64,000 bases of DNA from a bacterium (GTDB taxonomy: Bacteria > Actinomycetota > Thermoleophilia > Solirubrobacterales > Solirubrobacteraceae): contig JAJPKQ010000017.1 in the NCBI GenBank assembly GCA_021323635.1, positions 1 through 64,000 of the forward strand, read 5' to 3'. Numbering within the stretch: the first letter of the stretch is position 1; every line of letters starts with the position of its first letter. This document shows positions 1-64,000 of this stretch, in pieces. The notes beneath the pieces are model-generated. The model ran no database searches. It had not been told where the DNA came from and saw nothing but the letters and a program-made list of their open reading frames with translations. Made by a program: the position numbers and the translations under genes.

Positions 1-690
1 AAGGTCAGGAAGCTCCACGTTCTGATAGCCACCGGCGTGAACGGCACCGGTTACAGGGAGATCCTGGGGATGGAGATCTGCAGCGAGGAGTCCGGCGCCG
101 GCTGGCTCTTCTTCTTCAGGGGCCTCTGCGCGCGCGGGCTCTGCGGAGTTTCGCTCGTGACCTCCGACGCCCACCAGGGGCTCGTGGCCGCTATCGGCGC
201 GACCCTGCCCGGTGCCTCTCCGCAGCGCTGCCGGACCCATTACCTGCGGGATCTGCCCGCCAAGGTGCCGAAGTCGACTAAAGCCATGGGTGGCCACGCT
301 GGTGCGCACGATCTTTGACCAACCCGACGACAAGGAGGTGCACGCGCAGTTTGCTCGTGTCGTGGACGCACTGGAGGGCAAGCTGCCGCAGGCAGCGGCG
401 CACCTGGAGCAGGCGCGCGATGACCTGCTCGCCTTCACCGCCTAACACCTGAGAGATCTGGCGGCAGATCTGGTCAAACAACCTAAAGGAGTCTCTGAGC
501 CGGGAGATCCGCAGGCGCACCGATGTCGTGGGCACCTTCCCCGAGCACTCCTCGGCGACCGCACTGATCGGCGCGGTGCTTGCCGAGCAACACGAGGAGT
601 GGGTGAAGCAGCGGCGCTACATGGGTCAGGAGCTTCTCTTCAGAGTCGCTCCTGCCAAGGCCGGCCAGGATGAGAATGAGGGGGTGATGG
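1..690 (+). pseudogene. decayed IS256-family (mutator-type) transposase, 5' end outside window
   Basis: The readable pieces match the C-terminal half of IS256-type DDE transposases: a GVNGTGYREILGMEI-like segment near base 40, the SDAHQGL block carrying a catalytic Asp near base 160, the RCRTHYLRDL block near base 225, and REIRRRTDVVGTFPE with AVLAEQHEEW from base 500 to 610. The reading frame changes near base 280 (frame 1 to frame 2), ends at a TAA at 443-445, and resumes in a third frame from about 456. At least two frameshifts and one stop therefore destroy it. The beginning lies outside the window. This is a fossil insertion, not an active element; no intact terminal repeat or target duplication could be assigned. 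Confidence 0.85.
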
Positions 691-1066
691 CACCGATGGC
701 GGCGGTGGCGCAGGACTCAGCGGCGATCCTGCGGTGGCGGTGCATACACCACTTCGCTGGACGTGACCCTGAAAAGTGGTTTGATCACCACTATCGGCAA
801 CCTACCAATGGTGGAACACCGCTCTTGGCAGGCGGCTGACGCGCGTGTATACAGCCTGCTGGCGTGAGACAGCAGAGCACAAGCCGGGCTTCCGCCCCCA
901 AGTCGTCCTCCCGGCAGCGCGGAAGCCTGCTGTTTTCATGGCTTGTAGCCATCCCGAATGTCCCACGCCTCCTCCAGTGCGCGGGCCGAGCGTGGGGATG
1001 CGCTCGGCCCGCGCCAACTTCGAGAGCGAGCGCACGCCGGTGGTGAGAGCCGCCACCTCGGTTCGC
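691..1066. other. gene-poor stretch after the IS256 remnant
   Basis: No convincing gene is seen. The third frame of the transposase remnant stays open to 839 but loses family similarity after about 650, and the bases around 740-850 are probably the right end of the dead element followed by host flank. A frame continuous with the next gene is open from 845, but its N-terminal part has no recognisable composition or ribosome-binding site. Confidence 0.4.
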
Positions 1067-1432
1067 ATGGCGAGGGGAGCCACGGCGCCGGGCGGGCGGG
1101 AGCAGGGCAGCGGCTCCCGCCGCCCGGCGCCCGCCGCGCCAGGACACGCTCACGATCCCGCTTGCGGCGCTTGCAGTCTGCCGAGCACAGATGCGCGCGC
1201 TGCACAGCGCGCCGCGATCGCGGCACTGCTCCACGATCGCCACGAGCCACGCTGGTCATTCGCGGAGCTGCGTGCGGCGCTTGGCGGGATCGACCCCTGG
1301 ACCCTTGCGGCGGCGATCGAGCGCCTGCACCATGAGGGCGCGATCGAGTTTGCCCGCGGGCACATCCTTGCCTCGCGGGCGGTTAGGCTTCTGCACGAGC
1401 TTGGGCTGCTCGCGCTTGCGCAAAGCGCTTAG
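1067..1432 (+). CDS. small winged-helix-like hypothetical protein
   Basis: The last 75 or so codons encode a compact helical domain: AAIAALLHDR, then a WSFAELRAALG helix, then a recognition-like helix LAAAIERLHHEGAIEFARG and a C-terminal helix. This is the layout of the short winged-helix proteins common in actinobacterial genomes. The start is uncertain. The frame is open from 845, but ATG at 1067 gives a protein of 121 residues whose first 40 residues are low-complexity Gly/Arg/Ala; ATG at 998 is an alternative. The stop overlaps by 4 bases the convergent universal-stress-protein gene. The function is unknown; DNA binding is inferred only from the fold-like pattern. Confidence 0.5.
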   Translation: MARGATAPGGREQGSGSRRPAPAAPGHAHDPACGACSLPSTDARAAQRAAIAALLHDRHEPRWSFAELRAALGGIDPWTLAAAIERLHHEGAIEFARGHILASRAVRLLHELGLLALAQSA

Positions 1433-2013
1433 AGCACCTGGGTTCCGGTCGCCGGGGCGGCGATCCGCCGCATGTCTTCAGGCGCAGGACGCAGCACCAT
1501 GATCTCCGCGGGCACCTTCTCGAGCAGCCAGCGAATGTCATCGTCGCTCATCCCCACAGGCTGATCTGAGCCCTGACCTACCGAGACGATGATGCGGTCA
1601 AAGCGCTCCTCGGCAAGCAGGTTGCGCAGCGCGTCGCGCGCGGTGCGCCCGCGCGCCACGCGCGAGTCGACCTCGACGCCCTGCGCGAGCGCGCGCTGCT
1701 CGATCACCTCAAGCAGCGGCATGCCTTCGGCGCACTGCTTGGGGAGCGGCCCCTCAAGCGGCAGGTTCATCGGCACGCGCGCGAGAAAGGCGGGCATGAT
1801 GATCGCGTGCTCGGCCTTCGCCAGGCGGACCGCCGCCTCGAAGGCGCGGCGCGGGATGAAGCTGCCGGTGAACGGGATCAGGATGCGCCGCACCGGTGCG
1901 GGGCGCTCCTCGCCGCGCCCATGCGTCCTCAACAGGCGCGGCAGCAGCGCGCCGGCAAGCAGGCCGACGATCAGGGCGGCTGCGGCGATGCCCGCTGCTG
2001 CTGCACCGCTCAT
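1429..2013 (-). CDS. membrane-anchored universal stress protein (UspA domain)
   Basis: The 194-residue product starts with one hydrophobic segment (residues about 5-28, rich in Ala/Leu/Gly), then a basic stretch, then a UspA-type alpha/beta domain beginning RRILIPFTGS and ending with the KVPAEIMVLRP strand. The ATP-binding G-2x-G-9x-G motif is not clear, so nucleotide binding cannot be asserted. It is the last gene of the minus-strand kdp locus, 57 bases after the KdpD sensor gene, which itself carries a Usp-like domain. A role as a membrane-tethered partner in potassium or stress signalling is plausible but inferred. Tethering a Usp domain through an N-terminal membrane helix is uncommon. 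Confidence 0.8.
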   Translation of the reverse strand: MSGAAAAGIAAAALIVGLLAGALLPRLLRTHGRGEERPAPVRRILIPFTGSFIPRRAFEAAVRLAKAEHAIIMPAFLARVPMNLPLEGPLPKQCAEGMPLLEVIEQRALAQGVEVDSRVARGRTARDALRNLLAEERFDRIIVSVGQGSDQPVGMSDDDIRWLLEKVPAEIMVLRPAPEDMRRIAAPATGTQVL

Positions 2014-2070
2014 CGGATGCTGGGGCTCAGTCGTGTGTCAGGGTCATTCATCAGCGCTCGCCCGCCTTCT

Positions 2071-3219
2071 TCATATCCGATCCAGCCGCGCCACCTGGAT
2101 CTGGTCGGGGGAGCGACGCTGCGCGCGGTCGGCGACCATCCGCACATCAACCCCTGGCAGCAGCTCGAGCAGCCGCAGCGGCAGCGGCAGCCGCAGGCGG
2201 CTGAGACCGCGTGAGATCCTCGGCGCCCCAAGGAGGATGTATGTGATGTTGTGACGCCGGGCGAAGTCGGCGACAGCGGCGGGAAGGTCGTCTGACTCCT
2301 CGATGTAGAGGGTTGCTCCCAGCACCGCCGCAAGCTGGCGCAGGGCACCGAGCGCGCGACGCGACTCCTCGCTCTCGACCTCGCCGGGTCGCTTCACCCA
2401 CAGCAGCTCCAGCTCGGCGCCAAGGCGCTGCGCGGAGCGCCACGCCCGTCGCACCAAGCGCTGCGCGGAGGCACGCGGCTGAACCAGCGCGAGCACCCGA
2501 TCAGAGACCGCCTGGGGCGCCTCGGTGGCCAAGCTCTCCCCGCGCGCGGGAGGCGCCTCCGCCGTCAGGCGCTTGACCTCCACCTCCTCGGCGATCTGTC
2601 GCAGCGCGATCTCGCGCAGCATCGCCAGGTTCTCGACCCGGAAGAAGTTGTTGAGCGCGAGATCGATCCGCTCAGGCGGGTAGACCTTGCCGGCCCGCAG
2701 CCGTTCGAGCAGCACCTCAGGTGAGAGGTCGATCAGAACGACTTCGTCCGCCCGCGCAAGAAAGCTGTCGGGGATCGTCTCGCGCACGCGCACCCCGGAG
2801 AGTTCGGTGATGCGATCGTTGAGCGACTCCAGATGCTGCACATTGAGCGTCGAGAAGACGTCGATGCCTGCCTCAAGAACGTCCTCGACATCTTCATAGC
2901 GCTTGCCGTGCTCCACGCCGGGCACGTTCGTGTGCGCAAGCTCATCGATCAGGCAGAGCTCGGGGGCGCGCGCAAGGATCCCGGGCAGATCCATCTCCTC
3001 CACCTCCATCCCGCGGTAGGAGATCTTGCGTCGCGGCAGGATCGGCATGCCGCGGGCAAGGCGCTCGATGTCCGCCCGCCCGTGCGTCTCCAGCAGGCCG
3101 ATCACCATGTCGCGACCGGACTGGGCGGCGGCGTAGCCCTCCTGAAGCATTCGGTAGGTCTTGCCGACGCCGGCAGCCATGCCGAAGAAGATCTTGAGAT
3201 GCCCGCGCTTTGCGCTCAC
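2071..3219 (-). CDS. kdpD: KdpD N-terminal sensor protein without kinase domain
   Basis: The 382-residue protein carries the KdpD sensor domain (KRGHLKIFFG, Walker A GMAAGVGKT, then LLETHGR and the Walker B-like LIDELAHTNVPG) at residues about 5-215, followed by a Usp-like domain with an RLVRRAWRSAQRLGAEL helix. It stops there: the four membrane helices and histidine-kinase core of full KdpD (about 890 residues) are absent, and a separate kinase gene lies at the other end of the locus. GTG at 3219 is chosen because the domain begins at once; a TTG at 3276 would overlap the end of kdpB. Stand-alone KdpD sensor halves are known in some bacteria. It probably senses intracellular potassium, ATP or c-di-AMP and regulates the split kinase, by inference. 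Confidence 0.88.
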   Translation of the reverse strand: MSAKRGHLKIFFGMAAGVGKTYRMLQEGYAAAQSGRDMVIGLLETHGRADIERLARGMPILPRRKISYRGMEVEEMDLPGILARAPELCLIDELAHTNVPGVEHGKRYEDVEDVLEAGIDVFSTLNVQHLESLNDRITELSGVRVRETIPDSFLARADEVVLIDLSPEVLLERLRAGKVYPPERIDLALNNFFRVENLAMLREIALRQIAEEVEVKRLTAEAPPARGESLATEAPQAVSDRVLALVQPRASAQRLVRRAWRSAQRLGAELELLWVKRPGEVESEESRRALGALRQLAAVLGATLYIEESDDLPAAVADFARRHNITYILLGAPRISRGLSRLRLPLPLRLLELLPGVDVRMVADRAQRRSPDQIQVARLDRI

Positions 3220-3265
3220 GTGCGCATTCTCGCGGAGATCGCGCAAAGCCGTACCCCGGCTGCGA

Positions 3266-5326
3266 TCAGGCGCCAAGCACGTTGTGCACGAGCAGGTCGA
3301 TCAGCTTGATCCCGGCGAAGGGAGCGATGAGGCCGCCGAGCCCATAGATCAGCAAGTTGCGGCGCAGCAGCGCCCCGGCGCCGACAGGTCGGTAGCGGAC
3401 GCCGCGCAGCGCAAGCGGGATCAGCAGCGGGATGATCAGCGCATTGAAGACGATCGCCGAGATCACCGCTGAGCGCGGGTCCCCGAGGCCCATGATGTTC
3501 AGCGCGTGCAGCGGGCTCCTTTGATGCGGCCCGGTGGCCCACGCCGCCACGAAGATCGCGGGCAGGATCGCGAAGTACTTGGCCACGTCGTTGGCGATCG
3601 AGAAGGTGGTGAGCGCCCCGCGGGTGATCAGCAGCTGCTTGCCAACCTCGACGATCTCGATCAGCTTGGTGGGGTTGGAGTCAAGATCGACCATGTTCCC
3701 GGCCTCGCGCGCGGCCTGCGTGCCGGTGTTCATGGCCACTCCGACATCTGCCTGCGCAAGCGCCGGCGCGTCGTTGGTCCCGTCGCCGGTCATCGCGACC
3801 ATGTAGCCGGCGTGCTGCTGCTCGCGGATCAGCGCCAGCTTGCGCTCCGGCGTGGCTTCGGCCAGGTAGTCGTCGACGCCCGACTCCCCGGCGATCTTTG
3901 CGGCGGTAAGAGCGTTGTCGCCGGTCACCATCACCGTCCTGATGCCCATCGAGCGCAGGTGCTCGAAGCGCTGGCGCATGCCCTCCTTGATCGTGTCCTT
4001 GAGATGGATCACGCCGAGCACCTGGCTGTCGCGTGCAACCGCCAGCGGCGTGCCGCCCTCGCCGGCGCCGCGCTCCAGCTGAGCGTGCAGCTCCGGGGGC
4101 GGATGGCCGCCCTCCGCTTCGACAAAGGCGATCACAGCCTCCCCTGCCCCCTTGCGGATCTGGCTGCCGCCGACGTCCACGCCGCTCATGCGCGTCTGCG
4201 CGCTGAAGGGAACGAACTGGGCGTGCAGGTCGCTCATCTCGTGCTCGCGGATCCCGTAGCGCTTGGCCAGCACCACGATCGAGCGTCCCTCCGGCGTCTC
4301 GTCGGCAAGGGAGGCGAGCTGCGCGGCTTCCGCCAGGTCGGTCTCGCCCACTCCGGGCATCGGTATCAGCTCGGAGGCAAGCCTGTTGCCGACCGTGATC
4401 GTGCCGGTCTTGTCGAGCAGCAGGACGTCTACGTCGCCGGAGGCCTCGACGGCGCGCCCGGAGAGCGCAAGCACGTTGCGGCGCACGAGCCGATCCATGC
4501 CGGCGATGCCGATCGCCGATAACAGCGCGCCGATCGTCGTCGGTATCAGCGCGACCAGCAGCGAGATCAGGCTGGTGTCGGAGATCGAGCTGCCCGCAAA
4601 GAGCGCAAAGGGTCGCAGCGTGGCGACGACGACGACAAAGATCAGCGTCAGCGCCGCAAGCAGGATGCCAAGCGCGATTTCGTTTGGCGTCTTGCGCCGC
4701 TGTGCGCCCTCGACCAGAGCGATCATGCGGTCTAGGAAGGAGCGCCCCGGCTCCTGCGTTATCTCCACCACGAGGCGATCGGAGATGACCTTCGTGCCGC
4801 CCGTGACCGCTGAGCGGTCTCCGCCGGACTCGCGGATCACCGGGGCGGACTCGCCCGTGATCGCCGACTCATCGACGGATGCGATCCCCTCGATCACGGT
4901 CCCGTCACCTGGGATCAGCTCGCCGGCCTCCACGATCACGACGTCGCCGCGCTGAAGCTCGGAGGCGGGAACGCTCGATCCATCGCGCAGGCGCGCGAGC
5001 GTCTCCTTGCGCATCGCTCGCAGCGCCTGAGCCTGGGCGCGGCCGCGCCCCTCGGCGAAGGCCTCCGCGGCGTTGGCGAAGAGCACCGTCAGCCAAAGCC
5101 AGATCGAGATCGTCAGCGTGTACCACGCCGGGTCGCTGCCGCCGAGCGCGCTACCGCCGCCAACCTGGATCAGCCACGTGACGGTGGTGATGAGCGCGCC
5201 GATCTCGACCACGAACATGACCGGGTTGCGGATCTGGATGCGCGGGTCAAGCTTGCGCACGCTGTCGATCGCCGCGCGCAGCGCAAGCTCGCGCGAGAGG
5301 AGCGATCGAGCGCGCCGTTCGCTCAT
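3266..5326 (-). CDS. kdpB: potassium-transporting P-type ATPase subunit B
   Basis: The 686-residue ATPase subunit of the KdpFABC pump couples ATP hydrolysis to high-affinity K+ uptake. Visible hallmarks are the TGES actuator loop (SAITGES, about residue 155), the phosphorylated Asp in DKTGTIT, the hinge [17 protein letters not shown], and the family-specific [18 protein letters not shown] and [10 protein letters not shown] blocks near the C terminus. Membrane segments lie near residues 35-75, 215-270 and 575-680. The ATG overlaps the kdpC stop (ATGA), so translation is probably coupled. The gene order here is A-C-B instead of the usual A-B-C. The length is normal for the family. Confidence 0.97.
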
Positions 5327-6003
5327 CGGGCGCGCGCTCCACTCGCGCGTGTGCGACCGATGCGTTCGAGCGCAAGGTTCAGCTCAAGCACGTTGACGCT
5401 GGGGTTGCCGGCGAAGCCCAGAAACCGTGAGGAGGTGTGGCGGGCGACGAGTCTCAGCACCGCCGCGAGCGGCAGATGACGCAGGGCGGCAACGCGATGC
5501 GCCTGGATGTCGGCGTTGGCGATAGAGATTTCCGGGTCAAGCCCGGATGCGGATGCCGTCACCGCGTCAACGGGAATCTGCGCGATGCTGAGCGTCGGGT
5601 CGTATGGCCTGTTCAGCGCAAGGTATTCGCGGATGCGCCTGGCGTCTTCTGTCTCGGTCAGGATGCCGTTCGGGCCGAGGTTGGAGAAGGTGCTTGCCGC
5701 GCCGTTGTCGGGAAGCGGTTCTGTTGCCGAGGGCCTGCTCTGGAAGTAGAGCGGATCGGCGCGCAGCAGCACCCTGCCTGAGACCTCCGCGGGCCTGCCA
5801 TCCTTGCCGAGCACCGGCAGGGTGAAGGACTGGCCGATGATCGCCGATCCGACGAGCCTGCCGTGGAGCTTCACCTGCTGGCCGTTGGCGGCACCCGGAA
5901 AGGCGAGCTGGGAGATGCCCCAGATCACCAGTGGAAAGACCACGCCCAGCGCGAGCGTGAAGATGAGCAGCGCCAAGGCAGCGGTCTTGAGCTCGCGTCG
6001 CAT
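5323..6003 (-). CDS. kdpC: potassium-transporting ATPase subunit C
   Basis: The 226-residue KdpC stabilises the KdpFABC complex. It has one N-terminal membrane helix ([21 protein letters not shown]), then a periplasm-facing soluble domain with the family signatures [42 protein letters not shown] and the C-terminal NVLELNLAL. It starts 2 bases after kdpA ends and overlaps kdpB by 4 bases. Its position between kdpA and kdpB is atypical: in most operons kdpC follows kdpB. Confidence 0.96.
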
Positions 6004-6005
6004 GA

Positions 6006-7778
6006 TCAGTAGAGGTGCCCGGTGAGTCCTTGCACGATCGGCCCGAGCAGCAGCGCAGGGAAGAAGGTGAGCGCGCCGACGATCACGATCACCGCGGTCA
6101 GCAGCAGCGCAAAGGTCGGGTTGTCGGTGCGCATCGTCCCCAGGCCGGAGGGCGCCACGCGCTTGCCCGCAAGCGATCCCGCGACGGCAAGCACAAGCAG
6201 AATCGGCAGGTAGCGGGCTAGCAGCATGTCAAAGCCGCCGAGGATGTCGGCCATGACGATCCCGTGCGAGTGCAGGTTGCCTGCGAGGGGCTGAGCGAAG
6301 CCGCTGTAGCCGGCAAATGCCGACCCGTTGTTGTTGGCCTGCGAGAGGTAGGCATAGAAGGTCTCCGAGAAGGCCTGCGGGGTGCCCACGGCCGCCTTTG
6401 AGATCGACGTGCGCCCGGCTGCGCTCGCGGTTGCGGCGGCGCTGCAGAGCAGCGCGGCGAGCGGAGTGATCAGCACGCCGAGGCCGGCGAGCTTGATCTC
6501 GCGCGCCTCCAGCTTCTTTCCCAGCCACTCCGGTGTGCGCCCGACCATCAGCCCGCCGATGAAGACCGCAAGCAGGACGTAGAGGAGCAATGAGTAGAGG
6601 CCGGTGCCGACGCCGCCGAAGATGGTCTCAGAGGCCGATAGGTTGGCGAAGGGCACCGCGCCGCCGATGCCCGTATATGACTCCAGCGAGCTGTTGACGG
6701 CGCCGCATGAGGTGACTGTCGTGACCACGTCAAAGAGCGCCGACTCGGCGATGCCAAAGCGCTGCTCCTTGCCTTCCAGGTTGCCGCCCGAGCTGCCCGC
6801 GCGCGCGGCTGTGCGCAGCCCTGCCGCATGCTGAGCCGGAGAGCCTTCGGCCTCTGCGATGTAGGCCACAGCAGCGCCGGCAAGGAACAGCGTCATCACC
6901 ACGCCGAAGATCGCGTAGCCCTGACGGCGGTTGCCGCACATCCGCCCGTACATGAAGATCAGCGCCGCCGGGATGATCAGCACCAGCCACATCTCAACGA
7001 GGTTGGTGAAGGCGTTGGGGTTCTCGAAGGGATGCGCTGAGTTGACGTTGAAGAAGCCGCCGCCGTTTGTGCCGAGCATCTTGACCACCTCCTGCGATGC
7101 AACCGGGCCCATTGCGATCGTCTGCGAGAGCCCGGTGAGCGTTCGCACATGCAGATAGGAGGAGAAGCTCTCGATCACCCCCTGCGAGGCCAGCACGAGC
7201 GCGAAGACGACCGCCAGCGGCAGCATCACGTAGAGGATGGTGCGGACCAGATCCGACCAGAAGTTGCCGATGCTCTTGCCCGTGCGCCCGACGATGCCGC
7301 GGACGAGCGCAACCGCAACGGCTATGCCGACCGCCGCTGAGAGCCAGTTCTGCACCGCCAGGCCGGCCATCTGGCTGAAGTAGGACATCGTCGTCTCCCC
7401 GCTGTAGTACTGCCAGTTGGTGTTGGTCAGGAACGAGGAGGTGGTGTTGAAGGTGACATCCCACGGCGCCGAATGGAAGCCCATCGGGTTCAGCCCGGTG
7501 AAGTCCCACAGCGTCTGCGTGCGCAGGATCAGATAGAGCAGCAGCCACCCCAGCAGCGAGAAGAGGAGCAGCGAGCGCGCGTAGGCCTTCCAGTCCTGGC
7601 CGCGCTTGGGATCGACGCCGATGGCGCGGTAGAGCAGCGCCTCCGGCCGGCCCAGGATCGGCGTCAGCAAGACGCGCTCGCCGCTGTAGAGGCGCGCCAT
7701 ATAGCGACCGAGCGGCGCTGCTGTCCCGGTCAGCACCGCGGCAAAGATGAGGATCGTGAGCCAGCCCGTGAGCGTCAT
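6006..7778 (-). CDS. kdpA: potassium-transporting ATPase subunit A (channel-like)
   Basis: The 590-residue channel-like subunit holds the K+ selectivity filter. All four pore-loop regions are recognisable: SSFLTNTNWQYYSGE, the TNGGGFFNVNSAHPFENP block, TSCGAVNSS and NNNGSAFAGYSG. Ten or so membrane helices are visible along the chain. It is slightly longer than the roughly 557 residues of the E. coli protein, mainly in loops around residues 300-345. Thirty-six bases separate it from the upstream kdpF. It acts in the cytoplasmic membrane with KdpB, KdpC and KdpF under low potassium. Confidence 0.97.
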   Translation of the reverse strand: MTLTGWLTILIFAAVLTGTAAPLGRYMARLYSGERVLLTPILGRPEALLYRAIGVDPKRGQDWKAYARSLLLFSLLGWLLLYLILRTQTLWDFTGLNPMGFHSAPWDVTFNTTSSFLTNTNWQYYSGETTMSYFSQMAGLAVQNWLSAAVGIAVAVALVRGIVGRTGKSIGNFWSDLVRTILYVMLPLAVVFALVLASQGVIESFSSYLHVRTLTGLSQTIAMGPVASQEVVKMLGTNGGGFFNVNSAHPFENPNAFTNLVEMWLVLIIPAALIFMYGRMCGNRRQGYAIFGVVMTLFLAGAAVAYIAEAEGSPAQHAAGLRTAARAGSSGGNLEGKEQRFGIAESALFDVVTTVTSCGAVNSSLESYTGIGGAVPFANLSASETIFGGVGTGLYSLLLYVLLAVFIGGLMVGRTPEWLGKKLEAREIKLAGLGVLITPLAALLCSAAATASAAGRTSISKAAVGTPQAFSETFYAYLSQANNNGSAFAGYSGFAQPLAGNLHSHGIVMADILGGFDMLLARYLPILLVLAVAGSLAGKRVAPSGLGTMRTDNPTFALLLTAVIVIVGALTFFPALLLGPIVQGLTGHLY

Positions 7779-7814
7779 CGGCCGGCCCTCGCGCTCGCTC
7801 GCGGGCCTGGCAAG

Positions 7815-7904
7815 CTAGAGCCGCTCCCCGCGGACGAGCGCATAGAGGAGGTAGGCGCAGACGATCACGGAGACGACCAGGCCGAAGATGTCCGCGCCGC
7901 TCAT
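7815..7904 (-). CDS. kdpF: KdpF, small stabilising subunit of the Kdp pump
   Basis: A 29-codon gene encodes MSGADIFGLVVSVIVCAYL followed by LYALVRGERL: one membrane helix with a short basic C-terminal end, the standard KdpF plan (GL-V hydrophobic core, then Y-ALV-ER). It lies immediately before kdpA, where kdpF is expected. Its ATG overlaps the stop of another micro-ORF upstream (ATGA). KdpF is a lipid-like stabiliser of the KdpABC complex in E. coli. It is too short for routine gene calling. Confidence 0.9.
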   Translation of the reverse strand: MSGADIFGLVVSVIVCAYLLYALVRGERL

Positions 7905-7981
7905 ATGCGCTCGATCGCGTCGAGCGCAAGCAGCAGGAGCGCGAAGAAGCCGACGGCCGCCAGCGCTGAGAGGAAGTCCAT
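7901..7981 (-). CDS. 26-residue membrane micro-protein preceding kdpF
   Basis: ATG at 7981 opens a 26-codon frame: MDFLSALAAVGFFALLLLAL then DAIERI. It is a single predicted membrane helix with acidic and basic residues at its C-terminal end. Its TGA overlaps the kdpF ATG, a coupling arrangement typical of genuine genes. It is the first frame of the kdpFACB unit. I know no named family for it; it may be a second KdpF-like accessory helix or an upstream regulatory peptide. Support rests on coupling, hydrophobicity and position only. Confidence 0.55.
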   Translation of the reverse strand: MDFLSALAAVGFFALLLLALDAIERI

Positions 7982-8034
7982 GCGCGCAGTATTGTCACGG
8001 ATGCGTGTCGTCGGCGTGACGATTTCAGCGCCGA

Positions 8035-8056
8035 CCATAACGATTCCATTACGATT
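8035..8056 (-). promoter_or_regulatory. tandem 11-bp direct repeat upstream of kdp genes, candidate KdpE site
   Basis: Plus-strand ccataacgatt (8035-8045) is followed directly by ccattacgatt (8046-8056), differing at one base. The pair lies 54-75 bases upstream of the first micro-ORF, in the only spacer between the response-regulator gene and the kdp structural genes, and is markedly AT-richer than its surroundings. OmpR-family regulators such as KdpE bind tandem direct repeats about one helical turn apart, so this is the natural operator candidate. No convincing -10/-35 pair could be assigned. Confidence 0.5.
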
Positions 8057-8089
8057 GGATCGCGCGCGGCGGCTGCGCCGCAGCGACCG

Positions 8090-8788
8090 CTAGCAGCCGA
8101 AGCGGTAGCCGATGCCCGAGTCGGTGACGATGAAGCGAGAGCGATTTTCGGGGTCGAGCTTCGCGCGCAGGCGCGCGACGTGCGTTCGCAGCGGCTGGAT
8201 GTCGTCGACGTACTCCGGTCCCCAGACCTCGGCGAGGATGCTGCGGTGGGTGAGCAGCCGCCCGCGGTTGCTGACCAGCATGCGCAGCAGGTCGAACTCG
8301 ATCGGCGTCAGGTGCACTGCGCGGCCGTCGCAGCGAACGCTGTGCGCAGCAAGGTCGACCTCGAGGCCGTCGATCGCAACGCGCGAGCTGCCCTCATCGC
8401 CCCGCGCCCGGCGCAGGACAGCCTGCAGGCGCGCAACGAGCTCGCGGCTGCCGAAGGGCTTGGTGATGTAGTCATCGGCGCCAGCCTGCAGCGCGCGCAC
8501 CTTCTGCTCCTCCTCGCCGACCGCTGAGAGCAGGAGGATCGGCATCTGCGACCAGGTGCGCAGCCGCCTTGTCAGCTCGATACCGTCGCCATCGGGCAGC
8601 AGCAGGTCGATGATCGCCGCCTGCGGGGGGCGCACTGAGGCCCGGTCAAGAGCCTCCGCGGCGCTTGCCGCGCCGATGACCTCGCAGCCGGCCTCCCCCA
8701 GGATCACCTGCAGCGCCCGCAGGATCTGCCTCTCGTCGTCAACGACGAGCACGCGCGCGCCTTCGAGCGGGAAGCGGCCGCCGCTCAT
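8090..8788 (-). CDS. kdpE: OmpR-family response regulator, KdpE-like
   Basis: The 232-residue protein has a receiver domain (residues about 8-122: VLVVDDE acidic pocket, IIDLLLPDGDG with the phosphoacceptor Asp, LLLSAVGEE, and DDYITKPFG with the conserved Lys) and an OmpR/PhoB winged helix (LTPIEFDLLRMLVSNRGRLLT, then the DIQPLRTHVARLRAKLDPE recognition helix). Its ATG overlaps the kinase stop (ATGA), and the kdp genes follow after a 108-base spacer. Function as the activator of the kdp operon is inferred from position and family. Confidence 0.92.
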   Translation of the reverse strand: MSGGRFPLEGARVLVVDDERQILRALQVILGEAGCEVIGAASAAEALDRASVRPPQAAIIDLLLPDGDGIELTRRLRTWSQMPILLLSAVGEEEQKVRALQAGADDYITKPFGSRELVARLQAVLRRARGDEGSSRVAIDGLEVDLAAHSVRCDGRAVHLTPIEFDLLRMLVSNRGRLLTHRSILAEVWGPEYVDDIQPLRTHVARLRAKLDPENRSRFIVTDSGIGYRFGC

Positions 8789-10179
8789 GCTCGCTCGCCG
8801 GCCGCGATCAGACGCGCGCTCTCACTGCGCGCGCCCTCGGCCGCCCCTGCGCGCGCCAGCGATCGCGACGAGTGTCCCTGCGCAGAGGGGCCCGCAATCG
8901 GCAGCTCGAATACGAACACCGCGCCCTGGCCCGGGAGCGAGTCGGCATAGAGGACGCCGCCGTTTGCCTCGACGAAGCCGCGGGCGATCGCCAGGCCGAG
9001 CCCTGAGCCCTTGCGCTCTGAGCTTCCCGCTCCGCGATAGAAGGGCTCGAAGATCCGCTCACGCTCGGCTTCGCCGATGCCCGGCCCCTGATCCACCACC
9101 CGCACGATCACCGTGTCCGGCGCGTGTGCGCCCCCCTCCAGCTGGGCGGCGCGAGCGCGCACGAGCACGTGCGCCCCCTGCGAATGGGTACGGGCGTTCT
9201 CAAGCACGTTGACGAGGGCGCGCTCCAGCTGCAGCGCATCGGCGCGCACCAGCGGCAGCTCAGGGTCGATCGCAAGGGTGAAGCTTCCATCGCCGCCAAT
9301 ATCGTCGATCGCGCTGCGGATAACCTCCTCGATCGAGGTCCAGTCGGCACGGGGGCTCGTGGCGCCGGCCTGCAGGCGCGAGAGATCAAGGAGGTTCTCA
9401 ACCAGGCGCGCAAGACGGGCGGACTCCTCGCGGATGACCGCGGTCAGCTCGGCGCGGCCGCGCTCGGAGAGCGCCTCGCCGGCGAGCGCCTCACCCGCCG
9501 CTGCGATCGCCGTCAGCGGCGAGCGCAGATCGTGGGAGACCGACCGCAGCACCGCTGTCTTGACCGCGTCGGCACGACGCAGCGCGGCGCTCTGCAGCAC
9601 CTCCGCATAGAGCTCTTCGCGACGCAGCGCGGCGCCGAGCAGCGCCTCGAGCGCGGGCACGAGCCGCGCCTGCAGAGCACGTCGCGTGGCGGCAGGGGAT
9701 GCGCTGTGGAGCAGCAGCGTGCCGACGTTTCGCTCGCCGTCGAACAGCGCGATCGCCTCGTGGCGCTCGTCGCCGACCGCGCTCTCCAGCGTGATCGCAA
9801 CTGAGCGCAGCGCAAACACCTCCGCCAGCCGAGCGCCCAGGATCGCGAGCGCCTCCTCGATGCCCTGCTCGCGCAGCAGCAGCCGCGCCATCTCCAGCAC
9901 CAGGTCGGCCTCTCGCACCCGCCCTCGCCAGGTGCGCAAGCCGCGCACGGTGCGCGCGCCCGCGATCGCGCCCGCAGGCAGCGCCGAGGCAAGCGCGCCG
10001 GCAAGCGTCGAGCCGCTGATTGCGGCGATCGCCACCCCCCAGGGCGCACACAGCGCCAGCAGCCAGAGCGCCACGCTGCCGTGCCGCGCCGGGACGGCGA
10101 CCATTGGCGCCACGCTCCCGCCGCGCCCGCTGCGCGGCAGCGCCCGCCATCTGCCGAAGCCCTTTCGCTCCATCGCCAT
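8785..10179 (-). CDS. sensor histidine kinase, KdpD kinase-half homologue
   Basis: The 464-residue kinase has two hydrophobic segments near residues 33-80, a GAF-like region (about 95-210), a dimerisation/phosphoacceptor H box (SVSHDLRSPLTAIAAAGEAL), an N box (NVLENARTHS), G1 (DQGPGIG), an F box (EPFYRG) and G2 (GSGLGLAIARG). This corresponds to the C-terminal half of KdpD; the N-terminal sensor half is encoded separately at 2071-3219. Transcription would run kinase, regulator, then the kdp structural genes. The first ATG at 10179 is used. The Ala/Arg/Ser-rich C-terminal tail after G2 is atypical and probably disordered. Confidence 0.9.
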   Translation of the reverse strand: MAMERKGFGRWRALPRSGRGGSVAPMVAVPARHGSVALWLLALCAPWGVAIAAISGSTLAGALASALPAGAIAGARTVRGLRTWRGRVREADLVLEMARLLLREQGIEEALAILGARLAEVFALRSVAITLESAVGDERHEAIALFDGERNVGTLLLHSASPAATRRALQARLVPALEALLGAALRREELYAEVLQSAALRRADAVKTAVLRSVSHDLRSPLTAIAAAGEALAGEALSERGRAELTAVIREESARLARLVENLLDLSRLQAGATSPRADWTSIEEVIRSAIDDIGGDGSFTLAIDPELPLVRADALQLERALVNVLENARTHSQGAHVLVRARAAQLEGGAHAPDTVIVRVVDQGPGIGEAERERIFEPFYRGAGSSERKGSGLGLAIARGFVEANGGVLYADSLPGQGAVFVFELPIAGPSAQGHSSRSLARAGAAEGARSESARLIAAGERA

Positions 10180-10276
10180 GGAGGCTAGTGGCTGAAAGCG
10201 GCCGGTAGCGATGGCTGCGCACCCGCCGCCCTGCGTGGCACGATCCTGCCACGGGAGCGGGCTATCCTCGGTGCCG

Positions 10277-10600
10277 ATGCAGATCGAGCTTCTCTACTGG
10301 GAGGGCTGCCCCTCGCACCCAAAGGCGCTCGAGCAGCTGCGCGAGCAGATCGCAGCGCTCGGGATCGGGCAGGAGGTGAGCGTGCGCAGGATCGAGAGCG
10401 AGGAGCAGGCCGCAACAGAGCATTTCGTCGGCTCGCCCACGATCAGGGTCGATGGCGCCGACGTCGTCGACCCGGGCGAGCAGCCGCCCGCGCTCAACTG
10501 CCGCGTCTATCGCACACGCGAGGGGCGCTACTCCCCCACCCCCGACCCGCAGGACGTGCGCGCGGCGCTGGTCGCCGCGCAGCGACGAGAGCGGCGCTGA
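10277..10600 (+). CDS. small thioredoxin-fold protein (DUF2703/alkylmercury-lyase-associated type)
   Basis: The 107-residue protein begins MQIELLYWEGCPSH, a beta strand followed by a single cysteine at the position of a thioredoxin active site, and continues with SPTIRVDGADV, the cis-Pro strand of the fold. Related small proteins occur beside redox and metal-handling genes. A cis-Pro-like Pro and one N-terminal Cys are seen, not a CxxC pair, so disulphide exchange is uncertain. Its TGA overlaps the ATG of the downstream redoxin (TGATG), so the two form an operon. ATG 10277 is preferred to the open frame upstream because the fold starts there. Confidence 0.75.
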   Translation: MQIELLYWEGCPSHPKALEQLREQIAALGIGQEVSVRRIESEEQAATEHFVGSPTIRVDGADVVDPGEQPPALNCRVYRTREGRYSPTPDPQDVRAALVAAQRRERR

Positions 10601-11142
10601 TGGCACGCATCGAGGACGCTGCGCCCGCCGTAGGCAGGCGTGCGCCCGCCTTCTCAGCACCCGACACCGATGGCATGATGCATGGGCCCGGCGGCGCCCC
10701 GGCGACGGTTGTGATCTTCACCTGCAATCACTGCCCATACGCGCTTGCCTGGCATGAGCGGCTGGTAGCGCTTGCCGCCGAGTACCGCCCGCGCGGGGTC
10801 GCGTTCCTGATGATCAACTCAAATGACGCCGAGCGCTACCCCGCGGACTCGCTCGCTGCGATGCGCGCGCGCGTTGCCGCCGGCGAGCTCGGCGACATCC
10901 CCTACCTGCGCGACGCCGATCAGCGCATCGCCCGCGATTTCGATGCAAAGACGACGCCCGACGTGTTCGTCATCGATGCGGAGGGCGTCATCCGCTACCG
11001 CGGTGCGCCCGATGAGGACTATGAGCGACCGGAGCTGGCCGCCAGATGGGTGCGCGATGCGCTCGAGGCGCTGCTTGCCGGCAGCGAGCCCGCGATCGCT
11101 GAAACCGCACCGGTCGGCTGCACGATCAAGTGGCGCAGCTGA
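10600..11142 (+). CDS. thioredoxin-like redoxin (AhpC/TSA-Redoxin family)
   Basis: The 180-residue cytoplasmic protein has the redoxin pattern: GRRAPAFSAPDTDG, VVIFTCNHCPYALAW with a CxxC motif (CNHC), LMINSNDAERYP, KTTPDVFVID around the cis-Pro, and the characteristic C-terminal PVGCTIKWR. This subfamily (thioredoxin family, often annotated with resA or peroxiredoxins) probably reduces peroxide or protein thiols; the partner is unknown. It is translationally coupled to the upstream thioredoxin-fold gene. The end overlaps 17 bases of the convergent GT87 gene. Confidence 0.88.
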   Translation: MARIEDAAPAVGRRAPAFSAPDTDGMMHGPGGAPATVVIFTCNHCPYALAWHERLVALAAEYRPRGVAFLMINSNDAERYPADSLAAMRARVAAGELGDIPYLRDADQRIARDFDAKTTPDVFVIDAEGVIRYRGAPDEDYERPELAARWVRDALEALLAGSEPAIAETAPVGCTIKWRS

Positions 11143-12592
11143 GCCTGCGGCGCACGCGCAGGCGGAAGCGATCAGGTGCGTCGCTCAGCACGCCGCCCGC
11201 CGGGTCGTCGATGCCGCCGGCGCGGACCGGGTCACGCTCGGGGTGGTAGATCTCATAGAGCACGCGTGCGCAGAGGGCGAGCAATAAGGCCGCGCGCACA
11301 AACACGGTGATCGCCAGCGGTCCCATACCAAAGCCGCCTTCTGCTTCCGGCAGCAGGTTGTACATCGTCGCAACCCAGACCCATGCTTCCATCAGCGTCC
11401 AGACCAGGATCACACGCGGGCGCGGCAGCGCAAGCAGCGCGAGCGGCAGCAGCCACAGCGAGTACTGCGGGCTCCAGACCTTGTTGGTGATCAAAAACGC
11501 GCAGACCAGCAGGAAGCCAAGCTGCGCCACGCGCGGGCGGCGCGGAGCGCTGAGGGCAACCACGCCGACGGCGGCCGTCACAAGGATCATCACAGCGGCG
11601 ATGAAGGCATTGAGCTCCGTCGGCGCCTGATTGGTGGCAAGCGGCCCGTCAAAGCCGCCCCAGCCGGTGAAGTGCATGATCGCGCTATAGAGAGTTTCCG
11701 GGTTTGCGCCCCGCAATGAGTTCATGCGGAAGAATTCGATCCATCCCTGCGGATAAAGCACCAGGATCGGCAGGTTCACCGCCTCCCAGCTGAGCAGCGC
11801 CGCCAGCAGCGCCCGTCGCCACTCGGCGAGCTTGCCGGCGCGCAGGCAGAGCACGAGCAGCGGGATCAGCAAGAGCAGCGGATAGAGCTTGGCCGCGGTG
11901 CCGAGGCCGATCAGCGCCCCGGCAAGGGTGACGCGCCCCCGCGACCATGCGTACATCGACCCCGTTGCAAAGGCGACCGCCATCATGTCGAAGTTGGTGT
12001 AGGCCTGCACGATCACAAGCGGCGCAGCGGCGGCCAGCAGCATCAGGAAGGGCAGCCGCCCTGGCGTCAAGCGCCGCAGGCACCAGACGGCGTAAAGCCA
12101 GCAGGCGGCCGCGACCGCCGCCAGGATGTCGAAGAAGGCGATCGCCGCGCTTGTCACCGAATGCGCTGCCGCGCCGCCGACCAGTGAGGTGTAGCCCTGC
12201 GCGCCCTTTGCCGCAACCCACATCAGAAGCCCGGTCAGGACCGGGTACTCCATATGGCGCACGCGCCGCGCGGAGGTTCCCTGCCCTTCGATCCAGGAGA
12301 CCTGATACGGAAACGCGCCGGGTTCATCGAGGTGCTCGGCACCGTAGAGCGGCACCGGGTCCGAGTAGCAGGCGAGGCGGTACTGGCGGTAATTGCGCCA
12401 TTCGAGGCTGATCCCGCCACCGGGAGCGCGATACGTTTCAAGGCACGGCGACTTCTGCGCCCAGGCCAGGAGGAGGGTGGCGACGGTGATCGCTGTTGCC
12501 AGCGCGCCGAGGCCGAGCGGGGCGCGCCCCCCACGCAGCGCAGTGCGCCGGCGTCGATGCTCTCCGACCTCCGCTGCAGCCGGGGCTGCCAT
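11126..12592 (-). CDS. polyprenol-phosphate-mannose-dependent glycosyltransferase, GT87-like
   Basis: About 488 residues with ten or more membrane helices. After the first helix (LATAITVATLLLAWA) comes an extracytoplasmic loop with EYPVLTGLLMW, the conserved acidic/aromatic motif of GT-C mannosyltransferases of the DUF2029 family, and later AYTNFDMMAVAFA and GTAAKLYPLLLLIPL. These enzymes add mannose or arabinose from a polyprenyl phosphate donor to cell-envelope glycans. ATG 12592 (MAAPAAAEV) is preferred to the upstream frame to 12736, which would overlap the divergent hydrolase gene. The exact sugar and acceptor are unknown. Confidence 0.8.
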   Translation of the reverse strand: MAAPAAAEVGEHRRRRTALRGGRAPLGLGALATAITVATLLLAWAQKSPCLETYRAPGGGISLEWRNYRQYRLACYSDPVPLYGAEHLDEPGAFPYQVSWIEGQGTSARRVRHMEYPVLTGLLMWVAAKGAQGYTSLVGGAAAHSVTSAAIAFFDILAAVAAACWLYAVWCLRRLTPGRLPFLMLLAAAAPLVIVQAYTNFDMMAVAFATGSMYAWSRGRVTLAGALIGLGTAAKLYPLLLLIPLLVLCLRAGKLAEWRRALLAALLSWEAVNLPILVLYPQGWIEFFRMNSLRGANPETLYSAIMHFTGWGGFDGPLATNQAPTELNAFIAAVMILVTAAVGVVALSAPRRPRVAQLGFLLVCAFLITNKVWSPQYSLWLLPLALLALPRPRVILVWTLMEAWVWVATMYNLLPEAEGGFGMGPLAITVFVRAALLLALCARVLYEIYHPERDPVRAGGIDDPAGGVLSDAPDRFRLRVRRRLSCAT

Positions 12593-12715
12593 CGGGCCAT
12601 CGTAGTCGCCCACGTGCGCTGATGCAAGCAATCGCAGTGCCCGATGCATGGACGAGGCGCTGCGCTTATCGCAGCCACCCCGACAACCCGTGCTTGCGGC
12701 GGTAGCGTGGTTGGC

Positions 12716-13495
12716 ATGCAGGTCCTTGCCGACCACATCTTGCGTGTCCGTGCCGCTAACCCCGGGCCGCTCACCCTCTCGGGAACGAACTCATATTTGG
12801 TCGGGCGAGATCCGGCGTGGCTGATCGACCCCGGGCCGAGCCTGCCCGATCACGTCGATGCGCTGCTTGCGGCGATCGCGCAGCGGGGCGGCCTTGGCGG
12901 CATCGCGATCACCCATGAGCACAGCGACCACCGCGAAGCGCTTGCGGTGATGCGCGCCCGCACGGGCTCGCCGCCGGTTGCCGGCGCTGGGCCAGGCGCC
13001 GATGTGCAGCTTGCCGACGGCACCCGCTTCGGGCCGCTGCTTGCGCTGGCGACGCCCGGGCACGCGGATGGCCACTTTGCCTTCCTCTGCGAGGATGTCT
13101 GCTTCAGCGGCGATGCAATCCTCGGCGAGGGCAGCGTCTTCATCGCGCCGCAAGCGGGAGCGCTTGCCGCCTATCTGGCGGCGCTGCGGCGTCTGGCGTC
13201 GCTTGAGATCGCGCTGATCTGCCCTGGCCACGGCGAGCCGATCACCGAACCGCGCGCGAAGATTGCCGAATACATCGCCCACCGAGAGGAGCGCGAGCGA
13301 AAGCTCGTGGCGGCCCTGGGCGCGGGCCTACGAGCGCCCGGCGCGCTGCTTGACGCAGCCTGGTCGGATGTGCCCCAGCAGCTGCGCAGCGCTGCGGCGC
13401 TCTCGCTCACAGCTCACCTGCACAAGCTTTTAGAGGAGGGCCGCCTGCCGGCCGAGATCGAGCCGGACCTGCCACTGCGTGAGCTCCGGCAATAG
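12716..13495 (+). CDS. metallo-beta-lactamase-fold hydrolase (LACTB2-like)
   Basis: The 259-residue protein has the MBL metal site: TNSYLVG, then ITHEHSDH (HxHxDH), TPGHADGH, CFSGDAILG with a metal-ligand Asp, and ICPGHGEPI. A C-terminal helical, winged-helix-like extension (residues about 185-255) matches the LACTB2/RNase-like group, whose members cleave RNA or thioesters; the substrate here is not known. ATG 12716 places the first strand right at the N terminus. Divergent from the GT87 gene, convergent with the acetyltransferase. Confidence 0.87.
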   Translation: MQVLADHILRVRAANPGPLTLSGTNSYLVGRDPAWLIDPGPSLPDHVDALLAAIAQRGGLGGIAITHEHSDHREALAVMRARTGSPPVAGAGPGADVQLADGTRFGPLLALATPGHADGHFAFLCEDVCFSGDAILGEGSVFIAPQAGALAAYLAALRRLASLEIALICPGHGEPITEPRAKIAEYIAHREERERKLVAALGAGLRAPGALLDAAWSDVPQQLRSAAALSLTAHLHKLLEEGRLPAEIEPDLPLRELRQ

Positions 13496-13507
13496 GCGCG
13501 GCGTCTC

Positions 13508-14125
13508 TCAGCGCGGATCGCGCCACATCGCATATACAAGCGGTCCGCGCGGCAGACGCAGCTCGCCCGTGACCTGAAAGCCATGGCGCTCATAGAAGGC
13601 GATATTGCGCTGCTTGGAGGACTCCAGATAAGCGCCGATCTGATCTTCATCACAGCGCTCGAGCACCGGCGCCAGAGCGGCTGATCCAAGTCCCTGACCC
13701 TGCCGCGCCGGCTCGGTGCCAAGCACGGCGAGGTACCAGTGCGGCGGTGTGCGCGGGTGGGCGCGCTCGATGCCAAGCAGGCCGTAGGTGACAAAGGGCA
13801 GACGCCAGATCAGCAGCGGGTGAAGCTGGCTTACAGCAAGCTGTAGGTCCTCCGCCGGCGTGGTGCGCCAGCGTCCGGGGGCCGCCCACAGCGCGGCCGC
13901 GTGCCCCCCTCCCGCCATCCAGACCTCGCCGAGCGCATCTAGCTGGATCAGCCGCGCGAGGAAGAAGCGCTCGAGCGTCTTCGGGCGCAGCCGCGCCGGA
14001 GGGCAGGACCATTCTGAGACCGGGTCCTCGTGGAAGGCGCGCGCGAGCATCGCCGCGAGCGGGCGCAGATCTTGAGCCTGCGCACGGCGCGCAGCCGCCT
14101 GCCAGCCTAGCCCTGCCGCGCACAT
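13508..14125 (-). CDS. GNAT-family N-acetyltransferase
   Basis: The 205-residue protein shows GNAT features: LRPLAAMLARAFHEDPV at the N terminus, the strand HWYLAVLGTEPARQGQGLGSAAL containing the acetyl-CoA pyrophosphate loop (Q/R-x-x-G-x-G/A), and AYLESSKQRNIAFYERHGF near the C terminus. It belongs to the group that resembles actinobacterial puromycin-acetyltransferase-like proteins; the substrate is unknown. ATG 14125 is preceded by an in-frame GTG at 14128. Confidence 0.85.
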   Translation of the reverse strand: MCAAGLGWQAAARRAQAQDLRPLAAMLARAFHEDPVSEWSCPPARLRPKTLERFFLARLIQLDALGEVWMAGGGHAAALWAAPGRWRTTPAEDLQLAVSQLHPLLIWRLPFVTYGLLGIERAHPRTPPHWYLAVLGTEPARQGQGLGSAALAPVLERCDEDQIGAYLESSKQRNIAFYERHGFQVTGELRLPRGPLVYAMWRDPR

Positions 14126-14195
14126 CACGCCAACGCTAGCGCGCCGTGCGCGCCGGCGCCGCGCCGCTAGCGGTCGCGGTAGACGAGAGACCGAG

Positions 14196-14780
14196 CTACG
14201 CGAGCACCCAGCTCAGCGACACCCCGGCGCGCAGCGTGCAGGTGACCGCGTCGGCCGTACGCGCCTGATGGCGCGCGCGCTTGACGGCGTGGTGGCCCTT
14301 GCGGTGCCTTTGGTGCTTGACCTTGCTGCTCTTCCTCCTGTTGGCGGTGGGGGCGCTGCGGGCCGGAACGGTGATTGGGTTCGCCGTGCCTGCACTGGCC
14401 AGCGCAGTGCGCAGCTCGGCATAGCCGAAGTCCGGCTGCGCGCCTTCGTATTCGGCAGATGCTTGCGCTTCGCCGCCGGAGCAGGAGATCCAGCCGCCTT
14501 CTTCACCTATGCTCTGGACCTGCCCAAGGCTTGCGCCGAGCTTGGAGGCGAGATATTCGGCCTTGCCCTGCCCGTCTGAGAGCGCCGCGGCCAGCGCCTG
14601 GCGATAGGCGGCGTCAGCTTCGGTGAGGCTCGCGCGCTGGGAGATCGGCACATTTGCGACACCCTGCACGGCAACGAGACGTGGAGGCGTCGCAGTGCCT
14701 TCGGCCAAGGCGGCCGGAGCCTGTGCAGATGCGAACCAGACGCCCGTGAGAAGTGCGATTGCGGTGACCGAAAGCTTCAT
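14196..14780 (-). CDS. secreted SIMPL (DUF541) domain protein
   Basis: The 194-residue precursor starts with a signal peptide (MKLSVTAIALLTGVWFASA, then QAPAALA). It is followed by a SIMPL-like core: LVAVQGVANVPI, AAYRQALAAALSDGQGKAEYLASKLG and VQSIGEEGGW, then a Lys/Arg/His-rich linker (RRKSSKVKHQRHRKGHH) and a short C-terminal strand with a Cys. A ribosome-binding AAAGGAG lies 8 bases before the ATG. SIMPL proteins are exported and their function is poorly defined. Glutamate is encoded mostly by GAA, unlike nearby cytoplasmic genes. Its basic tail is reminiscent of the exported protein at 27313-28380. Confidence 0.75.
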   Translation of the reverse strand: MKLSVTAIALLTGVWFASAQAPAALAEGTATPPRLVAVQGVANVPISQRASLTEADAAYRQALAAALSDGQGKAEYLASKLGASLGQVQSIGEEGGWISCSGGEAQASAEYEGAQPDFGYAELRTALASAGTANPITVPARSAPTANRRKSSKVKHQRHRKGHHAVKRARHQARTADAVTCTLRAGVSLSWVLA

Positions 14781-15465
14781 GCTGGCTGCTCCTTTGCTCG
14801 TGTAATCGACATGCGAGGGTTGACATGGCCGGCGCATGCCCAGGTTATCGGCTCCGGTAGCCTTCATTCCTCCGTGACCGTGCGTGTACGCAGCTGATCG
14901 CACCCCGCAGGGCGATCGAAGTCGTGCACGGCGTGCAGTGGCGGCGCATCTTCGCGCCAGCAGGGCAGCGCGATCGGGTCCCAAAGCGTGTCGCGCTACG
15001 TGATGCGATCGGATCGCGCAGCGCGATCGATGAGGCGGTTGATCAAGAGGACGCCGAGAGGCTTGATCCGGAGGCCGAGATGCGCGGAGCGCGCAGCGAA
15101 TGCACGCATACGGTGCGCGCGGCCGTTCTGATGGCGCGCCGCGCAGAGCTCCTGCCCACAGTAAAGCCCCGCAATTGCAGAGCCTTTGAGGGAGCGACCG
15201 CCATCTGGCTTCGAAGCCGGAGCGCTCCCTGGCGCGATCCCTTGCGGTAGGGCCAAATCTGGCTTTTGCTCAGGGGAGTGCCCAGAGCGTGAGTCCAATC
15301 CGGTCCGGTTGAATCCGGCCGAATCCCGGCACGACTGCAACCAAATTGCTACGCGCCACGCGCTCAGTGGCCACGTGTGCGATCGCTGTCCTGCCGATCG
15401 CCGAGCCTCGGCGCTCGCAGCGAGAACACGAGCGAGCCTCGTCATCGCGGCCCGCAGCTTCTCAG
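14781..15465. other. 685-bp gene-poor stretch between SIMPL and VapC-like genes
   Basis: No frame here has a credible product. The first 40 bases are the SIMPL leader. Bases 15066-15081 (atccggaggccgagat) recur exactly at 18238-18253, with weaker similarity over the following 45 bases. The segment around 15280-15340 is rich in imperfect ccgg/gaatcc repeats that superficially resemble tRNA arms but cannot be folded into a tRNA. The stretch probably contains degraded mobile or coding DNA. Confidence 0.5.
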
Positions 15466-15828
15466 CTACGCGGAGACGAGCGTCGCCTGCACGCCGGGCA
15501 GCGCTGCCTGGCGCGTGTCTGCGGTCAGAAGCGTCAGCTCGTGGGCGAGTGCTGTAGCGGCGATCCACAGGTCGTTCGCGGGCTGCCTGCCAGACGCAGC
15601 GCGTAGCTGCGCGTAGTGCGCGGCCACGCGACGATCGACCATCAGTACCGGCGCCCGCTCGAGGACGCCCGTGAGTCGGGCGAGCCGCCGCGCTCGCAGC
15701 TTTCCCGGCGCGAGCAGAACGCCGACCTCCAGCTCCCCGATCGTCACGATGCTTACCGACCATCTTCCTGACGCCTGGGGTACGGCATCACCGGCAAGGA
15801 CGCTCGTGTCCACGAGCAGCTGACTCAC
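15466..15828 (-). CDS. PIN-domain ribonuclease toxin, VapC-like
   Basis: GTG at 15828 gives a 120-residue PIN-domain protein. Acidic active-site residues are visible in order: LLVDTSVLAG, IGELEVGVL, ANDLWIAATAL and LLTADTR. VapC toxins cut tRNA or rRNA and are neutralised by a partner antitoxin. Its GTG overlaps the antitoxin stop (GTGA), as expected for a coupled toxin-antitoxin operon. All four acidic positions appear intact, so it may be functional. Confidence 0.88.
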   Translation of the reverse strand: MSQLLVDTSVLAGDAVPQASGRWSVSIVTIGELEVGVLLAPGKLRARRLARLTGVLERAPVLMVDRRVAAHYAQLRAASGRQPANDLWIAATALAHELTLLTADTRQAALPGVQATLVSA

Positions 15829-16070
15829 GCGGCAGCTTCCGCGTCGCGCATCGCGCTCAGCTCCGTCGCCCATCCGGGATCAACGGGAGTCTCGGCGAAC
15901 AGCTCCTCCAGCGCCTCGGGCGGCGCCGGAAGGCGGGTGCCGGGCAGCGGACCAAGCTCGGCGACCGGGCGCCCATCCACGGTGATCGTGAAGCGCTCGC
16001 CCTGCTCGGCGCGCCGCAGCACCGCGCCGACCTGATTGCGTAGCTCGCGTTGAGGGATCGTCGTCGCCAT
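15825..16070 (-). CDS. Phd/YefM-type antitoxin (VapB-like)
   Basis: The 81-residue protein has the Phd/YefM DNA-binding N terminus (TIPQRELRNQVGAVLRRAEQG, then RFTITVDGRPVAELGPL), with an acidic C-terminal tail (EALEELFAETPVDPGW) that would bind and inhibit the toxin. It precedes and overlaps the PIN toxin gene. Such antitoxins usually repress their own promoter, which would lie in 16071-16130; no operator was identified. Confidence 0.88.
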   Translation of the reverse strand: MATTIPQRELRNQVGAVLRRAEQGERFTITVDGRPVAELGPLPGTRLPAPPEALEELFAETPVDPGWATELSAMRDAEAAA

Positions 16071-16366
16071 ACGCCCTAGTGTAGCGAGGCTGCTACGCCA
16101 CGGGAAGGGAGCCCTGGACCCCCCTCCCCAATGGCTCTTGGTAGAACAGCACGCGCTACTCGCCCGTCACCGTCTTGAGCTCGGGGGAGCGTGCAGGCGC
16201 GCTCGCGCCTTTGGACGACGTGGTCACGCCGTCGGGCGCAGGCGGCGTCGCGCTGAACGCGGCCGAGGGCAGCGACCCGGTCCAGCCAGGCAGGATCCGA
16301 GTTGGCGCCGACGGACTCCGACTTAGCAGCAATATCACTCCGAGCTAGCAGCCTCTACTCTCCGAT

Positions 16367-17620
16367 ATGGCCGAGCCCCAAAATCAGACCAGCGCGCTGC
16401 GCAGGCGCAACCTCGAGGACTCGGTGGTCTTGGCTATGCAGGACGCCTGGGCCGTCGCGCTACTCGGGCCGCGACAGTCCGGCAAGAGCACGCTTGCGAA
16501 GATGCTGGTCGCCGATCGGCTGCCCGCCGACTACCTGACACTCGATGAGCAGGCAACGCGTTCGCTCGCCCTTGGTGATCCTGAAGGCTTCATCGCCGGG
16601 CTGACACGGCGCACCGTGATCGATGAGGTCCAGAGGGCACCCGAGCTCCTGCTGGCGATCAAGGTACGACTTGATCGCGACGACACCCCTGGACAGCTCC
16701 TCCTGACGTGATCTGCGAACCTGCGCCGCATACCGCGCCTTGCCGACGCCCTGCCTGGGCGCCTGGACTACCTGACGCTCTGGCCCTTTACGCAGGGCAA
16801 GATCCGTGGTCGTAAGGATGAGTTCCTCGAGCGCTTCATGCGCGCAGAGGTGCCGCAGATTAGCGACGCCCGTGGGCCGGGCAGCCTACACCGACATCCT
16901 CCTGTCGGGCGGATTTCCGGAGGCCGTTCGCCGTGGGCCATCCGCGCGCCGACGCTTCTTCGAGAGCTACACCGCAGCGATCATAGACCGCGATCTCGCC
17001 GAGACCGCGCGCGTGCAGGACTCGGAAGCGATCATGACGCTGCTTCGGCTTGTCGCTGCGAGATTCGGATCGCTTGCCCGCTATCAGAACCTGGGACGGG
17101 ACACCGGGATCGACGGCAAGACGGCCGAGTCGTACATCGGCGCGCTTGAGAGACTGTTCCTGGTTCGGGTGCGCCGACCGTGGCATGTGAACCTTGGCCA
17201 GCTGCAGGTCAAGGCACCGAAGCTCTATCTCGCGGATCCGGGTCTGCTTGCTGCGCTGCTGGGAGCGGGCGCGCGCCGCGTGCGCGATGACGATGGCTTC
17301 GCCGGCGCACTGTTTGAGACGTTCGTCGCTTCCGAGATTGAGCGCCAGGCGTCATGGGCATCGGAATCGATGAGCTGCTGGCACTATCGCGAAGGAGAGC
17401 GTAAGGTCGACATCATCCTCGAGCGACCCACGGGAGACGTCGTGGGGCTCGAGGTGAAGGCAAGCGCGACCGTTCGACCCAGCGATTTCCGCGGGCTCGT
17501 GCATCTGCGCGAGCGCGTCGGGACTCGCCTCGTTGCAGGTGCGGTCCTTTACGCGGGAGCGCGCACGCTCCCATTCGGAGACCGGCTCGGGCGCTGCCGC
17601 TGCAGGCCCTGTGGACGTGA
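16367..17620 (+). pseudogene. broken AAA ATPase with DUF4143 C-terminal domain
   Basis: The parts read as one archaeal/bacterial AAA-DUF4143 ATPase: Walker A GPRQSGKST, then RTVIDEVQRAPELLLAIK (Walker B region), LRRIPRLADALPGRLDYLTLWPF, TDILLSGGFPEAV, the IIDRDLAETARV block, ADPGLLAALLG, ETFVASEIERQA and the nuclease-like VDIILERPTGDVVGLEVKAS. Three lesions break it. A TGA at 16709-16711 stands where LTGSAN is expected (one base change from GGA). A one-base loss occurs near 16869. Another one-base loss near 17590 separates FGDRL from ALPLQALWT and the original TGA at 17618-17620. The lesions look recent because the rest is well preserved. Confidence 0.88.
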
Positions 17621-18364
17621 CGCCGATCAGCGGTGAAGGCACGGTGGCGGTGTGCGAGCCTGCTCCGATGGTCTGAGCCGGGTCCGCTCAACGGGCCAAG
17701 CGACAGCGCGGTGTCTTGGAGGCCTTCGGCGTGGCGATCCATCGTGCGCCTGCACAGGATCGCGCGAGGGCGTTGGCCGCCTCCGGCTTCTCGAGGCTTC
17801 CGGCCACCCGGACCGGGCATTCGGGAGACGGCTCGGACCTGGGCGCCTGACCTCCCGCACTTGGGCGCAAGCGATTAGCGGCTCGTCAGCTCGCAGCGCG
17901 TACCAGCGCCCCGCGGGCGTGCGGATCGTGGCGGTGCTCGTGGTGGTCGCGGTTGTCGCCGTGGCAGTGGCGGTCGCGCTCGTGCTGGTCGCGGCGGCTT
18001 CGCCGGTGCTCGAGGTCGTGCGCCTCCTTTGGCTTGAGGAGGTCGAGGTCGTGGTGGTGGCGCTCGTTTCGCTGGCCACACCGCTGCCGAGCGTAAGCGT
18101 CGCCGAGCGCGTCGCCGACCCTTCGCTGGAGGCATAGACCGCGACGGTTATCGTGTAAGTGCCGCTTGCCGCAGCCAGCTTGGGCCGCTTGCCCTCGCGC
18201 AGCTCGCGGGCCTGGTGCGAACACGCCGCAATGGTGAATCCGGAGGCCGAGATTCGCAAGGCATGTGACGAATATACGCGCACGCTCTGCGCGTCCCTCC
18301 CGGCGGATCGCGGCATACCGCGCCCACTCACGAAAAGCCGGGCACCCGCACCGCATTCGAAAGG
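17621..18364. other. 744-bp low-complexity, gene-poor stretch before tRNA-Glu
   Basis: No gene is called. Bases about 17925-18120 are a biased gtg/gtc/gcg tract. It reads Val-rich on the plus strand and, on the minus strand, either Ser/Thr-rich or His/Asp/Arg-rich depending on frame (HRHDPHARG in one frame). On the minus strand, 18075-18180 can be read as GTYTITVAVYASSEGSATRS, like the last strands of an exported Ig-type domain. The stretch may therefore hold the tail of a dead surface-protein gene. A 16-bp repeat shared with 15066-15081 lies at 18238-18253. Confidence 0.45.
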
Positions 18365-18437
18365 TACCGCCAACGGGATTCGAACCCGTGTTACCGCCGT
18401 GAGAGGGCGGCGTCCTAGTCCCCTAGACGATGGCGGC
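18365..18437 (-). tRNA. tRNA-Glu (CTC)
   Basis: The 73-base cloverleaf on the minus strand has acceptor GCCGCCA pairing with TGGCGGT, D-arm with GTCTAGGGGACTAGGAC, anticodon stem GCCGC/GCGGT-type pairing around loop CCTCTCA (anticodon CTC), and T-arm ACGGGTTCGAATCCCGT. CCA is not encoded. This isoacceptor reads GAG, the dominant glutamate codon of cytoplasmic genes in this window. Confidence 0.96.
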
Positions 18438-18701
18438 GGGAAGAGTTGGCGCAAAGCCTAGCAAAGGGCGCAACCGCAGCTCGCGTGCGAGGGCTTCGGC
18501 AGCGGAGCGCACAAGCGGGCCATGCCGGTCACGGCCAACATGAGCGACGCCTTCGTGAGTCGGCCTCGATGGGCTTCGTGAGCAAGGGCGCTGCCTCAAG
18601 CGACGCCGGGCACTCGGCGCCACCGCTCCCGCCTGCTCGAGAGCGGCAGGCGTTTTGGCCTACGGCCGCTCGTCTCCACAGTTCCAAAGCGGCACGAAAG
18701 G

Positions 18702-19160
18702 CTACAGGTGGCAGATCTTGAGCTCAGGTCGCAGCTTTTGCAGCTCTTCGACAATCACGTTTCGATGGCATGCAGTGTGGTCGCGCTCGAAGCAGAGCAA
18801 GCACGCCAGATCCGCGCCCAGGCTATGCGCGAGCTCGATCAGCGCCGATCTCGATCCGTTGTTCAGGTACCCACGGTAGACCGCTGCGCCGCCCTCGACA
18901 TCGCCGGCCCAGTAGCGCTCCCGAATCGGCTTCGGGTTGCCCAGCGCCTTCACGTGCAGATACTCGATGCGAGCCTCGCTCAGCGCGTTGCTGAGCGCAG
19001 ACTTCGAGAAGCCTCGTCGTCTTGAGAGCGGCAGCTCTCGAACATCGACGAGGCGGTCAACGCCGGCATCTGCAAGTGCGCCGATCAGCTCCTCCAGCGA
19101 GCGCCCCTCGTACCCAACCGTGAGCAGTCGCGGCGTCACAGCCTGTCTATTCGACATCAC
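18702..19160 (-). CDS. DUF488 family protein
   Basis: The 152-residue protein shows the DUF488 signatures: LLTVGYEGRSLEELI, LVDVRELPLSRRRGFSKSAL, YLHVKALGNP and the C-terminal LLCFERDHTACHRNVI with Cys and His residues that suggest a metal or nucleotide site. The function of DUF488 is not established. The initiating ATG lies in TGATG with the stop of the upstream gene, so the two genes are a translationally coupled pair. The second possible start is a GTG one codon earlier. Confidence 0.88.
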   Translation of the reverse strand: MMSNRQAVTPRLLTVGYEGRSLEELIGALADAGVDRLVDVRELPLSRRRGFSKSALSNALSEARIEYLHVKALGNPKPIRERYWAGDVEGGAAVYRGYLNNGSRSALIELAHSLGADLACLLCFERDHTACHRNVIVEELQKLRPELKICHL

Positions 19161-19972
19161 AAGAGCGACGCCTGCTGCAATCGCGCTGCTCGCCTCGTAT
19201 GCACGAGCCCAAGGATCAGGAACGATTGCGGATGCTTCAGCATGCTGCCGGTGATGAAGCGCGTGTCGTAGCGATCGCCGCAGTACTGCTCGAAGAGCTT
19301 TTCGCGGATCTTCGCGTGGATGGTCGGCTCATCGGCGCCCTGCTTATCGAGCCTCCGATACAGCGCGCCCAGCTCCCAATCGATGAAGTACTGCTCATGC
19401 CCAGGCCAGGCCGGATCTGAGCAGCGATACACAAACTTTGCCTTGACCGGAAGCGGCTCAAGCGGCATGCGAGCGCGGTCTCCGGCACGATTCCCGAAAA
19501 GCGATGCTTCGCTGAGCAGGGCACGCTGTGCCTGGGCGAAGCCCTCCTCAGCGGCATCCACCTTCAGCTCCGCGACCTCAAGCGGCCGGAAGACCCCCAG
19601 TGACTTGCGCTCGCTCCTCTGCCGGCGTTGGATCTCGCACATCGACTGATCTTCGACCGCATCGAAGAACTGGAGGCGGCGTCGCCACGTGCCGCCGTCG
19701 GTGCCGATCGACTCGCCAAGGACAACCGATTCGAGATCTGGAGCAAAGCTCTCCGGACGCGGGTCCTGCCCACTCTTTCGCGCTTGCAGCTCGATCACCT
19801 GGTACTTCTTGAAGCGCTGCGTGAAGTCAAGCCCGCGGTAATACCGCGGGAAGAGCCGCATCCAACAGTGTGACGCTGCCATTGAGATCCCGGCGACGCA
19901 CACCGCCTCGGACCGCGAGGCAGGATCGATGACCGGATAGGCCTTGACCACCGGAGGAAGCTTCAAAACCAC
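19157..19972 (-). CDS. uncharacterised protein paired with DUF488
   Basis: The 271-residue soluble protein begins VVLKLPPVVKAYPVIDPASR and contains SEAVCVAGISM, WMRLFPRYYRGL, FKKYQVIELQARKSGQDPRPES, TDGGTWRRRLQFF, KAKFVYRCSDPAWPGHEQYFIDWELG and a C-terminal FITGSMLKHPQSFLILGLVH. I recognise it as a conserved hypothetical that recurs next to DUF488 genes in actinobacteria, without a known function. Dense conserved Trp/Arg/Pro motifs and a Cys/His pair (YRC...GHEQ) suggest a nucleic-acid or nucleotide binding role, which is speculative. A GTG start at 19972 is the only clear one. Confidence 0.75.
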   Translation of the reverse strand: MVLKLPPVVKAYPVIDPASRSEAVCVAGISMAASHCWMRLFPRYYRGLDFTQRFKKYQVIELQARKSGQDPRPESFAPDLESVVLGESIGTDGGTWRRRLQFFDAVEDQSMCEIQRRQRSERKSLGVFRPLEVAELKVDAAEEGFAQAQRALLSEASLFGNRAGDRARMPLEPLPVKAKFVYRCSDPAWPGHEQYFIDWELGALYRRLDKQGADEPTIHAKIREKLFEQYCGDRYDTRFITGSMLKHPQSFLILGLVHTRRAARLQQASLL

Positions 19973-20147
19973 GGCAGCAATTCAGCCAGCCGGGCCGGCC
20001 GCGAGCACTTGCCAGCGTCCGAAGCCCTTGCCGCGGCGGCGCGCAATATGCCGAAGCTGCGACGCACGGCCGGCAGTAGAGATCGGCCGGCACGCGTCGC
20101 TGCACGCCCCCGTGTCGTCTCATTTACGGCTGACGACATGAAGAGGA

Positions 20148-20231
20148 TGCGGCTGAGAGGACTCGAACCTCCACGGGCTTGCGCCCACACGGACCTGAAC
20201 CGTGCGCGTCTACCAATTCCGCCACAGCCGC
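20148..20231 (-). tRNA. tRNA-Leu (CAG)
   Basis: The 84-base class II tRNA on the minus strand has acceptor GCGGCTG/CAGCCGC, D-arm TGGCGGAATTGGTAGAC, anticodon loop TTCAGGT (CAG), a long variable arm TGGGCGCAAGCCC and T-arm GAGGTTCGAGTCCTC. It decodes CTG, the most used leucine codon here. CCA is not encoded. Confidence 0.96.
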
Positions 20232-20247
20232 GCGGAGCACCAAGTTA

Positions 20248-20892
20248 TCACGCGTCTGCCTTGCCGCCCTCGCGCGCGAGCGCCTGCTCGATGAAGGGCC
20301 CGAGCAGCTGCGCCACCGATTCGGCCGTCATCAGCGTCGGTCCCTTGGGGAGCGCCGCGTAGCTGATCGCTAAACGCACGAGCGACTCGCTCAAGAGCTC
20401 GCAGTCCGGGCGCGCCGCCTCCGGCCACTCGGTGGCGATCACGCCCGCCAGACGCTGCACCGCGTACTCGACGATCGGGCGTCCGCGCGTCGTCACGAGC
20501 GCCAGCAGCTCTTCGGCCCCGTCGCGCAGCCCGGCGCGCACGATCGGATCCTCGGCGGCCGCGATCAGGAAGACCTCAAAGGCCGCCTCGAGCGCCTTTG
20601 CCGGGTCGTCGCTGTGCGCCGAGACGGCCTGCTCGACAGAGGTCAGGAAGCGATCTGCCTCGCGCAGCAGCAGCGCCTGCGTGAACTCTTCGCGCGAGCC
20701 GAACTCGTTGTAGAGGGTCTGACGGCTGACCCCTGCCTGCTCGGCGATCTGCGCCATCGTCACCTCTGCGAACGGCCGCTCCGCGATCAGGTCGCGAGCG
20801 GCATCCATCAGCGAGTTGCGCAGCAGCTCGCGTGCGGCAACCGGGTAGGGGGCGCGCGCTGAGGCCTCAGAGCTGTGCGTGGATTGAGCCAT
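20248..20892 (-). CDS. TetR-family repressor of the alkB operon
   Basis: The 214-residue protein has a TetR N-terminal helix-turn-helix (LMDAARDLIAERPFAEVTMAQIAEQAGVSRQTLYNEFGSREE, residues about 28-70), followed by an all-helical ligand domain. It is the third gene of the alkB-rubredoxin-tetR operon, 5 bases after rubA. TetR regulators in this position (alkW/alkX-like) repress alkane-hydroxylase operons and respond to alkanes or fatty acids. The 26-bp palindrome just downstream of the alkB -10 box (22402-22427) is the likely operator, which would make the operon autoregulated. Confidence 0.88.
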   Translation of the reverse strand: MAQSTHSSEASARAPYPVAARELLRNSLMDAARDLIAERPFAEVTMAQIAEQAGVSRQTLYNEFGSREEFTQALLLREADRFLTSVEQAVSAHSDDPAKALEAAFEVFLIAAAEDPIVRAGLRDGAEELLALVTTRGRPIVEYAVQRLAGVIATEWPEAARPDCELLSESLVRLAISYAALPKGPTLMTAESVAQLLGPFIEQALAREGGKADA

Positions 20893-20897
20893 CGTTC

Positions 20898-21080
20898 CTA
20901 AGCGGGCGGCTCTGCGTCCTCAGCCCGCTCGAAGTCCACCTTATCGCGGACCCCACAGTCAGGACAATGCCATTCGTCCGGCACGTCTGACCAAGCGGTG
21001 CCAGGAGCAAAGCCCTCGTGCTGATCGCCCTTCTGCTCGTCGTACTCATACCCGCAGACCGGGCAGCGGTAGCGCGCCAT
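20898..21080 (-). CDS. rubredoxin, electron donor to AlkB
   Basis: The 60-residue protein has the two iron-binding knuckles of rubredoxin, YRCPVCGYEYDE and HCPDCGVRDK, with the intervening GFAPGTAWSDVPDEW segment. It passes electrons from a rubredoxin reductase (not in the window) to the di-iron centre of AlkB. It lies 13 bases downstream of alkB. The ATG at 21080 starts MARYRCPVCG; the frame is open much further upstream but inside alkB. Confidence 0.95.
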   Translation of the reverse strand: MARYRCPVCGYEYDEQKGDQHEGFAPGTAWSDVPDEWHCPDCGVRDKVDFERAEDAEPPA

Positions 21081-21093
21081 CGACCCTGCTCCC

Positions 21094-22359
21094 TCAGGCG
21101 GCCGCGCGGGCGCTGCCGCCGCCTGGCGTGCTGAGCTGCCCATAGCGGGCAAGCACGCGCTTGCGTGCGGGCGGGTGAATGTTGGCACGGCTGACGTCGC
21201 CGCCGTAGTGCGCCAGCAGGCGTCGATCCATCACCCGTCGCCACAGCGGCGGGAAGAGCGCCAGCAGGATCATCCCGGCATAGCCCGTCGGCAGCTGTGG
21301 CGCCTCATCGACGTGGCGCAGCGCCTGATAGCGACGGGTCGGGTTGGCGTGATGGTCGGAGTGGCGCTGTAGGTGGTAGAGCGCGACGTTCGAGGCGACA
21401 TTGTTCGCGTTCCAGGAGTGCTCCGGGCGCGTGCGCTCGTAGCGGCCGTCCTCGCGCCGCTGACGCAGCAACCCGTAGTGCTCGAGATAGTTGACGACCT
21501 CGAGCAGGCAGAAGCCCACCACCGCCTGCAGCGCCAGATAAGGAAGCACGATCGGCCCGAAGGCGATCGCGAGCGCCGCCCACAGCACCACGCTCATCGC
21601 CCAAGCGTTGAGGATGTCGTTGCGGTGGGTGAGCGGGCCCCTCCCCATGCGCGCAAGGCGCTCGCGCTCCAGGCCCCACGCAGAGCGCAGGCTGCCGATC
21701 ACCGTGCGCGGCAGGAACGCCCAGAAGGACTCGCCGAGCCGTGCGCTGGCGGGATCCTCCGGGGTGGCGACACGCACATGGTGGCCGCGATTGTGCTCGA
21801 TGTAGAAGTGGCCGTAGCCGCTCTGGGCAAGTGCCACCTTCGATAGCCAGCGCTCGAGGCTGTCGCGCTTGTGGCCAAGCTCATGCGCTGTGTTGATGCC
21901 GATGCCCGCGACCATCGCCACCGTCAGCGCGAGCCCGATGGAGGCGGCGGTTGAGAGGCCCCCGTGCGCCCACATCCAGGCGGCGAAGATCAGGCCCGCA
22001 TATTGAAGCGGCAGGTACAGGTAGGTGCACCAGCGGTAGTAGCGGTCGGCTTCCAGCCACTTGATCAGCGACTCCGGCGGGTTTGACTCATCCCTTCCCC
22101 GCCACCAGTCAAAGAGCGGAAAGAGGCCAAAGACCAGGATCGGGCCGAAATACCAGAGAACGACCAGACCGCTCGCCTTGACGAAGCCCCAGGCGATGAA
22201 GGGCAGCAGCGGCACGATCAGCCCGGTCAGCCATGCATAGCGCTTGGGGTCGTGCCATTCGAGCGCCTCGCCGGCCATGCCCTGGCCTGCACCGCCCACC
22301 TGGGCCATAGCCTCGGCGGCAAGCGTGCCGCCGCCCACCTCGCCTGTGATCTCTGCCAT
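21094..22359 (-). CDS. alkB: alkane 1-monooxygenase
   Basis: The 421-residue integral membrane di-iron enzyme hydroxylates medium- or long-chain n-alkanes at the terminal carbon. All histidine motifs are present: HELGHK (about residue 159), EHNRGHH (about 188), the fingerprint NYLEHYGLLRQ and LQRHSDHH (about 330), with six hydrophobic segments. ATG 22359 has an AGGAAG ribosome-binding site 6 bases upstream and starts MAEITGEV; the frame upstream to 22497 covers the promoter and is not coding. Downstream rubA and tetR complete the operon. A long-chain acyl-CoA ligase gene nearby fits the pathway. Confidence 0.97.
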   Translation of the reverse strand: MAEITGEVGGGTLAAEAMAQVGGAGQGMAGEALEWHDPKRYAWLTGLIVPLLPFIAWGFVKASGLVVLWYFGPILVFGLFPLFDWWRGRDESNPPESLIKWLEADRYYRWCTYLYLPLQYAGLIFAAWMWAHGGLSTAASIGLALTVAMVAGIGINTAHELGHKRDSLERWLSKVALAQSGYGHFYIEHNRGHHVRVATPEDPASARLGESFWAFLPRTVIGSLRSAWGLERERLARMGRGPLTHRNDILNAWAMSVVLWAALAIAFGPIVLPYLALQAVVGFCLLEVVNYLEHYGLLRQRREDGRYERTRPEHSWNANNVASNVALYHLQRHSDHHANPTRRYQALRHVDEAPQLPTGYAGMILLALFPPLWRRVMDRRLLAHYGGDVSRANIHPPARKRVLARYGQLSTPGGGSARAAA

Positions 22360-22401
22360 CTTCGCTTCCTTTCTCGCCTTTGCAAATCGCTTGGCCCTGT
22401 C

Positions 22402-22427
22402 TTGACACCGACCGCGGTCGATGTCAA
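22402..22427 (-). promoter_or_regulatory. 26-bp palindromic operator of the alkB operon
   Basis: The sequence is an inverted repeat, TTGACAcCGACC then GCGGTCGaTGTCAA, symmetric except at one position per half (c versus a). It begins 11 bases downstream of the -10 box of the alkB promoter, so a bound dimer would cover the transcription start. A TetR gene is the last gene of the same operon. The -35 region (22462-22467 and following bases) repeats the half-site TTGACACC, so a second partial site may exist. Confidence 0.8.
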
Positions 22428-22438
22428 GCGGCAAGACA

Positions 22439-22467
22439 TTTATAGCAGCACTGTACAGAGGTGTCAA
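22439..22467 (-). promoter_or_regulatory. sigma70-type promoter of alkB
   Basis: On the minus strand TTGACA (22462-22467) and TATAAA (22439-22444) are separated by exactly 17 bases, the best -35/-10 match noticed in the window. The start of transcription would be near 22432, about 73 bases before the alkB ATG, inside or next to the palindromic operator. Confidence 0.85.
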
Positions 22468-22495
22468 TGCGCCTGCCCGCCACGAGCGGTCGGCC

Positions 22496-22534
22496 ACAAA
22501 AAAGCGACCCCGGGGAGGGCCCCGAGGTCGCTTG
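22496..22534 (-). terminator. rho-independent terminator of the LPFTG gene
   Basis: On the minus strand a 14-bp stem (AAGCGACCTCGGGG with CCCCGGGGTCGCTT, one G-U pair) with a 4-base loop is followed by a run of T. It ends transcription of the surface-protein gene, 24 bases after its stop codon, and insulates the alkB promoter that fires in the same direction just beyond. Confidence 0.9.
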
Positions 22535-22557
22535 CAGCTCCTTGCTTGAGCGCCGGA

Positions 22558-23016
22558 TCAGTGCGCGCGGCGCGCTGCCAGGCGAATGCTGGCGCCGATG
22601 CCGAGCAGCAGCACGCCGGCGCCTACCAGCCAGGCCAGGTTGAGGCCGGTGAACGGAAGCGAGCTCTTGGTCGCCTGCGGCGTGGTGGTCGTCGTGGTGG
22701 TGCTCACCGACGGTGGCGTGATCGATTCCTTCTTGGGCTTGACTTCATGCGCAGGCGTTTCGCTTTCCTTCTTGGGCTTGACTTCGTGCGTCGCCTTGCT
22801 TTCGGTGCTCGTAGTCGTGCTCGTGTGCGCGGCTTCAGTCGTGGTCGCGGTGCTCACGGTCGGGGTCGCGCTGTAGTTCGTGACTTCGCTGGCGCTTGTG
22901 GTTGTGGTCGCCAGCGCGCTCGCCGGAAGCACGCAGAGCGCAGCGAAGGTGGCGGCAACAGCGACCGCGGATAGGACGCGCCGTCCGCGCACGCCGAAAG
23001 GAGAGCTGGTGATCAT
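22558..23016 (-). CDS. LPFTG-anchored surface protein with Thr/Ser-rich stalk
   Basis: The 152-residue precursor has a signal peptide (VLSAVAVAATFAALCVLPASALA), a Thr/Ser-rich region (residues about 45-115) containing two copies of HEVKPKKES, and a C-terminal sorting signal: LPFTG, a hydrophobic helix (LAWLVGAGVLLLGIGAS) and a basic tail RLAARRAH. This is the layout of sortase substrates fixed to peptidoglycan; no sortase gene is in the window. ATG 23016 lies 10 bases after GGGAGG; the GTG six codons earlier overlaps that ribosome-binding site. Glutamate is GAA throughout. Function unknown, possibly a wall spacer. Confidence 0.85.
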   Translation of the reverse strand: MITSSPFGVRGRRVLSAVAVAATFAALCVLPASALATTTTSASEVTNYSATPTVSTATTTEAAHTSTTTSTESKATHEVKPKKESETPAHEVKPKKESITPPSVSTTTTTTTPQATKSSLPFTGLNLAWLVGAGVLLLGIGASIRLAARRAH

Positions 23017-23130
23017 GCGGTTCAAACCTCCCACGGTTCGATAGTTGTTTCTGTGCTGCCCATGGAGTCCGTCTGGGTGGGGACTATACCCCGATCTGCG
23101 GCGCGAGGGACGTCCCGCGGCTACTGACTT

Positions 23131-24843
23131 CTACGCCTGCGCCTGAGCTTCCTGCATGTCCGCGCGGCCGGCGGCGGGTGGGCGCTTGGTGGTCACCCTG
23201 CCTTCAAGGCTGCCCTCCTGCAGCCGCCGGCGCAGCTCCTTCTTGTCGAACTTCCCCACGCTGGTCTTCGGCACCTCTGCCACGAACGCAAACTCGTCGG
23301 GCAGCCACCAGCGCGCGACCCGATCCTGGAGGTGGGCGACAAGATCGGCGGCAACCGCCTCCGGCGGGCGCTCGGCGAGCACGCCGGCGCGCAGCACCAC
23401 GCAGCAGAGCGGGCGCTCGTCATAGCGTTCGTCGGGCTTGGCGATCACCGCCGCCTCGATCACGTCAGGGTGCGCCATAACCTCGTTCTCGAGCTCGACC
23501 GAGGAGATCCACTCGCCGCCGGACTTGATCACGTCCTTGGCACGATCGGTTATCTGCACAAACCCCTCGGAGTCGATCACGGCGACATCTCCGGTCCGCA
23601 GCCAGCCCTGATCGAAGCGCTCCTCGCTCCCCTCTTCACGGAAGTAGTGCCTGGCTATCCAGGGACCACGGACCTCAAGCTCTCCCGGCGAGGTCCCGTC
23701 CCAAGGCAGAGCGCGCCCGTCGGCATCGACGATGCGCGCCTCCACCCACGGCAGCGCGCGGCCCTGCTTGGCGCGCGCCTGCCAGTAGCGATCGTCGTGC
23801 GCACCGGCCTCGGCAGGTCGCGCGTAGGTTGCAACCGGGCTTGTCTCGGTCATGCCCCAGGCCTGGAAGATCCGCACTCCGTGGCGCTCTTCAAAGGCTT
23901 CCATCAGGGCGCGCGGCACCGCCGAGCCGCCGCAGGCGGCGTTGGCGAGGCTGGCCAGGTCGCAGTCGTGCGTATCGGCGTAGCGCAGGAGGTCCTGGAA
24001 GATCGTCGGCACGCAGCCCATGATCGTCGGGCGCTCTGACTCGATCAGGGCTGCCAGCGGCTCCGCCTGAAGGAAGCGGTCGGGCAGGATCAGATCAGCG
24101 CCGCAGAGCGCAGCGGCGTGCGGCATCCCCCAGGCGTTGGCGTGGAACATCGGGACGACCACGAGCACGCGGTCTTCGCGACCCATGCCGAGCGCGTCGC
24201 GAAGCAGCGAGGCCATCGAGTGCAGGCTGATCGAGCGGTGCGAGTAGAGAACCCCCTTGGGGTTGCCGGTCGTGCCCGAGGTGTAGCAGAGCGCTGCGGC
24301 CTGCCGCTCGGCCAGCTGCGGGTAGTCGAAGGGCTCGTCGGGGGCGGCTGCGAGGAGCTCCTCGTAGTGCAGCGCTCGGGGCAGCTGCGCGATGGCGGCG
24401 CGCGCCTGCTCCTCCTCCCCCATCACGATGAAGTGGCGCACGCTCGCAAGCTCCTGCGCAAGCGGCGCCAGCAGTTCGACAAGGCTTGCATCTACGAAGA
24501 TCAGGTCGTCTTCGGCGTGGCGGATGATGTAGGCGAGCTGGTGGCCGGCGAGGCGGATGTTCAGCGTGTGCAGGACCGCGCCGCTGCAGGGGACCGCCAT
24601 GTAGAGCTCGAGGTGCCGCTGGTTGTTCCAAGCGAAGGTCCCGATGCGCGCCCCGTCGGCGACCCCGAGGCTGCGCAGCGCGTGCGCGAGCCGGTCGCTG
24701 CGCGCGGCGACATCAGCAAAGGTGGCACGCGTGCGCCCGTGCTCGCCGAGCGTGACGACCACAGCGTCGCGGTTGATGGTGCGCATGCGCTCCAGCATGT
24801 GCGTGAGCGTCAGGGGGTAGTCCTGCATCAATCCTTCGAGCAC
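23131..24843 (-). CDS. long-chain fatty acyl-CoA ligase (AMP-forming)
   Basis: The 570-residue ANL-superfamily enzyme activates a fatty acid to acyl-CoA through an acyl-adenylate. Seen: the P-loop [75 protein letters not shown], and the catalytic Lys near the end in [16 protein letters not shown] at 24843 has AAGGAG 6 bases upstream; ATG 24828 is an alternative. The N terminus ([14 protein letters not shown]) is typical of medium/long-chain ligases. Proximity to alkB suggests activation of alkane-derived fatty acids, by inference. Confidence 0.93.
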
Positions 24844-24994
24844 CAGCAGCTCCTTCCAAGCGTCCGATTGACCATGTCGCCGACGAGCCGACCGCCGCCC
24901 ACGATCGTCGTCCCGGCGGGCAGCATCGCCTCAAGGCTCAGGTTAGAGGGCGACCTCGGCGGAGGCGGTGGGATGCCCCGATCGGGGGACAGCC

Positions 24995-26212
24995 TCACTT
25001 GGTCAGCGCGCGCGCCCCGCTGTGGCGGTCGGGCGCCTCGTGCTTGAGGAGCTCTGCGTAGAGGGCGCGGGTCTGGTGGGCGACATCGCCCCAGTCAAAG
25101 CGCAGCACATGCTCGGAGGCCTCGGCGACGAGGCGGTCGCGCAGCGCCGAGTCGGTGAGCAGGCGCTCGATCATCACTGCGAGATGCGCAGCATCGCCGC
25201 CGTTGAAGCGCAATCCCACGCGCTCGCCCGGAGGGACCACCTCGCGCAGCCCGCCGGTGTCGGCAACGATGCAAGGACAGCCCGATGCCATCGCCTCGAG
25301 CGCAACCAGCCCGAAGGGCTCATAGAGCGATGGCACCACGCAGAGATCCGCGATGCGGTAGAGGGAGTGCAGCACGTCATCGCCGATCCAGCCCAGGAAG
25401 TGGCCGTGCTCGGCGAGGCCTAGAGCGCGGGCGCGCTCACGCAGCTGCGCCTCGAAGGTGCCCGATCCGGCGACGATGAAGCGTACCCCGGGAGCTTCGG
25501 CGATGATCGGCGCCAGCGCCTCGAGCGCGACCTGGAAGCCCTTCTCGTAGACCAGGCGCCCTACAAGCAGCACGAGCTTCTCATCGGGCGCGACAAAGCG
25601 CGCCCGCAGCACGTCAAGGTCGTCGACCGGCCGCAGGTCGAGCGGATCGATGCCGTTGGGGATCACGCTGACGCGCCCCTCCTCGATCGAGAAGACGTCG
25701 ACGATGTGGTCGCGCATGTAGTGGGAGCAGGCGATCACGCGCTCCGCGCGCCCTGTGATCCAGCGCTCTGTGGCGTGGATCAGCCGCTGCGGGTAGTCGT
25801 CGACGTAGCCCTGGTGGCGCCCGTACTCGGTCGCGTGGATGGTCATCACAAGCGGGCATCCGAAGCGCAGCGCAAGGCGGTCGCCCGCGGCCGCAACCAG
25901 CCAGTCATGCCCGGCAACCAGGTCGAACTCGCCGTGCTCGCCAAGCTCGGAGCCCAAGCGCAGCATGTCCTCGTTCATCTGCTCAACCCAGGCGATGAAG
26001 CGGTCGAGATCCCTCGGTCTGGGGAGCTCCTGGACGCGGTGCACATGGACGCCGTTGCGCCGTTCAAAGCGCGCCACATCGTGCTCGGCGCGCGTCAGCA
26101 CGTGCACCTCGACGTCGAGCGCCGCAAGCGCCTCAGAGAGCTTGCGGACGTGACGGGCAAGACCGCCCTCGATCACGGGCGGATACTCCCAGGAGAGGAT
26201 CAGGAGGCGCAT
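24995..26212 (-). CDS. GT4-family glycosyltransferase, glycogen-synthase-like
   Basis: The 405-residue GT-B enzyme begins MRLLILSWEYPPVIEGGLARH, the glycine-rich N-terminal loop of bacterial GT4/glycogen synthases of the GlgM type, with DLVAGHDWLVAAA, TIHATEYGRHQG, VIPNGIDP, LLVGRLVYEKGF and the nucleotide-sugar motif SLYEPFGLVALEAMASGCP carrying the E-x7-E pattern. It probably makes alpha-glucan or maltose-1-phosphate from ADP- or UDP-glucose, or a related glycan. It is cytoplasmic. The donor cannot be decided from sequence alone. Confidence 0.88.
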   Translation of the reverse strand: MRLLILSWEYPPVIEGGLARHVRKLSEALAALDVEVHVLTRAEHDVARFERRNGVHVHRVQELPRPRDLDRFIAWVEQMNEDMLRLGSELGEHGEFDLVAGHDWLVAAAGDRLALRFGCPLVMTIHATEYGRHQGYVDDYPQRLIHATERWITGRAERVIACSHYMRDHIVDVFSIEEGRVSVIPNGIDPLDLRPVDDLDVLRARFVAPDEKLVLLVGRLVYEKGFQVALEALAPIIAEAPGVRFIVAGSGTFEAQLRERARALGLAEHGHFLGWIGDDVLHSLYRIADLCVVPSLYEPFGLVALEAMASGCPCIVADTGGLREVVPPGERVGLRFNGGDAAHLAVMIERLLTDSALRDRLVAEASEHVLRFDWGDVAHQTRALYAELLKHEAPDRHSGARALTK

Positions 26213-26254
26213 CGACCGCTCAGCCTACCGGGGAGCGGGCCCGCGCGAGCCCCG

Positions 26255-27139
26255 CTAGGGAGCGCTGCGGGCGATCTCGCTCCGGGGCAGAGCGCTGCGG
26301 GCGGCCTGCGGCCTGCGCGTCCCCCCGCCAGGGTCCTCGCTTGGCGCGGGGCCGCGCTGGATGCGCCAAAACCACGCCAGACCGGCGAGGCAGAGGAGGA
26401 TTGCCACGTAGAAGTTCAGGCGCATGCCAAGGATGTGATGGGCAGGGTCGACGCGCAGGATCTCCTCTGGGATGCGGATGAAGGAGTAGCCGGCGACATA
26501 GAGGGCGAAGAGCCCTGGCGCCTTGACGCGCCGCCTGCGCCCAAGCCAGACCAGCAAGGCGGCAAGCGCCAGGTTCCAGATGATCTCATAGAGAAAGGTG
26601 GGCTGAAAGGTGAGGTAGTGGCTGTAGGGGGCGGGTAGCAGTTCGCGGTGGGCGCGGTCTATTTCAAGCGCCCAGGGCAGCCTGCTCGGCCAGCCGAAGA
26701 GTTCCTGGTTGAAGTAGTTGCCGAGACGACCGATCGCCTGGGCGACGAGCAGCGCCGGCGCGACCGCGTCCATGAATAGCCGCACATTGGCGTCCTGGCG
26801 GCGCAGGCGCCAGATCCCCGCGGCGGCGCCGAAGAGCACACCTCCCCAGATCCCAAGACCGCCCTTCCAGACTGCAAACGGGCCCCACCAGTGCGGCGGC
26901 ACTTCATTCCAGGAGGTGATCAGGAAGTAGATCCGCCCGCCGACCAGACCGGCGGGAAAGCCCCAGAGGGCGACCTCGTAGACGAGCTCACGCGACCCTC
27001 CCTTGGCCTCCCAGCGCCGGGCCGTGATCGCGACGGCGGCGATCACCGCCAGCACGTACATCAGCCCGTACATATGCACAAACAGCGGGCCGATGTGAAA
27101 GCCGTTGAAGGGCGGGCTGGGGATGTAGGCGAGGCTCAT
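26255..27139 (-). CDS. lgt: prolipoprotein diacylglyceryl transferase
   Basis: The 294-residue membrane enzyme transfers diacylglycerol to the lipobox Cys of prolipoproteins. Seven hydrophobic segments are seen, with HMYGLMYVLAVI, FPAGLVGGRIYFLI, the signature AIGRLGNYFNQELFG, FLYEIIWNLAL and FIRIPEEILRVDP. ATG 27139 (MSLAYIPSPP) is preferred; a TTG lies three codons before. The C-terminal tail (residues about 265-294) is Pro/Arg/Ser-rich, longer than in E. coli, and common in actinobacterial Lgt. It lies near, but separate from, genes for exported proteins. Confidence 0.95.
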   Translation of the reverse strand: MSLAYIPSPPFNGFHIGPLFVHMYGLMYVLAVIAAVAITARRWEAKGGSRELVYEVALWGFPAGLVGGRIYFLITSWNEVPPHWWGPFAVWKGGLGIWGGVLFGAAAGIWRLRRQDANVRLFMDAVAPALLVAQAIGRLGNYFNQELFGWPSRLPWALEIDRAHRELLPAPYSHYLTFQPTFLYEIIWNLALAALLVWLGRRRRVKAPGLFALYVAGYSFIRIPEEILRVDPAHHILGMRLNFYVAILLCLAGLAWFWRIQRGPAPSEDPGGGTRRPQAARSALPRSEIARSAP

Positions 27140-27259
27140 CGCAGCCAACGCAGACTAGCTCAGCGATCGCTGCCGCGCCGCACCCAGGCAGCAGCAGGTG
27201 ATGCGCAGGCGGGGCGCGCTCACAGCTGGCAGCTGATGAGGTAAGCGGCCAGATAGCAC

Positions 27260-27285
27260 GACGGCCCCGCTGCAGCGGGGCCGTC
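27260..27285 (-). terminator. 26-bp perfect palindrome after the exported-protein gene
   Basis: The sequence is GACGGCCCCGC, TGCA at the centre, then GCGGGGCCGTC: a perfect inverted repeat that would form a very stable hairpin, 27 bases after the stop of the minus-strand gene at 27313. There is no T run on either side, so it is a tract-less terminator or an RNA-stabilising hairpin, not a classical intrinsic terminator. Confidence 0.6.
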
Positions 27286-27312
27286 TGGGTGCTGGAGAAT
27301 GAGGTGCGGCGC

Positions 27313-28380
27313 TCAGTAGGCGCTGCTCGGACCCTTGGAGTGCCCCTTGGCCTTCCCCTTGCCGTGCTTCTTGGCATGGCCCTTGGCCTTGCCGCGGTGG
27401 CTCTTGACGATCTTGTGGCGGCGCACCCTGCGCTTGAGCCCGCTGCTGGAGCGCCTGGTGGCGCGGCGCGCGCTTGCATGCCGCAGAGCCGCGCGACGGT
27501 TGACGCCATGCTTGACCGCTACGACCCTGCCGCCCTTGAGGGCGTGGGTCGGGCAGGGGACCTTGACCAGTGCCGTGGCCGATTCCCAGGTCGATTCGGC
27601 GCCGGCGCCGAAGGAGAGCACGGCCTTGCCCGGGAAGCCGCCCTTCGGACAGCTCTTGGGGATCGTGCCGTAGTAGATCGTCTTCCTGCCCACACGGCGT
27701 GCGGCGCCGGCGATCGACTTGATCAGTTCAGCTGAGGCATCCGGCGCGCCTGGCAGCGTTTCGATCAGCGGCACTTCGACTACGATCTCCGGCCCGTAGG
27801 GCGCGCCCGCTTGCGTCCAGTGCCCGACCGCGACCTTTTCGATCTTGGTCGGCGTGGAGCCTTCGATCCAGAACAGCAGGCCGTTGCTGGTGAAGAAGGG
27901 CGTGACCGTCACGGTCTCCGGGATCGGTTCGCCACCGATGTTCACTACACCGTTGCTAGAGCCGGGCGGTCCGGCCTGCTCCTTCTTGCATGCGGCCGCG
28001 CCACCGCGTTCGAGCATCGCCGCGGTGCAGGCACTCGGGAAGCCCTTGGTCGTGATCTTCGTGCCCTTGGGGAAGAAGACCTCGACACGCCGCAGCGGCG
28101 CGGGGTGGCCGAAGTCGTATTCGCTGCCGGTGATCTTGAAGGTCGTTTCAAGCTCCGCGCCGGCGCCGAGGATGTTGCCGGTATGCGCGAAGTGAGGGAT
28201 CGGGAGGATTCGGGCGTGAGCTTCGACGGTCGGTGCCGCGCTCGCAAGAGCAGGCAGGCCGAGCGGCACAAGCGCGCTGAGCGCAAGCGCGCAGAGCGCG
28301 CGCCGCCAAGAGCTGCCGATGGCGGCCCCGGCGGTGGTGCGGGGAGTGGTGGAGGTGGTGGATTTGAACATGGCAGCCAT
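27313..28380 (-). CDS. exported protein with basic Lys/Arg/His tail
   Basis: The 355-residue precursor has a long signal peptide ending VPLGLPALASAAP (residues about 25-50). The mature part (residues 50-270) is beta-rich: HFAHTGNILGAGAELETTFK, EYDFGHPAPLRRVEVFFPKGTKIT, GFPSACTAAMLE with paired Cys, and WIEGSTPTKIEKVAVGHW. The last 75 residues are strongly basic (KSHRGKAKGHAKKHGKGKAK). Similar exported proteins occur in several copies in Solirubrobacterales-like genomes; the function is not known. The basic tail could bind wall polymers or DNA. Glutamate is often GAA. The ATG repeats at codon 4. Confidence 0.75.
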   Translation of the reverse strand: MAAMFKSTTSTTPRTTAGAAIGSSWRRALCALALSALVPLGLPALASAAPTVEAHARILPIPHFAHTGNILGAGAELETTFKITGSEYDFGHPAPLRRVEVFFPKGTKITTKGFPSACTAAMLERGGAAACKKEQAGPPGSSNGVVNIGGEPIPETVTVTPFFTSNGLLFWIEGSTPTKIEKVAVGHWTQAGAPYGPEIVVEVPLIETLPGAPDASAELIKSIAGAARRVGRKTIYYGTIPKSCPKGGFPGKAVLSFGAGAESTWESATALVKVPCPTHALKGGRVVAVKHGVNRRAALRHASARRATRRSSSGLKRRVRRHKIVKSHRGKAKGHAKKHGKGKAKGHSKGPSSAY

Positions 28381-28455
28381 TCAAACAGGATTGACGCGCA
28401 GAAGTTGCGCGACCGCGGATGCCGGCTGCGCAGGCGGGCGGCGCCGCGTTGCGCC

Positions 28456-29424
28456 TCAATCGATGCGCAGGACGATCTTGCCGATCACGCGGCGGGACAT
28501 CAGCGCTTCAATCCCAGCGTCAGCCTGCTCCCAGGGGAGCTCCTCGGCGATCTGGCAGCGCAGTCGACCGCTCTCAAGGAGGGCCAGCAGGCGCGCAAGC
28601 TCGCTGCCCGCGCCGCCGCAGCGGGCGAGCGTCGCAAAGATGAAGAGCCCGTGCAGGGTCGCGCCCGGGGCACGCGCAAACAGCGAGCGAGCGGGGAAGG
28701 CAACCTCGGCAGCGTCACTTGAGGCAAAGGAGACGACCGTTCCCCAGGGGGCGACGCGCGCCAACGCCGCGCCCAGCGTGCGCCCGCCGACGCCCTCGAT
28801 GATCGCGTCGGGCTCCACGGTGCAGCCAGCCAGGTCGTAGATCACCTCGGCGGCGCCAAGCTCCTGCAGGGCCCCGGCCTGCCCCGGGTCTCTTGATAGC
28901 GCGATCACGTGCGCTCCGACGAGGTGCGCCAGCTGCAGCGCGAAGCTGCCGACGCCGCCGCTGGCGCCGGTGACGAGGACCCGCCGCGCAAGCAGCGAGC
29001 CACAGAGGTCGAGCGCCTTGAGCGCCGTCAGCCCCGCCACAGGGAGCGTCGCAGCCTCGGCAAAGCTGACGCCGGCGGGCAGCTCCGCAAGCCAGTCGGC
29101 ATCGACCGCCGCCAGCTGCGCCCACGCCCCCGAGGCCACCAGGCCCACCACCCGCGAGCCCTCCTTGGGGCCGCTGCCATCGGCGGCCTCCCGCACCACC
29201 TCGCCCGCCAGGTCCCAGCCGGTCGTGCTCGCCGGCGGCAGCTCCGGGAGGCGGCGGCACTCGCCGCGGTTGAGCGATGTCGCACGCACCCGCACAAGTG
29301 CCTGATGGGGAGCGGGCTGCGGATCTGCGATCTCCCCGAGCACCAGAGGCGGCAGGGCTGGGCGGGCATCCTCGGGCTCCCCGCCCCCGGCTCTCGGTCC
29401 CGGTGCTCGAACGAGCGCTTGCAT
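28456..29424 (-). CDS. MDR-superfamily zinc-free oxidoreductase (quinone-reductase-like)
   Basis: The 322-residue protein has the MDR N-terminal catalytic fold (QALVRVRATSLNRGE, GWDLAGEVV) and Rossmann NAD(P) site (LVTGASGGVGSFALQLAHLVG). Zinc-ligand positions of classical alcohol dehydrogenases are absent, so a quinone/enone reductase role is likely. ATG 29424 starts MQALVRAPG. The next gene starts on the other strand only 24 bases away and encodes a protein of the same superfamily. The substrate is unknown. Confidence 0.85.
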   Translation of the reverse strand: MQALVRAPGPRAGGGEPEDARPALPPLVLGEIADPQPAPHQALVRVRATSLNRGECRRLPELPPASTTGWDLAGEVVREAADGSGPKEGSRVVGLVASGAWAQLAAVDADWLAELPAGVSFAEAATLPVAGLTALKALDLCGSLLARRVLVTGASGGVGSFALQLAHLVGAHVIALSRDPGQAGALQELGAAEVIYDLAGCTVEPDAIIEGVGGRTLGAALARVAPWGTVVSFASSDAAEVAFPARSLFARAPGATLHGLFIFATLARCGGAGSELARLLALLESGRLRCQIAEELPWEQADAGIEALMSRRVIGKIVLRID

Positions 29425-29448
29425 CGCAAAGACGCTAGCGTGCGCCCC

Positions 29449-30438
29449 ATGCAAGCGGTAGAGATATTCCAGCTGAGCGGGCCCCCGAGCGCGCTGCGCG
29501 TCAGCGAGCTCCCCGAGCCCGACCGGGAGCGCCCCTTCATCGCCGGCGCGGGCGTCAAGATCGATGTGCGCGCCGCGGGCGTCGCCTTTCCGGAGCTGCT
29601 GCAGACGCGCGGCCTTTATCAGATCAAGCCCGAGCTGCCCTTCATCCCGGGCAGCGAGATCGCGGGGATCGTGCGCGAGGCGCCGGCGGAGAGCGCTTTT
29701 GCACCGGGCGCACCCGTCATGGCCTTCTGCGGGCTGGGCGGCTTTGCCGAGGTCGCTGTGGCCCCGGAGCACCTCGTCTTTGCGCTGCCCGAGCGCTTCG
29801 ACTTCGCCCAGGGCGCCTCCTTCATCCTCAACTACCACACCGCCTACTTCTCGCTTGTCACGCGCGGGCACCTGCAGGCGGGTGAGCGCGTCCTGATCCA
29901 CGGTGCCGCCGGAGGCATCGGCACGGCGGCGCTGCAGGTCGCCCGCGGCCTCGGCGCCACCACGATCGCGCTCGTCTCAAGCGAGGCCAAGCGCGAGGTT
30001 GCGCAGCAGCTCGGCGCCGATCACGTGCTGATAAGCGATGGCCCCTGGAAGGACGAAGTGCGCGAGCTAACCGACGGCGGCGTCGACGTCGTCTTCGACT
30101 CCGTCGGCGGCGATCGCTTCATCGACTCGCTGCGCAGCCTGCGCGCCGAGGGCCGGCTGCTGGTGGTCGGCTTCGCGGGCGGATCGATCCCCGAGGTGAA
30201 GGTCAACCGGCTGCTGCTCACCAACACCTCGATCCTCGGCGCGGCATGGGGTGGCTATGCGGTGGCCAAGCCGGAGGTCTGCCGCGCGATCGGCGCGGCG
30301 CTGGCGCCGATGATCGAGTCAGGAGTGCTCATGCCGCTGGTGGGCGAGCGCTACCCGCTTGAGCGCGCCGCAGATGCCCTGATCTCGATCGAGCAGCGCC
30401 GGGCGACAGGCAAGGTAGTGCTCGAGGTAGGCGCCTGA
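29449..30438 (+). CDS. NADPH:quinone reductase-type MDR oxidoreductase
   Basis: The 329-residue protein starts MQAVEIFQLSGPPSALRVSE and has PFIPGSEIAGIV, the AAGGIGTAALQVARGLGA nucleotide-binding fingerprint and LVVGFAGGSIPEVKVNRLLL, the signature of the NADPH:quinone oxidoreductase (QOR2-like) group. It probably reduces quinones or enones with NADPH. ATG 29449 lies 24 bases from the divergent MDR start; no ribosome-binding site is possible within so little space without overlapping the other gene. Confidence 0.88.
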   Translation: MQAVEIFQLSGPPSALRVSELPEPDRERPFIAGAGVKIDVRAAGVAFPELLQTRGLYQIKPELPFIPGSEIAGIVREAPAESAFAPGAPVMAFCGLGGFAEVAVAPEHLVFALPERFDFAQGASFILNYHTAYFSLVTRGHLQAGERVLIHGAAGGIGTAALQVARGLGATTIALVSSEAKREVAQQLGADHVLISDGPWKDEVRELTDGGVDVVFDSVGGDRFIDSLRSLRAEGRLLVVGFAGGSIPEVKVNRLLLTNTSILGAAWGGYAVAKPEVCRAIGAALAPMIESGVLMPLVGERYPLERAADALISIEQRRATGKVVLEVGA

Positions 30439-30442
30439 GCGC

Positions 30443-32683
30443 TCAGCTGTGCAGGCGCGCGCGCGCTGAGTCGCGTGCGGCGATTCCGCGTGCGGAGGCG
30501 CGAACTTCGTAGAGGTATTCGCCGCTGCGGCGTTGGCGGCGGCCGCCGAAGCCAGAGAGTAGCGGCGCCGTGAAGGTGAAGGCTTCCTGCGAGGTCGCCT
30601 GGCCGGCCGCGATCAGCAGCCTGCTCGGGCTCAGGGAGGCGCCGAGTCCGGAGCCCCGCAGTCGTCGCGCGTGCAGTTCGACCGCGAGCGCTTCTTCATG
30701 GGCGCTCTGCGGATTGCCCCATTCGTCGCTGATCGCCACGTGTGCCGAGAAGGCGCCGCGCGAGCCCAGCCCGTTGACGACGCATTCAAGCGCGCAGCCA
30801 GCTTCGATGCTGCCCGCAGATACCTGCGGTTCGCTGAAGGCCAGGCGCTTGGCGGGGCCGGGGAGCACCGCGAAGGAGGCGGATCCCGTTGCTTGGCCGA
30901 TCCTCGCCACCAGCGTGGTCGCGCCGGCGCGGTAGAGGGTTATGCCGGTCGCCGTGCCGACCCCTTCCTTGAATGTCACGCTGGTTGCGCTTTCCGGGTA
31001 GAGCGGCGCGGTTCCGCTGGGCGAGGCTTCAGCGCCGCTGTAGGCGACCGACTGCGCTTCGCCGCGCGCGCCGCCGAGGCCGCTGGCGATGTTGCCGCCG
31101 GCGTCAAGCGCGGTGATGGTGATCGCGAAGGGCCTGCCGGCCTGCACGGGCTGCGGGCTCGGGGCGGAGAGGAGCAGCGAGCGCGGCACGCCGGGGAGCA
31201 CGTTCAGAGCCAGTGGCGCGGAGGCGTTTGAGAGCGTCCCGTCAGCGGCGACGATCTTTGCGGCTTCAACGCGGTAGAGGTAGAGCAGCCCGTTGGCGCT
31301 GCCTGCGACGCTCGCGCGCCCGTCGATGAAGCGCAGCGAGACGGGCGCCCCGAAGGCCACCAGCGCGCCGGATTCTGAGCTCACGGCGGGCGCGCTGCCG
31401 TTGGGGCCCGGACGCGCGCCGCTGAAAGTGAGCGCCTTGCTTTCACCGCTGGCGCCGCCGAAGGAGGTGGCGACGTTGTCGTAGGCGTCGAGCGCGGTGA
31501 TCGTGAGCGGGTCGCCTTCGCCGACCTTGACCGTGCTGGCGCCGGCTTCCAGCAGCAGTCGCGCGGGTTCCCCGGCGGCGACGCTGAAGCTGGCGCTGCC
31601 GCTGTGCGCGCTGCCCGCTTCGGTCACGCGCAGCGTGGTGGAACCCGCCTTGTAGAGGACAAAGCCGCTCACGCTCGCTTCGCCGCCGAGGAAGGTCGGG
31701 GTCGTTTCGCTGCTGTAGCGCGGAGCGATCGAGGCCGGTGCGGGCGATGCTTCGGCGCCGGAGTAGGAGAGCGCGCCGCTGCGGGTGTAGCCGGTCACAA
31801 GGTTCCCGTAGAGGTCGAGGGCGCGGATCTTCACTGCGAAGGCGACTCCGACCTGCGGCTGGGCGGGCTGGGGCATCAGGCCGAAGGAGGCAAAGGCGCC
31901 CGCGCTGACCCTGATCGCAAGCGGTGCTGCTTCGTTGCTGAGCGTGCCGATGTGCGCGACGATGTGCGCTTCTTCGGCGGCATAGAGCGTGAGCAGACCG
32001 TTGGCCGTCCCGTTGACGCGCGCCTGCCCGGCGCTGAAATTGATCGTGGTGGCTTCGCCGAGCTTGAGCGCGCTGCCCGTCGCGTTGGTGACCGTCGGGG
32101 CGGCGCCGCCCGCGGCGACCGCGGCGCCGCTGAAGGTGACGCTCTGTGTGCCGTTGTAGGTGGAGATGATGGCGCCGGCGCTGTTGCGCACGGTGATCGT
32201 CAGCGCGTCGCTTTCGCCGGCCTGGATGGCGCTGCGCGCCGCTTCAAGCCGCAGGTAGGCGGGCTGCGACGTGGGCAGGGTGACCTGCACCGGCGCACTT
32301 TCGCTCTGCCAGGAGCGCCAGCGCGCGACCACCGTGTAGCTGTAGGTACCGCCCGCCGCGACGCCGCCGTCAGTGCACGTGAGCACGCTTGCGGGCGCCG
32401 CTTCGGTGGGGCAGTTGCCCCCCGCGCCGACGCCGTCGCGCTTGACGTAGTAGAGGACGCTCGACTGCGCTTCTGGCGTGGCGGCGGCGCTCCAGCTGAG
32501 CTTTACCGCTTCGCCTTCCACGCTTGCGGAGAGCAGCGGGGTTCCGAGCGTCGTGACAAGCGCGCTGCCGCCGCCGTTGCCGGTGCCGCTCCAGTATGCG
32601 GAGGCGCTGGGCGCAAGCAGACCGAGCGCCCCAAGCGCAAGCGCGAGGGGCGCTGCCAGGAACCGGCTCCAAGCTGCGCTCAT
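30443..32683 (-). CDS. large exported protein with alternating beta-sandwich repeats
   Basis: The 746-residue precursor has a signal peptide whose cleavage region reads SASAYWSGTGNGGGSA, the pattern of SipW-dependent (camelysin/TasA-type) substrates. After a fibronectin-like domain (LLSASVEGEAVKLSW to YTVVARWRSW, residues about 48-135) come five Ig-like modules alternating in type A-B-A-B-A. A modules carry LRLEA or LLLEA, a TITALDAYDN-type strand and NGLLxLY; B modules carry PQPVQAGRPFAITITALD and GxxLYKAGSTTL. The C terminus is Arg-rich. It is coupled to the preceding exported-protein gene (ATGA overlap). Predicted role: surface fibre or adhesin, by inference. Glutamate is almost always GAA. 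Confidence 0.8.
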   Translation of the reverse strand: MSAAWSRFLAAPLALALGALGLLAPSASAYWSGTGNGGGSALVTTLGTPLLSASVEGEAVKLSWSAAATPEAQSSVLYYVKRDGVGAGGNCPTEAAPASVLTCTDGGVAAGGTYSYTVVARWRSWQSESAPVQVTLPTSQPAYLRLEAARSAIQAGESDALTITVRNSAGAIISTYNGTQSVTFSGAAVAAGGAAPTVTNATGSALKLGEATTINFSAGQARVNGTANGLLTLYAAEEAHIVAHIGTLSNEAAPLAIRVSAGAFASFGLMPQPAQPQVGVAFAVKIRALDLYGNLVTGYTRSGALSYSGAEASPAPASIAPRYSSETTPTFLGGEASVSGFVLYKAGSTTLRVTEAGSAHSGSASFSVAAGEPARLLLEAGASTVKVGEGDPLTITALDAYDNVATSFGGASGESKALTFSGARPGPNGSAPAVSSESGALVAFGAPVSLRFIDGRASVAGSANGLLYLYRVEAAKIVAADGTLSNASAPLALNVLPGVPRSLLLSAPSPQPVQAGRPFAITITALDAGGNIASGLGGARGEAQSVAYSGAEASPSGTAPLYPESATSVTFKEGVGTATGITLYRAGATTLVARIGQATGSASFAVLPGPAKRLAFSEPQVSAGSIEAGCALECVVNGLGSRGAFSAHVAISDEWGNPQSAHEEALAVELHARRLRGSGLGASLSPSRLLIAAGQATSQEAFTFTAPLLSGFGGRRQRRSGEYLYEVRASARGIAARDSARARLHS

Positions 32684-33873
32684 GTGCTCGCGCTCCCGGT
32701 GTAGCTGAGCGGGAAGGTGGCGTTCTGGCAGGAGTCCTGATTGACGGGGAGATTCAGGAACTGAATCGTCGGAGCGCTCACGCCCTGGGCGGGGAGCGTG
32801 ACCGTTTCACCGGCTGCGATCCGAAGCGGCAGCGCCGGCGAGATGTCCGACTGCGTGATCTTGAGGTTTTCCTGCGCTGAGCAGCCGGGCGGGCTTGAGG
32901 CCACAGCAACCGTCAGCGAGACGACGCGGATCGGCGCCGGGTTGGGGTTGAAGACCGCAAGCGGGATCTGAAGTTCCGGCCCGCCCGGAAACAACCTCCC
33001 CGCGGGCGAGCCTGAGATCTCAAAGCCGCGGGCGCGCACGATCGGCGCGCTTGATTCGCCCCCCTCCGAGACTTCGGTGCCGCCGCCGGAGCCAGGGCTC
33101 GTGGTGCTCCCGCTGCCGCTTGAGCCCCGGCCGCTCGGCGCGGCGCCATGTTCACGGGCTTCAAGCTGCGCGCGGGTGAGGATCGTCCATGTGTAGCTTC
33201 TCGGCGTGCTGACCCTGCCGCCGCGCAGCTTGGCGCGCAGGCGGAAGGTGTGGCTGCCGAAGGCAAGCGCCCTGCCGGCGCCGAGGATGATCGCGCGAGT
33301 GCAGCGGCGGGCGCGCGCACGCCCCGCGCGCTTCGCCGCCCCGCTCTTTGCCGCTCGGCGAGCGCGTGTTGCCGGCTGCTGCGGGCAGGCAAGCACGCTT
33401 CGCCTTGCGCCACGCTTGGAGCGCGTGCGCCGCTCTGAGCGCAAGCGGCGCCCAGAGCGCCTCGCACCCGCGCAGCGCGATGGCCGTCTGCGTGCCTTGC
33501 CGGAGCGCCCGCCCGCCGCGGATCCGCCGCTCGCGCGCGTGCAACGCTGCGAGCCGGTCGCGAGGCGACCTTCGATCAGCCCATAGACTACGCGGTTGGG
33601 GCAGCGCGCAAAGCGCGAGCCATCGAGTGAGCATTCAAAGCTTGCGTCCTTCTGCTTGGCGTGAAATGTGAACAGCGCCCAGCGCAGATCTGTGTAGCGC
33701 AGCGGCTTGTCGATGATCGTGGGGGCCGCCGGAGGAGCCTGCCGCCTCGCCGCAAGACCATTGTCGCCCCCCAGGGCGAACGCGCCGCCTGCCGAGAGCG
33801 CCAGCGCGCAGAGCGTCGCAAGCGCCGTGATCCCGACGTTGTCGCGCTGTGCCGCTGCATTCTTCCAAGACAT
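32680..33873 (-). CDS. exported protein with Ig-like domain interrupted by Arg-rich insert
   Basis: The 397-residue precursor has a signal peptide (ALATLCALALSAGGAFALG). The next part matches the common Ig-like repeat of actinobacterial surface proteins (APTIIDKPL, FTFHAKQKDASFECSLDGSRFARCP) whose final strands (FGSHTFRLRAKLRGG, PRSYTWTI) come only after about 90 Arg/Ala/Ser/Cys-rich residues (about 108-195). A Gly/Ser linker and a C-terminal beta domain with Cys residues (SSPPGCSAQENLKITQSD to PVNQDSCQNATFPLSY) follow. AAGGAG lies 9 bases before the ATG. Its end overlaps the start of the large repeat protein. Function unknown, probably cell surface. Confidence 0.75.
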   Translation of the reverse strand: MSWKNAAAQRDNVGITALATLCALALSAGGAFALGGDNGLAARRQAPPAAPTIIDKPLRYTDLRWALFTFHAKQKDASFECSLDGSRFARCPNRVVYGLIEGRLATGSQRCTRASGGSAAGGRSGKARRRPSRCAGARRSGRRLRSERRTRSKRGARRSVLACPQQPATRARRAAKSGAAKRAGRARARRCTRAIILGAGRALAFGSHTFRLRAKLRGGRVSTPRSYTWTILTRAQLEAREHGAAPSGRGSSGSGSTTSPGSGGGTEVSEGGESSAPIVRARGFEISGSPAGRLFPGGPELQIPLAVFNPNPAPIRVVSLTVAVASSPPGCSAQENLKITQSDISPALPLRIAAGETVTLPAQGVSAPTIQFLNLPVNQDSCQNATFPLSYTGSAST

Positions 33874-34180
33874 GCTTCTCAGCTCCTTAGCCTGCCGGAC
33901 CGCTCAACGCATCGGCGCGAGCGGCGCCATCTTCGCTCTTGCAAGCGCCGCACCCGGCTGCGGGTGCCGCCGCCCTTTGCCCGAACGCGGGTGAGGCAGG
34001 TCAGCTTGGACTGCTAGGACTGGGACCGGGGATCAGGGTCTGCTTGCGCCCGCTGCGGGACTTCGAGATGCGATGAACGGTGGCGGGCGACGGCTGACGC
34101 CGCCGCCCGTGGTCCACCGCCCTGTCCCTGTCCCTCTAGCAGCCGAGGCTGCGTAGTGGCTTGTTATGCGGAGGCGTCCG
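33874..34180 (-). other. 307-bp spacer with stem-loop downstream of the TasA-like gene
   Basis: No gene is seen. At 34085-34108 the minus strand can form a 10-bp stem (GGGCGGCGGC with GCCGTCGCCC, one G-U pair) with a TGAC-derived loop, flanked by further partial pairing; it lacks a T run. It may end or attenuate the transcript of the TasA-like gene before the next exported-protein gene, giving a higher level of the small subunit than of the large ones. Confidence 0.5.
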
Positions 34181-34651
34181 CTATTCGGCTTCGAAGTGCA
34201 GGTTGACCGTCGCGCCCTTGCAGGCGTTCTGGGAGACTTCTGCGTTGATCATCGAAACCGTGACTTCCGCAGTCTGAGTCGCGCCCGCCGCCAGTTCGAC
34301 GCCGGTCGCGCCAAAGCTTGTCGTTTCCGGGCTGACCTTGAACCAAGTGGTTTCACAGCCGGTTCCGGACTTGCTGTTGCCCGTGATCTTGGCCTTCAGC
34401 ACCGACACGCGCTCAGGGCCTTCAGCTGTGTTCTTGATCGTGACCTTGTCTGCCTTTGAGATGCCCGGGGCGAGCTGTTCGACCGGCAAGCTTGTGACTT
34501 CAAGCTTTGCGGTCGGGTTTTCGACCTTGGCTTCACCCGTGCCTTCACCAGAGGTGGTGAAGTACGCGAATGCGCCACCGCCTGCCATTGCAAGCGCGAC
34601 GACGGTCGCGCCAATGGTGGCACGACGGGTACGGTTCTTGATTAGAGACAT
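34181..34651 (-). CDS. SipW-type exported small protein, TasA/camelysin-like fibre subunit candidate
   Basis: The 156-residue precursor starts MSLIKNRTRRATIG, a membrane helix (VVALAMAGGGAFA) and YFTTSGEGTG, the characteristic post-signal sequence of SipW substrates such as TasA and camelysin, which form matrix fibres. The mature domain is a single beta sandwich (KLEVTSLPVEQLAPG, KVTIKNTAEGPERVSVL, ELAAGATQTAEVTVSM) with two Cys that may pair. ATG 34651 has AAAGGAG 9 bases upstream. A strong candidate c-di-GMP-I riboswitch precedes it (34692-34755). Glutamate is encoded mainly by GAA. The matching SipW peptidase is not in the window. Confidence 0.82.
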   Translation of the reverse strand: MSLIKNRTRRATIGATVVALAMAGGGAFAYFTTSGEGTGEAKVENPTAKLEVTSLPVEQLAPGISKADKVTIKNTAEGPERVSVLKAKITGNSKSGTGCETTWFKVSPETTSFGATGVELAAGATQTAEVTVSMINAEVSQNACKGATVNLHFEAE

Positions 34652-34691
34652 CGGCAAGAGCTCCTTTAGTGAGGACTTCACAGGACTTGCC

Positions 34692-34755
34692 GGGCGGCTG
34701 GGCTATCTTCTAGAGACCCCTAGCTTTGCGACCCCGCCTCGCGACGGGAGTGCCT
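34692..34755 (-). ncRNA. candidate cyclic-di-GMP-I (GEMM) riboswitch
   Basis: Minus-strand RNA beginning GGCACUCCCGUCGCGAGGCG has the layout of class I c-di-GMP aptamers: a GNRA-capped helix (CCCGUC-GCGA-GGCGGG), the invariant GUCGCAAAGCUAGGGGUC linker (consensus GACGCAAAGCYACGGGYC), a second helix whose loop UCUAGAAGAUAG resembles the tetraloop receptor, and closing CCCAGCCGCC pairing back to the 5' GGC. It ends about 40 bases before the ATG of the TasA-like gene. Directly after it CGGCAAG can pair with CTTGCCG just before the ATG, enclosing the AAAGGAG site, which suggests translational control. Identification is by motif memory; a covariance search was not possible. Confidence 0.75.
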
Positions 34756-34950
34756 TTTTCCGGATTTCTTCGGAATGCGGCCCGGCGCTCCGTGAAGTCG
34801 GGAGCCTGGCTCGCACAGCCCCCATCGGACGACGCCCGGCTGCCCTTTAGGGGTGCAATTGCGGCCCTGGACAGATGTCCGGGCGAGAGCGCCCCCTGAA
34901 CGGCGCCGACCGGCGCCGAAGGCGGCCTTCCGGTCGGGCAAGCGGCCGCT

Positions 34951-35874
34951 TTGGTGCTCCTAATAAGATGGCCTCAGGAACGGACTGGAGCCTTGACCGC
35001 TTTGCCATTTGCCAGAACGCTTGCGCTGGGCGCGATCGCAGGCATCACAATCTTCATCGGTCTGCCGCTCGGGCGCGTGCGCAAGCTCAGTCCGCGGGTA
35101 CGCCTGGCGCTGGCGATGCTCTCGGTCGGGATCCTCGCCTTCATCTTCGTCGACGTCGCCTCTCACGGCATCGGCCTGGTCGAAGAGCGGCTGCTCTCCT
35201 ACAAGCACGGGCACGCTTCCCTGCTCTCGGTGATCGGCCTCTTTGCGCTGCTCTGCGCCGGCTTTGGCGCGGGGGCGGTGGGGATCGGGGGCGCCGAACG
35301 GGCGCTGCGGGGCGGCGCTCGTGGCGCCAAGCCGCTCGCGGGCGGCGCGACAGGCGTGCTCGTGCAGCCGCAGGCGGCGGCGATCGGCGGCGCCCAGAGC
35401 GACGCCGCGCAGCGAGCGCGCGCCCAGGCGCTGCAGACGGGGATGACGGTCGCTGCCGCGATCGGTCTGCACAACTTCGCGGAGGGGCTGGCGATCGGCG
35501 TCTCCGCGTCCACGGGCGCGGTGACGCTCGCTACGGTGCTCGTGATCGGATTTGCCGCCCACAATGCGACCGAGGGATTCGGGATCGTGGGACCGCTGGG
35601 CGGCGTCCGCCCATCTTGGCGCTGGCTGGTAGGCGCAGGGCTGCTCGGCGGCGGCCCGACCTTCCTCGGCACGCTGATCGGCTACCAGGTGAGCTCCGCG
35701 GCGCTTGAGCTGCTCTTCTACGCGCTCGCCGCCGGAGCGCTGATGTTCGTGATCGGCGAGATCTGGTCAGCGATGCGTCGCTTTGGCCACCGCGAGCTTG
35801 CCCTTGCAATGCTCTCGGTCGGCTTCCTGCTGGGAGTCGCGACCGACCTGATCGTCACCTACGGCGGCGGCTGA
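34951..35874 (+). CDS. ZIP-family divalent metal transporter
   Basis: About 300 residues with eight hydrophobic segments. The metal site of ZIP proteins is visible in two helices: IGLHNFAEGLAIG (HNxxEG) and FAAHNATEGFGI (HNxxEG). The loop between helices 3 and 4 (residues about 110-155) is Ala/Gly-rich instead of His-rich. It probably imports zinc, iron or manganese. The start is uncertain: GTG 34951 or TTG 34993 (which begins at LTALPFART), the latter after CTGGAG. It is transcribed divergently from the TasA-like gene and uses GAG for glutamate, unlike the surface-protein genes around it. Confidence 0.85.
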   Translation: MVLLIRWPQERTGALTALPFARTLALGAIAGITIFIGLPLGRVRKLSPRVRLALAMLSVGILAFIFVDVASHGIGLVEERLLSYKHGHASLLSVIGLFALLCAGFGAGAVGIGGAERALRGGARGAKPLAGGATGVLVQPQAAAIGGAQSDAAQRARAQALQTGMTVAAAIGLHNFAEGLAIGVSASTGAVTLATVLVIGFAAHNATEGFGIVGPLGGVRPSWRWLVGAGLLGGGPTFLGTLIGYQVSSAALELLFYALAAGALMFVIGEIWSAMRRFGHRELALAMLSVGFLLGVATDLIVTYGGG

Positions 35875-35935
35875 GCCCTTGGACTGAGCCGCGCCGGCTG
35901 CCGATTCGCGGCGAGGGCACAAGGCAGCTCGCCGG

Positions 35936-36145
35936 CTATGCCTGCCCGGGCGGGCGCGAGTGCCCCAGATGCCAGCCGCCGCAGAAGCGGCAGCGGTAGG
36001 CGTCAAGGGACTCGCCCCCCTGCATGCGGATCAGGTAGGCCCCGTCGAGCGCCTCGCGCTCGCTCTCATAGCGGCGCTTGTTGCCGCAGGAGCGCGCCCG
36101 CTCGGACTCAAACCAGCGCTCGATGTCCCGATGCTCGGCACCCAT
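35936..36145 (-). CDS. small Cys-rich zinc-ribbon-like protein
   Basis: ATG 36145 gives 69 residues: an acidic helix (AEHRDIERWFESERARSCGN), KRRYESEREALDGAYL and a Cys/His cluster YRCRFCGGWHLGH. The spacing C...C-x2-C-x3-H suggests one zinc-binding knuckle shared with the earlier Cys. Such small proteins (KRRF/Y-SEREA and RCxxCGGWH motifs) are common orphan genes in actinobacteria; the role is unknown, possibly nucleic-acid or protein binding. Isolated between the ZIP gene and the pseudopilin operon. Confidence 0.65.
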   Translation of the reverse strand: MGAEHRDIERWFESERARSCGNKRRYESEREALDGAYLIRMQGGESLDAYRCRFCGGWHLGHSRPPGQA

Positions 36146-36328
36146 GTCGCTAAGGGTGGCAGAGAGATTGCGCAGGGGGCCTCTGCAGCGCCGCCCTGCT
36201 CCTCCAGCGGGCACCATCATCCCTGCGCCTAGCAAATTGCGCCCTGCTCAAGGGTGCGCAGCGTTCTGCCGAGATCATGCCCAGCAAGTCGATCGCATCA
36301 GGCGGATCGACACGATCGCCGTGCGCTG

Positions 36329-37909
36329 ATGCCCGAGAGGCCGAACATCGCAGACCAACCCACAGCAGTCGCTCCTGCGCAGCTTGCAGGGCGGCGCGGC
36401 GTGCGTCTGCGCGCGCGCCTGGCGCGCCTGCAGCGCACCCTGCGCAGCGAGCGCGGTGACACCCTGATCGAGGTGCTGGTGGCTGCGATGGTGCTGGCGC
36501 TGGTCGCCGCCTCGACCGTCTACGGGCTGAGCAAGGCCGAAGGCTACACAGCGCGCGAACGCGCGCGCAGCCAGGCCGATGCGATCGCCCAGCAGAACGA
36601 GGAGCAGCTGCGCTCCGAACCGGCCACCCACCTGCTCAACCTCAACCGCACGCGGCAGGTCACAGCCGTCGGCGCGCCCTACGAACCCTCAAGTGGCTAC
36701 AAGGGGACGATCTTCACGCTCACCGAACGCGCCGAAGCGGTCGAAGAATCGGGCGCCACGACGTGCTCTAGCATCAACGGCAAGATCAGCGCGCCCTACA
36801 TCCGCACGATCTCCGAAGTCACCTGGAATGTCATCGCCGGCAGCAGCGGACGCGGCAGGGCGAATCAGCGTGTCGTGGAGACTGGCATCGTCAACCCGCC
36901 GCCGTCGACGGAGCTGGTCGTCAAGGTGAAGAACCGCAACGGCGAACCGCTTGAAGGCGTCAGTGCCTCGGCGGTCGGGCCCAATCCAGAAAGAACCTCC
37001 TATCAGACCGCCACCTCCGGCAACGGCTGCTCAATCCTCCAGCTTGAAAAGGGCGGCGAATACGCGACGAACGCCGATCGCCTCGGCTTCGTCGACCAGG
37101 ACTGGCACACCAACGTGAGCGAAGACCCGTTCTTCCAGGACGGCGAAATCCGCCTTGTCTCCGGCATCGCCACCCCGGTGCAGTACACCTTCGACGAACC
37201 CGGCGCGATCAAGGTCGGTTTCCGGACCACCCTCTTTTCGGGCGAAAGCCCTGTGCCGGCCGAGGCGATCAACGCAGTCGCGAAGATCGAACTGATGCAC
37301 CCGGAAAGCACGACGCTGCATCGATCCGTCAGCGGCACCTGCCCGGGCACCGCGGTCGAGGAATACCTCTCGGTGATCGTCTCGCCGCTCTGCGTCTTTC
37401 CCTTCGACTCCTCCTACTCGATCTACGCCGGCAGTTGCACTGCAAACAATCCCGAAGCGTTCGGCGCCGCCTCGGAACATGTACAGGTGAGCCCGAACGC
37501 GACCGCCGAAGCGATCCTCCAGGTGCCGGGAGTGATTGTGCGCGTCTACGCCGGCAAGCCTTCCTCGCCGGGAGCCGAAGTCTCGCCCAGCCTCTACATC
37601 AAGGAGCAGCCCAGCGGCGGCAGCTCAGAATGCTACACGTCGAAGCTGCCTGTGACGCGCCTGTCCGCCGTCACCGCCAGCCACGGCACCGTTCCGTACA
37701 TCGCCGCCGCATACGGCGGCGGCTACTCGATCTGCGCGCAGTGGGGCAGCGGCACGACCTACTCATCGACGATCGGCTCAGAAACCCCGCTCACGCTCAA
37801 CAGCGCAAGCAGCGCGCTTGAAGTCAACCTCTATCAGAACAGCGGTCGCGCCGAAACGATCAGTACCCCTCAGGGCAAAGACGTGATCAAGAAGGAACCA
37901 TGCAAGTAG
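36329..37909 (+). CDS. PilV-like type IV pseudopilin with large C-terminal domain
   Basis: The 526-residue protein has a prepilin-type N terminus: basic leader RTLRSERGDTLIEVLVAAMV, with Gly before the cleavage site, Glu at +5 of the mature helix, and the hydrophobic helix continuing LALVAASTVYGL (residues about 40-70). The mature part is unusually long for a minor pilin. It includes a predicted Ig/carboxypeptidase-regulatory-like region (TELVVKVKNRNGEPLEGVSASAVG, residues about 190-260) and several Cys. ATG 36329 is selected; the upstream frame is not convincing. It overlaps the next gene by 10 bases. No assembly ATPase or prepilin peptidase is in the window. Confidence 0.82.
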   Translation: MPERPNIADQPTAVAPAQLAGRRGVRLRARLARLQRTLRSERGDTLIEVLVAAMVLALVAASTVYGLSKAEGYTARERARSQADAIAQQNEEQLRSEPATHLLNLNRTRQVTAVGAPYEPSSGYKGTIFTLTERAEAVEESGATTCSSINGKISAPYIRTISEVTWNVIAGSSGRGRANQRVVETGIVNPPPSTELVVKVKNRNGEPLEGVSASAVGPNPERTSYQTATSGNGCSILQLEKGGEYATNADRLGFVDQDWHTNVSEDPFFQDGEIRLVSGIATPVQYTFDEPGAIKVGFRTTLFSGESPVPAEAINAVAKIELMHPESTTLHRSVSGTCPGTAVEEYLSVIVSPLCVFPFDSSYSIYAGSCTANNPEAFGAASEHVQVSPNATAEAILQVPGVIVRVYAGKPSSPGAEVSPSLYIKEQPSGGSSECYTSKLPVTRLSAVTASHGTVPYIAAAYGGGYSICAQWGSGTTYSSTIGSETPLTLNSASSALEVNLYQNSGRAETISTPQGKDVIKKEPCK

Positions 37910-38781
37910 CGCGCAGAGGCAGATTCCGCTTGCGGCTTGCGCAGGAGCACGGCCTGTCGCTGATCGAACTGCTTGTCGCGATGGCGCTGACGACGGTGAT
38001 CATGACCGCAGCGTTGGCGCTGCTGCAGAGCGTCAGCGCCAACGTCGCGCATACGACCGAACGCAGCGAAGCCCAGCATCGCGCACGGCTGGCGATGGAA
38101 AGAATCGTCGCAACCATGCACGCCGGCTGCGTCGCCCCGAACGTTACGCCGATCGAGCTTGCGCCCTACACCGCCGAAGTGAAGCTGCCGGGCGGCACCG
38201 CCGTTCACTCCAGCTTTGGTCCCAATCTGCTGCGCTTCGTGACCGCACACTCCAATGAAGCGATCGCGGGGCCGGTCGAACTGCTTGAATTCGAATACGC
38301 GGCGGCAACGAGCCCCGAAGAAGGCCACCGTCTGATCGAACGCGCCTACCGCTCCACCGGCGGCACGGCGCCCAACTGGACGTTTGCGGCCGCGCCCTAC
38401 CGCGACCGCACGATCATCTCACATCTGACGCAGTCGCTCACCGCGAGCGGCGCGACGATCCCGGTCTTCCAGTACTACCGCTACTACTCAGAAGCCGAAC
38501 TGAAGGAAGTCGGCAGCAAAGCCGAACGCGGCGTGCTCGACCCCACGCCGATGAGCAACGCCGAACTGCAGACCGAAGCCCGGGAAGAAGAAGAAGCGAT
38601 CTCCCGCGGCGAAGGCCGCGGCAACGAAGTCTCCAAGGTGCTTGTGACCTACACCACCGAACCAGGCGGCCATGAAGCAACCAACCGCAAGGACCTGCCG
38701 CTGCCGATCAGCGACTCCGTCGTCTTCCGTGTCGACCCCACCTCCGTAGCAGCCGGAGCAATCGCGCTGCCATGCACATGA
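37900..38781 (+). CDS. PilW-like type IV pseudopilin
   Basis: The 293-residue protein starts with a prepilin signal: basic leader, then EHGLSLIELLVAMALTTVIM (Gly before the cleavage site, Glu at +5), and the N-terminal helix carries into AQHRARLAMERIVATMH, as in PilW/GspJ-type minor pilins. A beta-rich C-terminal domain follows, with RDRTIISHLTQSL and SDSVVFRVDPTSV near the end, and an acidic EEEEAISRGEGRG helix. ATG 37900 overlaps the end of the PilV-like gene by 10 bases, showing coupling. Glutamate is nearly all GAA. Confidence 0.82.
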   Translation: MQVARRGRFRLRLAQEHGLSLIELLVAMALTTVIMTAALALLQSVSANVAHTTERSEAQHRARLAMERIVATMHAGCVAPNVTPIELAPYTAEVKLPGGTAVHSSFGPNLLRFVTAHSNEAIAGPVELLEFEYAAATSPEEGHRLIERAYRSTGGTAPNWTFAAAPYRDRTIISHLTQSLTASGATIPVFQYYRYYSEAELKEVGSKAERGVLDPTPMSNAELQTEAREEEEAISRGEGRGNEVSKVLVTYTTEPGGHEATNRKDLPLPISDSVVFRVDPTSVAAGAIALPCT

Positions 38782-40478
38782 GCGAACGACTTGCCATATT
38801 GGCCCGCAGCAGCCGCCAGCGCCTGATCGGAATCCTCGGCCGCGCGCGCGAGGAGCAGGGCGTCGCGCTCCTGCTTGTGATGGCCGTGAGCGTGATCGCG
38901 CTCGGATTGATCGCCGCCACCTTTTCACTGGCCCAGTCGGAAGTGCGGCTGACCTCACAGGACACCGCTGCCAAGCGCGCCTACTACGCCGCGCTCGCCG
39001 GCATCAACGCCTACGCGCACGACCTCACCGACGAACCGAACTTTTTGAACTTCTGTACCACGCCGCCGGTGGGGGCGCAGGGTCTCAACCAGTACTACAA
39101 GAGCGGGACCGAAACACCGATGAGCGCTGAAGAACTCTACGCACACAGCGCCGAAGTGCCCGGCTCAGAAGGCGAGCGCTATGCGATCCAGCTGGTCCCC
39201 GCCAAGAGCGCCCCCTCCGGCGAGCGCTTCTGTCAGCGCGAAACGCACATCGTCGAATCGATGGTCGAAGAGAGCGAAGGCGCCGCATCGGGCTCCTTCC
39301 GGATCATCGCGACGGGCTTCGCGAGCGCGAGCGGCCGCACGCACCCCGACGTGAGCTCCGTTACGGCCAGCTTCCGCAACCTCGGCTTCACAAGCTTCGT
39401 CTACTACACCGAGTTCGAGGTGCTGCCGCCGATCGTCAACGGCCTGACGGGTGCAGAAGAAGAACAGTGCCGGCGCCTCTACCAGGAACGGCCGTCGATC
39501 TGCGGTCGGATCTCCTTCGTCACCGGCGACGAAGTGCGCGGACCGATGCACACCCAGGACCACGTCTCGATCTGCGGCAGCCCGATCTTCGGGCGCAACA
39601 CTCGCGACCGGATCGAATTCGCCGACTCCGTCGGCGGCGACGAAGGCTACTCCACCGAGGGCGCCTGCTCGGGAACGCCGACGCCGGTATTCAAGGGGAC
39701 CAAGATTCCCACAGCCGAAGTGCCTCCGGTCAAGCCGCCGCCCAACAACACCGAACTGGAGCTGCTGGCCAAGGAAGAGGAAGAACACGGCGAACGCGCG
39801 CTCTTCAGCGGGCACACCGAAATCACGCTGGAAGGCCAGTACATGAAGGTGCGCGACGAAGGCACCGAAGTGGGCCGGCTGCCGATCCCGGCCGGCGGCG
39901 TGGTCTACGTGGCGAGCACCGCCTGCAGCTACGAATACCAGCCGATAAACGAATCTGAATCATATAGCTCCGACAGCGGCTGCGGCGATGCCTACGTCAA
40001 GGGCGAATACACCAAGTCGCTGACGGTCGCAGCCCAGAACGACATCATCATCACCGGCAACATCACAACGCCGCACAGCGGCTCTGTGGCAACCGACAAC
40101 GCCCTCTTTGGCCTGGTTGCAAACAACTTCGTGCGCATCTACCACCGCGTCAGCTCCTGCAACAACACCAGCGCCGACCTTCCGAACATCGAAATCTGGG
40201 CGGCGATCCTCTCGGTCACGCAGTCCTTCATCGTCGACAACTACAACTGCGGCGAACCGCTGGGCAAGCTCACCGTGCACGGCGCGATCGCCCAGATCTT
40301 CCGCGGCCCGGTCGGAACCTTTTATGCGACCCAACCGCCCACGACCGCCTCCGGCTACACGAAGGAATACGAATTCGACGAACGGCTGCGCGCCGCCGAG
40401 CCGCCGCACTTCCTGAGCCCGGTGGGGGCCGCGTGGCGCATCCAGCGCCAGACGCTCGCTCCCTCCCCGTCCTGGTAG
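38772..40478 (+). CDS. PilX-like pilus-tip protein with long extracellular domain
   Basis: The 568-residue protein has the PilX N-terminal pattern [20 protein letters not shown], followed by the [28 protein letters not shown] helix (Ala at the cleavage region). The exported part contains [17 protein letters not shown], a [14 protein letters not shown] strand and a [27 protein letters not shown] and [18 protein letters not shown] block near the end, which I associate with the long PilX-like/DUF4900-type proteins. It starts by a 10-base overlap (ATG 38772; ATG 38778 also possible). Likely the third minor pilin of a machine encoded elsewhere. Confidence 0.8.
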
Positions 40479-40512
40479 CGGGTCGCGCAAGGAGCCGTTA
40501 GGCTCTTGGATA

Positions 40513-42186
40513 ATGAGCGCTATCAGGTCGCCGAGCGCCACAGATGATCAGCTGCGTGGACAGTCGCAGCTGCGCCCGGGCGCCGCGGCCCCCGCGCGCA
40601 CCCTCTCCGGTGAGGAGGTCGCCCCGCGCTATGACGCCGCGCGGCTCCTCGACGATGAGCTCGCGCTGCGCGCTCGCGTCGGCTCCCCCGGCTCCTACCC
40701 CTTCACGCGCGGCATCCACGAGAGCATGTATCGCGGGCGGCTGTGGACGATGCGCCAGTTCGCCGGCTACGGCACCGCAGAGGAGACCAACGAGCGCTTC
40801 CGCTACCTGCTCGAGCACGGGCAGACCGGGCTCTCGACGGCGTTTGACATGCCCTCGCTGATGGGCCACGACTCCGACGATCGCCGCTCGCTGGGCGAGG
40901 TCGGCCGCGAGGGCGTCGCGATCGACACGGTCTCCGACATGCGCGACCTCTTTGCGGGCATCGACCTCGGCAGCGTCTCGGTCTCGATGACCGTCAACGC
41001 CCCGGCTGCGATCATGCTTGCCTTCTATGTCGTCGCCGCGGAGGAGCGCGGCGCGGGCGCCGTGCCGCGGGCGGCGCTGCGGGGCACGATCCAGACAGAC
41101 ATCTTGAAGGAGTACATCGCCCAGAAGGAGTGGTGCTTTCCGGTCGACCCCGCCCTGCGCCTCTGCACCGACATGATCGAGTGGTGCTCGATGCAGATGC
41201 CGCTCTGGCACCCGATCTCGATCTCCGGCTACCACATCCGCGAGGCCGGCGCGACCGCTGCGCAGGAGCTCGCCTTCACCCTCGCCGACGGCCTGACCTA
41301 CGTGCAGGAGGCCTGCGCGCGGGGCGTGGACGTCGACTCCTTCGCGGGGCGCCTCTCCTTCTTCTTCAACGCCCAGATCGACCTCTTCGAGGAGGTTGCA
41401 AAGTACCGGGCAGCACGACGCATCTGGGCACGCGAGCTCTCCGAGCGCTTCGGCGCCAAGGATGAGCGCTCGCTGAAGCTGCGCTTCCACGCCCAGACGG
41501 CTGGGGCCTCGCTGACCGCCCAGCAGCCGCTCAACAACATCACGCGCACCGCGATCGAGGCGCTCGCCGCGGTGCTCGGTGGCGCGCAGTCGCTGCACAC
41601 CAACAGCTTTGACGAGGCGCTTGCGCTGCCCAGCGAGGAGGCCGTGCGGATCGCCCTGCGCACACAGCAGATCATCGCCTATGAGAGCGGCGCCGCCGCC
41701 ACGGCGGACCCGCTCGGGGGCTCCTACTTCATCGAGGCCCTGACCGACCGCATCGAGGCCCGCTGCTACGAGTACTTCAGCCGGATCGAGCAGCTCGGCG
41801 GAATGGTCGCCGCGATCAAGTCGGGCTACCCGCAGCGCGAGATCGCCGAGTCCGCCTACGCCCTCCAGCGGGCGATCGAGGGTGGCGAGCGCGCGCTGGT
41901 CGGCGTCAACTGCTTCAGCGAGGGCAGCGATGCGCAGCCGGAGATCCTGCGCATCGACCCCGCCCTGGAACGCAAGCAGATCGAGCGACTGCGCGCGGCG
42001 CGCGGCGCGCGCGAGAGCGGGGCGGTCGAGGCGGCGCTCGGCGCCCTGCGAAGCGCCGCCGCCGATGCCGATCGCAACCTGATGGAGCCGCTGCTTGAGT
42101 GCGCACGGGCGGGCGCGAGCGAGGGCGAGATCGTCTCCGCCCTGCAGGAGGTCTTCGGCTCCTACCGCGAGGCGCCGGTCTTCTAG
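40513..42186 (+). CDS. acyl-CoA mutase large subunit, isobutyryl-CoA-mutase-like
   Basis: The 557-residue B12-dependent mutase subunit has the TIM-barrel half only (no DxHxxG cobalamin domain). Compared with methylmalonyl-CoA mutase, the substrate-site Tyr (RQYAG) is Phe83 (RQFAGYG), and the carboxylate-binding Arg is Gln204 in [11 protein letters not shown]. His241 in SGYHIREAG is kept. Phe plus Gln is the signature of isobutyryl-CoA mutase; Ile plus Gln would mean hydroxyisobutyryl-CoA mutase. It therefore probably interconverts isobutyryl- and butyryl-CoA, with a small B12-binding subunit encoded outside the window. Confidence 0.85.
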
Positions 42187-42211
42187 TTTGGAGCGGGGCG
42201 CCGCGCGGCGA

Positions 42212-42295
42212 TGCGGGCGGGGAGACTCGAACTCCCAAGGCCTTGCGGCCACCGGCTCCTAAGGCCGGCGTGTCTGCCAGTTCCACCACGCCCGC
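42212..42295 (-). tRNA. tRNA-Leu (TAG)
   Basis: The 84-base class II tRNA on the minus strand has acceptor GCGGGCG/CGCCCGC, D-arm TGGTGGAACTGGCAGAC, anticodon loop CTTAGGA (TAG), long variable arm TGGCCGCAAGGCC and T-arm GGGAGTTCGAGTCTCCC. It reads CTA and CTG by wobble. CCA is not encoded. Confidence 0.96.
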
Positions 42296-42388
42296 GCGCT
42301 GCACCTGAGTCAGACCGAGCCGCCGGCATCATTGCAGGCGCCGCCGACGGGCAAGGGCTCCGGAGAAGATTGTAAGGTGGGGAGCGCG

Positions 42389-42892
42389 ATGGCAACGGAG
42401 AGCGCCCGCAGCGAGGGGAAGGTGGTTGTAACCCATCCCAACCGCGAAAAGGCGGTCGTGCGCAGCACGCGTGCGGCGGTGATCGCGCTGCTTCTGGCAA
42501 GCGCTGCGCTGATGACGCTGATCACCGCCGCCGGCTGGTCGGTGCTGGAGGGTGCTGAAGTGCTTGAGATCGGCTACATCGCCCTCTACCTGCTGCTTGC
42601 CTACCTGGCCCTGCGCTGGAGCCGCGGCGCCCTGCCCTCGGCGGGAGCGCTGGCGGTGTTCTTGATCATCTTCGCCGTAGTCGCCGCGCCGGGCTGGTTT
42701 GAACATGAAAAGAGCGGCTACAGCACGCCGGCGCTCAACGCCGACCTGCTGGGCATTCTCACGCTGCTTCTGATCCCGCTGCAGATCCTGCTTCTGATCT
42801 TCACCGTGCAGGGGTTCCAGCAGGGCTGGAATGTCGAGGTCGAACGACCGATCGACGAGAGCCGTGGCGCGCGCAGCCCCGCTCTTCATTAG
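42389..42892 (+). CDS. hypothetical four-helix membrane protein
   Basis: The 167-residue protein has a charged N terminus (TESARSEGKVVVTHPNREKA), then four hydrophobic helices: AAVIALLLASAALMTLIT, IGYIALYLLLAYLAL, AGALAVFLIIFAVVAAP and LLGILTLLLIPLQILLLIF, and a short acidic C-terminal tail. ATG 42389 follows AAGGTGGGGAG. I recognise no family with a known function; it resembles small integral-membrane proteins restricted to this actinobacterial group. It lies between two tRNA-Leu genes. Confidence 0.65.
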   Translation: MATESARSEGKVVVTHPNREKAVVRSTRAAVIALLLASAALMTLITAAGWSVLEGAEVLEIGYIALYLLLAYLALRWSRGALPSAGALAVFLIIFAVVAAPGWFEHEKSGYSTPALNADLLGILTLLLIPLQILLLIFTVQGFQQGWNVEVERPIDESRGARSPALH

Positions 42893-42918
42893 CCGGGGCG
42901 CCTAGAATGGCCGCACCG

Positions 42919-43001
42919 GCGGCGGTGGTGGAACGGTAGACACGGGGCCCTCAAAAGGCCTTGTCCGCAAGGACGTGTGGGTTCAAATCCCACCCGCCGC
43001 A
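42919..43001 (+). tRNA. tRNA-Leu (CAA)
   Basis: The 83-base class II tRNA on the plus strand has acceptor GCGGCGG/CCGCCGC, D-arm TGGTGGAACGGTAGAC, anticodon loop CTCAAAA (CAA), long variable arm TTGTCCGCAAGGACG and T-arm GTGGGTTCAAATCCCAC. It reads TTG. With the TAG isoacceptor 620 bases away and CAG near 20.2 kb, three leucine tRNAs lie in this window. Confidence 0.95.
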
Positions 43002-43061
43002 CCTGCCGACGCCCACGACGGGCGCCTACCGATCGACGGGCGCCTGCGCTCGACCCGTGCC

Positions 43062-43889
43062 TCAGCGCTCGGCAAGCAGCGCCTGCAGCTCGCCCGCCAG
43101 CTCTGCCCGCGCAACCAGGATTCCGCGCGGCAGGCGCCCCGAGGCCTGCTCGACAAGCTCGTGCACGGCAAGCCCGGCACAAGCGCAGATCAGCTCGCCG
43201 GCGGCGATGTCCCAGCTCTTGACGCCACGCTCGAAGTAGGCGTCGTAGCGGCCGGCGGCGGTCCATGCCAGATCGAGCGCCGCGGAGCCCATGCGCCTGA
43301 TGTCGCGCACGGCGGGGAGCAGGCGCACGAGCGTCTGCGCCTGCGCAGAGCGCACGCGCGCGTCGTAGTAGAAGCCCGTGGCGACCATCGCCTGCGCCAA
43401 GGGGCGCTGCGGCGGACCGGCGATCGCGCCCCCGCCGAGCGTCGCCTCCCCGTCAGCGACGGCGGTGAAAAGCTCCTCTCGGCAGGGATCGTAGATCGCG
43501 CCCGCAAGCGTGCGCCCGGAGCGCTCCTGCACAGCGACGCTCACGCACCACTGCGGAATGCCGAAGAGAAAGTTCACGGTCCCATCGAGCGGGTCGACGA
43601 CCCAGCGCAGCCCGCCCCGTGGCGCACCGGCGTCGATCTGCCCCTGCGCCACCTGCGTCTGGTCCTCCTCCTCCCCCACGAACTCCTCGCCGGGACGCTC
43701 GCGCGCGATCAGCGCGCGGATCAGGCGCTGCGCCTCGATGTCGGCCTCGGAGACCAGATCGGTCGGCGTGCTCTTGGTGCGCACCGCCCCTGTGGCGCTT
43801 GCGCGAAAGCGTTCGAGCAGCGCGCCGCCGGCCTCCCTCGCCGCCGCCACCGCGACATCGAGCAGCGCAGCGGCCCTCTGCTCACTCAA
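43062..43889 (-). CDS. inositol monophosphatase family phosphatase
   Basis: The 275-residue FIG-superfamily enzyme has metal ligands: DLVSEADIEAQ, EEFVGEEE, VVDPLDGTVNFLFG and KSWDIAAGELI (WD motif). It removes phosphate from inositol-1-phosphate or a related sugar phosphate. The start is TTG 43889 ([12 protein letters not shown]), which overlaps the amidase stop by 8 bases, so it is the last gene of an operon with DUF1707, carboxyltransferase and amidase genes. The precise substrate is unknown. Confidence 0.92.
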   Translation of the reverse strand: MSEQRAAALLDVAVAAAREAGGALLERFRASATGAVRTKSTPTDLVSEADIEAQRLIRALIARERPGEEFVGEEEDQTQVAQGQIDAGAPRGGLRWVVDPLDGTVNFLFGIPQWCVSVAVQERSGRTLAGAIYDPCREELFTAVADGEATLGGGAIAGPPQRPLAQAMVATGFYYDARVRSAQAQTLVRLLPAVRDIRRMGSAALDLAWTAAGRYDAYFERGVKSWDIAAGELICACAGLAVHELVEQASGRLPRGILVARAELAGELQALLAER

Positions 43890-45309
43890 AGCCCGGCGGG
43901 CGCGCGTCGGTCCAATCGCGCGCGGCTTGGATCTGAGCGGCCAGGGCGATGATCTTCGCCTCGCCCTCGGGCGGTGCGACCAGCTGCACCGAAAGCGGCA
44001 GCCCGCGCTCAGAGAGCCCCACGGGCAGCGCCGCCGCGGGCTGGCCGGTCACGTTCCAGGGCGCGGCATAGGGGACGGTCGCGGCGGCGAAGGCGAGCGT
44101 GTAGAGGAAGCTGCGGCCCTCGCAGCGCGCGATCGGCGGCGGCGGCTTGGGCGTGACGGGCGTGAGCAGAAGGTCAAAGCGCTCGAAGGGCACATTGATG
44201 CGCTGCGCATAGCGCTCCTCCTGCGCACGCGCCCAGCCGATCACCGGCCCGCCGAAGGCGCCCGCCAGGGCGATCGTCTGCCTGAGCCGCCGTTCCAGGC
44301 GCTCGGGGTGCTCAAGCGCAAGCGCGTCATCGCGCATCCCGCGCAGAAAGCGCACCGTGAAGTCGAGCTCCGGCGCGATCGGGCCGTGCGCAAGCCTGCA
44401 CTCCGCGACCTCGTGCCCGAGCGAGCCAAGCAGCTGCGCGGTCTCCTCCAGCGCGCGCTCGTGCTCGGGGTCGAGCTTGGCAAGCGGCGAGGGCGGCAGG
44501 TTGCGCGCTACGCCGATGCGCAGGCTCGAAGTGCCCGAGCGCAGCGCCTCCTGGAGGGAGGTCGGCGCCAGCGCGCGCATGCCGGGATCGGGCGGGCCCT
44601 CGGCAAGCACGTCGTAGAGCAGCGCGGTGTCCGCGACCGAGCGCGTCAGGGCACCGTTGACGGAAAGCCCCTGGCAGGCGTCGAGGTGCGGCGCCAGCGG
44701 CAGGCGCCCGCGCTGGCTCTTGAGCCCGAAGAGCAGGCAGTAGGAGGCTGGAAAGCGGATCGAGCCGCCGCCGTCGGAGCCAAGCGCCGCAGCGACCAGC
44801 CCCGCCGCGACAGCAGCCGCGGAGCCGCCGCTGGAGCCTCCCGGAGTATGCTCGCGGCTCCAGGGATTGCGCGTCGCGCCGTAGGTCGGGCTCTCGGTCC
44901 AGGGCACGGCGCAGAGCTCGGGAACGCTCGTCTTGCCGATGACGATCGCGCCGGCGGCGCGCAGCCTCCGCACGATCTCCGCATCAGCGGCAGCCGGGCG
45001 CTCGTTGGCGCGCGTTCCGAAGGCCGTGACCTCCCCGGCGACGTCGATGTCGTCCTTGACGGCGACCGGAACCCCGAGCAGGGGCCGCGCCTGCTCGCCC
45101 TCGCGGCCGGCTCGCCGCCTTGCGTCGGCCTGGTCGGCTTCCAGCAGCGCACGCTCGGGGCGTACGACGCGGAAGGCGTTGAGCAGCGGGTCGTAGCGCT
45201 CGATCCGCGCGAGGTAGAGCTCGACCAGCTCGCGCGCGGTGATCTCTCCGCGCCCCAGCAGCTGCAGCTGCCGGGTGATCCCGGCGTAGGCGATGTCCGC
45301 CGTAAGCAT
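43882..45309 (-). CDS. amidase-signature family hydrolase
   Basis: The 475-residue enzyme has the amidase-signature Ser-cisSer-Lys triad: [11 protein letters not shown] (Lys), [20 protein letters not shown] (cis-Ser) and [12 protein letters not shown] (nucleophilic Ser). Substrates of this family range from aryl and acyl amides to Gln-tRNA; the lack of GatA-specific features and absence of gatB/gatC nearby argue against a GatA role. ATG 45309 is 10 bases after the carboxyltransferase gene ends, and the stop overlaps the phosphatase gene by 8 bases. Confidence 0.9.
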
Positions 45310-45319
45310 CGCCTGCAAT

Positions 45320-46921
45320 CTACACCGGCGTGACCGGGTTGCGTCGCCGCGGCCAGCCACCCGGAAGCATGCGTGCGGCGGCGCCCGGCGCAGCGCAGGG
45401 GGCCGTCTGCGCGCGCTGCAGCGCACCGGCCTGCGCGCAGGGCACGCCGAGGGCGGCGAAGCGGCGCGCAAGCTCGCCCCGCAGCTCCTCCGGCGCCACG
45501 ATCGCGTCGATCACCAGCTCGGAGGCGAGGGTGAGGATGTCGATCGAGCGGCCGTACTCCGCTTCAAGCTCCGCGCGGCGGCGCTCGCGCGCCTGCTCGT
45601 CGGCGATCGCCTGCAGCTCGTTGTAGTAGACGGCGTTCACCGCCGCCTGCGCGCCCATCACCGCGATCTTCGCGCCAGGCAGCGCCAGGCAGCAGTCCGG
45701 CCCGAAGGCGGGGCCGCACATCGCATAGAGCCCGGCGCCGTAGGCCTTGCGCACGATCACCGAGATCTTCGGCACGGCCGCCTGGGAGACGGCGGCGATC
45801 ATCTTTGCGCCATGGCGGATGATCCCTTCCCGCTCGACCTTCGTGCCGATCATGAAGCCCGGGACGTCTGCCAGAAAGAGCAGCGGGACGTTGAAGGCGT
45901 TGCAGGTCCAGATGAAGCGCGCAGCCTTGTCGGCGGAGTCGCAGAAGAGCACCCCGCCCTTCACTCGCGGCTGGCTGGCGACCACCCCCACGACCGCGCC
46001 CGCGATGCGCGCGAGTCCGACGATCAGCTCGGGGGCAAAGCGCTCCTGAACCTCCAGCCAGGAGCCCTCGTCGAGCAGCGCAGCCAGCAGCTCGTGCATG
46101 TCAAAGGCGGCGTTCTCGGCATCGGGCACGATCTCCGCGATCGGCCTCGCCGCCGGCGCGGGCGCGCGCGCGGGTGAGCTTGGCGGCGCCGAGCGCCAGC
46201 TTGAGGGCATGTAGGAGAGGTAGCGGCGGGCAAGCGCGATCGCGGAGCGATCGTCGCCGGCGAGCATGTGCGCGCAGCCGGAGACGCCCGTGTGCATCAG
46301 CGCGCCGCCCATCTCCTCCAGGCTCACGCGCTCGCCGATCACCATCTCTGCCATCCGCGGCGAGCCCAGGTACATCGACCCGTTGCGCTCGTGCATGATC
46401 ACCAGCTCGCAGAAGGCCGGGATGTAGGCGCCGCCCGCAGCGGAGGGGCCGAGCAGGACGCACACCTGCGGCACGACGCCGGAGAGCGCGACCTGGTTGT
46501 AGAAGATGCGCCCCGCTCCGCGCCTGCCCGGGAACATGCGCAGCTGCTCGGTGATGCGAGCGCCGGCGGAGTCGACCAGATAGACGAGCGGCACCGAGAG
46601 CGCAAGCGCGCGCTCCTGGATGCGGAGGATCTTCTCGACAGTGCGCGGCCCCCACGAGCCGGCCTTGACGGTCGGGTCGTTGGCCATAACGGCAAGCGGA
46701 CGTCCGTCGACCCTCCCGATCCCGGTCACGACGCCGTCGGCGCCAAGCTCCTGCTCCTGGTCGCTGCCTGCAAGCAGCCCGTCCTCGCTGAAGCTGTCGG
46801 GGTCGATCAGCGCCGCGATCCGCTCGCGCACGGGCAGCTTCCCCTGCGCTAGCGCCTTCTCACGGTGGCGCTGCGGGCCACCCGCGAGCGCGCGTTCACG
46901 CGCGCCCCGAAGGTCAGTCAA
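45320..46921 (-). CDS. acyl-CoA carboxylase carboxyltransferase (beta) subunit
   Basis: The 533-residue carboxyltransferase of the propionyl/acetyl/methylcrotonyl-CoA carboxylase family moves CO2 from biotin to acyl-CoA. Two crotonase halves are seen: VMANDPTVKAGSWGP, LVYLVDSAGARI and SAAGGAYIPAFCE in the N-terminal half; GFMIGTKVEREGIIRHGAKM, KISVIVRKAYGAG and GPDCCLALPGAKIAVMGAQ in the C-terminal half. TTG 46921 overlaps the end of the DUF1707 gene by 8 bases. The C-terminal tail is Ala/Pro-rich. With HMG-CoA lyase and enoyl-CoA hydratase genes nearby, a methylcrotonyl- or short-branched acyl-CoA role is possible. The biotin subunit is not in the window. Confidence 0.9.
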   Translation of the reverse strand: MTDLRGARERALAGGPQRHREKALAQGKLPVRERIAALIDPDSFSEDGLLAGSDQEQELGADGVVTGIGRVDGRPLAVMANDPTVKAGSWGPRTVEKILRIQERALALSVPLVYLVDSAGARITEQLRMFPGRRGAGRIFYNQVALSGVVPQVCVLLGPSAAGGAYIPAFCELVIMHERNGSMYLGSPRMAEMVIGERVSLEEMGGALMHTGVSGCAHMLAGDDRSAIALARRYLSYMPSSWRSAPPSSPARAPAPAARPIAEIVPDAENAAFDMHELLAALLDEGSWLEVQERFAPELIVGLARIAGAVVGVVASQPRVKGGVLFCDSADKAARFIWTCNAFNVPLLFLADVPGFMIGTKVEREGIIRHGAKMIAAVSQAAVPKISVIVRKAYGAGLYAMCGPAFGPDCCLALPGAKIAVMGAQAAVNAVYYNELQAIADEQARERRRAELEAEYGRSIDILTLASELVIDAIVAPEELRGELARRFAALGVPCAQAGALQRAQTAPCAAPGAAARMLPGGWPRRRNPVTPV

Positions 46922-47474
46922 GGCGCCTGCCGTCGTCGGTCTGCAAGGGCGCGGCCAGCGGCCGCTCAGCAACTCCGACCCGCGGCTCGCGCATGGCGCG
47001 GCGGGCCGCGTGCCTGCCGCCCCGGCGGCGCGCCCGGCGCCCGAGCGCGGCTTCGACGCGGTCGAGCTCCGGCGCGGGCCCATACAGCCGCCAGAGATTG
47101 CGCGCGAGGAACATCGCCGGCGCGATCGCGACCCACACCGGCCAGAAGCTGCCTTCGGCCCCGCTTGCGGCCCAGATCGCACAGCAGAGGGCAAACACCG
47201 AGAGCGAGCCCCCGGCCTGCTGGATCAGGCGTGCGCGCAGCTGGCTGCGCCGCTCGGCGATCTGCGCTCTGCGCTCGGCGGGGAGCGGCTTGCTGGCGGG
47301 CAGATCAGCGATCAGATCCGCAAGCTCGCCGACCGTGCGAGCGCGGTAGGCGTGCTCGAGGCGCTCGGAGAGCTCCTCGGCATCGATCCTGCCCGCTGCA
47401 AAGTGCTCGCGCAGCTGGCCTGCGACGCGCTCGCGCTCCTGATCGGAGGCGCGTAGTGCCGCGCTCTCATCCAT
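46914..47474 (-). CDS. DUF1707 (SHOCT-like) two-helix membrane protein
   Basis: The 186-residue protein starts with the DUF1707 motif LRASDQERERVAGQLREHF, AAGRIDAEELSERLEHAYRARTVGELADLIADLP, a short helical domain common in actinobacteria, then two hydrophobic helices (SLSVFALCCAIWAAS and FWPVWVAIAPAMFLA), and an Arg-rich tail. The function of the domain is unknown. It is the first gene of the operon and is 38 bases from the divergent enoyl-CoA hydratase gene. Confidence 0.85.
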   Translation of the reverse strand: MDESAALRASDQERERVAGQLREHFAAGRIDAEELSERLEHAYRARTVGELADLIADLPASKPLPAERRAQIAERRSQLRARLIQQAGGSLSVFALCCAIWAASGAEGSFWPVWVAIAPAMFLARNLWRLYGPAPELDRVEAALGRRARRRGGRHAARRAMREPRVGVAERPLAAPLQTDDGRRLD

Positions 47475-47512
47475 ACGCGCAATCTAGCGACCCGCTAGCC
47501 TGCGGAGCAGCC

Positions 47513-48298
47513 ATGAGCCTCGTGGAGATCGACGACCGCGGCGCAGTCCGGCACCTGGTGCTCAACCGGCCGGAGAAGCGCAACGCGCTCAATCGCGAGC
47601 TGATCGAGGCGCTCGGGGGCGCGCTGCAGGCAGCGGCAGGCGATCAGGCGGTGCGCTGCGTCGTCCTGCGCGGCGCAGGGGCGATGTTCTCCTCTGGGAT
47701 GGACCTCGCGGAGCTGCGCGCCCTCTCCGAGCACCCCGAGCGGCTGCGGGAGCTGCGCGCGGGGATCCTCGCGGCCTGGAATCTCTGCGAAGAGATGCCC
47801 AAGCCGACGATCGCCCAGATCCACGGCGGCTGCATCGGCGGCGCGCTCGAGCTGGCGCTCGCGTGCGACCTGCGCACGATCGCCAAGGAGGCGGTCGTCG
47901 GCCTGGTCGAGACGCGCGTGGGGCTGATCCCCGACGTCGGTGGCAGCTCGCGGCTGCCGGCGCTCGTCGGCGTCGGGCGCGCCAAGGAGCTGATCATGAC
48001 CTCGAAGCTGATCGATGGCGCCGAGGCGGAGCGCATCGGCCTCGCCAACCGCGTCGCCCCCGCAGCGGAGCTCGATCGGATCACTGCGGAGCTTATCGGC
48101 GAGCTGCTTGCCTGCGCGCCCGTCGCTATCGGGGCGGCCAAGCGTGTGATCGACTCAGCGGCGCGTCCGACGCTCGCGGCGTCGCTCGAGCTCGAGGTGA
48201 CGGCGCAGGCGGCGTGCGCGGCAAGTGCCGACTTCGACCGCGGCACCCGCGCGCTGGCGGAAAAGCGCCAGCCGGACTTCAGCGTGGCGGAGCGCTAG
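47513..48298 (+). CDS. enoyl-CoA hydratase/isomerase (crotonase family)
   Basis: The 261-residue crotonase has LVLNRPEKRNALNRELIEAL, the oxyanion strand MFSSGMDLAEL, and IHGGCIGGALELALACDLR with GLVETRVGLIPDVGGSSRLP. In the canonical hydratase two Glu catalyse hydration; here the first position (A-C-D-L-R, then E-T-R-V-G-L) keeps Glu, and the second lies at the P-D-V-G position (Asp), more like isomerases. It probably acts in fatty- or branched-acid breakdown. Its end overlaps 4 bases of the convergent HMG-CoA lyase gene. Confidence 0.9.
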   Translation: MSLVEIDDRGAVRHLVLNRPEKRNALNRELIEALGGALQAAAGDQAVRCVVLRGAGAMFSSGMDLAELRALSEHPERLRELRAGILAAWNLCEEMPKPTIAQIHGGCIGGALELALACDLRTIAKEAVVGLVETRVGLIPDVGGSSRLPALVGVGRAKELIMTSKLIDGAEAERIGLANRVAPAAELDRITAELIGELLACAPVAIGAAKRVIDSAARPTLAASLELEVTAQAACAASADFDRGTRALAEKRQPDFSVAER

Positions 48299-49254
48299 AG
48301 CTCCTCCGGCACCCAGCGCACCGGCCCGGCGCGCAGCAGGTGGCTTCCCAGCGGGCGGCCGAGCAGCTCCTGCGCGCGCGCTGCGCACGCGATCAGCGCG
48401 TCCAGATCCACGCCGGTGCGGATGTCAAGCTCGGAGAGCATCGAGACGAGGTCCTCGCTTGCGATGTTGCCCGTCGCTCCGGGCGGGACAGGGCAGCCGC
48501 CAAGCTCGCCGACGGAGGACTCGAAGGAGTCGATGCCGACCTGCAGGGCGCCAAGCACGTTTGCAAGCCCCGCCCCGCGCGTGTTGTGAAAGTGGGCGGT
48601 CAGCTCGACCTCACCCCCTAGCGCCTCGCGTGCCGCCACAAAGAGGCTCTGCACCTGGCGGGGGTTTGCCATCCCGGTGGTGTCTGCGAGCGCGACCTCC
48701 TGGGCGCCGGCATCCACAAGGTGCCGGGCGATCGCGAGCACCGAGCGCGGGTCGACATGGCCCTCGTAGGGGCAGCCGAAGGCGGTTGAGATCACACCCT
48801 CGCAGCGCAGACCCTCGCTGCGGGATGCCTCGATCACCGAGCTGACCGCTGCCAGCGATGCTGCCACCGGCGCATTGACGTTCTTGCGGTTGTGGGTCTC
48901 AGAGGCGGAGAGGAAGACCGTGACCTGGTCGATCCTCCCCTCCCCCCGCTCACGCAGCGCCAGCGCGCGCTCGAGCCCGCGTCGATTGGGCACGAGCACG
49001 CTTACGAGCACGCCAACGGGGATCGCAGCAGCGCTCAGCACCTCCTCGGCATCGGCGAGCTGGGGAATCCTCCGCGGGCTGACGAAGCTGCTCACCTCGA
49101 TGCGGGCGACCCCGGTTGCCGCAAGCGCCTCGATGAGCGCGACCTTCTCGACGGTTGCGATCACCTCTGGCTCGTTCTGGAGCCCGTCGCGCGGGCCGAC
49201 CTCGCGCACGCTGACGGCTGCCGGCAACGATGGCACGCTCAGCGACCGCGCCAT
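48295..49254 (-). CDS. hydroxymethylglutaryl-CoA lyase
   Basis: The 319-residue TIM-barrel enzyme cleaves 3-hydroxy-3-methylglutaryl-CoA to acetoacetate and acetyl-CoA, the last step of leucine breakdown. The signature VREVGPRDGLQNEP, EVSSFVSPRRIPQLAD, VLVPNRRGLERAL, CEGVISTAFGCPYEG, LADTTGMANPRQ, AHFHNTRG and the active-site Cys loop GGCPVPPGATGNIASEDLV are all present. It starts 7 bases after the SDR gene ends, in the same operon. Homologues can also use related acyl-CoA substrates. Confidence 0.93.
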   Translation of the reverse strand: MARSLSVPSLPAAVSVREVGPRDGLQNEPEVIATVEKVALIEALAATGVARIEVSSFVSPRRIPQLADAEEVLSAAAIPVGVLVSVLVPNRRGLERALALRERGEGRIDQVTVFLSASETHNRKNVNAPVAASLAAVSSVIEASRSEGLRCEGVISTAFGCPYEGHVDPRSVLAIARHLVDAGAQEVALADTTGMANPRQVQSLFVAAREALGGEVELTAHFHNTRGAGLANVLGALQVGIDSFESSVGELGGCPVPPGATGNIASEDLVSMLSELDIRTGVDLDALIACAARAQELLGRPLGSHLLRAGPVRWVPEEL

Positions 49255-49261
49255 GAGCGCC

Positions 49262-50011
49262 TCACCACATTGAGAGCCCGCCGCTCACGCCGAGCGTCTG
49301 GCCGGTGATGTAGGAGGCATCGTCGGAGGCAAGGAAGGCGATCGCCGCTGCGACCTCCTCGGGGCTGCCCGAGCGGCCGAGCGCGGTGGCGTTGATCATC
49401 CCCTGCTTCAGGCGCTCGCCCAGCTCACCCAGTATCTCGGGGGCGGCGTTGAGCAGCGGCGTCTCGATCGGACCGGGCGCCACCGCGTTCGCCCGCACCC
49501 GAAAGCGCGCGCTCTCGCGGGCGATCGCCTCCGTGAAGCCGATCACCCCGGCCTTCGCGGCGGAGTAGATCGAGGATCCCTGCGACCCCACGCGCCCGGC
49601 CTCGCTGGAGACGTTCACGATCGCCCCGCTGCGGCGCTCCTGCATACCCGGAAGCACCGCGTGCGTCACCACCAGCACGCCGTAGAGGTTGACCGATAGC
49701 ACGTGTTCCCAGAGGTCCGGGTCGGTGTTGACGAAGAACGCAAAGCGGTCGGTGCCCGCGTTGTTGACGAGGATCTCGATCGCGCCAAGCTCGCCCTCGA
49801 TGCGCTCCACCGCCTGACGCGCGCTGCGGCTGTCGCGCACATCGAGCGCAAGGCCGAGGCCGTCCAGCTCCGCTGCGACATCGCGCGCGCCCTCGTCATC
49901 GACATCGCCGATCGCCACCCGTGCGCCTTCGGCTGCAAGCCGCCGCGCGGTCGCCGCTCCGATGCCCGAAGCGCCGCCGGTCACGAGCGCAACCCTGCCC
50001 TCTAGTCGCAT
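49262..50011 (-). CDS. short-chain dehydrogenase/reductase
   Basis: The 249-residue SDR has the Rossmann fingerprint LVTGGASGIGAATARRLA, the NNAG motif (ILVNNAGTD), the catalytic Ser in VNVSSEAG, and YSAAKAG with the Tyr-x3-Lys pair, ending with GQTLGVSGGLSMW. It probably oxidises or reduces a hydroxyacyl or hydroxy compound with NAD(P). Clustered with HMG-CoA lyase on the minus strand. ATG 50011 begins MRLEGRVALVTGG. Confidence 0.92.
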   Translation of the reverse strand: MRLEGRVALVTGGASGIGAATARRLAAEGARVAIGDVDDEGARDVAAELDGLGLALDVRDSRSARQAVERIEGELGAIEILVNNAGTDRFAFFVNTDPDLWEHVLSVNLYGVLVVTHAVLPGMQERRSGAIVNVSSEAGRVGSQGSSIYSAAKAGVIGFTEAIARESARFRVRANAVAPGPIETPLLNAAPEILGELGERLKQGMINATALGRSGSPEEVAAAIAFLASDDASYITGQTLGVSGGLSMW

Positions 50012-50103
50012 CGCTGCGAAAGAGTAACGCCAGCGTGCGCTGCGATGCGGCGTGAGCGCCCTGATCGCCGGCGCCTGCACCTGCGCCCTTATACTCAGCC
50101 GCC

Positions 50104-50805
50104 GTGGCAAGCCCCGATCGAGAGCCCGTCTGCATCGTCGGCGCCTCCGGGGCGCTTGGCTTCGGCCTCACGCTGAGGCTCGCCAAAGCGGGCACGGCTG
50201 TGATCGCCGCCTCGCGCTCGGCGCAGCGCGCTGAGGAGACAGCAGAGCGCGCCCTGCGGCTTGTTCCCGGCGCGCAGATCTCGCCGGCCGAGAATGCCGC
50301 CGGCGCGGCGCAGGCGGCGGTGGTGATCCTGGCGGTGCCATTTCGCAACCAGTCGGAGATCCTCACCAACCTGCAAGGCTCTCTGCGCGCCGGTCAGCTT
50401 GTGATCGACACCACAGTGCCGCTCGCGGCAGCGGTCTCCGGCAAGGCGACACGGATGCTCGGCGTCTGGCAGGGCTCCGCCGCCGAGCAGGCACAGGAGA
50501 TGGTGCCCGCGGGCGTGGTGGTGGTCGGGGCGCTGCACACCGTCAGCGCGCGCGCCCTCTGCGACCTCGACCAGGAGCTCGGCGAGGATGTGCTTCTGTG
50601 CGGCGAGCGGCGCGGCGACAAGGCACGCGCGGCGCGTGTGATCGAGGCGATTCCGGGCCTGCGCTGCATCGATTGCGGGCGCCTTGAGCTCGCGCGGATC
50701 ACGGAGTCGCTGACCGCCCTCCTGATCTCGGTGAACACCCGCCACAAGACCCACGCTGGCATCCGCCTGACACGCGTCCCTGACGAGCGCTGGGAGGGAA
50801 GCTGA
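50104..50805 (+). CDS. npdG: F420H2:NADP+ oxidoreductase (NPDG family)
   Basis: The 233-residue protein has the N-terminal Rossmann motif VCIVGASGALGFGLTLRLAKAG and NADP-binding VIAASRSAQRAEE, followed by VVILAVPFRNQSEIL and VIDTTVPLAA. This is the F420-dependent NADP reductase family, which exchanges hydride between F420 and NADP. GTG 50104 is the start. It heads the F420 operon: npdG, cofD, cofC, cofE. The stop overlaps the CTG start of cofD. Confidence 0.92.
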   Translation: MASPDREPVCIVGASGALGFGLTLRLAKAGTAVIAASRSAQRAEETAERALRLVPGAQISPAENAAGAAQAAVVILAVPFRNQSEILTNLQGSLRAGQLVIDTTVPLAAAVSGKATRMLGVWQGSAAEQAQEMVPAGVVVVGALHTVSARALCDLDQELGEDVLLCGERRGDKARAARVIEAIPGLRCIDCGRLELARITESLTALLISVNTRHKTHAGIRLTRVPDERWEGS

Positions 50806-51752
50806 GCGATCAGCCGCGCGTTGTTCTGCTCTCCGGCGGCACCGGCGGCGCAAAGCTTGCGCGGGGGATGCTCGAGGTGGTGGGAGCCGATCGCCTTGCG
50901 GTGATCGCGAACACCGGCGATGACATCGAGATCTACGGCGCGCGCGTCTCGCCGGACCCGGACCTGATCGCATTCTGGCTTGCGGACCGCATCGACGAGC
51001 GCGGGTGGGGCATCGCGGGCGACACCTTCGCGGTGATGGAGGGACTGCGCGAGCTGGGCGTGGAGGTCTGGTTCAACCTCGGCGACCGCGACCTTGCCTG
51101 GTGCCTGGAGCGCGCCCGCCTGGAGGCGGCGGGGGCCAGCGCGAGCGAGGCTCATGCGCAGCTCTGTGCGCGCATCGGCGTGCGCGCGCAGGTCATCCCG
51201 ATGAGCGACCACCCCTACCGGACGATCGTCAACGGCGCCTGCCTGCAGGAGCATCTGATCCGCGCGGGCGCCGCCGCAGCGGTACGCAGCGTGCGCTACC
51301 TCAACGCGCAGGGCTCCGAGCAGCCGCCGCCGCCCTCGCCTGCCGCCGCCAGAGCGATCGCCGAGGCAGCGCTGGTCGTGATCGGGCCAAGCAACCCGGT
51401 GATCTCGATCGCGCCGATCCTAAACGTGCTGAAGGCGCAGCTGCTTGAGGCGCCCGCGCCGATCGTCGCGGTCTCGCCGATCGTGGCCGGAGCGGTGCTG
51501 AAGGGGCCGACCGCGGCCTTCATGGCGGCCGTCGGCCGCCCGGCCACCGCCGCCGGGGTGCTCGACTACTACCAATCGCTGCTTCCTGGCCGCATCGCGG
51601 GCATGCTTGCAGACGAAGAGCTCGCGCCAGATCAGAGCCCCTGCCTGCTGGCCCTGGCAAGCACGCTGATGAGCGACGCCGACTCCCGGACGGCCGTTGC
51701 GCGGCGGGTGCTCGCGCTCGCACGCACGCTTCAGCAGGGCGAGGCGGCGTAA
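50802..51752 (+). CDS. cofD: 2-phospho-L-lactate (or phosphoenolpyruvyl) transferase CofD/FbiA
   Basis: The 316-residue protein contains the N-terminal nucleotide-binding motif VVLLSGGTGGAKLARGM, NTGDDIEIYGARVSPDPD, DHPYRTIVNGACLQEHL and IGPSNPVISIAPILN. It joins the lactyl or phosphoenolpyruvyl group to deazaflavin FO, giving F420-0 or its dehydro form. No ATG, GTG or TTG lies in frame between the upstream stop at 50781 and Met 50868, which would remove the GGTGG loop. CTG 50802 (in CTGA, overlapping the npdG stop, with GGAGGGAAG just before it) is the only sensible start. Confidence 0.93.
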   Translation: MSDQPRVVLLSGGTGGAKLARGMLEVVGADRLAVIANTGDDIEIYGARVSPDPDLIAFWLADRIDERGWGIAGDTFAVMEGLRELGVEVWFNLGDRDLAWCLERARLEAAGASASEAHAQLCARIGVRAQVIPMSDHPYRTIVNGACLQEHLIRAGAAAAVRSVRYLNAQGSEQPPPPSPAAARAIAEAALVVIGPSNPVISIAPILNVLKAQLLEAPAPIVAVSPIVAGAVLKGPTAAFMAAVGRPATAAGVLDYYQSLLPGRIAGMLADEELAPDQSPCLLALASTLMSDADSRTAVARRVLALARTLQQGEAA

Positions 51753-51801
51753 GGTGCGAAGCGGGCGTCGAGCGCCAGGCTCCAACTAGATTGACCCTGC
51801 G

Positions 51802-52497
51802 ATGCGAACAGCTGCCATCCTGCCGCTGAAGGGATTCGCGCATGCCAAGAGCCGCCTGGCGGAGGGTCTTCCCGCGGCGAAGCGCGCGCAGCTTGCGCAG
51901 GCGATGGCCGCGGACGTCCTGGCGACGCTCGAGCGCTCCGTGGCGATTGCAGCGGTGATCGCGGTCTGCGCGGATGACGATGCGCGCTCGCTGGCGGCAG
52001 CTCATGGGGCCGCTGTCGTGGCCGAGCGCTTGCCGGGGGGCCAGAGCGCGGCGGTGGCGCTTGGCATCGCGCGCGCCGGTCAGGAGGGCTTCGAGCGGGT
52101 GCTCTGCCTTCCCGGCGACTGCCCGGCGCTCAGCGCAGAGGACCTCCACGCGCTCACGGCACCTCCGCGCTCACCGGCGGTCACGATCGTCCCCGATCGC
52201 CACGGCACGGGCACCAATGCGCTGCTGCTCACTCCGGTGGACGTGATCGCGCCGAGCTTCGGCGAGGGCAGCTTCGCCCGCCACCTGGCGCTGGCCCGGG
52301 CGGCCGGGGTCGAGCCGACCATCGCTGCGCTGCCGGCGCTCGCGCTGGACGTGGACACGCCCTCCGATCTGGCGGAGCTGACCAGGAAGCGTGCGCTGCT
52401 CGCCCCCGCCAGCCAGACGCGGCAGCTGCTGGAGGGCATGCTTGCCGTCTGCGCTGCCGCTGTGCTCGCCCCAGGCGGTGCCGGCGCAGGAAGGTAG
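51802..52497 (+). CDS. cofC: CofC/FbiD guanylyltransferase
   Basis: The 231-residue nucleotidyltransferase makes the guanylated C3 donor (from 2-phospholactate or PEP) used by CofD. Features: ILPLKGFAHAKSRLAEGL (GTP-binding loop with Lys), LPGDCPALSAEDL with metal-binding Asp residues, VPDRHGTGTNALLL and DTPSDLAEL. It lies between cofD and cofE in the operon and ends 3 bases before cofE. A C-terminal stretch after DLAEL is Ala-rich and longer than usual. Confidence 0.92.
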   Translation: MRTAAILPLKGFAHAKSRLAEGLPAAKRAQLAQAMAADVLATLERSVAIAAVIAVCADDDARSLAAAHGAAVVAERLPGGQSAAVALGIARAGQEGFERVLCLPGDCPALSAEDLHALTAPPRSPAVTIVPDRHGTGTNALLLTPVDVIAPSFGEGSFARHLALARAAGVEPTIAALPALALDVDTPSDLAELTRKRALLAPASQTRQLLEGMLAVCAAAVLAPGGAGAGR

Positions 52498-52500
52498 ACG

Positions 52501-53247
52501 ATGGCGCTTGAGGCATACGCGCTCGGCGCGCTCCCGGAGGTGCGCGCCGGCGCAGACATCGCCCGTCTGATCGTTGACAGCGGCGCGCAGCTGCGCGCGG
52601 GCGATGTGCTTGCGATCGCCCACAAGGTCATCTCCAAGGCGGAGGGTCGGGTAACAGCGCTCGGCGATGTGAGCGTCTCCGCCGCAGCGCGTGAGCTTGC
52701 TCGGCGCACGCAGAAGGACCCGCGACTGGCGCAGGTCATCATCGATGAGAGCGCAGAGATCGTGCGCGCCGAGCCGGGGGTGCTGATCGCGCGTACCCAC
52801 CATGGCTTCGTCTGCGCCAATGCGGGCGTGGATGCATCCAACGCGCCCGCACCCGACACGCTCGTGCTGTTGCCCAGGGACCCGGACGCCTCGGCGCGTG
52901 CGCTGCGCGCGCGCCTGCGCGAGCTTGCGGGGGTCGCCCCGGCGGTGCTGATCACTGACTCCTTCGGGCGGCCGTGGCGCATCGGGCAGCAGGAGGTGGC
53001 GATCGGCGCCGCCGGCCTGCGCGTGCTCGAGGACCTGCGCGGAACGCCCGACGGCGCCGGCCGGCGCCTGCGCGCCACAGCGGTCGCAATCGCCGACCAG
53101 ATCGCCTCGGCGGCGGATCTTGTGCGGAGCAAGTCCTCACGCGAGCCCGTGGTGCTCGTGCGCGGCATGGAGCGCCACGTCTGCGAGCAGGAGGGCGGCG
53201 GCGCGGCGGCGCTGATCAGGGCTCAGGGCGAGGATCTCTTTCGCTGA
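52501..53247 (+). CDS. cofE: F420-0:gamma-glutamyl ligase
   Basis: The 248-residue CofE adds glutamate residues to F420-0. Seen: VLAIAHKVISKAEGRV, TRTHHGFVCANAGVDASNA and LITDSFGRPWRIGQQEVAIGAAG, the classical metal- and GTP-binding blocks. In mycobacteria CofE is fused to a reductase domain (FbiB); here that C-terminal domain is absent. The last 32 bases overlap the antisense hydrolase gene. Confidence 0.94.
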   Translation: MALEAYALGALPEVRAGADIARLIVDSGAQLRAGDVLAIAHKVISKAEGRVTALGDVSVSAAARELARRTQKDPRLAQVIIDESAEIVRAEPGVLIARTHHGFVCANAGVDASNAPAPDTLVLLPRDPDASARALRARLRELAGVAPAVLITDSFGRPWRIGQQEVAIGAAGLRVLEDLRGTPDGAGRRLRATAVAIADQIASAADLVRSKSSREPVVLVRGMERHVCEQEGGGAAALIRAQGEDLFR

Positions 53248-54091
53248 GCGGAGCGCTCGCGCCTGCGCGCTGCGCCTCGAGGAAGCGCATGAGCGCGCTG
53301 CGCACCGCCTCGGGGTCGTCCTGGAAGGGCCAGTGGGCTGACTCCGGCAGCATCACGAGCTCGCGAACGTCAAAGAAATCGCGCTGGCGCTCGGCGAACT
53401 GGGCGGGGATGAAGGGATCGCGCTCCCCCCAGATGACGAGGGCGGGCTTGCGCAGCGAGGCGATCGCCCGTCCCAGCTCCTCAGCCGCGAGCGAGCGATC
53501 GGGGGTAGCGCGATAGAGCTTGAGCACCGTCGCGCGCGTTTCGCGGTCGTAGTCGTCATACATCTTCTCGACGAAGTCCGCCGGCAGCCCCTTGGGGTTT
53601 GCGCGCGCCATCGCCTGCCGCCAGAGCGATCGCGGTATGTAGAGCTGTACGAGCTCCCCCAGCAGCGGCGTCCGCCAGCGCCGTGCCATCTTGTGCCAAC
53701 GATAGCCCGGCAGCACGCCGATGTTGATGAGCGTCACGCTGGCCCACTGCTTGGGGTGCTGAAGCCCCCACACCAGACCGAAGGGTCCGCCGAAGTCATG
53801 CAGCACCAGATGCACCCGCTCGATGCCGAGTGCCGCTCGCGCCTGCTCGATGAGCTGCGCATAGGAGCCGACATGTACCTTGAAGGAGCGCGGGCGGCGC
53901 GCCTTGCCGAAGCCCGGCATGTCGAACGCCACCGCCCGCATCAGCGCTCCGCTTGACTCGACAAGCGCGCTCCAGTCCGTCGAGGACCCGGGATTGCCGT
54001 GCACGAAGATCACCGCCTCGGCGGACTCCGCCGGACCGGCTTCGATCAGCGGCGTGGCGATCTCCCCAAACTGCAGCAGACGCGAGCGCAT
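53216..54091 (-). CDS. alpha/beta hydrolase (haloalkane dehalogenase / epoxide hydrolase-like)
   Basis: The 291-residue hydrolase has IFVHGNPGSSTDWSAL (oxyanion hole), AFDMPGFGKA, nucleophile Asp in LVLHDFGGPFGL, ERDPFIPAQF and catalytic His in LPESAHWPFQDDPE. Asp as the nucleophile points to dehalogenase or epoxide-hydrolase activity. ATG 54091 lies 6 bases after fbiC ends, so it is cotranscribed with it. The C terminus overlaps cofE by 32 bases antisense. The link to F420 metabolism is by operon only. Confidence 0.88.
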   Translation of the reverse strand: MRSRLLQFGEIATPLIEAGPAESAEAVIFVHGNPGSSTDWSALVESSGALMRAVAFDMPGFGKARRPRSFKVHVGSYAQLIEQARAALGIERVHLVLHDFGGPFGLVWGLQHPKQWASVTLINIGVLPGYRWHKMARRWRTPLLGELVQLYIPRSLWRQAMARANPKGLPADFVEKMYDDYDRETRATVLKLYRATPDRSLAAEELGRAIASLRKPALVIWGERDPFIPAQFAERQRDFFDVRELVMLPESAHWPFQDDPEAVRSALMRFLEAQRAGASAPLSERDPRPEP

Positions 54092-54097
54092 CAGCCG

Positions 54098-56389
54098 CTA
54101 GAGGGCGCTCACCGCGATCGCGTGAGGGCCCTGCATCGAGGCCGGCAGCGGATGGTCGCGCCGGATCGCGTAGAGCGTCGAGCGCTCGGCAGCGGGTCGT
54201 CCTGCGGCGTGGGCGGCGCCGATCAGCTCGGCGGGCTCCCGGCGCACGCCGTGATGGGAGCCGGCAAGGCGGCTGATCGACTCCTCCATCAGGGTGCCCC
54301 CGAGGTCGTTCACCCCCCAGCGCAGCGCCTCGCTTGCGGCGTCGAGGCCCATCTTCACCCAGGAGGCCTGGAGGTTTCGGACGCTGTCGCCGAGTGCCAG
54401 CCTGAAGACGGCGGTGTGGCGCAGGTTCTCGGCGGTCGTGATCTCCTCGATCCCGTGCGTGCGGCCGAGCAGCGTCTGATAGGGGATGAATGAGAGCGGC
54501 ACGAACTCTGTGATCCCCCCTGTGCGCTCCTGCAGCTCGCGGATCAGCAGCATGTGGCGGGCAAGCTCCCAGGGCTCCTCGATGTGACCGAACATCACAG
54601 TCGCCGTCGAGGGCAGGCCGGCGCGGTGGGCGGCCTCGACTATCTCCAGCCAGCGCCCCACGGGCAGCTTGTTGGGGCTGATCTTGGCCCGCACCGAGTC
54701 GACAAGGATCTCTGCTGCGGTCCCCGGCGTGGAGCCGAGACCGGCATCGATCAACCGTGCGAAGACCTCGCTCGGCGGCAGGCCGGAGATGTCGCACATA
54801 TGGGCGATCTCCATCGGCGAATAGGCGTGCAGATGCAGGTCCGCACCTTCGCGGAAAGCGGTGTCGCGCGCGATCTCAAGCCAGCGCAGATAGGCGTCTA
54901 GGCCCCATTCGGGGTGGATGCCCGACTGCATGCAGATCTCGCTGGCGCCATAGTCGATCGCCTCGCGCACGCGCCGCTGCAGCTCCACCTCGTCGTGCTG
55001 GTAGGCCTCCGGCGAGCGCCGGCCCTGGCCGAATCCGCAGAAGGCGCAGCCGACGGTGCAGATGTTGGAGACATTGATGTTGCGATTGACCACAAAGGTG
55101 ACGAGATCCCCGACCAAGCGCTCGCGCAGCTCGTCTGCAGCGGCGCGGACCTCCTCCACCGCTCCCGCGCGGCGCTCCGCAAAGAGCGCGGTCAGCTCCT
55201 GCTCGCTGAGCGCGGCGCCCTCGCGCCCCCGCTCGACGGCGCGCGCGAAGATCGCGTCGGTGATCGCAAACGGGGGCTCCCTGTGCTCACGGGAGCCGCG
55301 GGGGATGAACGTCCAGAAGCGCCGCTTGATGACGTCAAGCACCGCCGGCGAGAGCCACTCGGGGGAGATGTAGCGGGGGTGCACGCAGAGACGCTCAGCG
55401 AGCGCGATGCCCTCTGCGGCCAGCGCTCGGCGCACCTGCAGCGGGCTTGGGAAGGGCCGCTCGGGCGAGACGTGGTCGCCGTTGGACGAGAGCCCGCCGA
55501 GGTCGCTGGCGCCCGCCCTGATCAGCTGCGGCCACCAGTCGGCGAGGTTCGGCGGAATCTGGATCGCAACCTCCGGCATCAGCTCGCGTGCGGCCTGAAC
55601 GAGGCTGCGCAGCTCCTCCAGCCCCACGGCGTGCGGCCGCTCGCAGCCGGCGCCCTCGCCGGCCCACCGCGGCAGCGGCAGCTGCACATGCGCGGGAGCC
55701 ACGCCCGTCGACCAGAAGCGCTCGGTGGCCGCCGCAGCGATCTCCCCCACGTCAGCGCCGTAGTAGCGCGGATGGGGAATGAAGTTCTGGATGATCACCT
55801 CCTGGATGTGGCCGTGGCGCTGCTGAGCGCGGGCGATCGCCTCAAGCGTCGCGATCCGCTCGCTCTCGCTCTCGCCGATGCCGACGAGCAGCCCGGTGGT
55901 GAAGGGGATCCGCAGCTCCCCTGCGGCGGTGAGCGTGGCCAGGCGCACCGCCGGGTGCTTGCCGGGCGAGCCCGCATGCGCTGAGGACATCAGCCGCTCG
56001 GAGGTGGACTCGAGCATCATTCCCTGCGAGGCGGTCACCTCGCGCAGTCGCGCAAGCTGGGAGCGCTCCAGCGCTCCCAGGTTTGTGTGCGGCAGCAGGC
56101 CCCGCTCGAGCGCCTGCTCGCAGGCCCAGAGGACGTAGGAGAGGAAGTCGCGGTGACCGAGCGCTCGCAGGCGCTCGGCGACCTGCGCGTGGTGGTCGGG
56201 CCGTTCGCCGGTCAGGATCAGCAGCTCCTTCACGCCGCTTGCCACACCGCGCTCGATCAGGGCGATCACCTCCTCGGGCTCGCGCAGGTGCGCCTGGTGG
56301 CTGGCAAAGGAGCAGTACTTGCAGTAGGAGGCGCAGGTACGCGAGAGCGACAGGGTCAGATTGCGCGAGTAGGTGACCCGGTGTTGCAC
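54098..56389 (-). CDS. fbiC: FO synthase, CofG-CofH fusion (FbiC)
   Basis: The 763-residue double radical-SAM enzyme makes 7,8-didemethyl-8-hydroxy-5-deazariboflavin from tyrosine and the flavin precursor. The N-terminal CofG part has the CxxxCxxC motif CASYCKYC (Cys19, 23, 26), and the C-terminal CofH half has ICTVGCAFCGFGQGRRSPEAY near residue 450. Blocks such as LLVGIGES, VIIQNFIPHP, CMQSGIHPEWG and VKMGLDAASEALRWGVNDLGGTLMEESI are typical. The start is a GTG. It faces away from the phosphatase gene and is next to cofE, completing the F420 pathway in one window. Confidence 0.96.
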   Translation of the reverse strand: MQHRVTYSRNLTLSLSRTCASYCKYCSFASHQAHLREPEEVIALIERGVASGVKELLILTGERPDHHAQVAERLRALGHRDFLSYVLWACEQALERGLLPHTNLGALERSQLARLREVTASQGMMLESTSERLMSSAHAGSPGKHPAVRLATLTAAGELRIPFTTGLLVGIGESESERIATLEAIARAQQRHGHIQEVIIQNFIPHPRYYGADVGEIAAAATERFWSTGVAPAHVQLPLPRWAGEGAGCERPHAVGLEELRSLVQAARELMPEVAIQIPPNLADWWPQLIRAGASDLGGLSSNGDHVSPERPFPSPLQVRRALAAEGIALAERLCVHPRYISPEWLSPAVLDVIKRRFWTFIPRGSREHREPPFAITDAIFARAVERGREGAALSEQELTALFAERRAGAVEEVRAAADELRERLVGDLVTFVVNRNINVSNICTVGCAFCGFGQGRRSPEAYQHDEVELQRRVREAIDYGASEICMQSGIHPEWGLDAYLRWLEIARDTAFREGADLHLHAYSPMEIAHMCDISGLPPSEVFARLIDAGLGSTPGTAAEILVDSVRAKISPNKLPVGRWLEIVEAAHRAGLPSTATVMFGHIEEPWELARHMLLIRELQERTGGITEFVPLSFIPYQTLLGRTHGIEEITTAENLRHTAVFRLALGDSVRNLQASWVKMGLDAASEALRWGVNDLGGTLMEESISRLAGSHHGVRREPAELIGAAHAAGRPAAERSTLYAIRRDHPLPASMQGPHAIAVSAL

Positions 56390-56530
56390 GCGCCCAGTGT
56401 AGGCGAGATGCGCACCCGCCAGCGCCTATCCTCGCTCCGACATGCTCACGCGCGCAATCCCGCCCAGCGACGTGCCGACCTCTTGCGGCCGGCCTGCGAG
56501 CGCTACGTCAGGCCCGATCGGAGAGCGGCG

Positions 56531-57100
56531 GTGAGCGACTCCGGCAGCTCCCTCTACCTGGCGCGCCACGGGCGCACCGCCTACAACCACGAGCGGCGCT
56601 TTCAGGGGCGGCTGCCGGTGGCGCTCGACGCGGTCGGCATCGCCCAGGCGCAGACGCTCGCGCGCGAGGCCGCAGCGGTGCCCTTCACCGCGCTTTTCTC
56701 CTCGCCGCTGCGGCGCGCGCGCGAAACAGCCGACATCGTCGCAGCGGCGCTCGGGCTCCCGGTCCGTGAGGACGAGCGGCTGATGGAGACCGACGCGGGC
56801 GCCTGGACCGACATGCCCTTTGCTGAGGTGAGCGAGCGCTGGCCGGAGGAGTTCAGGCGCTTTGCCCAGCTCGACCCGACATTTGCCTTTCCCGAAGGGG
56901 AGTCATTCGCCGCCCAGCAGCAGCGCGTGGCAGCGGCGCTTGTCGAGGTGTCGGCAGGAGCGCTGCCGGCGCTAGTGATCTGCCACGGCGTCGTGATCCG
57001 CCTGGCGCTCCGAGCCTTCGGTGCTCAGGCGCCGCCGCGAATCGAGAACGGCGCGCTCGTTGCGCTCAGCCTGCCAGCCAGCGGCGCGGATTTGCGATGA
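56531..57100 (+). CDS. histidine phosphatase family protein (phosphoglycerate-mutase-like)
   Basis: The 189-residue protein has LARHGRTAYNHERRFQGR (catalytic His and Arg), FSSPLRRARETADI, the acidic residue in LMETDAGAWTDM and the second His in VICHGVVIRLAL. This is the PGM-like phosphatase group; substrates include sugar phosphates, phosphoserine and cobalamin precursors. GTG 56531 begins SDSGSSLYLARHG. It is divergent from fbiC; the last 35 bases overlap antisense with the phosphotriesterase-family gene. Confidence 0.9.
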   Translation: MSDSGSSLYLARHGRTAYNHERRFQGRLPVALDAVGIAQAQTLAREAAAVPFTALFSSPLRRARETADIVAAALGLPVREDERLMETDAGAWTDMPFAEVSERWPEEFRRFAQLDPTFAFPEGESFAAQQQRVAAALVEVSAGALPALVICHGVVIRLALRAFGAQAPPRIENGALVALSLPASGADLR

Positions 57101-58025
57101 AGAGCTCCGCGAAGGTCTCCTCGTCGAAGACCCCCTGCTCACGCAGCGCAGGCAGGACCTCGTCGAAGATCAGCGTCATCGACCAGTTGCGGACAGCCCC
57201 CTGCGCAACCATCGCCTCCGCGGCAGCCGGTGCAAACCAGTCGATGCTCGCGCAGAAGTCCTGGCCGAGGAAGAGCTGCGAGCGGTAGCCGCGGCGCAAG
57301 AGCTCGGCGGCGATCTCGTTGCGCTGCTCGATCGGCAGGAAGACCTCGAGCCCGTAGCGGTCAAGGCCCGCGTAGATGCCCTGGTCAAGGAGCGCGGTGA
57401 GGTAGCCCAGGTCTGAGCTGTCTCCGCAGTGGGCGATCTGCACGCGCGAGAGCTCGACGCCCTCCTCGCGGAAGATCTCAAGCTGACGCGGCCCTGTTCC
57501 CACGGCAGGCATCGAATGGGCCATGATCGGCACGCCCGTGCGCAGGCTTGCGCGGGCTGCGGCGCGGTGGATCTTCTCGACATTCGCGCTGACGCCGGCG
57601 GCGTCGGCGGCGCACTTGATGAAGGCCGCGCGGATCTCCGTGCCCTGGATGCCGTCTTCGATGTCGGCGACGAAGTGCTCGGCCATCTCGTCGATGTCGC
57701 GGTTGGCGAAGTAGGGCGGCAGGTGGTCGTAGCTGTAGATGCCCGTGCAGGGCACGATCTGCACGCCTGTGGCCTCCGCCACCGCTCGCATGAAGCGCAC
57801 ATCGCGCCCCCCGAACATCGCGGTCGGATCGACGATCGTCTGCACCCCCCGCTCCTTTGCGGCCCTCACCGCCTGCACCGCCGCGGCCATCTCCGCGCGC
57901 TCGTCGTAGCGCTCCGGCCACTGCGCGGCCACCGCCTCGTCGCGGAAGCGCAGGTGCTCGTGAATCAGCGTGACGCCGAGCTGCTCTGGCGCAACGGGAC
58001 CGGTGACGGTCTGCACAGCGCTCAT
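57066..58025 (-). CDS. phosphotriesterase-family metal hydrolase
   Basis: The 319-residue TIM-barrel amidohydrolase has metal ligands: HEHLRF (HxH), FIKCAAD (bridging Lys), IMAHSMPAV, QIAHCGDSSDLG and LGQDFCASIDWF (Asp). It belongs to the phosphotriesterase-related/lactonase group; native substrates are often lactones. ATG 58025 overlaps the acyl-CoA synthetase stop by 4 bases, so they are coupled. Its antisense overlap with the phosphatase gene is 35 bases. Confidence 0.9.
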   Translation of the reverse strand: MSAVQTVTGPVAPEQLGVTLIHEHLRFRDEAVAAQWPERYDERAEMAAAVQAVRAAKERGVQTIVDPTAMFGGRDVRFMRAVAEATGVQIVPCTGIYSYDHLPPYFANRDIDEMAEHFVADIEDGIQGTEIRAAFIKCAADAAGVSANVEKIHRAAARASLRTGVPIMAHSMPAVGTGPRQLEIFREEGVELSRVQIAHCGDSSDLGYLTALLDQGIYAGLDRYGLEVFLPIEQRNEIAAELLRRGYRSQLFLGQDFCASIDWFAPAAAEAMVAQGAVRNWSMTLIFDEVLPALREQGVFDEETFAELFIANPRRWLAG

Positions 58026-59578
58026 CGCAGCGGCACTCCCCAGTCGGTCTCCTGCCGCAGCTTTGCCTTCAGCACCTTGCCGTTGGGGTTGCGCGGCAGC
58101 GGCTCTGAGCGCAGCGCGACGTACTGCGGGACCTTGAAGTCGGCCAAGCGCTCACGGCAGAAGTCGATCACCGAGCCGACCTCGACCTTGGCGCTCTGCG
58201 CGGGCACGATCACCGCCCCCACCTTTTCGCCCATCATCGCGTCGGGGACGCCCACAACCGCGACCTCCCCCACCCCCGGCGCCTCCGCGAGCACGTTCTC
58301 GACCTCGAGCGAGTAGACGTTCTCGCCGCCGCGGTTGATCATGTCCTTCTTGCGATCGACGATGTAAAGGAGGCCGTCCCCATCGACGCGCGCCAGGTCG
58401 CCGGTCCGCAGCCATCCTTCACAGAATGCCTCCGCCGTCTCCTGCTCCTTGTGCCAGTAGCCGGAGACGACATTGGGCCCGCGCACGAGCAGCTCGCCGA
58501 CGCCGCTGGCTTCCTCAGGCTCGTCGATTGAGATGTCGCAGACAGGCACCGCGAAGCCGACCGAGTCGGCGTGGGCCTGCGCCTCCTCATGGGGCAGGAA
58601 GGAGACCAGCGAGGAGGTCTCGGTCAGCCCGAAGCCGTTGCCCAGCCGCGCATTCGGAAAGGCCTCCGCCAGCGCATGCACAAGCTCGGGCGCGATCGGC
58701 GCGCCGCCGTAGGCGATCCAGCGGATCCCCGTTACGTCAAGCTCCGCGAACTGGGGCAGGTGGATCAGCGCGTAGTAGATCGCGGGCACCGAGACTAGAT
58801 GGTTGACACCGTGCTCGTTGACGGCGCGGAAGAGCCCTTCGAGGTCGAAGGGGCTTGAGAGGATCTCGACGCGCCCGCCGATGTCAAGCAGCGGGATCAG
58901 CTGGCTGTTGGCGCCGGTGACGTGGAAGAGGGGAACCGAGACGAGCGTGGCGATCGAGGGTCCCTGCGCCCGATCGATGTAGTTTGCGCGGATCGCGCTC
59001 TCGGAGTTGGCTGTGAAGCATTCATGGCTCATCATCGCCCCCTTCGGGAAGCCGGTCGTCCCGGAGGTGTAGAAGATCGCGGCCAGCTCGCCGGGCTGCA
59101 GGTCCTCGGTCACCGCCGGTGGGCCCTGCGGCAGCTCCTCCTCCGGCGCGAAGACGTAGGCGCATTCGGCGTCATCGATCACGTAGCGCGCCTCCGCCTC
59201 GGTGAAGCGCGTGTTGACGGGCACGACGGCCGCGCCCGCCAGCTGCGCGCCGAAGAAGGCAAGCACCCAGGCGGCGGAGTTGGGCAGGCGGATCGCTACG
59301 CGATCGCCGCGCGCGACCCCCCGCGCACGCAGGCCGCCCGCGACCGCCGCCGCACGCTCGAAGAGCTCGCCGTAGGTCATCGCCTCGGCATCGGGCGCGA
59401 CGATCGCGACCGCGTCGGGGTTGCGCTCGACGCTTTCCCGCAGGAGCGCGACAAGGGAGGGCGGGCGATCGCTGTAGCGGGCGATGCCGTCCTCGCCGCG
59501 CTCGACGCCGCTCATCTCAAAGGGGTTGCGCCCGCGCGGCGCTGGTGTGATCTCTCCGGCCACCGGTGGCACGCTCAC
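58022..59578 (-). CDS. AMP-dependent acyl-CoA synthetase
   Basis: The 518-residue ANL enzyme has IFYTSGTTGFPKGAMMSHECF, NSQLIPLLDIGG, GNGFGLTETSSLVSF, GWLRTGDLARVD, DRKKDMINRGGENVYSLEVE and catalytic Lys in PRNPNGKVLKAKLR. GTG 59578 overlaps the stop of the upstream gene (GTGA); ATG 59515 (MSGVERG) is an alternative. It activates an unknown carboxylic acid and is coupled to a phosphotriesterase-family hydrolase, which could release the acid from a lactone or ester (inference). Confidence 0.92.
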   Translation of the reverse strand: MSVPPVAGEITPAPRGRNPFEMSGVERGEDGIARYSDRPPSLVALLRESVERNPDAVAIVAPDAEAMTYGELFERAAAVAGGLRARGVARGDRVAIRLPNSAAWVLAFFGAQLAGAAVVPVNTRFTEAEARYVIDDAECAYVFAPEEELPQGPPAVTEDLQPGELAAIFYTSGTTGFPKGAMMSHECFTANSESAIRANYIDRAQGPSIATLVSVPLFHVTGANSQLIPLLDIGGRVEILSSPFDLEGLFRAVNEHGVNHLVSVPAIYYALIHLPQFAELDVTGIRWIAYGGAPIAPELVHALAEAFPNARLGNGFGLTETSSLVSFLPHEEAQAHADSVGFAVPVCDISIDEPEEASGVGELLVRGPNVVSGYWHKEQETAEAFCEGWLRTGDLARVDGDGLLYIVDRKKDMINRGGENVYSLEVENVLAEAPGVGEVAVVGVPDAMMGEKVGAVIVPAQSAKVEVGSVIDFCRERLADFKVPQYVALRSEPLPRNPNGKVLKAKLRQETDWGVPLR

Positions 59579-59937
59579 TGCGCCCGCATGCGCGCCAGCT
59601 CCTCGCGCACCGAGTAGGGAAGGCCCCACAGCTGTCTCACCTCGGCGCGTCCCACCTGGACGTCGCGAGCGCGCAGCTCGCCGGCGATGCGCGCGCGATC
59701 GAGCGCCGCAAGCGCGGCGTGCACCGCCTCGGGCGCCGCGGCATGGCCGAAGCGGTGGGCGACCGCGATCCGCCAGTGCCAGTCGTGGCGGGAGTAGGGA
59801 CGCGCATTGCAGGTCACAAGCAGCGTCGCCGCCTCGATGTAGCGCTCCTCCTCGGCGATGCGCAGATCGAGCTCCAGATCGGTCCAATCCTCGGGCAGGA
59901 GCTCGAGCACTTCCGCGAAGGTGGCCGCAAGGCTCAT
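59575..59937 (-). CDS. conserved hypothetical protein, 120 residues
   Basis: ATG 59937 begins MSLAATFAEVLELLPEDWTD. The product contains LELDLRIAEEERYIEAATLLVTCNARPYSRHDWHWRIAVAHRFGH and a C-terminal SVREELARM helix; a single Cys and the aromatic cluster are notable. I recognise it as a conserved orphan in this actinobacterial group with no known function. It is the first gene of a three-gene operon with the acyl-CoA synthetase and phosphotriesterase-family genes, and its start is 41 bases from the divergent YgfZ gene. Confidence 0.7.
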   Translation of the reverse strand: MSLAATFAEVLELLPEDWTDLELDLRIAEEERYIEAATLLVTCNARPYSRHDWHWRIAVAHRFGHAAAPEAVHAALAALDRARIAGELRARDVQVGRAEVRQLWGLPYSVREELARMRAQ

Positions 59938-59978
59938 TTGCGCAAAGCCTAGCGCCTTGCTCGGGCTATGCTCGATGC

Positions 59979-61007
59979 GTGTCCGAGCAGGCGACGATCG
60001 AGCGAGCCTGGCAGAGCGCAAGCGAGGCCGAGTACGCCGCGCTGACTGAAGGTGCGGGGCTGATCGACCGCTCCGAGCGCGGCAAGCTCGCGCTGATCGG
60101 ACCCGGCGCGGCCGAGTTCCTGCAGGGCCAGGTCACAAACGACGTCCTCGCGCTTGCGCCGGGCGAGGGCTGCTACGCCGCCTTCCTGACCGCGAAGGGC
60201 AAGATGCTCGGCGACCTGCGGGTGCTTGCGACCGGCTCGGACGAGCTGCTGCTGGACTGCGAGCGGGTGGCGCTGCAGGCGCTCTTTGACATGATCCGCC
60301 GCCACCGCATCGGCTATGCCTTCGAGCTTCACAAGCGCACCCTGCAGTGCGCGCTGCTGACGCTCGCGGGCCCCTCGGCGCGCGCGCTCGCCGCCGCAAG
60401 CGCAGCGGGCGCGCTCCCCGCCCAGCGCGAGCATGCGCACCTCGCCGCGTCGATCGCGGGCGCGCCGGTGCGCCTGATCGCCGGGCCCCGCGGCGACATC
60501 GACGTGCTGACGGCTGCCGCGGACGCAGAGCGGGTGCGCGAGGCGCTGCTGGAGGCGGGCGCGCTCACGGTGACCGAGAGCGCCTATGAGGTGCTCCGCA
60601 TCGAGCGTGGGATACCGCGCTTCGGGATCGACATGGACGGGGGCACCATCCCGCAGGAGGCGGGGATCAACGAGCGCGCGGTCTCCTTCACGAAGGGCTG
60701 CTACGTCGGTCAGGAGACGGTCGCGCGGCTCTTCTACAAGGGCAGGCCCAACCGCCGTCTGCTTGGGCTGCGCAGCCGCACGCCGCTGCCCGGCGGCGCC
60801 GCGGTGCTGATTGAGGGGCGCACGGTCGGGCACGTCGGCTCCTCCTGCCTCTCTCCCGCCCAGGGGCCGCTTGCGCTGGCGATGCTGCGCCGCGAGTGCG
60901 AGCCGGGAGCGGAGGTGCTGGTCGAGGCGGGCGCTCCCGAGCATCCGGCCGAGAGCGGGCCGGCCGAGCTGCTGCCGGCAACGGTGGCGGCGCTGCCGTT
61001 GGGGTAG
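59979..61007 (+). CDS. folate-binding YgfZ/GcvT-like protein
   Basis: The 342-residue protein resembles glycine-cleavage T proteins: GLIDRSERGKLALIGPGAAEFLQGQVTND, EVLRIERGIPRFGIDMD, and the YgfZ signature KGCYVGQETVARLFYKG containing the reactive Cys. YgfZ proteins use tetrahydrofolate to support iron-sulphur cluster enzymes. GTG 59979 starts SEQATIERAW. The C-terminal barrel domain (GLRSRTPLPGGAAVLIEG) is present. Its proximity to radical-SAM and ccr genes may be accidental. Confidence 0.93.
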   Translation: MSEQATIERAWQSASEAEYAALTEGAGLIDRSERGKLALIGPGAAEFLQGQVTNDVLALAPGEGCYAAFLTAKGKMLGDLRVLATGSDELLLDCERVALQALFDMIRRHRIGYAFELHKRTLQCALLTLAGPSARALAAASAAGALPAQREHAHLAASIAGAPVRLIAGPRGDIDVLTAAADAERVREALLEAGALTVTESAYEVLRIERGIPRFGIDMDGGTIPQEAGINERAVSFTKGCYVGQETVARLFYKGRPNRRLLGLRSRTPLPGGAAVLIEGRTVGHVGSSCLSPAQGPLALAMLRRECEPGAEVLVEAGAPEHPAESGPAELLPATVAALPLG

Positions 61008-61094
61008 CATTGCCTCTCGGCGCAGCGGCGTCGGTCGCGCCCACCGCAGCTGGCGATTGTGCTCGCGCAAGGCGGTGCCGAACCTGAAAACGAC

Positions 61095-62372
61095 ATGGAG
61101 GTGGCAGAGCAAGCCGTGGCAACACTCACCGAGAACATCACCGAGGTCGCCGCCCAGCCGGGCGAGCTGCCGGAGAAGATGGTCGCCTGGGTGATCCGAG
61201 AGGAGCGTGAGGGCGAGCCCAAGGACGCATTCCAGCTCGAGGAGATCGAAGTGCCCGAGCCGGGCGCCTTCGAGGTGATCGTGCGGGTGATGGCGGCGGG
61301 CGTCAACTACAACAACGTCTGGGCGGCGCTGGGCGAGCCGGTCTCGATCATGCGCTACGGCGATCATCCGCAGTACGGCCACCACATCGGCGGCTCGGAC
61401 GCATCCGGGGTCGTCTGGAAGGTCGGGCCTGGCGTGACGCGCTGGAAGGTCGGCGACGAGGTCGTCATCCACTGCAACCAGGCCTCCTACGAGGACCCGG
61501 AGGTGCACGGCCTGGATCCGATGGCCGCCCCCTCGCAGCGCATCTGGGGCTATGAGACGACCTGGGGCTCCTTCGCCCAGTTCACCAAGGTTCAGGCCCA
61601 GCAGCTGCTGCCCAAGCCCAAGGCGCTCTCCTGGGAGGAGGCCGCCTCCTACGGCCTGGTCTACTTCACCGCCTACCGCATGCTGCTGACGCGCTGCAAC
61701 CTGCAGGCCGGCCAGCGCGTGCTGATCTGGGGCGGCGCCGGCGGCCTGGGCGTCTTTGCGATCCAGCTCTGCGCGATCGCCGGCGCGCACTGCGTGGGTG
61801 TCGTCTCTTCAGCCGAGAAGGGCGATCTCGTCAAGCGCCTGGGCGCGATCGACTACATCGACCGCAATGAGTTTGCGGGGATGATGCGCACCGGCGAAGA
61901 GAGCCCCGAGCAGGAGAAGGAGCGCTTTGTGGCCTCCCGCGCCTTCGCCAAGCGCGTGAAGGAGATCCTCGGCGACGCTCCGGACATCGTCTTCGAGCAC
62001 GTCGGCAAGGCGACCTTCCCGACCTCCGTCTTCACGGTCAAGCCGTTCGGCAAGGTCGTCATCTGCGCGGGCACGACCGGCTACAACCTCGACTTCGACG
62101 TGCGCTACCTGTGGATGAAGCAGAAGGAGATCATCGGCTCGCACTTCGCCAACGCCTACGAGTGCATGAAGGCCAACGAGCTGATCGAGTCAGGCCAGAT
62201 CCGCCCGGTGCTCTGGCGCACGCTGCCCTTCGACGGCGTCGCCGAAGCCCACCAGCTGATGATGGAAAACAAGCACCTGGGCAAGATCGCGATCCTGGTC
62301 GGCGCCGAGCGCGAGGGCCTGGGCAAGAGCGCCGAGGGCCCCGGCGCGATCTACGCGGAGGTCGGCGGCTGA
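61095..62372 (+). CDS. ccr: crotonyl-CoA carboxylase/reductase
   Basis: The 425-residue MDR enzyme converts crotonyl-CoA, CO2 and NADPH to ethylmalonyl-CoA, the key step of the ethylmalonyl-CoA pathway. Hallmarks are AGVNYNNVWAALG, GDHPQYGHHIGGSDASG, CNQASYEDPEVHGLDPM, SYGLVYFTAYRML, GAGGLGVFAIQLC and QKEIIGSHFANAYECM (His typical of carboxylating members). ATG 61095 is used; the start could be a few codons away, since no clear ribosome-binding site was seen. It is followed by an overlapping small gene and, 700 bases on, the ethylmalonyl-CoA mutase gene. Confidence 0.95.
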   Translation: MEVAEQAVATLTENITEVAAQPGELPEKMVAWVIREEREGEPKDAFQLEEIEVPEPGAFEVIVRVMAAGVNYNNVWAALGEPVSIMRYGDHPQYGHHIGGSDASGVVWKVGPGVTRWKVGDEVVIHCNQASYEDPEVHGLDPMAAPSQRIWGYETTWGSFAQFTKVQAQQLLPKPKALSWEEAASYGLVYFTAYRMLLTRCNLQAGQRVLIWGGAGGLGVFAIQLCAIAGAHCVGVVSSAEKGDLVKRLGAIDYIDRNEFAGMMRTGEESPEQEKERFVASRAFAKRVKEILGDAPDIVFEHVGKATFPTSVFTVKPFGKVVICAGTTGYNLDFDVRYLWMKQKEIIGSHFANAYECMKANELIESGQIRPVLWRTLPFDGVAEAHQLMMENKHLGKIAILVGAEREGLGKSAEGPGAIYAEVGG

Positions 62373-62701
62373 TGTCAGAGACGATCATCATCCCCTGGTA
62401 TGCGACCGGCCTGCGCGCCGACGAGCTGGCGGGGGCGCTGGAGCGACTGGCGCCGACGGCGCTTCGCTACGGCGCCTCCGACTATGCGCTCTACCGCTCG
62501 CTCGAGGACCTCTACCGCTTCCAGCAGCTGGCGACGTTCTCGCGTCACGAGGACTTCGATCGCTACTGGGAAGGGCCGGAGATGACCGACTTCCGCACGA
62601 TCTACTCAGGCTGCTTCCAGGTGCCCGTGCTCTACGGCCCCTGGCAGCGGACGACCGCAGGGCGCCTCACGCTCGAGCAGGCGACGGTCGCAGAGGGCTA
62701 G
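62372..62701 (+). CDS. uncharacterised small protein coupled to ccr
   Basis: The 109-residue protein starts at ATG in TGATG, overlapping the ccr stop. It reads MSETIIIPWYATGLRADEL, then ALRYGASDYALYRSLEDLYRF, QLATFSRHEDFDRYWEGPE and a C-terminal VPVLYGPWQR. Alternating strands and helices suggest a ferredoxin-like (ABM/dimeric barrel) fold. I know no function; coupling makes a role linked to Ccr or its acyl-CoA products likely, by inference. It ends close to the convergent clpS gene. Confidence 0.7.
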   Translation: MSETIIIPWYATGLRADELAGALERLAPTALRYGASDYALYRSLEDLYRFQQLATFSRHEDFDRYWEGPEMTDFRTIYSGCFQVPVLYGPWQRTTAGRLTLEQATVAEG

Positions 62702-62720
62702 CGGCGGGCGCGCCACCGCC

Positions 62721-63008
62721 TCAGCCCTGCTCGAGCGGCGCCATCGTCAGCCCGGCGCCCTTGAGCTGCTCCCAGTAGTGCTCTGCGACCTCGCGCACGC
62801 CGCTGTAGACGATCGCCTGGCCGGTCGTGTGGATGACGTTTGCGATCTGGTGACCGCGCTCGAGCGTGATGCCGGGGATGAAGCGCGCGAGCGTGCGTGC
62901 GACGTGGTCAAAGGTGTTGTGGCTGTCGTTCTTGACGATCACATGCCAGGCGCCGCCCAGGTCGCTGCCCGGCCCGCGCCCGCGCACCTTCTCGATCGTT
63001 GCGGGCAT
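62721..63008 (-). CDS. clpS: ATP-dependent Clp protease adaptor ClpS
   Basis: The 95-residue adaptor reads WHVIVKNDSHNTFDHVARTLARFIPGI, VIHTTGQAIVYSGVREVAEHY; the NDxxNTF and VHxxGxAxV motifs define ClpS, which delivers N-end-rule substrates to ClpA/C. In the canonical motif the residue after ND is Asp/Glu-Tyr; here Ser-His, as seen in actinobacterial members. ATG 63008 (MPATIEKVRG) is the only start compatible with the family; the frame continues upstream only as the antisense of the mutase gene. Confidence 0.93.
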   Translation of the reverse strand: MPATIEKVRGRGPGSDLGGAWHVIVKNDSHNTFDHVARTLARFIPGITLERGHQIANVIHTTGQAIVYSGVREVAEHYWEQLKGAGLTMAPLEQG

Positions 63009-63083
63009 ACCCCTCAAGGATAGTTCGTGCCGCTGCCCTTGCGCAGGCCCGCTCCGAGCGCCGGGCGGGCGTAGAATCAGCTC

Positions 63084-64000
63084 ATGAGCAACGAGCGCAC
63101 CGTCCGCCTGCCCACGCCCGACCGTCCGTGGGTGATGCGCACCTACGCCGGGCACACCACCGCGAAGGCCTCCAACGAGCTCTACCGGCGCAACCTTGAA
63201 AAGGGGCAGACCGGGCTCTCGGTCGCCTTCGACCTGCCCACCCAGACCGGCTATGACCCCGACCACGAGCTTGCGCGCGGGGAGGTCGGCAAGGTCGGCG
63301 TCTCGATCTGCCACGCGGGCGACATGGCGACGCTGATGGAGGGCATCCCGCTGGGCGAGATGAACACCTCGATGACGATCAACGCCACCGCGATGTGGCT
63401 GCTTGCCCTCTACATCGTCGCCGCCGAGCGCCAAGGGGTCGCGGCGGAGCGCCTGCAGGGGACGACGCAGAACGACATCATCAAGGAGTTCCTCGCGCGC
63501 GGCACCTATGCCTTCCCGCCGGAGCCCTCGATGCGGCTGACAGCCGACCTGATCGCCTACACGGTCGAGCACGTGCCGAAGTGGAACCCGATCAACATCT
63601 GCTCCTACCACCTCCAGGAGGCGGGCGCCACGCCGATCCAGGAGATCGCCTTTGCGATGAGCAACGCGATCGCGGTGCTCGACGGGGTGCGCGAGCGCCT
63701 GGCCCGGGCCGGGCGCACCGAGCAGGAGCTGATCGATCGCGTCTTTGGGCGGATCTCCTTCTTCGTCAACGCGGGGGTGCGCTTCATCGAGGAGCACGCC
63801 AAGCTGCGCGCGATGGGGCAGATCTGGTCGGAGCTCGGGCGCGAGCGCTACGGCGTGCGCGACGAGCGCGCGCTGCGCTTTCGCTACGGCGTGCAGGTCA
63901 ACTCGCTGGGGCTGACCGAGGTGCAGCCGGAGAACAACATCCAGCGCATCGTGCTCGAGGCCCTTGCCGTCAGCCTCGGGCGCGACGCGCGTGCGCGGGC
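63084..64000 (+). CDS. ecm: ethylmalonyl-CoA mutase (MeaA-type), truncated by window end
   Basis: The visible 305 codons of this B12-dependent mutase include RTYAGHTTAKASN with Tyr21, GQTGLSVAFDLPTQTGYD, QNDIIKEFLARGTYAFPPEP with the carboxylate-binding Arg139 and CSYHLQEAGATPIQE with His176. Tyr plus Arg at these sites fits a dicarboxylic acyl-CoA. Similarity to MeaA/Ecm (NINICSYH, ENNIQRIVLEALAV) and location beside ccr indicate conversion of ethylmalonyl-CoA to methylsuccinyl-CoA. The cobalamin domain would lie beyond base 64000. Confidence 0.92.
   Translation, partial: MSNERTVRLPTPDRPWVMRTYAGHTTAKASNELYRRNLEKGQTGLSVAFDLPTQTGYDPDHELARGEVGKVGVSICHAGDMATLMEGIPLGEMNTSMTINATAMWLLALYIVAAERQGVAAERLQGTTQNDIIKEFLARGTYAFPPEPSMRLTADLIAYTVEHVPKWNPINICSYHLQEAGATPIQEIAFAMSNAIAVLDGVRERLARAGRTEQELIDRVFGRISFFVNAGVRFIEEHAKLRAMGQIWSELGRERYGVRDERALRFRYGVQVNSLGLTEVQPENNIQRIVLEALAVSLGRDARAR

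What the first reader, a model, noticed from the sequence alone, without database searches (positions are those of the whole stretch)
7901..7981. 26-residue membrane micro-protein coupled to kdpF
A single-helix micro-ORF (MDFLSALAAVGFF...) overlaps the kdpF start by ATGA and is the first frame after the candidate KdpE site. A second KdpF-like helix or a leader peptide would be an unreported part of the Kdp complex or of its regulation.
Basis: partly seen in the sequence, partly recalled or inferred. Interest (0 to 1): 0.55.

Follow-up and report, generated by a model that had tools for sequence, protein, structure and literature searches.

The report
Unreported conserved micro-protein of potassium pump
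Just before kdpF, in the operon for the bacterial emergency potassium pump, lies a 26-residue membrane micro-gene that proves to be conserved next to this pump in many bacterial phyla, carries its own translation start signals and belongs to no catalogued family, so it is probably an overlooked pump component.

Summary
The ORF is real. It lies on the minus strand (7901-7981, MDFLSALAAVGFFALLLLALDAIERI) and its stop overlaps the kdpF start as ATGA. It is not a chance frame. Homologues sit before kdpF (or directly before kdpA) in 33 of 34 Solirubrobacterales-type kdp loci, 34 of 61 other Actinomycetota loci, 72 of 77 named loci from other phyla (53 of them training seeds), 8 of 14 gammaproteobacterial, 7 of 30 Bacteroidota and 2 of 15 Bacillota loci, and not in E. 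coli. A profile built only from other phyla finds the Actinomycetota copies. In whole genomes the good matches lie only beside kdp. The signature is M-x(0,1)-D-x10-F-x10-[DE]-R. Initiation signals mark the start: Shine-Dalgarno in most phyla, a predicted leaderless start below KdpE-like repeats in the window's lineage. It is not detectably a KdpF paralogue. Two relatives have no kdpF in the operon but keep the micro-gene, which overlaps kdpA. No Pfam, NCBIfam, PHROG or PDB match. Best reading: an unrecognised single-helix accessory subunit or regulator of the Kdp pump. Existence is strongly supported; the molecular role is inferred.

The parts
7901..7981 (-). micro-gene, 26 aa plus TGA stop (MDFLSALAAVGFFALLLLALDAIERI)
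7901..7904 (-). ATGA: stop of the micro-gene overlapping the start of kdpF
   Evidence: the overlap is found in 28 of 31 Solirubrobacterales-type loci that have both genes
7988..7993 (-). -10-like AATACT, 6 nt before the ATG: predicted leaderless start
   Evidence: -10-like motif 6-8 nt before the ATG in 22 of 26 loci, 0.71 expected in shuffles; the pattern was chosen after inspection
8036..8052 (-). KdpE-like direct repeat GTAATG-N5-GTTATG
   Evidence: same 6-5-6 layout as the E. coli KdpE half-sites (PMC3264566)
8004..8020 (-). second, imperfect 6-5-6 pair GTCACG-N5-GACACG
   Evidence: read
7815..7904 (-). kdpF, 29 aa
   Evidence: PF09604, 23.7 bits
6006..7778 (-). kdpA
   Evidence: PF03814
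5323..6003 (-). kdpC
   Evidence: PF02669
3266..5326 (-). kdpB
   Evidence: TIGR01497 over its cut-off
2071..3276 (-). KdpD sensor domain protein without a kinase part
   Evidence: PF02702; NF038185 below its cut-off
8090..8788 (-). OmpR/PhoB-type response regulator, KdpE-like
8785..10179 (-). histidine kinase

Best explanation
The ORF is a genuine gene for a 26-28-residue single-helix inner-membrane protein, the first cistron of the kdp operon. Shown by sequence: conserved peptide, kdp linkage, initiation signals, 4-nt coupling to kdpF. Inferred: phosphorylated KdpE binds the tandem repeats under K+ limitation; a leaderless mRNA begins at or next to the micro-gene's AUG; ribosomes translate it and re-initiate at the overlapping kdpF start; the peptide inserts N-out/C-in (D near the N-terminus, [DE]-R at the C-terminus; positive-inside rule recalled, no topology program run) and packs against the KdpA/KdpB membrane domains as an accessory subunit that stabilises or tunes the pump, alongside KdpF or, where kdpF is missing from the operon, without it. 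The binding site and the effect on transport are not shown.
For: Out-of-sample profile: an HMM from 53 non-Actinomycetota peptides hits 66 of 95 Actinomycetota-set regions, 64 at the expected place, all on the coding strand, with 0 hits of 8 bits or more in 20 shuffles. Near and far families align over 26 of 26 columns, E 1.2e-7. 19 of 24 peptides beat all 200 residue shuffles of themselves. pN/pS 0.51. Kdp-only occurrence: 27 of 28 kdpA genomes among 61 relatives, with one further match at a contig end; 24 of 24 best matches in 29 named genomes lie just before kdpA. SD-like motif at 55 of 70 and 27 of 34 starts, or a leaderless layout at 22 of 26. Kept where the operon has no kdpF, L025 and L026. 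Inherited with kdpA: 16 changes against 49.3 shuffled.
Against: No translation or interaction data. Absent from E. coli, whose complex works without it, and from many Bacillota, Bacteroidota and some Actinomycetota loci. Less constrained than kdpF (pN/pS 0.51 against 0.25). No significant helical periodicity of conservation, p 0.36. The window's own copy is divergent (31-50% identity to the others).
Confidence: 0.65

Rival explanations
1. Leader cistron only: its translation, not its product, matters. Ribosomes loading at the leaderless AUG or the SD are handed to kdpF through the ATGA overlap, and the peptide is a by-product.
For: 4-nt overlap with kdpF in 28 of 31 and 31 of 33 Actinomycetota loci; predicted leaderless start; the mRNA of micro-gene plus kdpF folds strongly, z -2.9.
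Against: Residue-level conservation across phyla. In other named phyla 59 of 72 loci do not overlap. Kept without kdpF. No terminator-like site and no Rfam match over its gathering score.
Confidence: 0.13
2. The membrane peptide acts on the sensor (KdpD or the separate histidine kinase), as a feedback regulator of the two-component system, rather than on the pump.
For: Small membrane peptides that act on sensor kinases are known (stated in the introduction of PMC3618439, passages). It is the first gene under the KdpE-like site.
Against: It stays with kdpF/kdpA in every layout seen, including direct overlap with kdpA; linkage to the kinase genes was not surveyed.
Confidence: 0.12
3. It is a diverged duplicate of KdpF, a second copy of the same subunit.
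For: Same size, same place, one helix, acidic-basic C-terminal end in both.
Against: hhalign probability 3.2% and 1.6%; KdpF scores at most 4.3 bits on the micro HMM; no Pfam KdpF match for the window peptide.
Confidence: 0.08
4. Chance open frame in GC-rich DNA.
For: It is short; the window's own copy scores only 11.2 bits on the other-phyla HMM.
Against: together; at 12 bits or more no match was on the wrong strand or elsewhere in the 232 upstream regions grouped.
Confidence: 0.02

Closest known systems
KdpF (PF09604 / TIGR02115), single-helix subunit of KdpFABC
   Same: About 26-29 residues, one hydrophobic helix, acidic-basic C-terminal end, encoded before kdpA
   Different: No detectable homology; different conserved positions (D3, F14, [DE]25-R26 against Y, AL and E-[RK]-F in KdpF); both genes stand side by side
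Small single-helix accessory peptides of transporters and oxidases (CydX, AcrZ, phospholamban/sarcolipin; listings and passages, otherwise recalled)
   Same: Tiny membrane peptide encoded or acting with a large membrane complex
   Different: No sequence family shared; partner and effect unknown here
M. smegmatis kdp '5'-UTR' / MSMEG_5391 (PMC5401905, section 21 read)
   Same: Transcript starts 120 nt before the kdpF GTG; in mycobacteria-like loci here the micro-gene start is 80 nt before kdpF, inside such a stretch
   Different: The paper treats the stretch as untranslated and dismisses MSMEG_5391, a frame that contains kdpF; no micro-gene is mentioned in the parts read
AZOLI_RS33665, 'hypothetical protein' of Azospirillum lipoferum 4B
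   Same: Contains the micro-protein at its C-terminus, just before kdpF
   Different: Annotated without a family; the only annotated one among the 7 of 8 inspected plasmid records that hold the peptide

Membership tests
KdpF family (PF09604) | Match to the KdpF profile | tested here: not met
   0 families for the window peptide in Pfam and NCBIfam; hhalign 3.2% and 1.6%
KdpF family (PF09604) | C-terminal Y-L-x-Y-A-L-x-R-P/G-E-[RK]-[FL] type end | tested here: not met
   alignments A2, A3 against A4
KdpF family (PF09604) | Encoded in the kdp operon before kdpA | tested here: met
Single-helix accessory peptides of membrane complexes | Short, one hydrophobic helix | tested here: met
   26-28 residues with a hydrophobic run between D3 and [DE]25; by reading, no topology program run
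Single-helix accessory peptides of membrane complexes | Conserved as a protein and linked to one complex | tested here: met
Single-helix accessory peptides of membrane complexes | Physical association with the complex and an effect on it | not testable with these tools
   needs pull-down, deletion, cryo-EM
Leader peptide / attenuator | Alternative terminator or known RNA element after the ORF | tested here: not met
   no terminator-like site, no Rfam match over its gathering score
Leader peptide / attenuator | Peptide sequence unconstrained apart from control codons | tested here: not met
   D, F and [DE]R columns fixed over 88 non-redundant peptides
Leader peptide / attenuator | Translational coupling to the next gene | tested here: inconclusive
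   4-nt overlap is the rule in Actinomycetota, rare in the other named phyla; coupling itself not measured

The most novel reading that the evidence does not exclude
Kdp pumps of many bacterial phyla are five-subunit machines. The E. coli KdpFABC studied for decades belongs to a lineage that lacks the fifth, single-helix subunit. In some lineages this peptide has taken over from KdpF, and the reported 5'-UTR of kdp in mycobacteria is coding.
Probability: 0.4. Interest if true: 0.85.

Novelty: new member of a known kind. Interest (0 to 1): 0.7.

Why it matters
Kdp is a textbook high-affinity potassium pump with many solved structures, nearly all recalled to be of the E. coli complex, which lacks this gene. 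If the micro-protein is a subunit, the composition of the pump in much of the bacterial world is incomplete in databases and in expression constructs that start at kdpF or kdpA. It also changes the reading of published 5'-UTR regions of kdp, and gives a compact test case for how one-helix peptides tune P-type ATPases. It is immediately testable in culturable hosts such as Streptomyces, Rhizobium and Myxococcus.

Tried and rejected
KdpF paralogy: tested by Pfam, NCBIfam, hhalign and cross-scoring and not supported, though short helices can hide descent. Helical conservation moment as evidence of a packing face: not significant, p 0.36. Known RNA element or attenuator: none. A generic sigma-70 promoter: none found by the scan; the -10 argument rests on conserved position, and its pattern was chosen after seeing the sequences. 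Fusions of the micro-protein to KdpF: none labelled. KdpF 'absence' in G031 and G035 rests mainly on the operon sequence: the Pfam search gave only sub-cut-off hits in long frames there, but it also missed the divergent KdpF of G033. No structure prediction was run: the peptide is under the 30-residue limit, and complexes cannot be modelled with the tool.

Literature: nine searches gave no description of this gene. Passages were read in PMC8552747, PMC10117811, PMC3618439, PMC10903887, PMC5401905 (also section 21 whole), PMC10654040, PMC10117765, PMC8385062 and PMC3264566; a find in PMC11133741 returned no occurrence of kdp. Only open-licence papers are held and supplements were not readable, so Ribo-seq tables may list it.

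Counting caveats: some loci were fetched twice and so stand in two groups (L015/L032, L077/L222, L093/L200, L094/L181, L100/L202, judged from contig lengths and coordinates). L028 (no upstream sequence) was dropped, L010 is cut by its contig end, and some second or partial KdpA places were not fetched. Of the 39 kdpA-positive genomes, 30 loci were examined. L194, L211-L213 and L215 (partial or sub-cut-off KdpA) were not counted. Ten Actinomycetota peptides and 24 Solirubrobacterales-type peptides are in the final HMM, so the independent test is, not.

Full report
What is there. The finding lies on the minus strand. Reading 7981 to 7901 gives MDFLSALAAVGFFALLLLALDAIERI and TGA, and the last four bases are the ATGA of the kdpF start. 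The operon continues kdpF, kdpA, kdpC, kdpB and a kinase-less KdpD sensor protein, with a response regulator and a histidine kinase upstream. The nearest named loci by KdpA are Solirubrobacterales (Actinomycetota) MAGs and Solirubrobacter soli. The window is G000:C33.

Conservation near home. KdpA occurs in 28 of 61 genomes of the relatives sample. Reading upstream of kdpA shows the same peptide nearly everywhere, MD..AI......F..L....EGIDR[IV], nearly always ending in ATGA over kdpF. The substitution pattern is that of a coding frame: pN/pS 0.51 in frame against 0.92 and 1.65 in the other two, and no column shuffle of 200 reached it (pS is near saturation). kdpF itself is tighter, 0.25. A profile of 24 such peptides was run over the 61 genomes. 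It matched with E<0.01 in 27 of the 28 kdpA genomes and in one further genome at the very end of a contig; the weaker hits (E 0.03-0.09) lie in longer frames and look like chance. Since most of the 24 peptides come from these genomes, the informative part is the lack of matches away from kdp. The kdpA genome without it, G053, has a KdpF-like frame but no micro-gene.

Conservation far away. Eighty named KdpA loci from other genomes showed a peptide of the same size before kdpF in Alpha-, Beta-, Gamma- and Deltaproteobacteria, Acidobacteria, Gemmatimonadetes, Myxococcus and Archangium, Chloroflexi and Eremiobacterota, with the pattern xD.......FF.L...Y...C[DE]RL. An HMM made only from 53 of these, none from Actinomycetota, was then run on six-frame segments of 95 Actinomycetota-set upstream regions. 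Sixty-six had a hit, all on the coding strand and 64 at the expected place; the two others were L162 and L174. None of 20 base shuffles gave a hit of 8 bits, against 43 real loci. Composition is not the reason: 19 of 24 peptides beat all 200 residue shuffles of themselves, and in the other five 1-4 of 200 shuffles did as well. Profile-profile comparison of the near and far sets aligns all 26 columns without a gap, E 1.2e-7.

Distribution and specificity. With the final HMM at 12 bits: 33 of 34 Solirubrobacterales-type, 72 of 77 other named, 34 of 61 other Actinomycetota, 8 of 14 gammaproteobacterial, 2 of 15 Bacillota and 7 of 30 Bacteroidota loci, 0 of 1 for E. coli K-12; no best match at that score lay on the other strand or elsewhere in a scanned region (training overlap and duplicate loci are told in Tried and rejected). 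In 29 whole genomes, 24 had a match; all 24 best matches lie 97-438 nt before kdpA, the one further strong match lies before a second kdpA, and one weak match (E 0.088) lies in a 314-aa frame. On a KdpA tree of 196 rows the trait needs 16 changes against 49.3 for shuffled labels, so it travels with kdpA and has been lost or gained repeatedly (FastTree, many weak nodes).

Start signals. In most phyla the start codon has a Shine-Dalgarno-like motif at -17 to -5: 55 of 70 named and 27 of 34 Actinomycetota loci, against 8 and 8, and 3 and 2, at two control positions; the ten Streptomyces-like loci printed carry AGGAG (the name Streptomyces is recalled from the sequence type). Solirubrobacterales-type loci lack it (1 of 31). 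Instead 22 of 26 have a -10-like hexamer 6-8 nt before the ATG (mean 0.71 in shuffles), which predicts a leaderless mRNA that begins at the micro-gene. Further upstream are 6-5-6 direct repeats GTNAYG, strict in 14 of 28 loci and with a mean of 0.0 loci in shuffles; the window copy at 8036-8052 is the only one in 64 kb. The 6-bp repeats with a 5-bp spacer agree with the KdpE half-sites described in E. coli (PMC3264566, passages).

Relation to kdpF and to translation of the operon. The 4-nt overlap is the rule in Actinomycetota (28 of 31 and 31 of 33) but not among the other named phyla (13 of 72). In two family members, L025 and L026, there is no kdpF in the operon, and the micro-gene overlaps kdpA itself by GTGA or ATGA; a genome-wide Pfam search found no credible KdpF there (with the limit told in Tried and rejected). 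So the peptide is not merely a leader for kdpF. It is not KdpF by any profile test.

Is it known? No Pfam or NCBIfam match over a cut-off for the window peptide or for nine typed representatives, one of them the third Bradyrhizobium peptide mentioned under Noticed in passing, no PHROG, no PDB chain. A rhizobial copy is found by tblastn in 164 plasmid records; of the 60 rows listed, 54 show no gene there, 5 records have no annotation, and the single 'hypothetical protein' is an opposite-strand call (the gene table of that collection is incomplete). One copy, in Azospirillum lipoferum 4B, is inside a 42-aa 'hypothetical protein'. In M. smegmatis 5'-RACE put the kdp transcript start 120 nt before kdpF, and the stretch was called a 5'-UTR (PMC5401905); in mycobacteria-like loci here the micro-gene ATG lies 80 nt before kdpF, so a homologue there would be transcribed under K+ limitation. 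This last step is an inference, since that genome was not identified among my loci. None of the nine literature searches (listed in Tried and rejected) turned up a description.

How it most likely works. KdpE activates the promoter under K+ limitation; the mRNA is translated from the micro-gene on; the one-helix product enters the membrane and joins the Kdp complex as an accessory subunit. Shown: gene reality at the level of sequence, linkage, signals, overlap. Inferred: insertion, orientation, association, effect. The strongest rival is a pure leader-cistron role, which the residue-level conservation and the non-overlapping arrangement in most other phyla speak against. A null result to report: the conserved core has no significant helical periodicity.

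Judgement. By kind it is a new member of the class of one-helix accessory peptides; its breadth and its place in a classic operon make it of real interest.

Noticed in passing
L050, L053, L056, L066, L072, L074, L075, L080, L085, L090, L102, between kdpF and kdpA: Bradyrhizobium loci carry a third small hydrophobic ORF (about 34 aa, ending close to kdpA) between kdpF and kdpA; no Pfam or NCBIfam match over a cut-off for the one scanned.
   Followed up: partly
window 2071-10179: Gene order is F-A-C-B (kdpC before kdpB), and the KdpD sensor domain and the histidine kinase are separate proteins at opposite ends of the cluster.
   Followed up: no
L005, L012, L013, L014, L016, L018, L023, L024, L030, L178 upstream of kdpA: Many congeneric loci have a kdpF frame that starts at the ATGA overlap with a roughly 10-15-residue N-terminal extension ending in a conserved (F)xxH-M before the usual start; the window lacks it.
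   Followed up: no
L116 3716-3889: Phyllobacterium plasmid: an annotated 57-aa hypothetical protein lies between kdpA and kdpB and overlaps the kdpB start.
   Followed up: no
L158, L159, L161, L163, L166, L170, L173, L175, L176: A group of Actinomycetota loci has a KdpF-like small ORF with an odd C-terminus (..GGD(E/G)R) and no micro-gene.
   Followed up: no
window 7760-7981 (-): The predicted RNA of micro-gene plus kdpF folds more strongly than shuffles (z -2.9, 0 of 200 as good), possibly linked to coupling.
   Followed up: no
G018 (loci L005, L030, L179): One congeneric genome holds three kdpA copies, each with its own micro-gene upstream.
   Followed up: no
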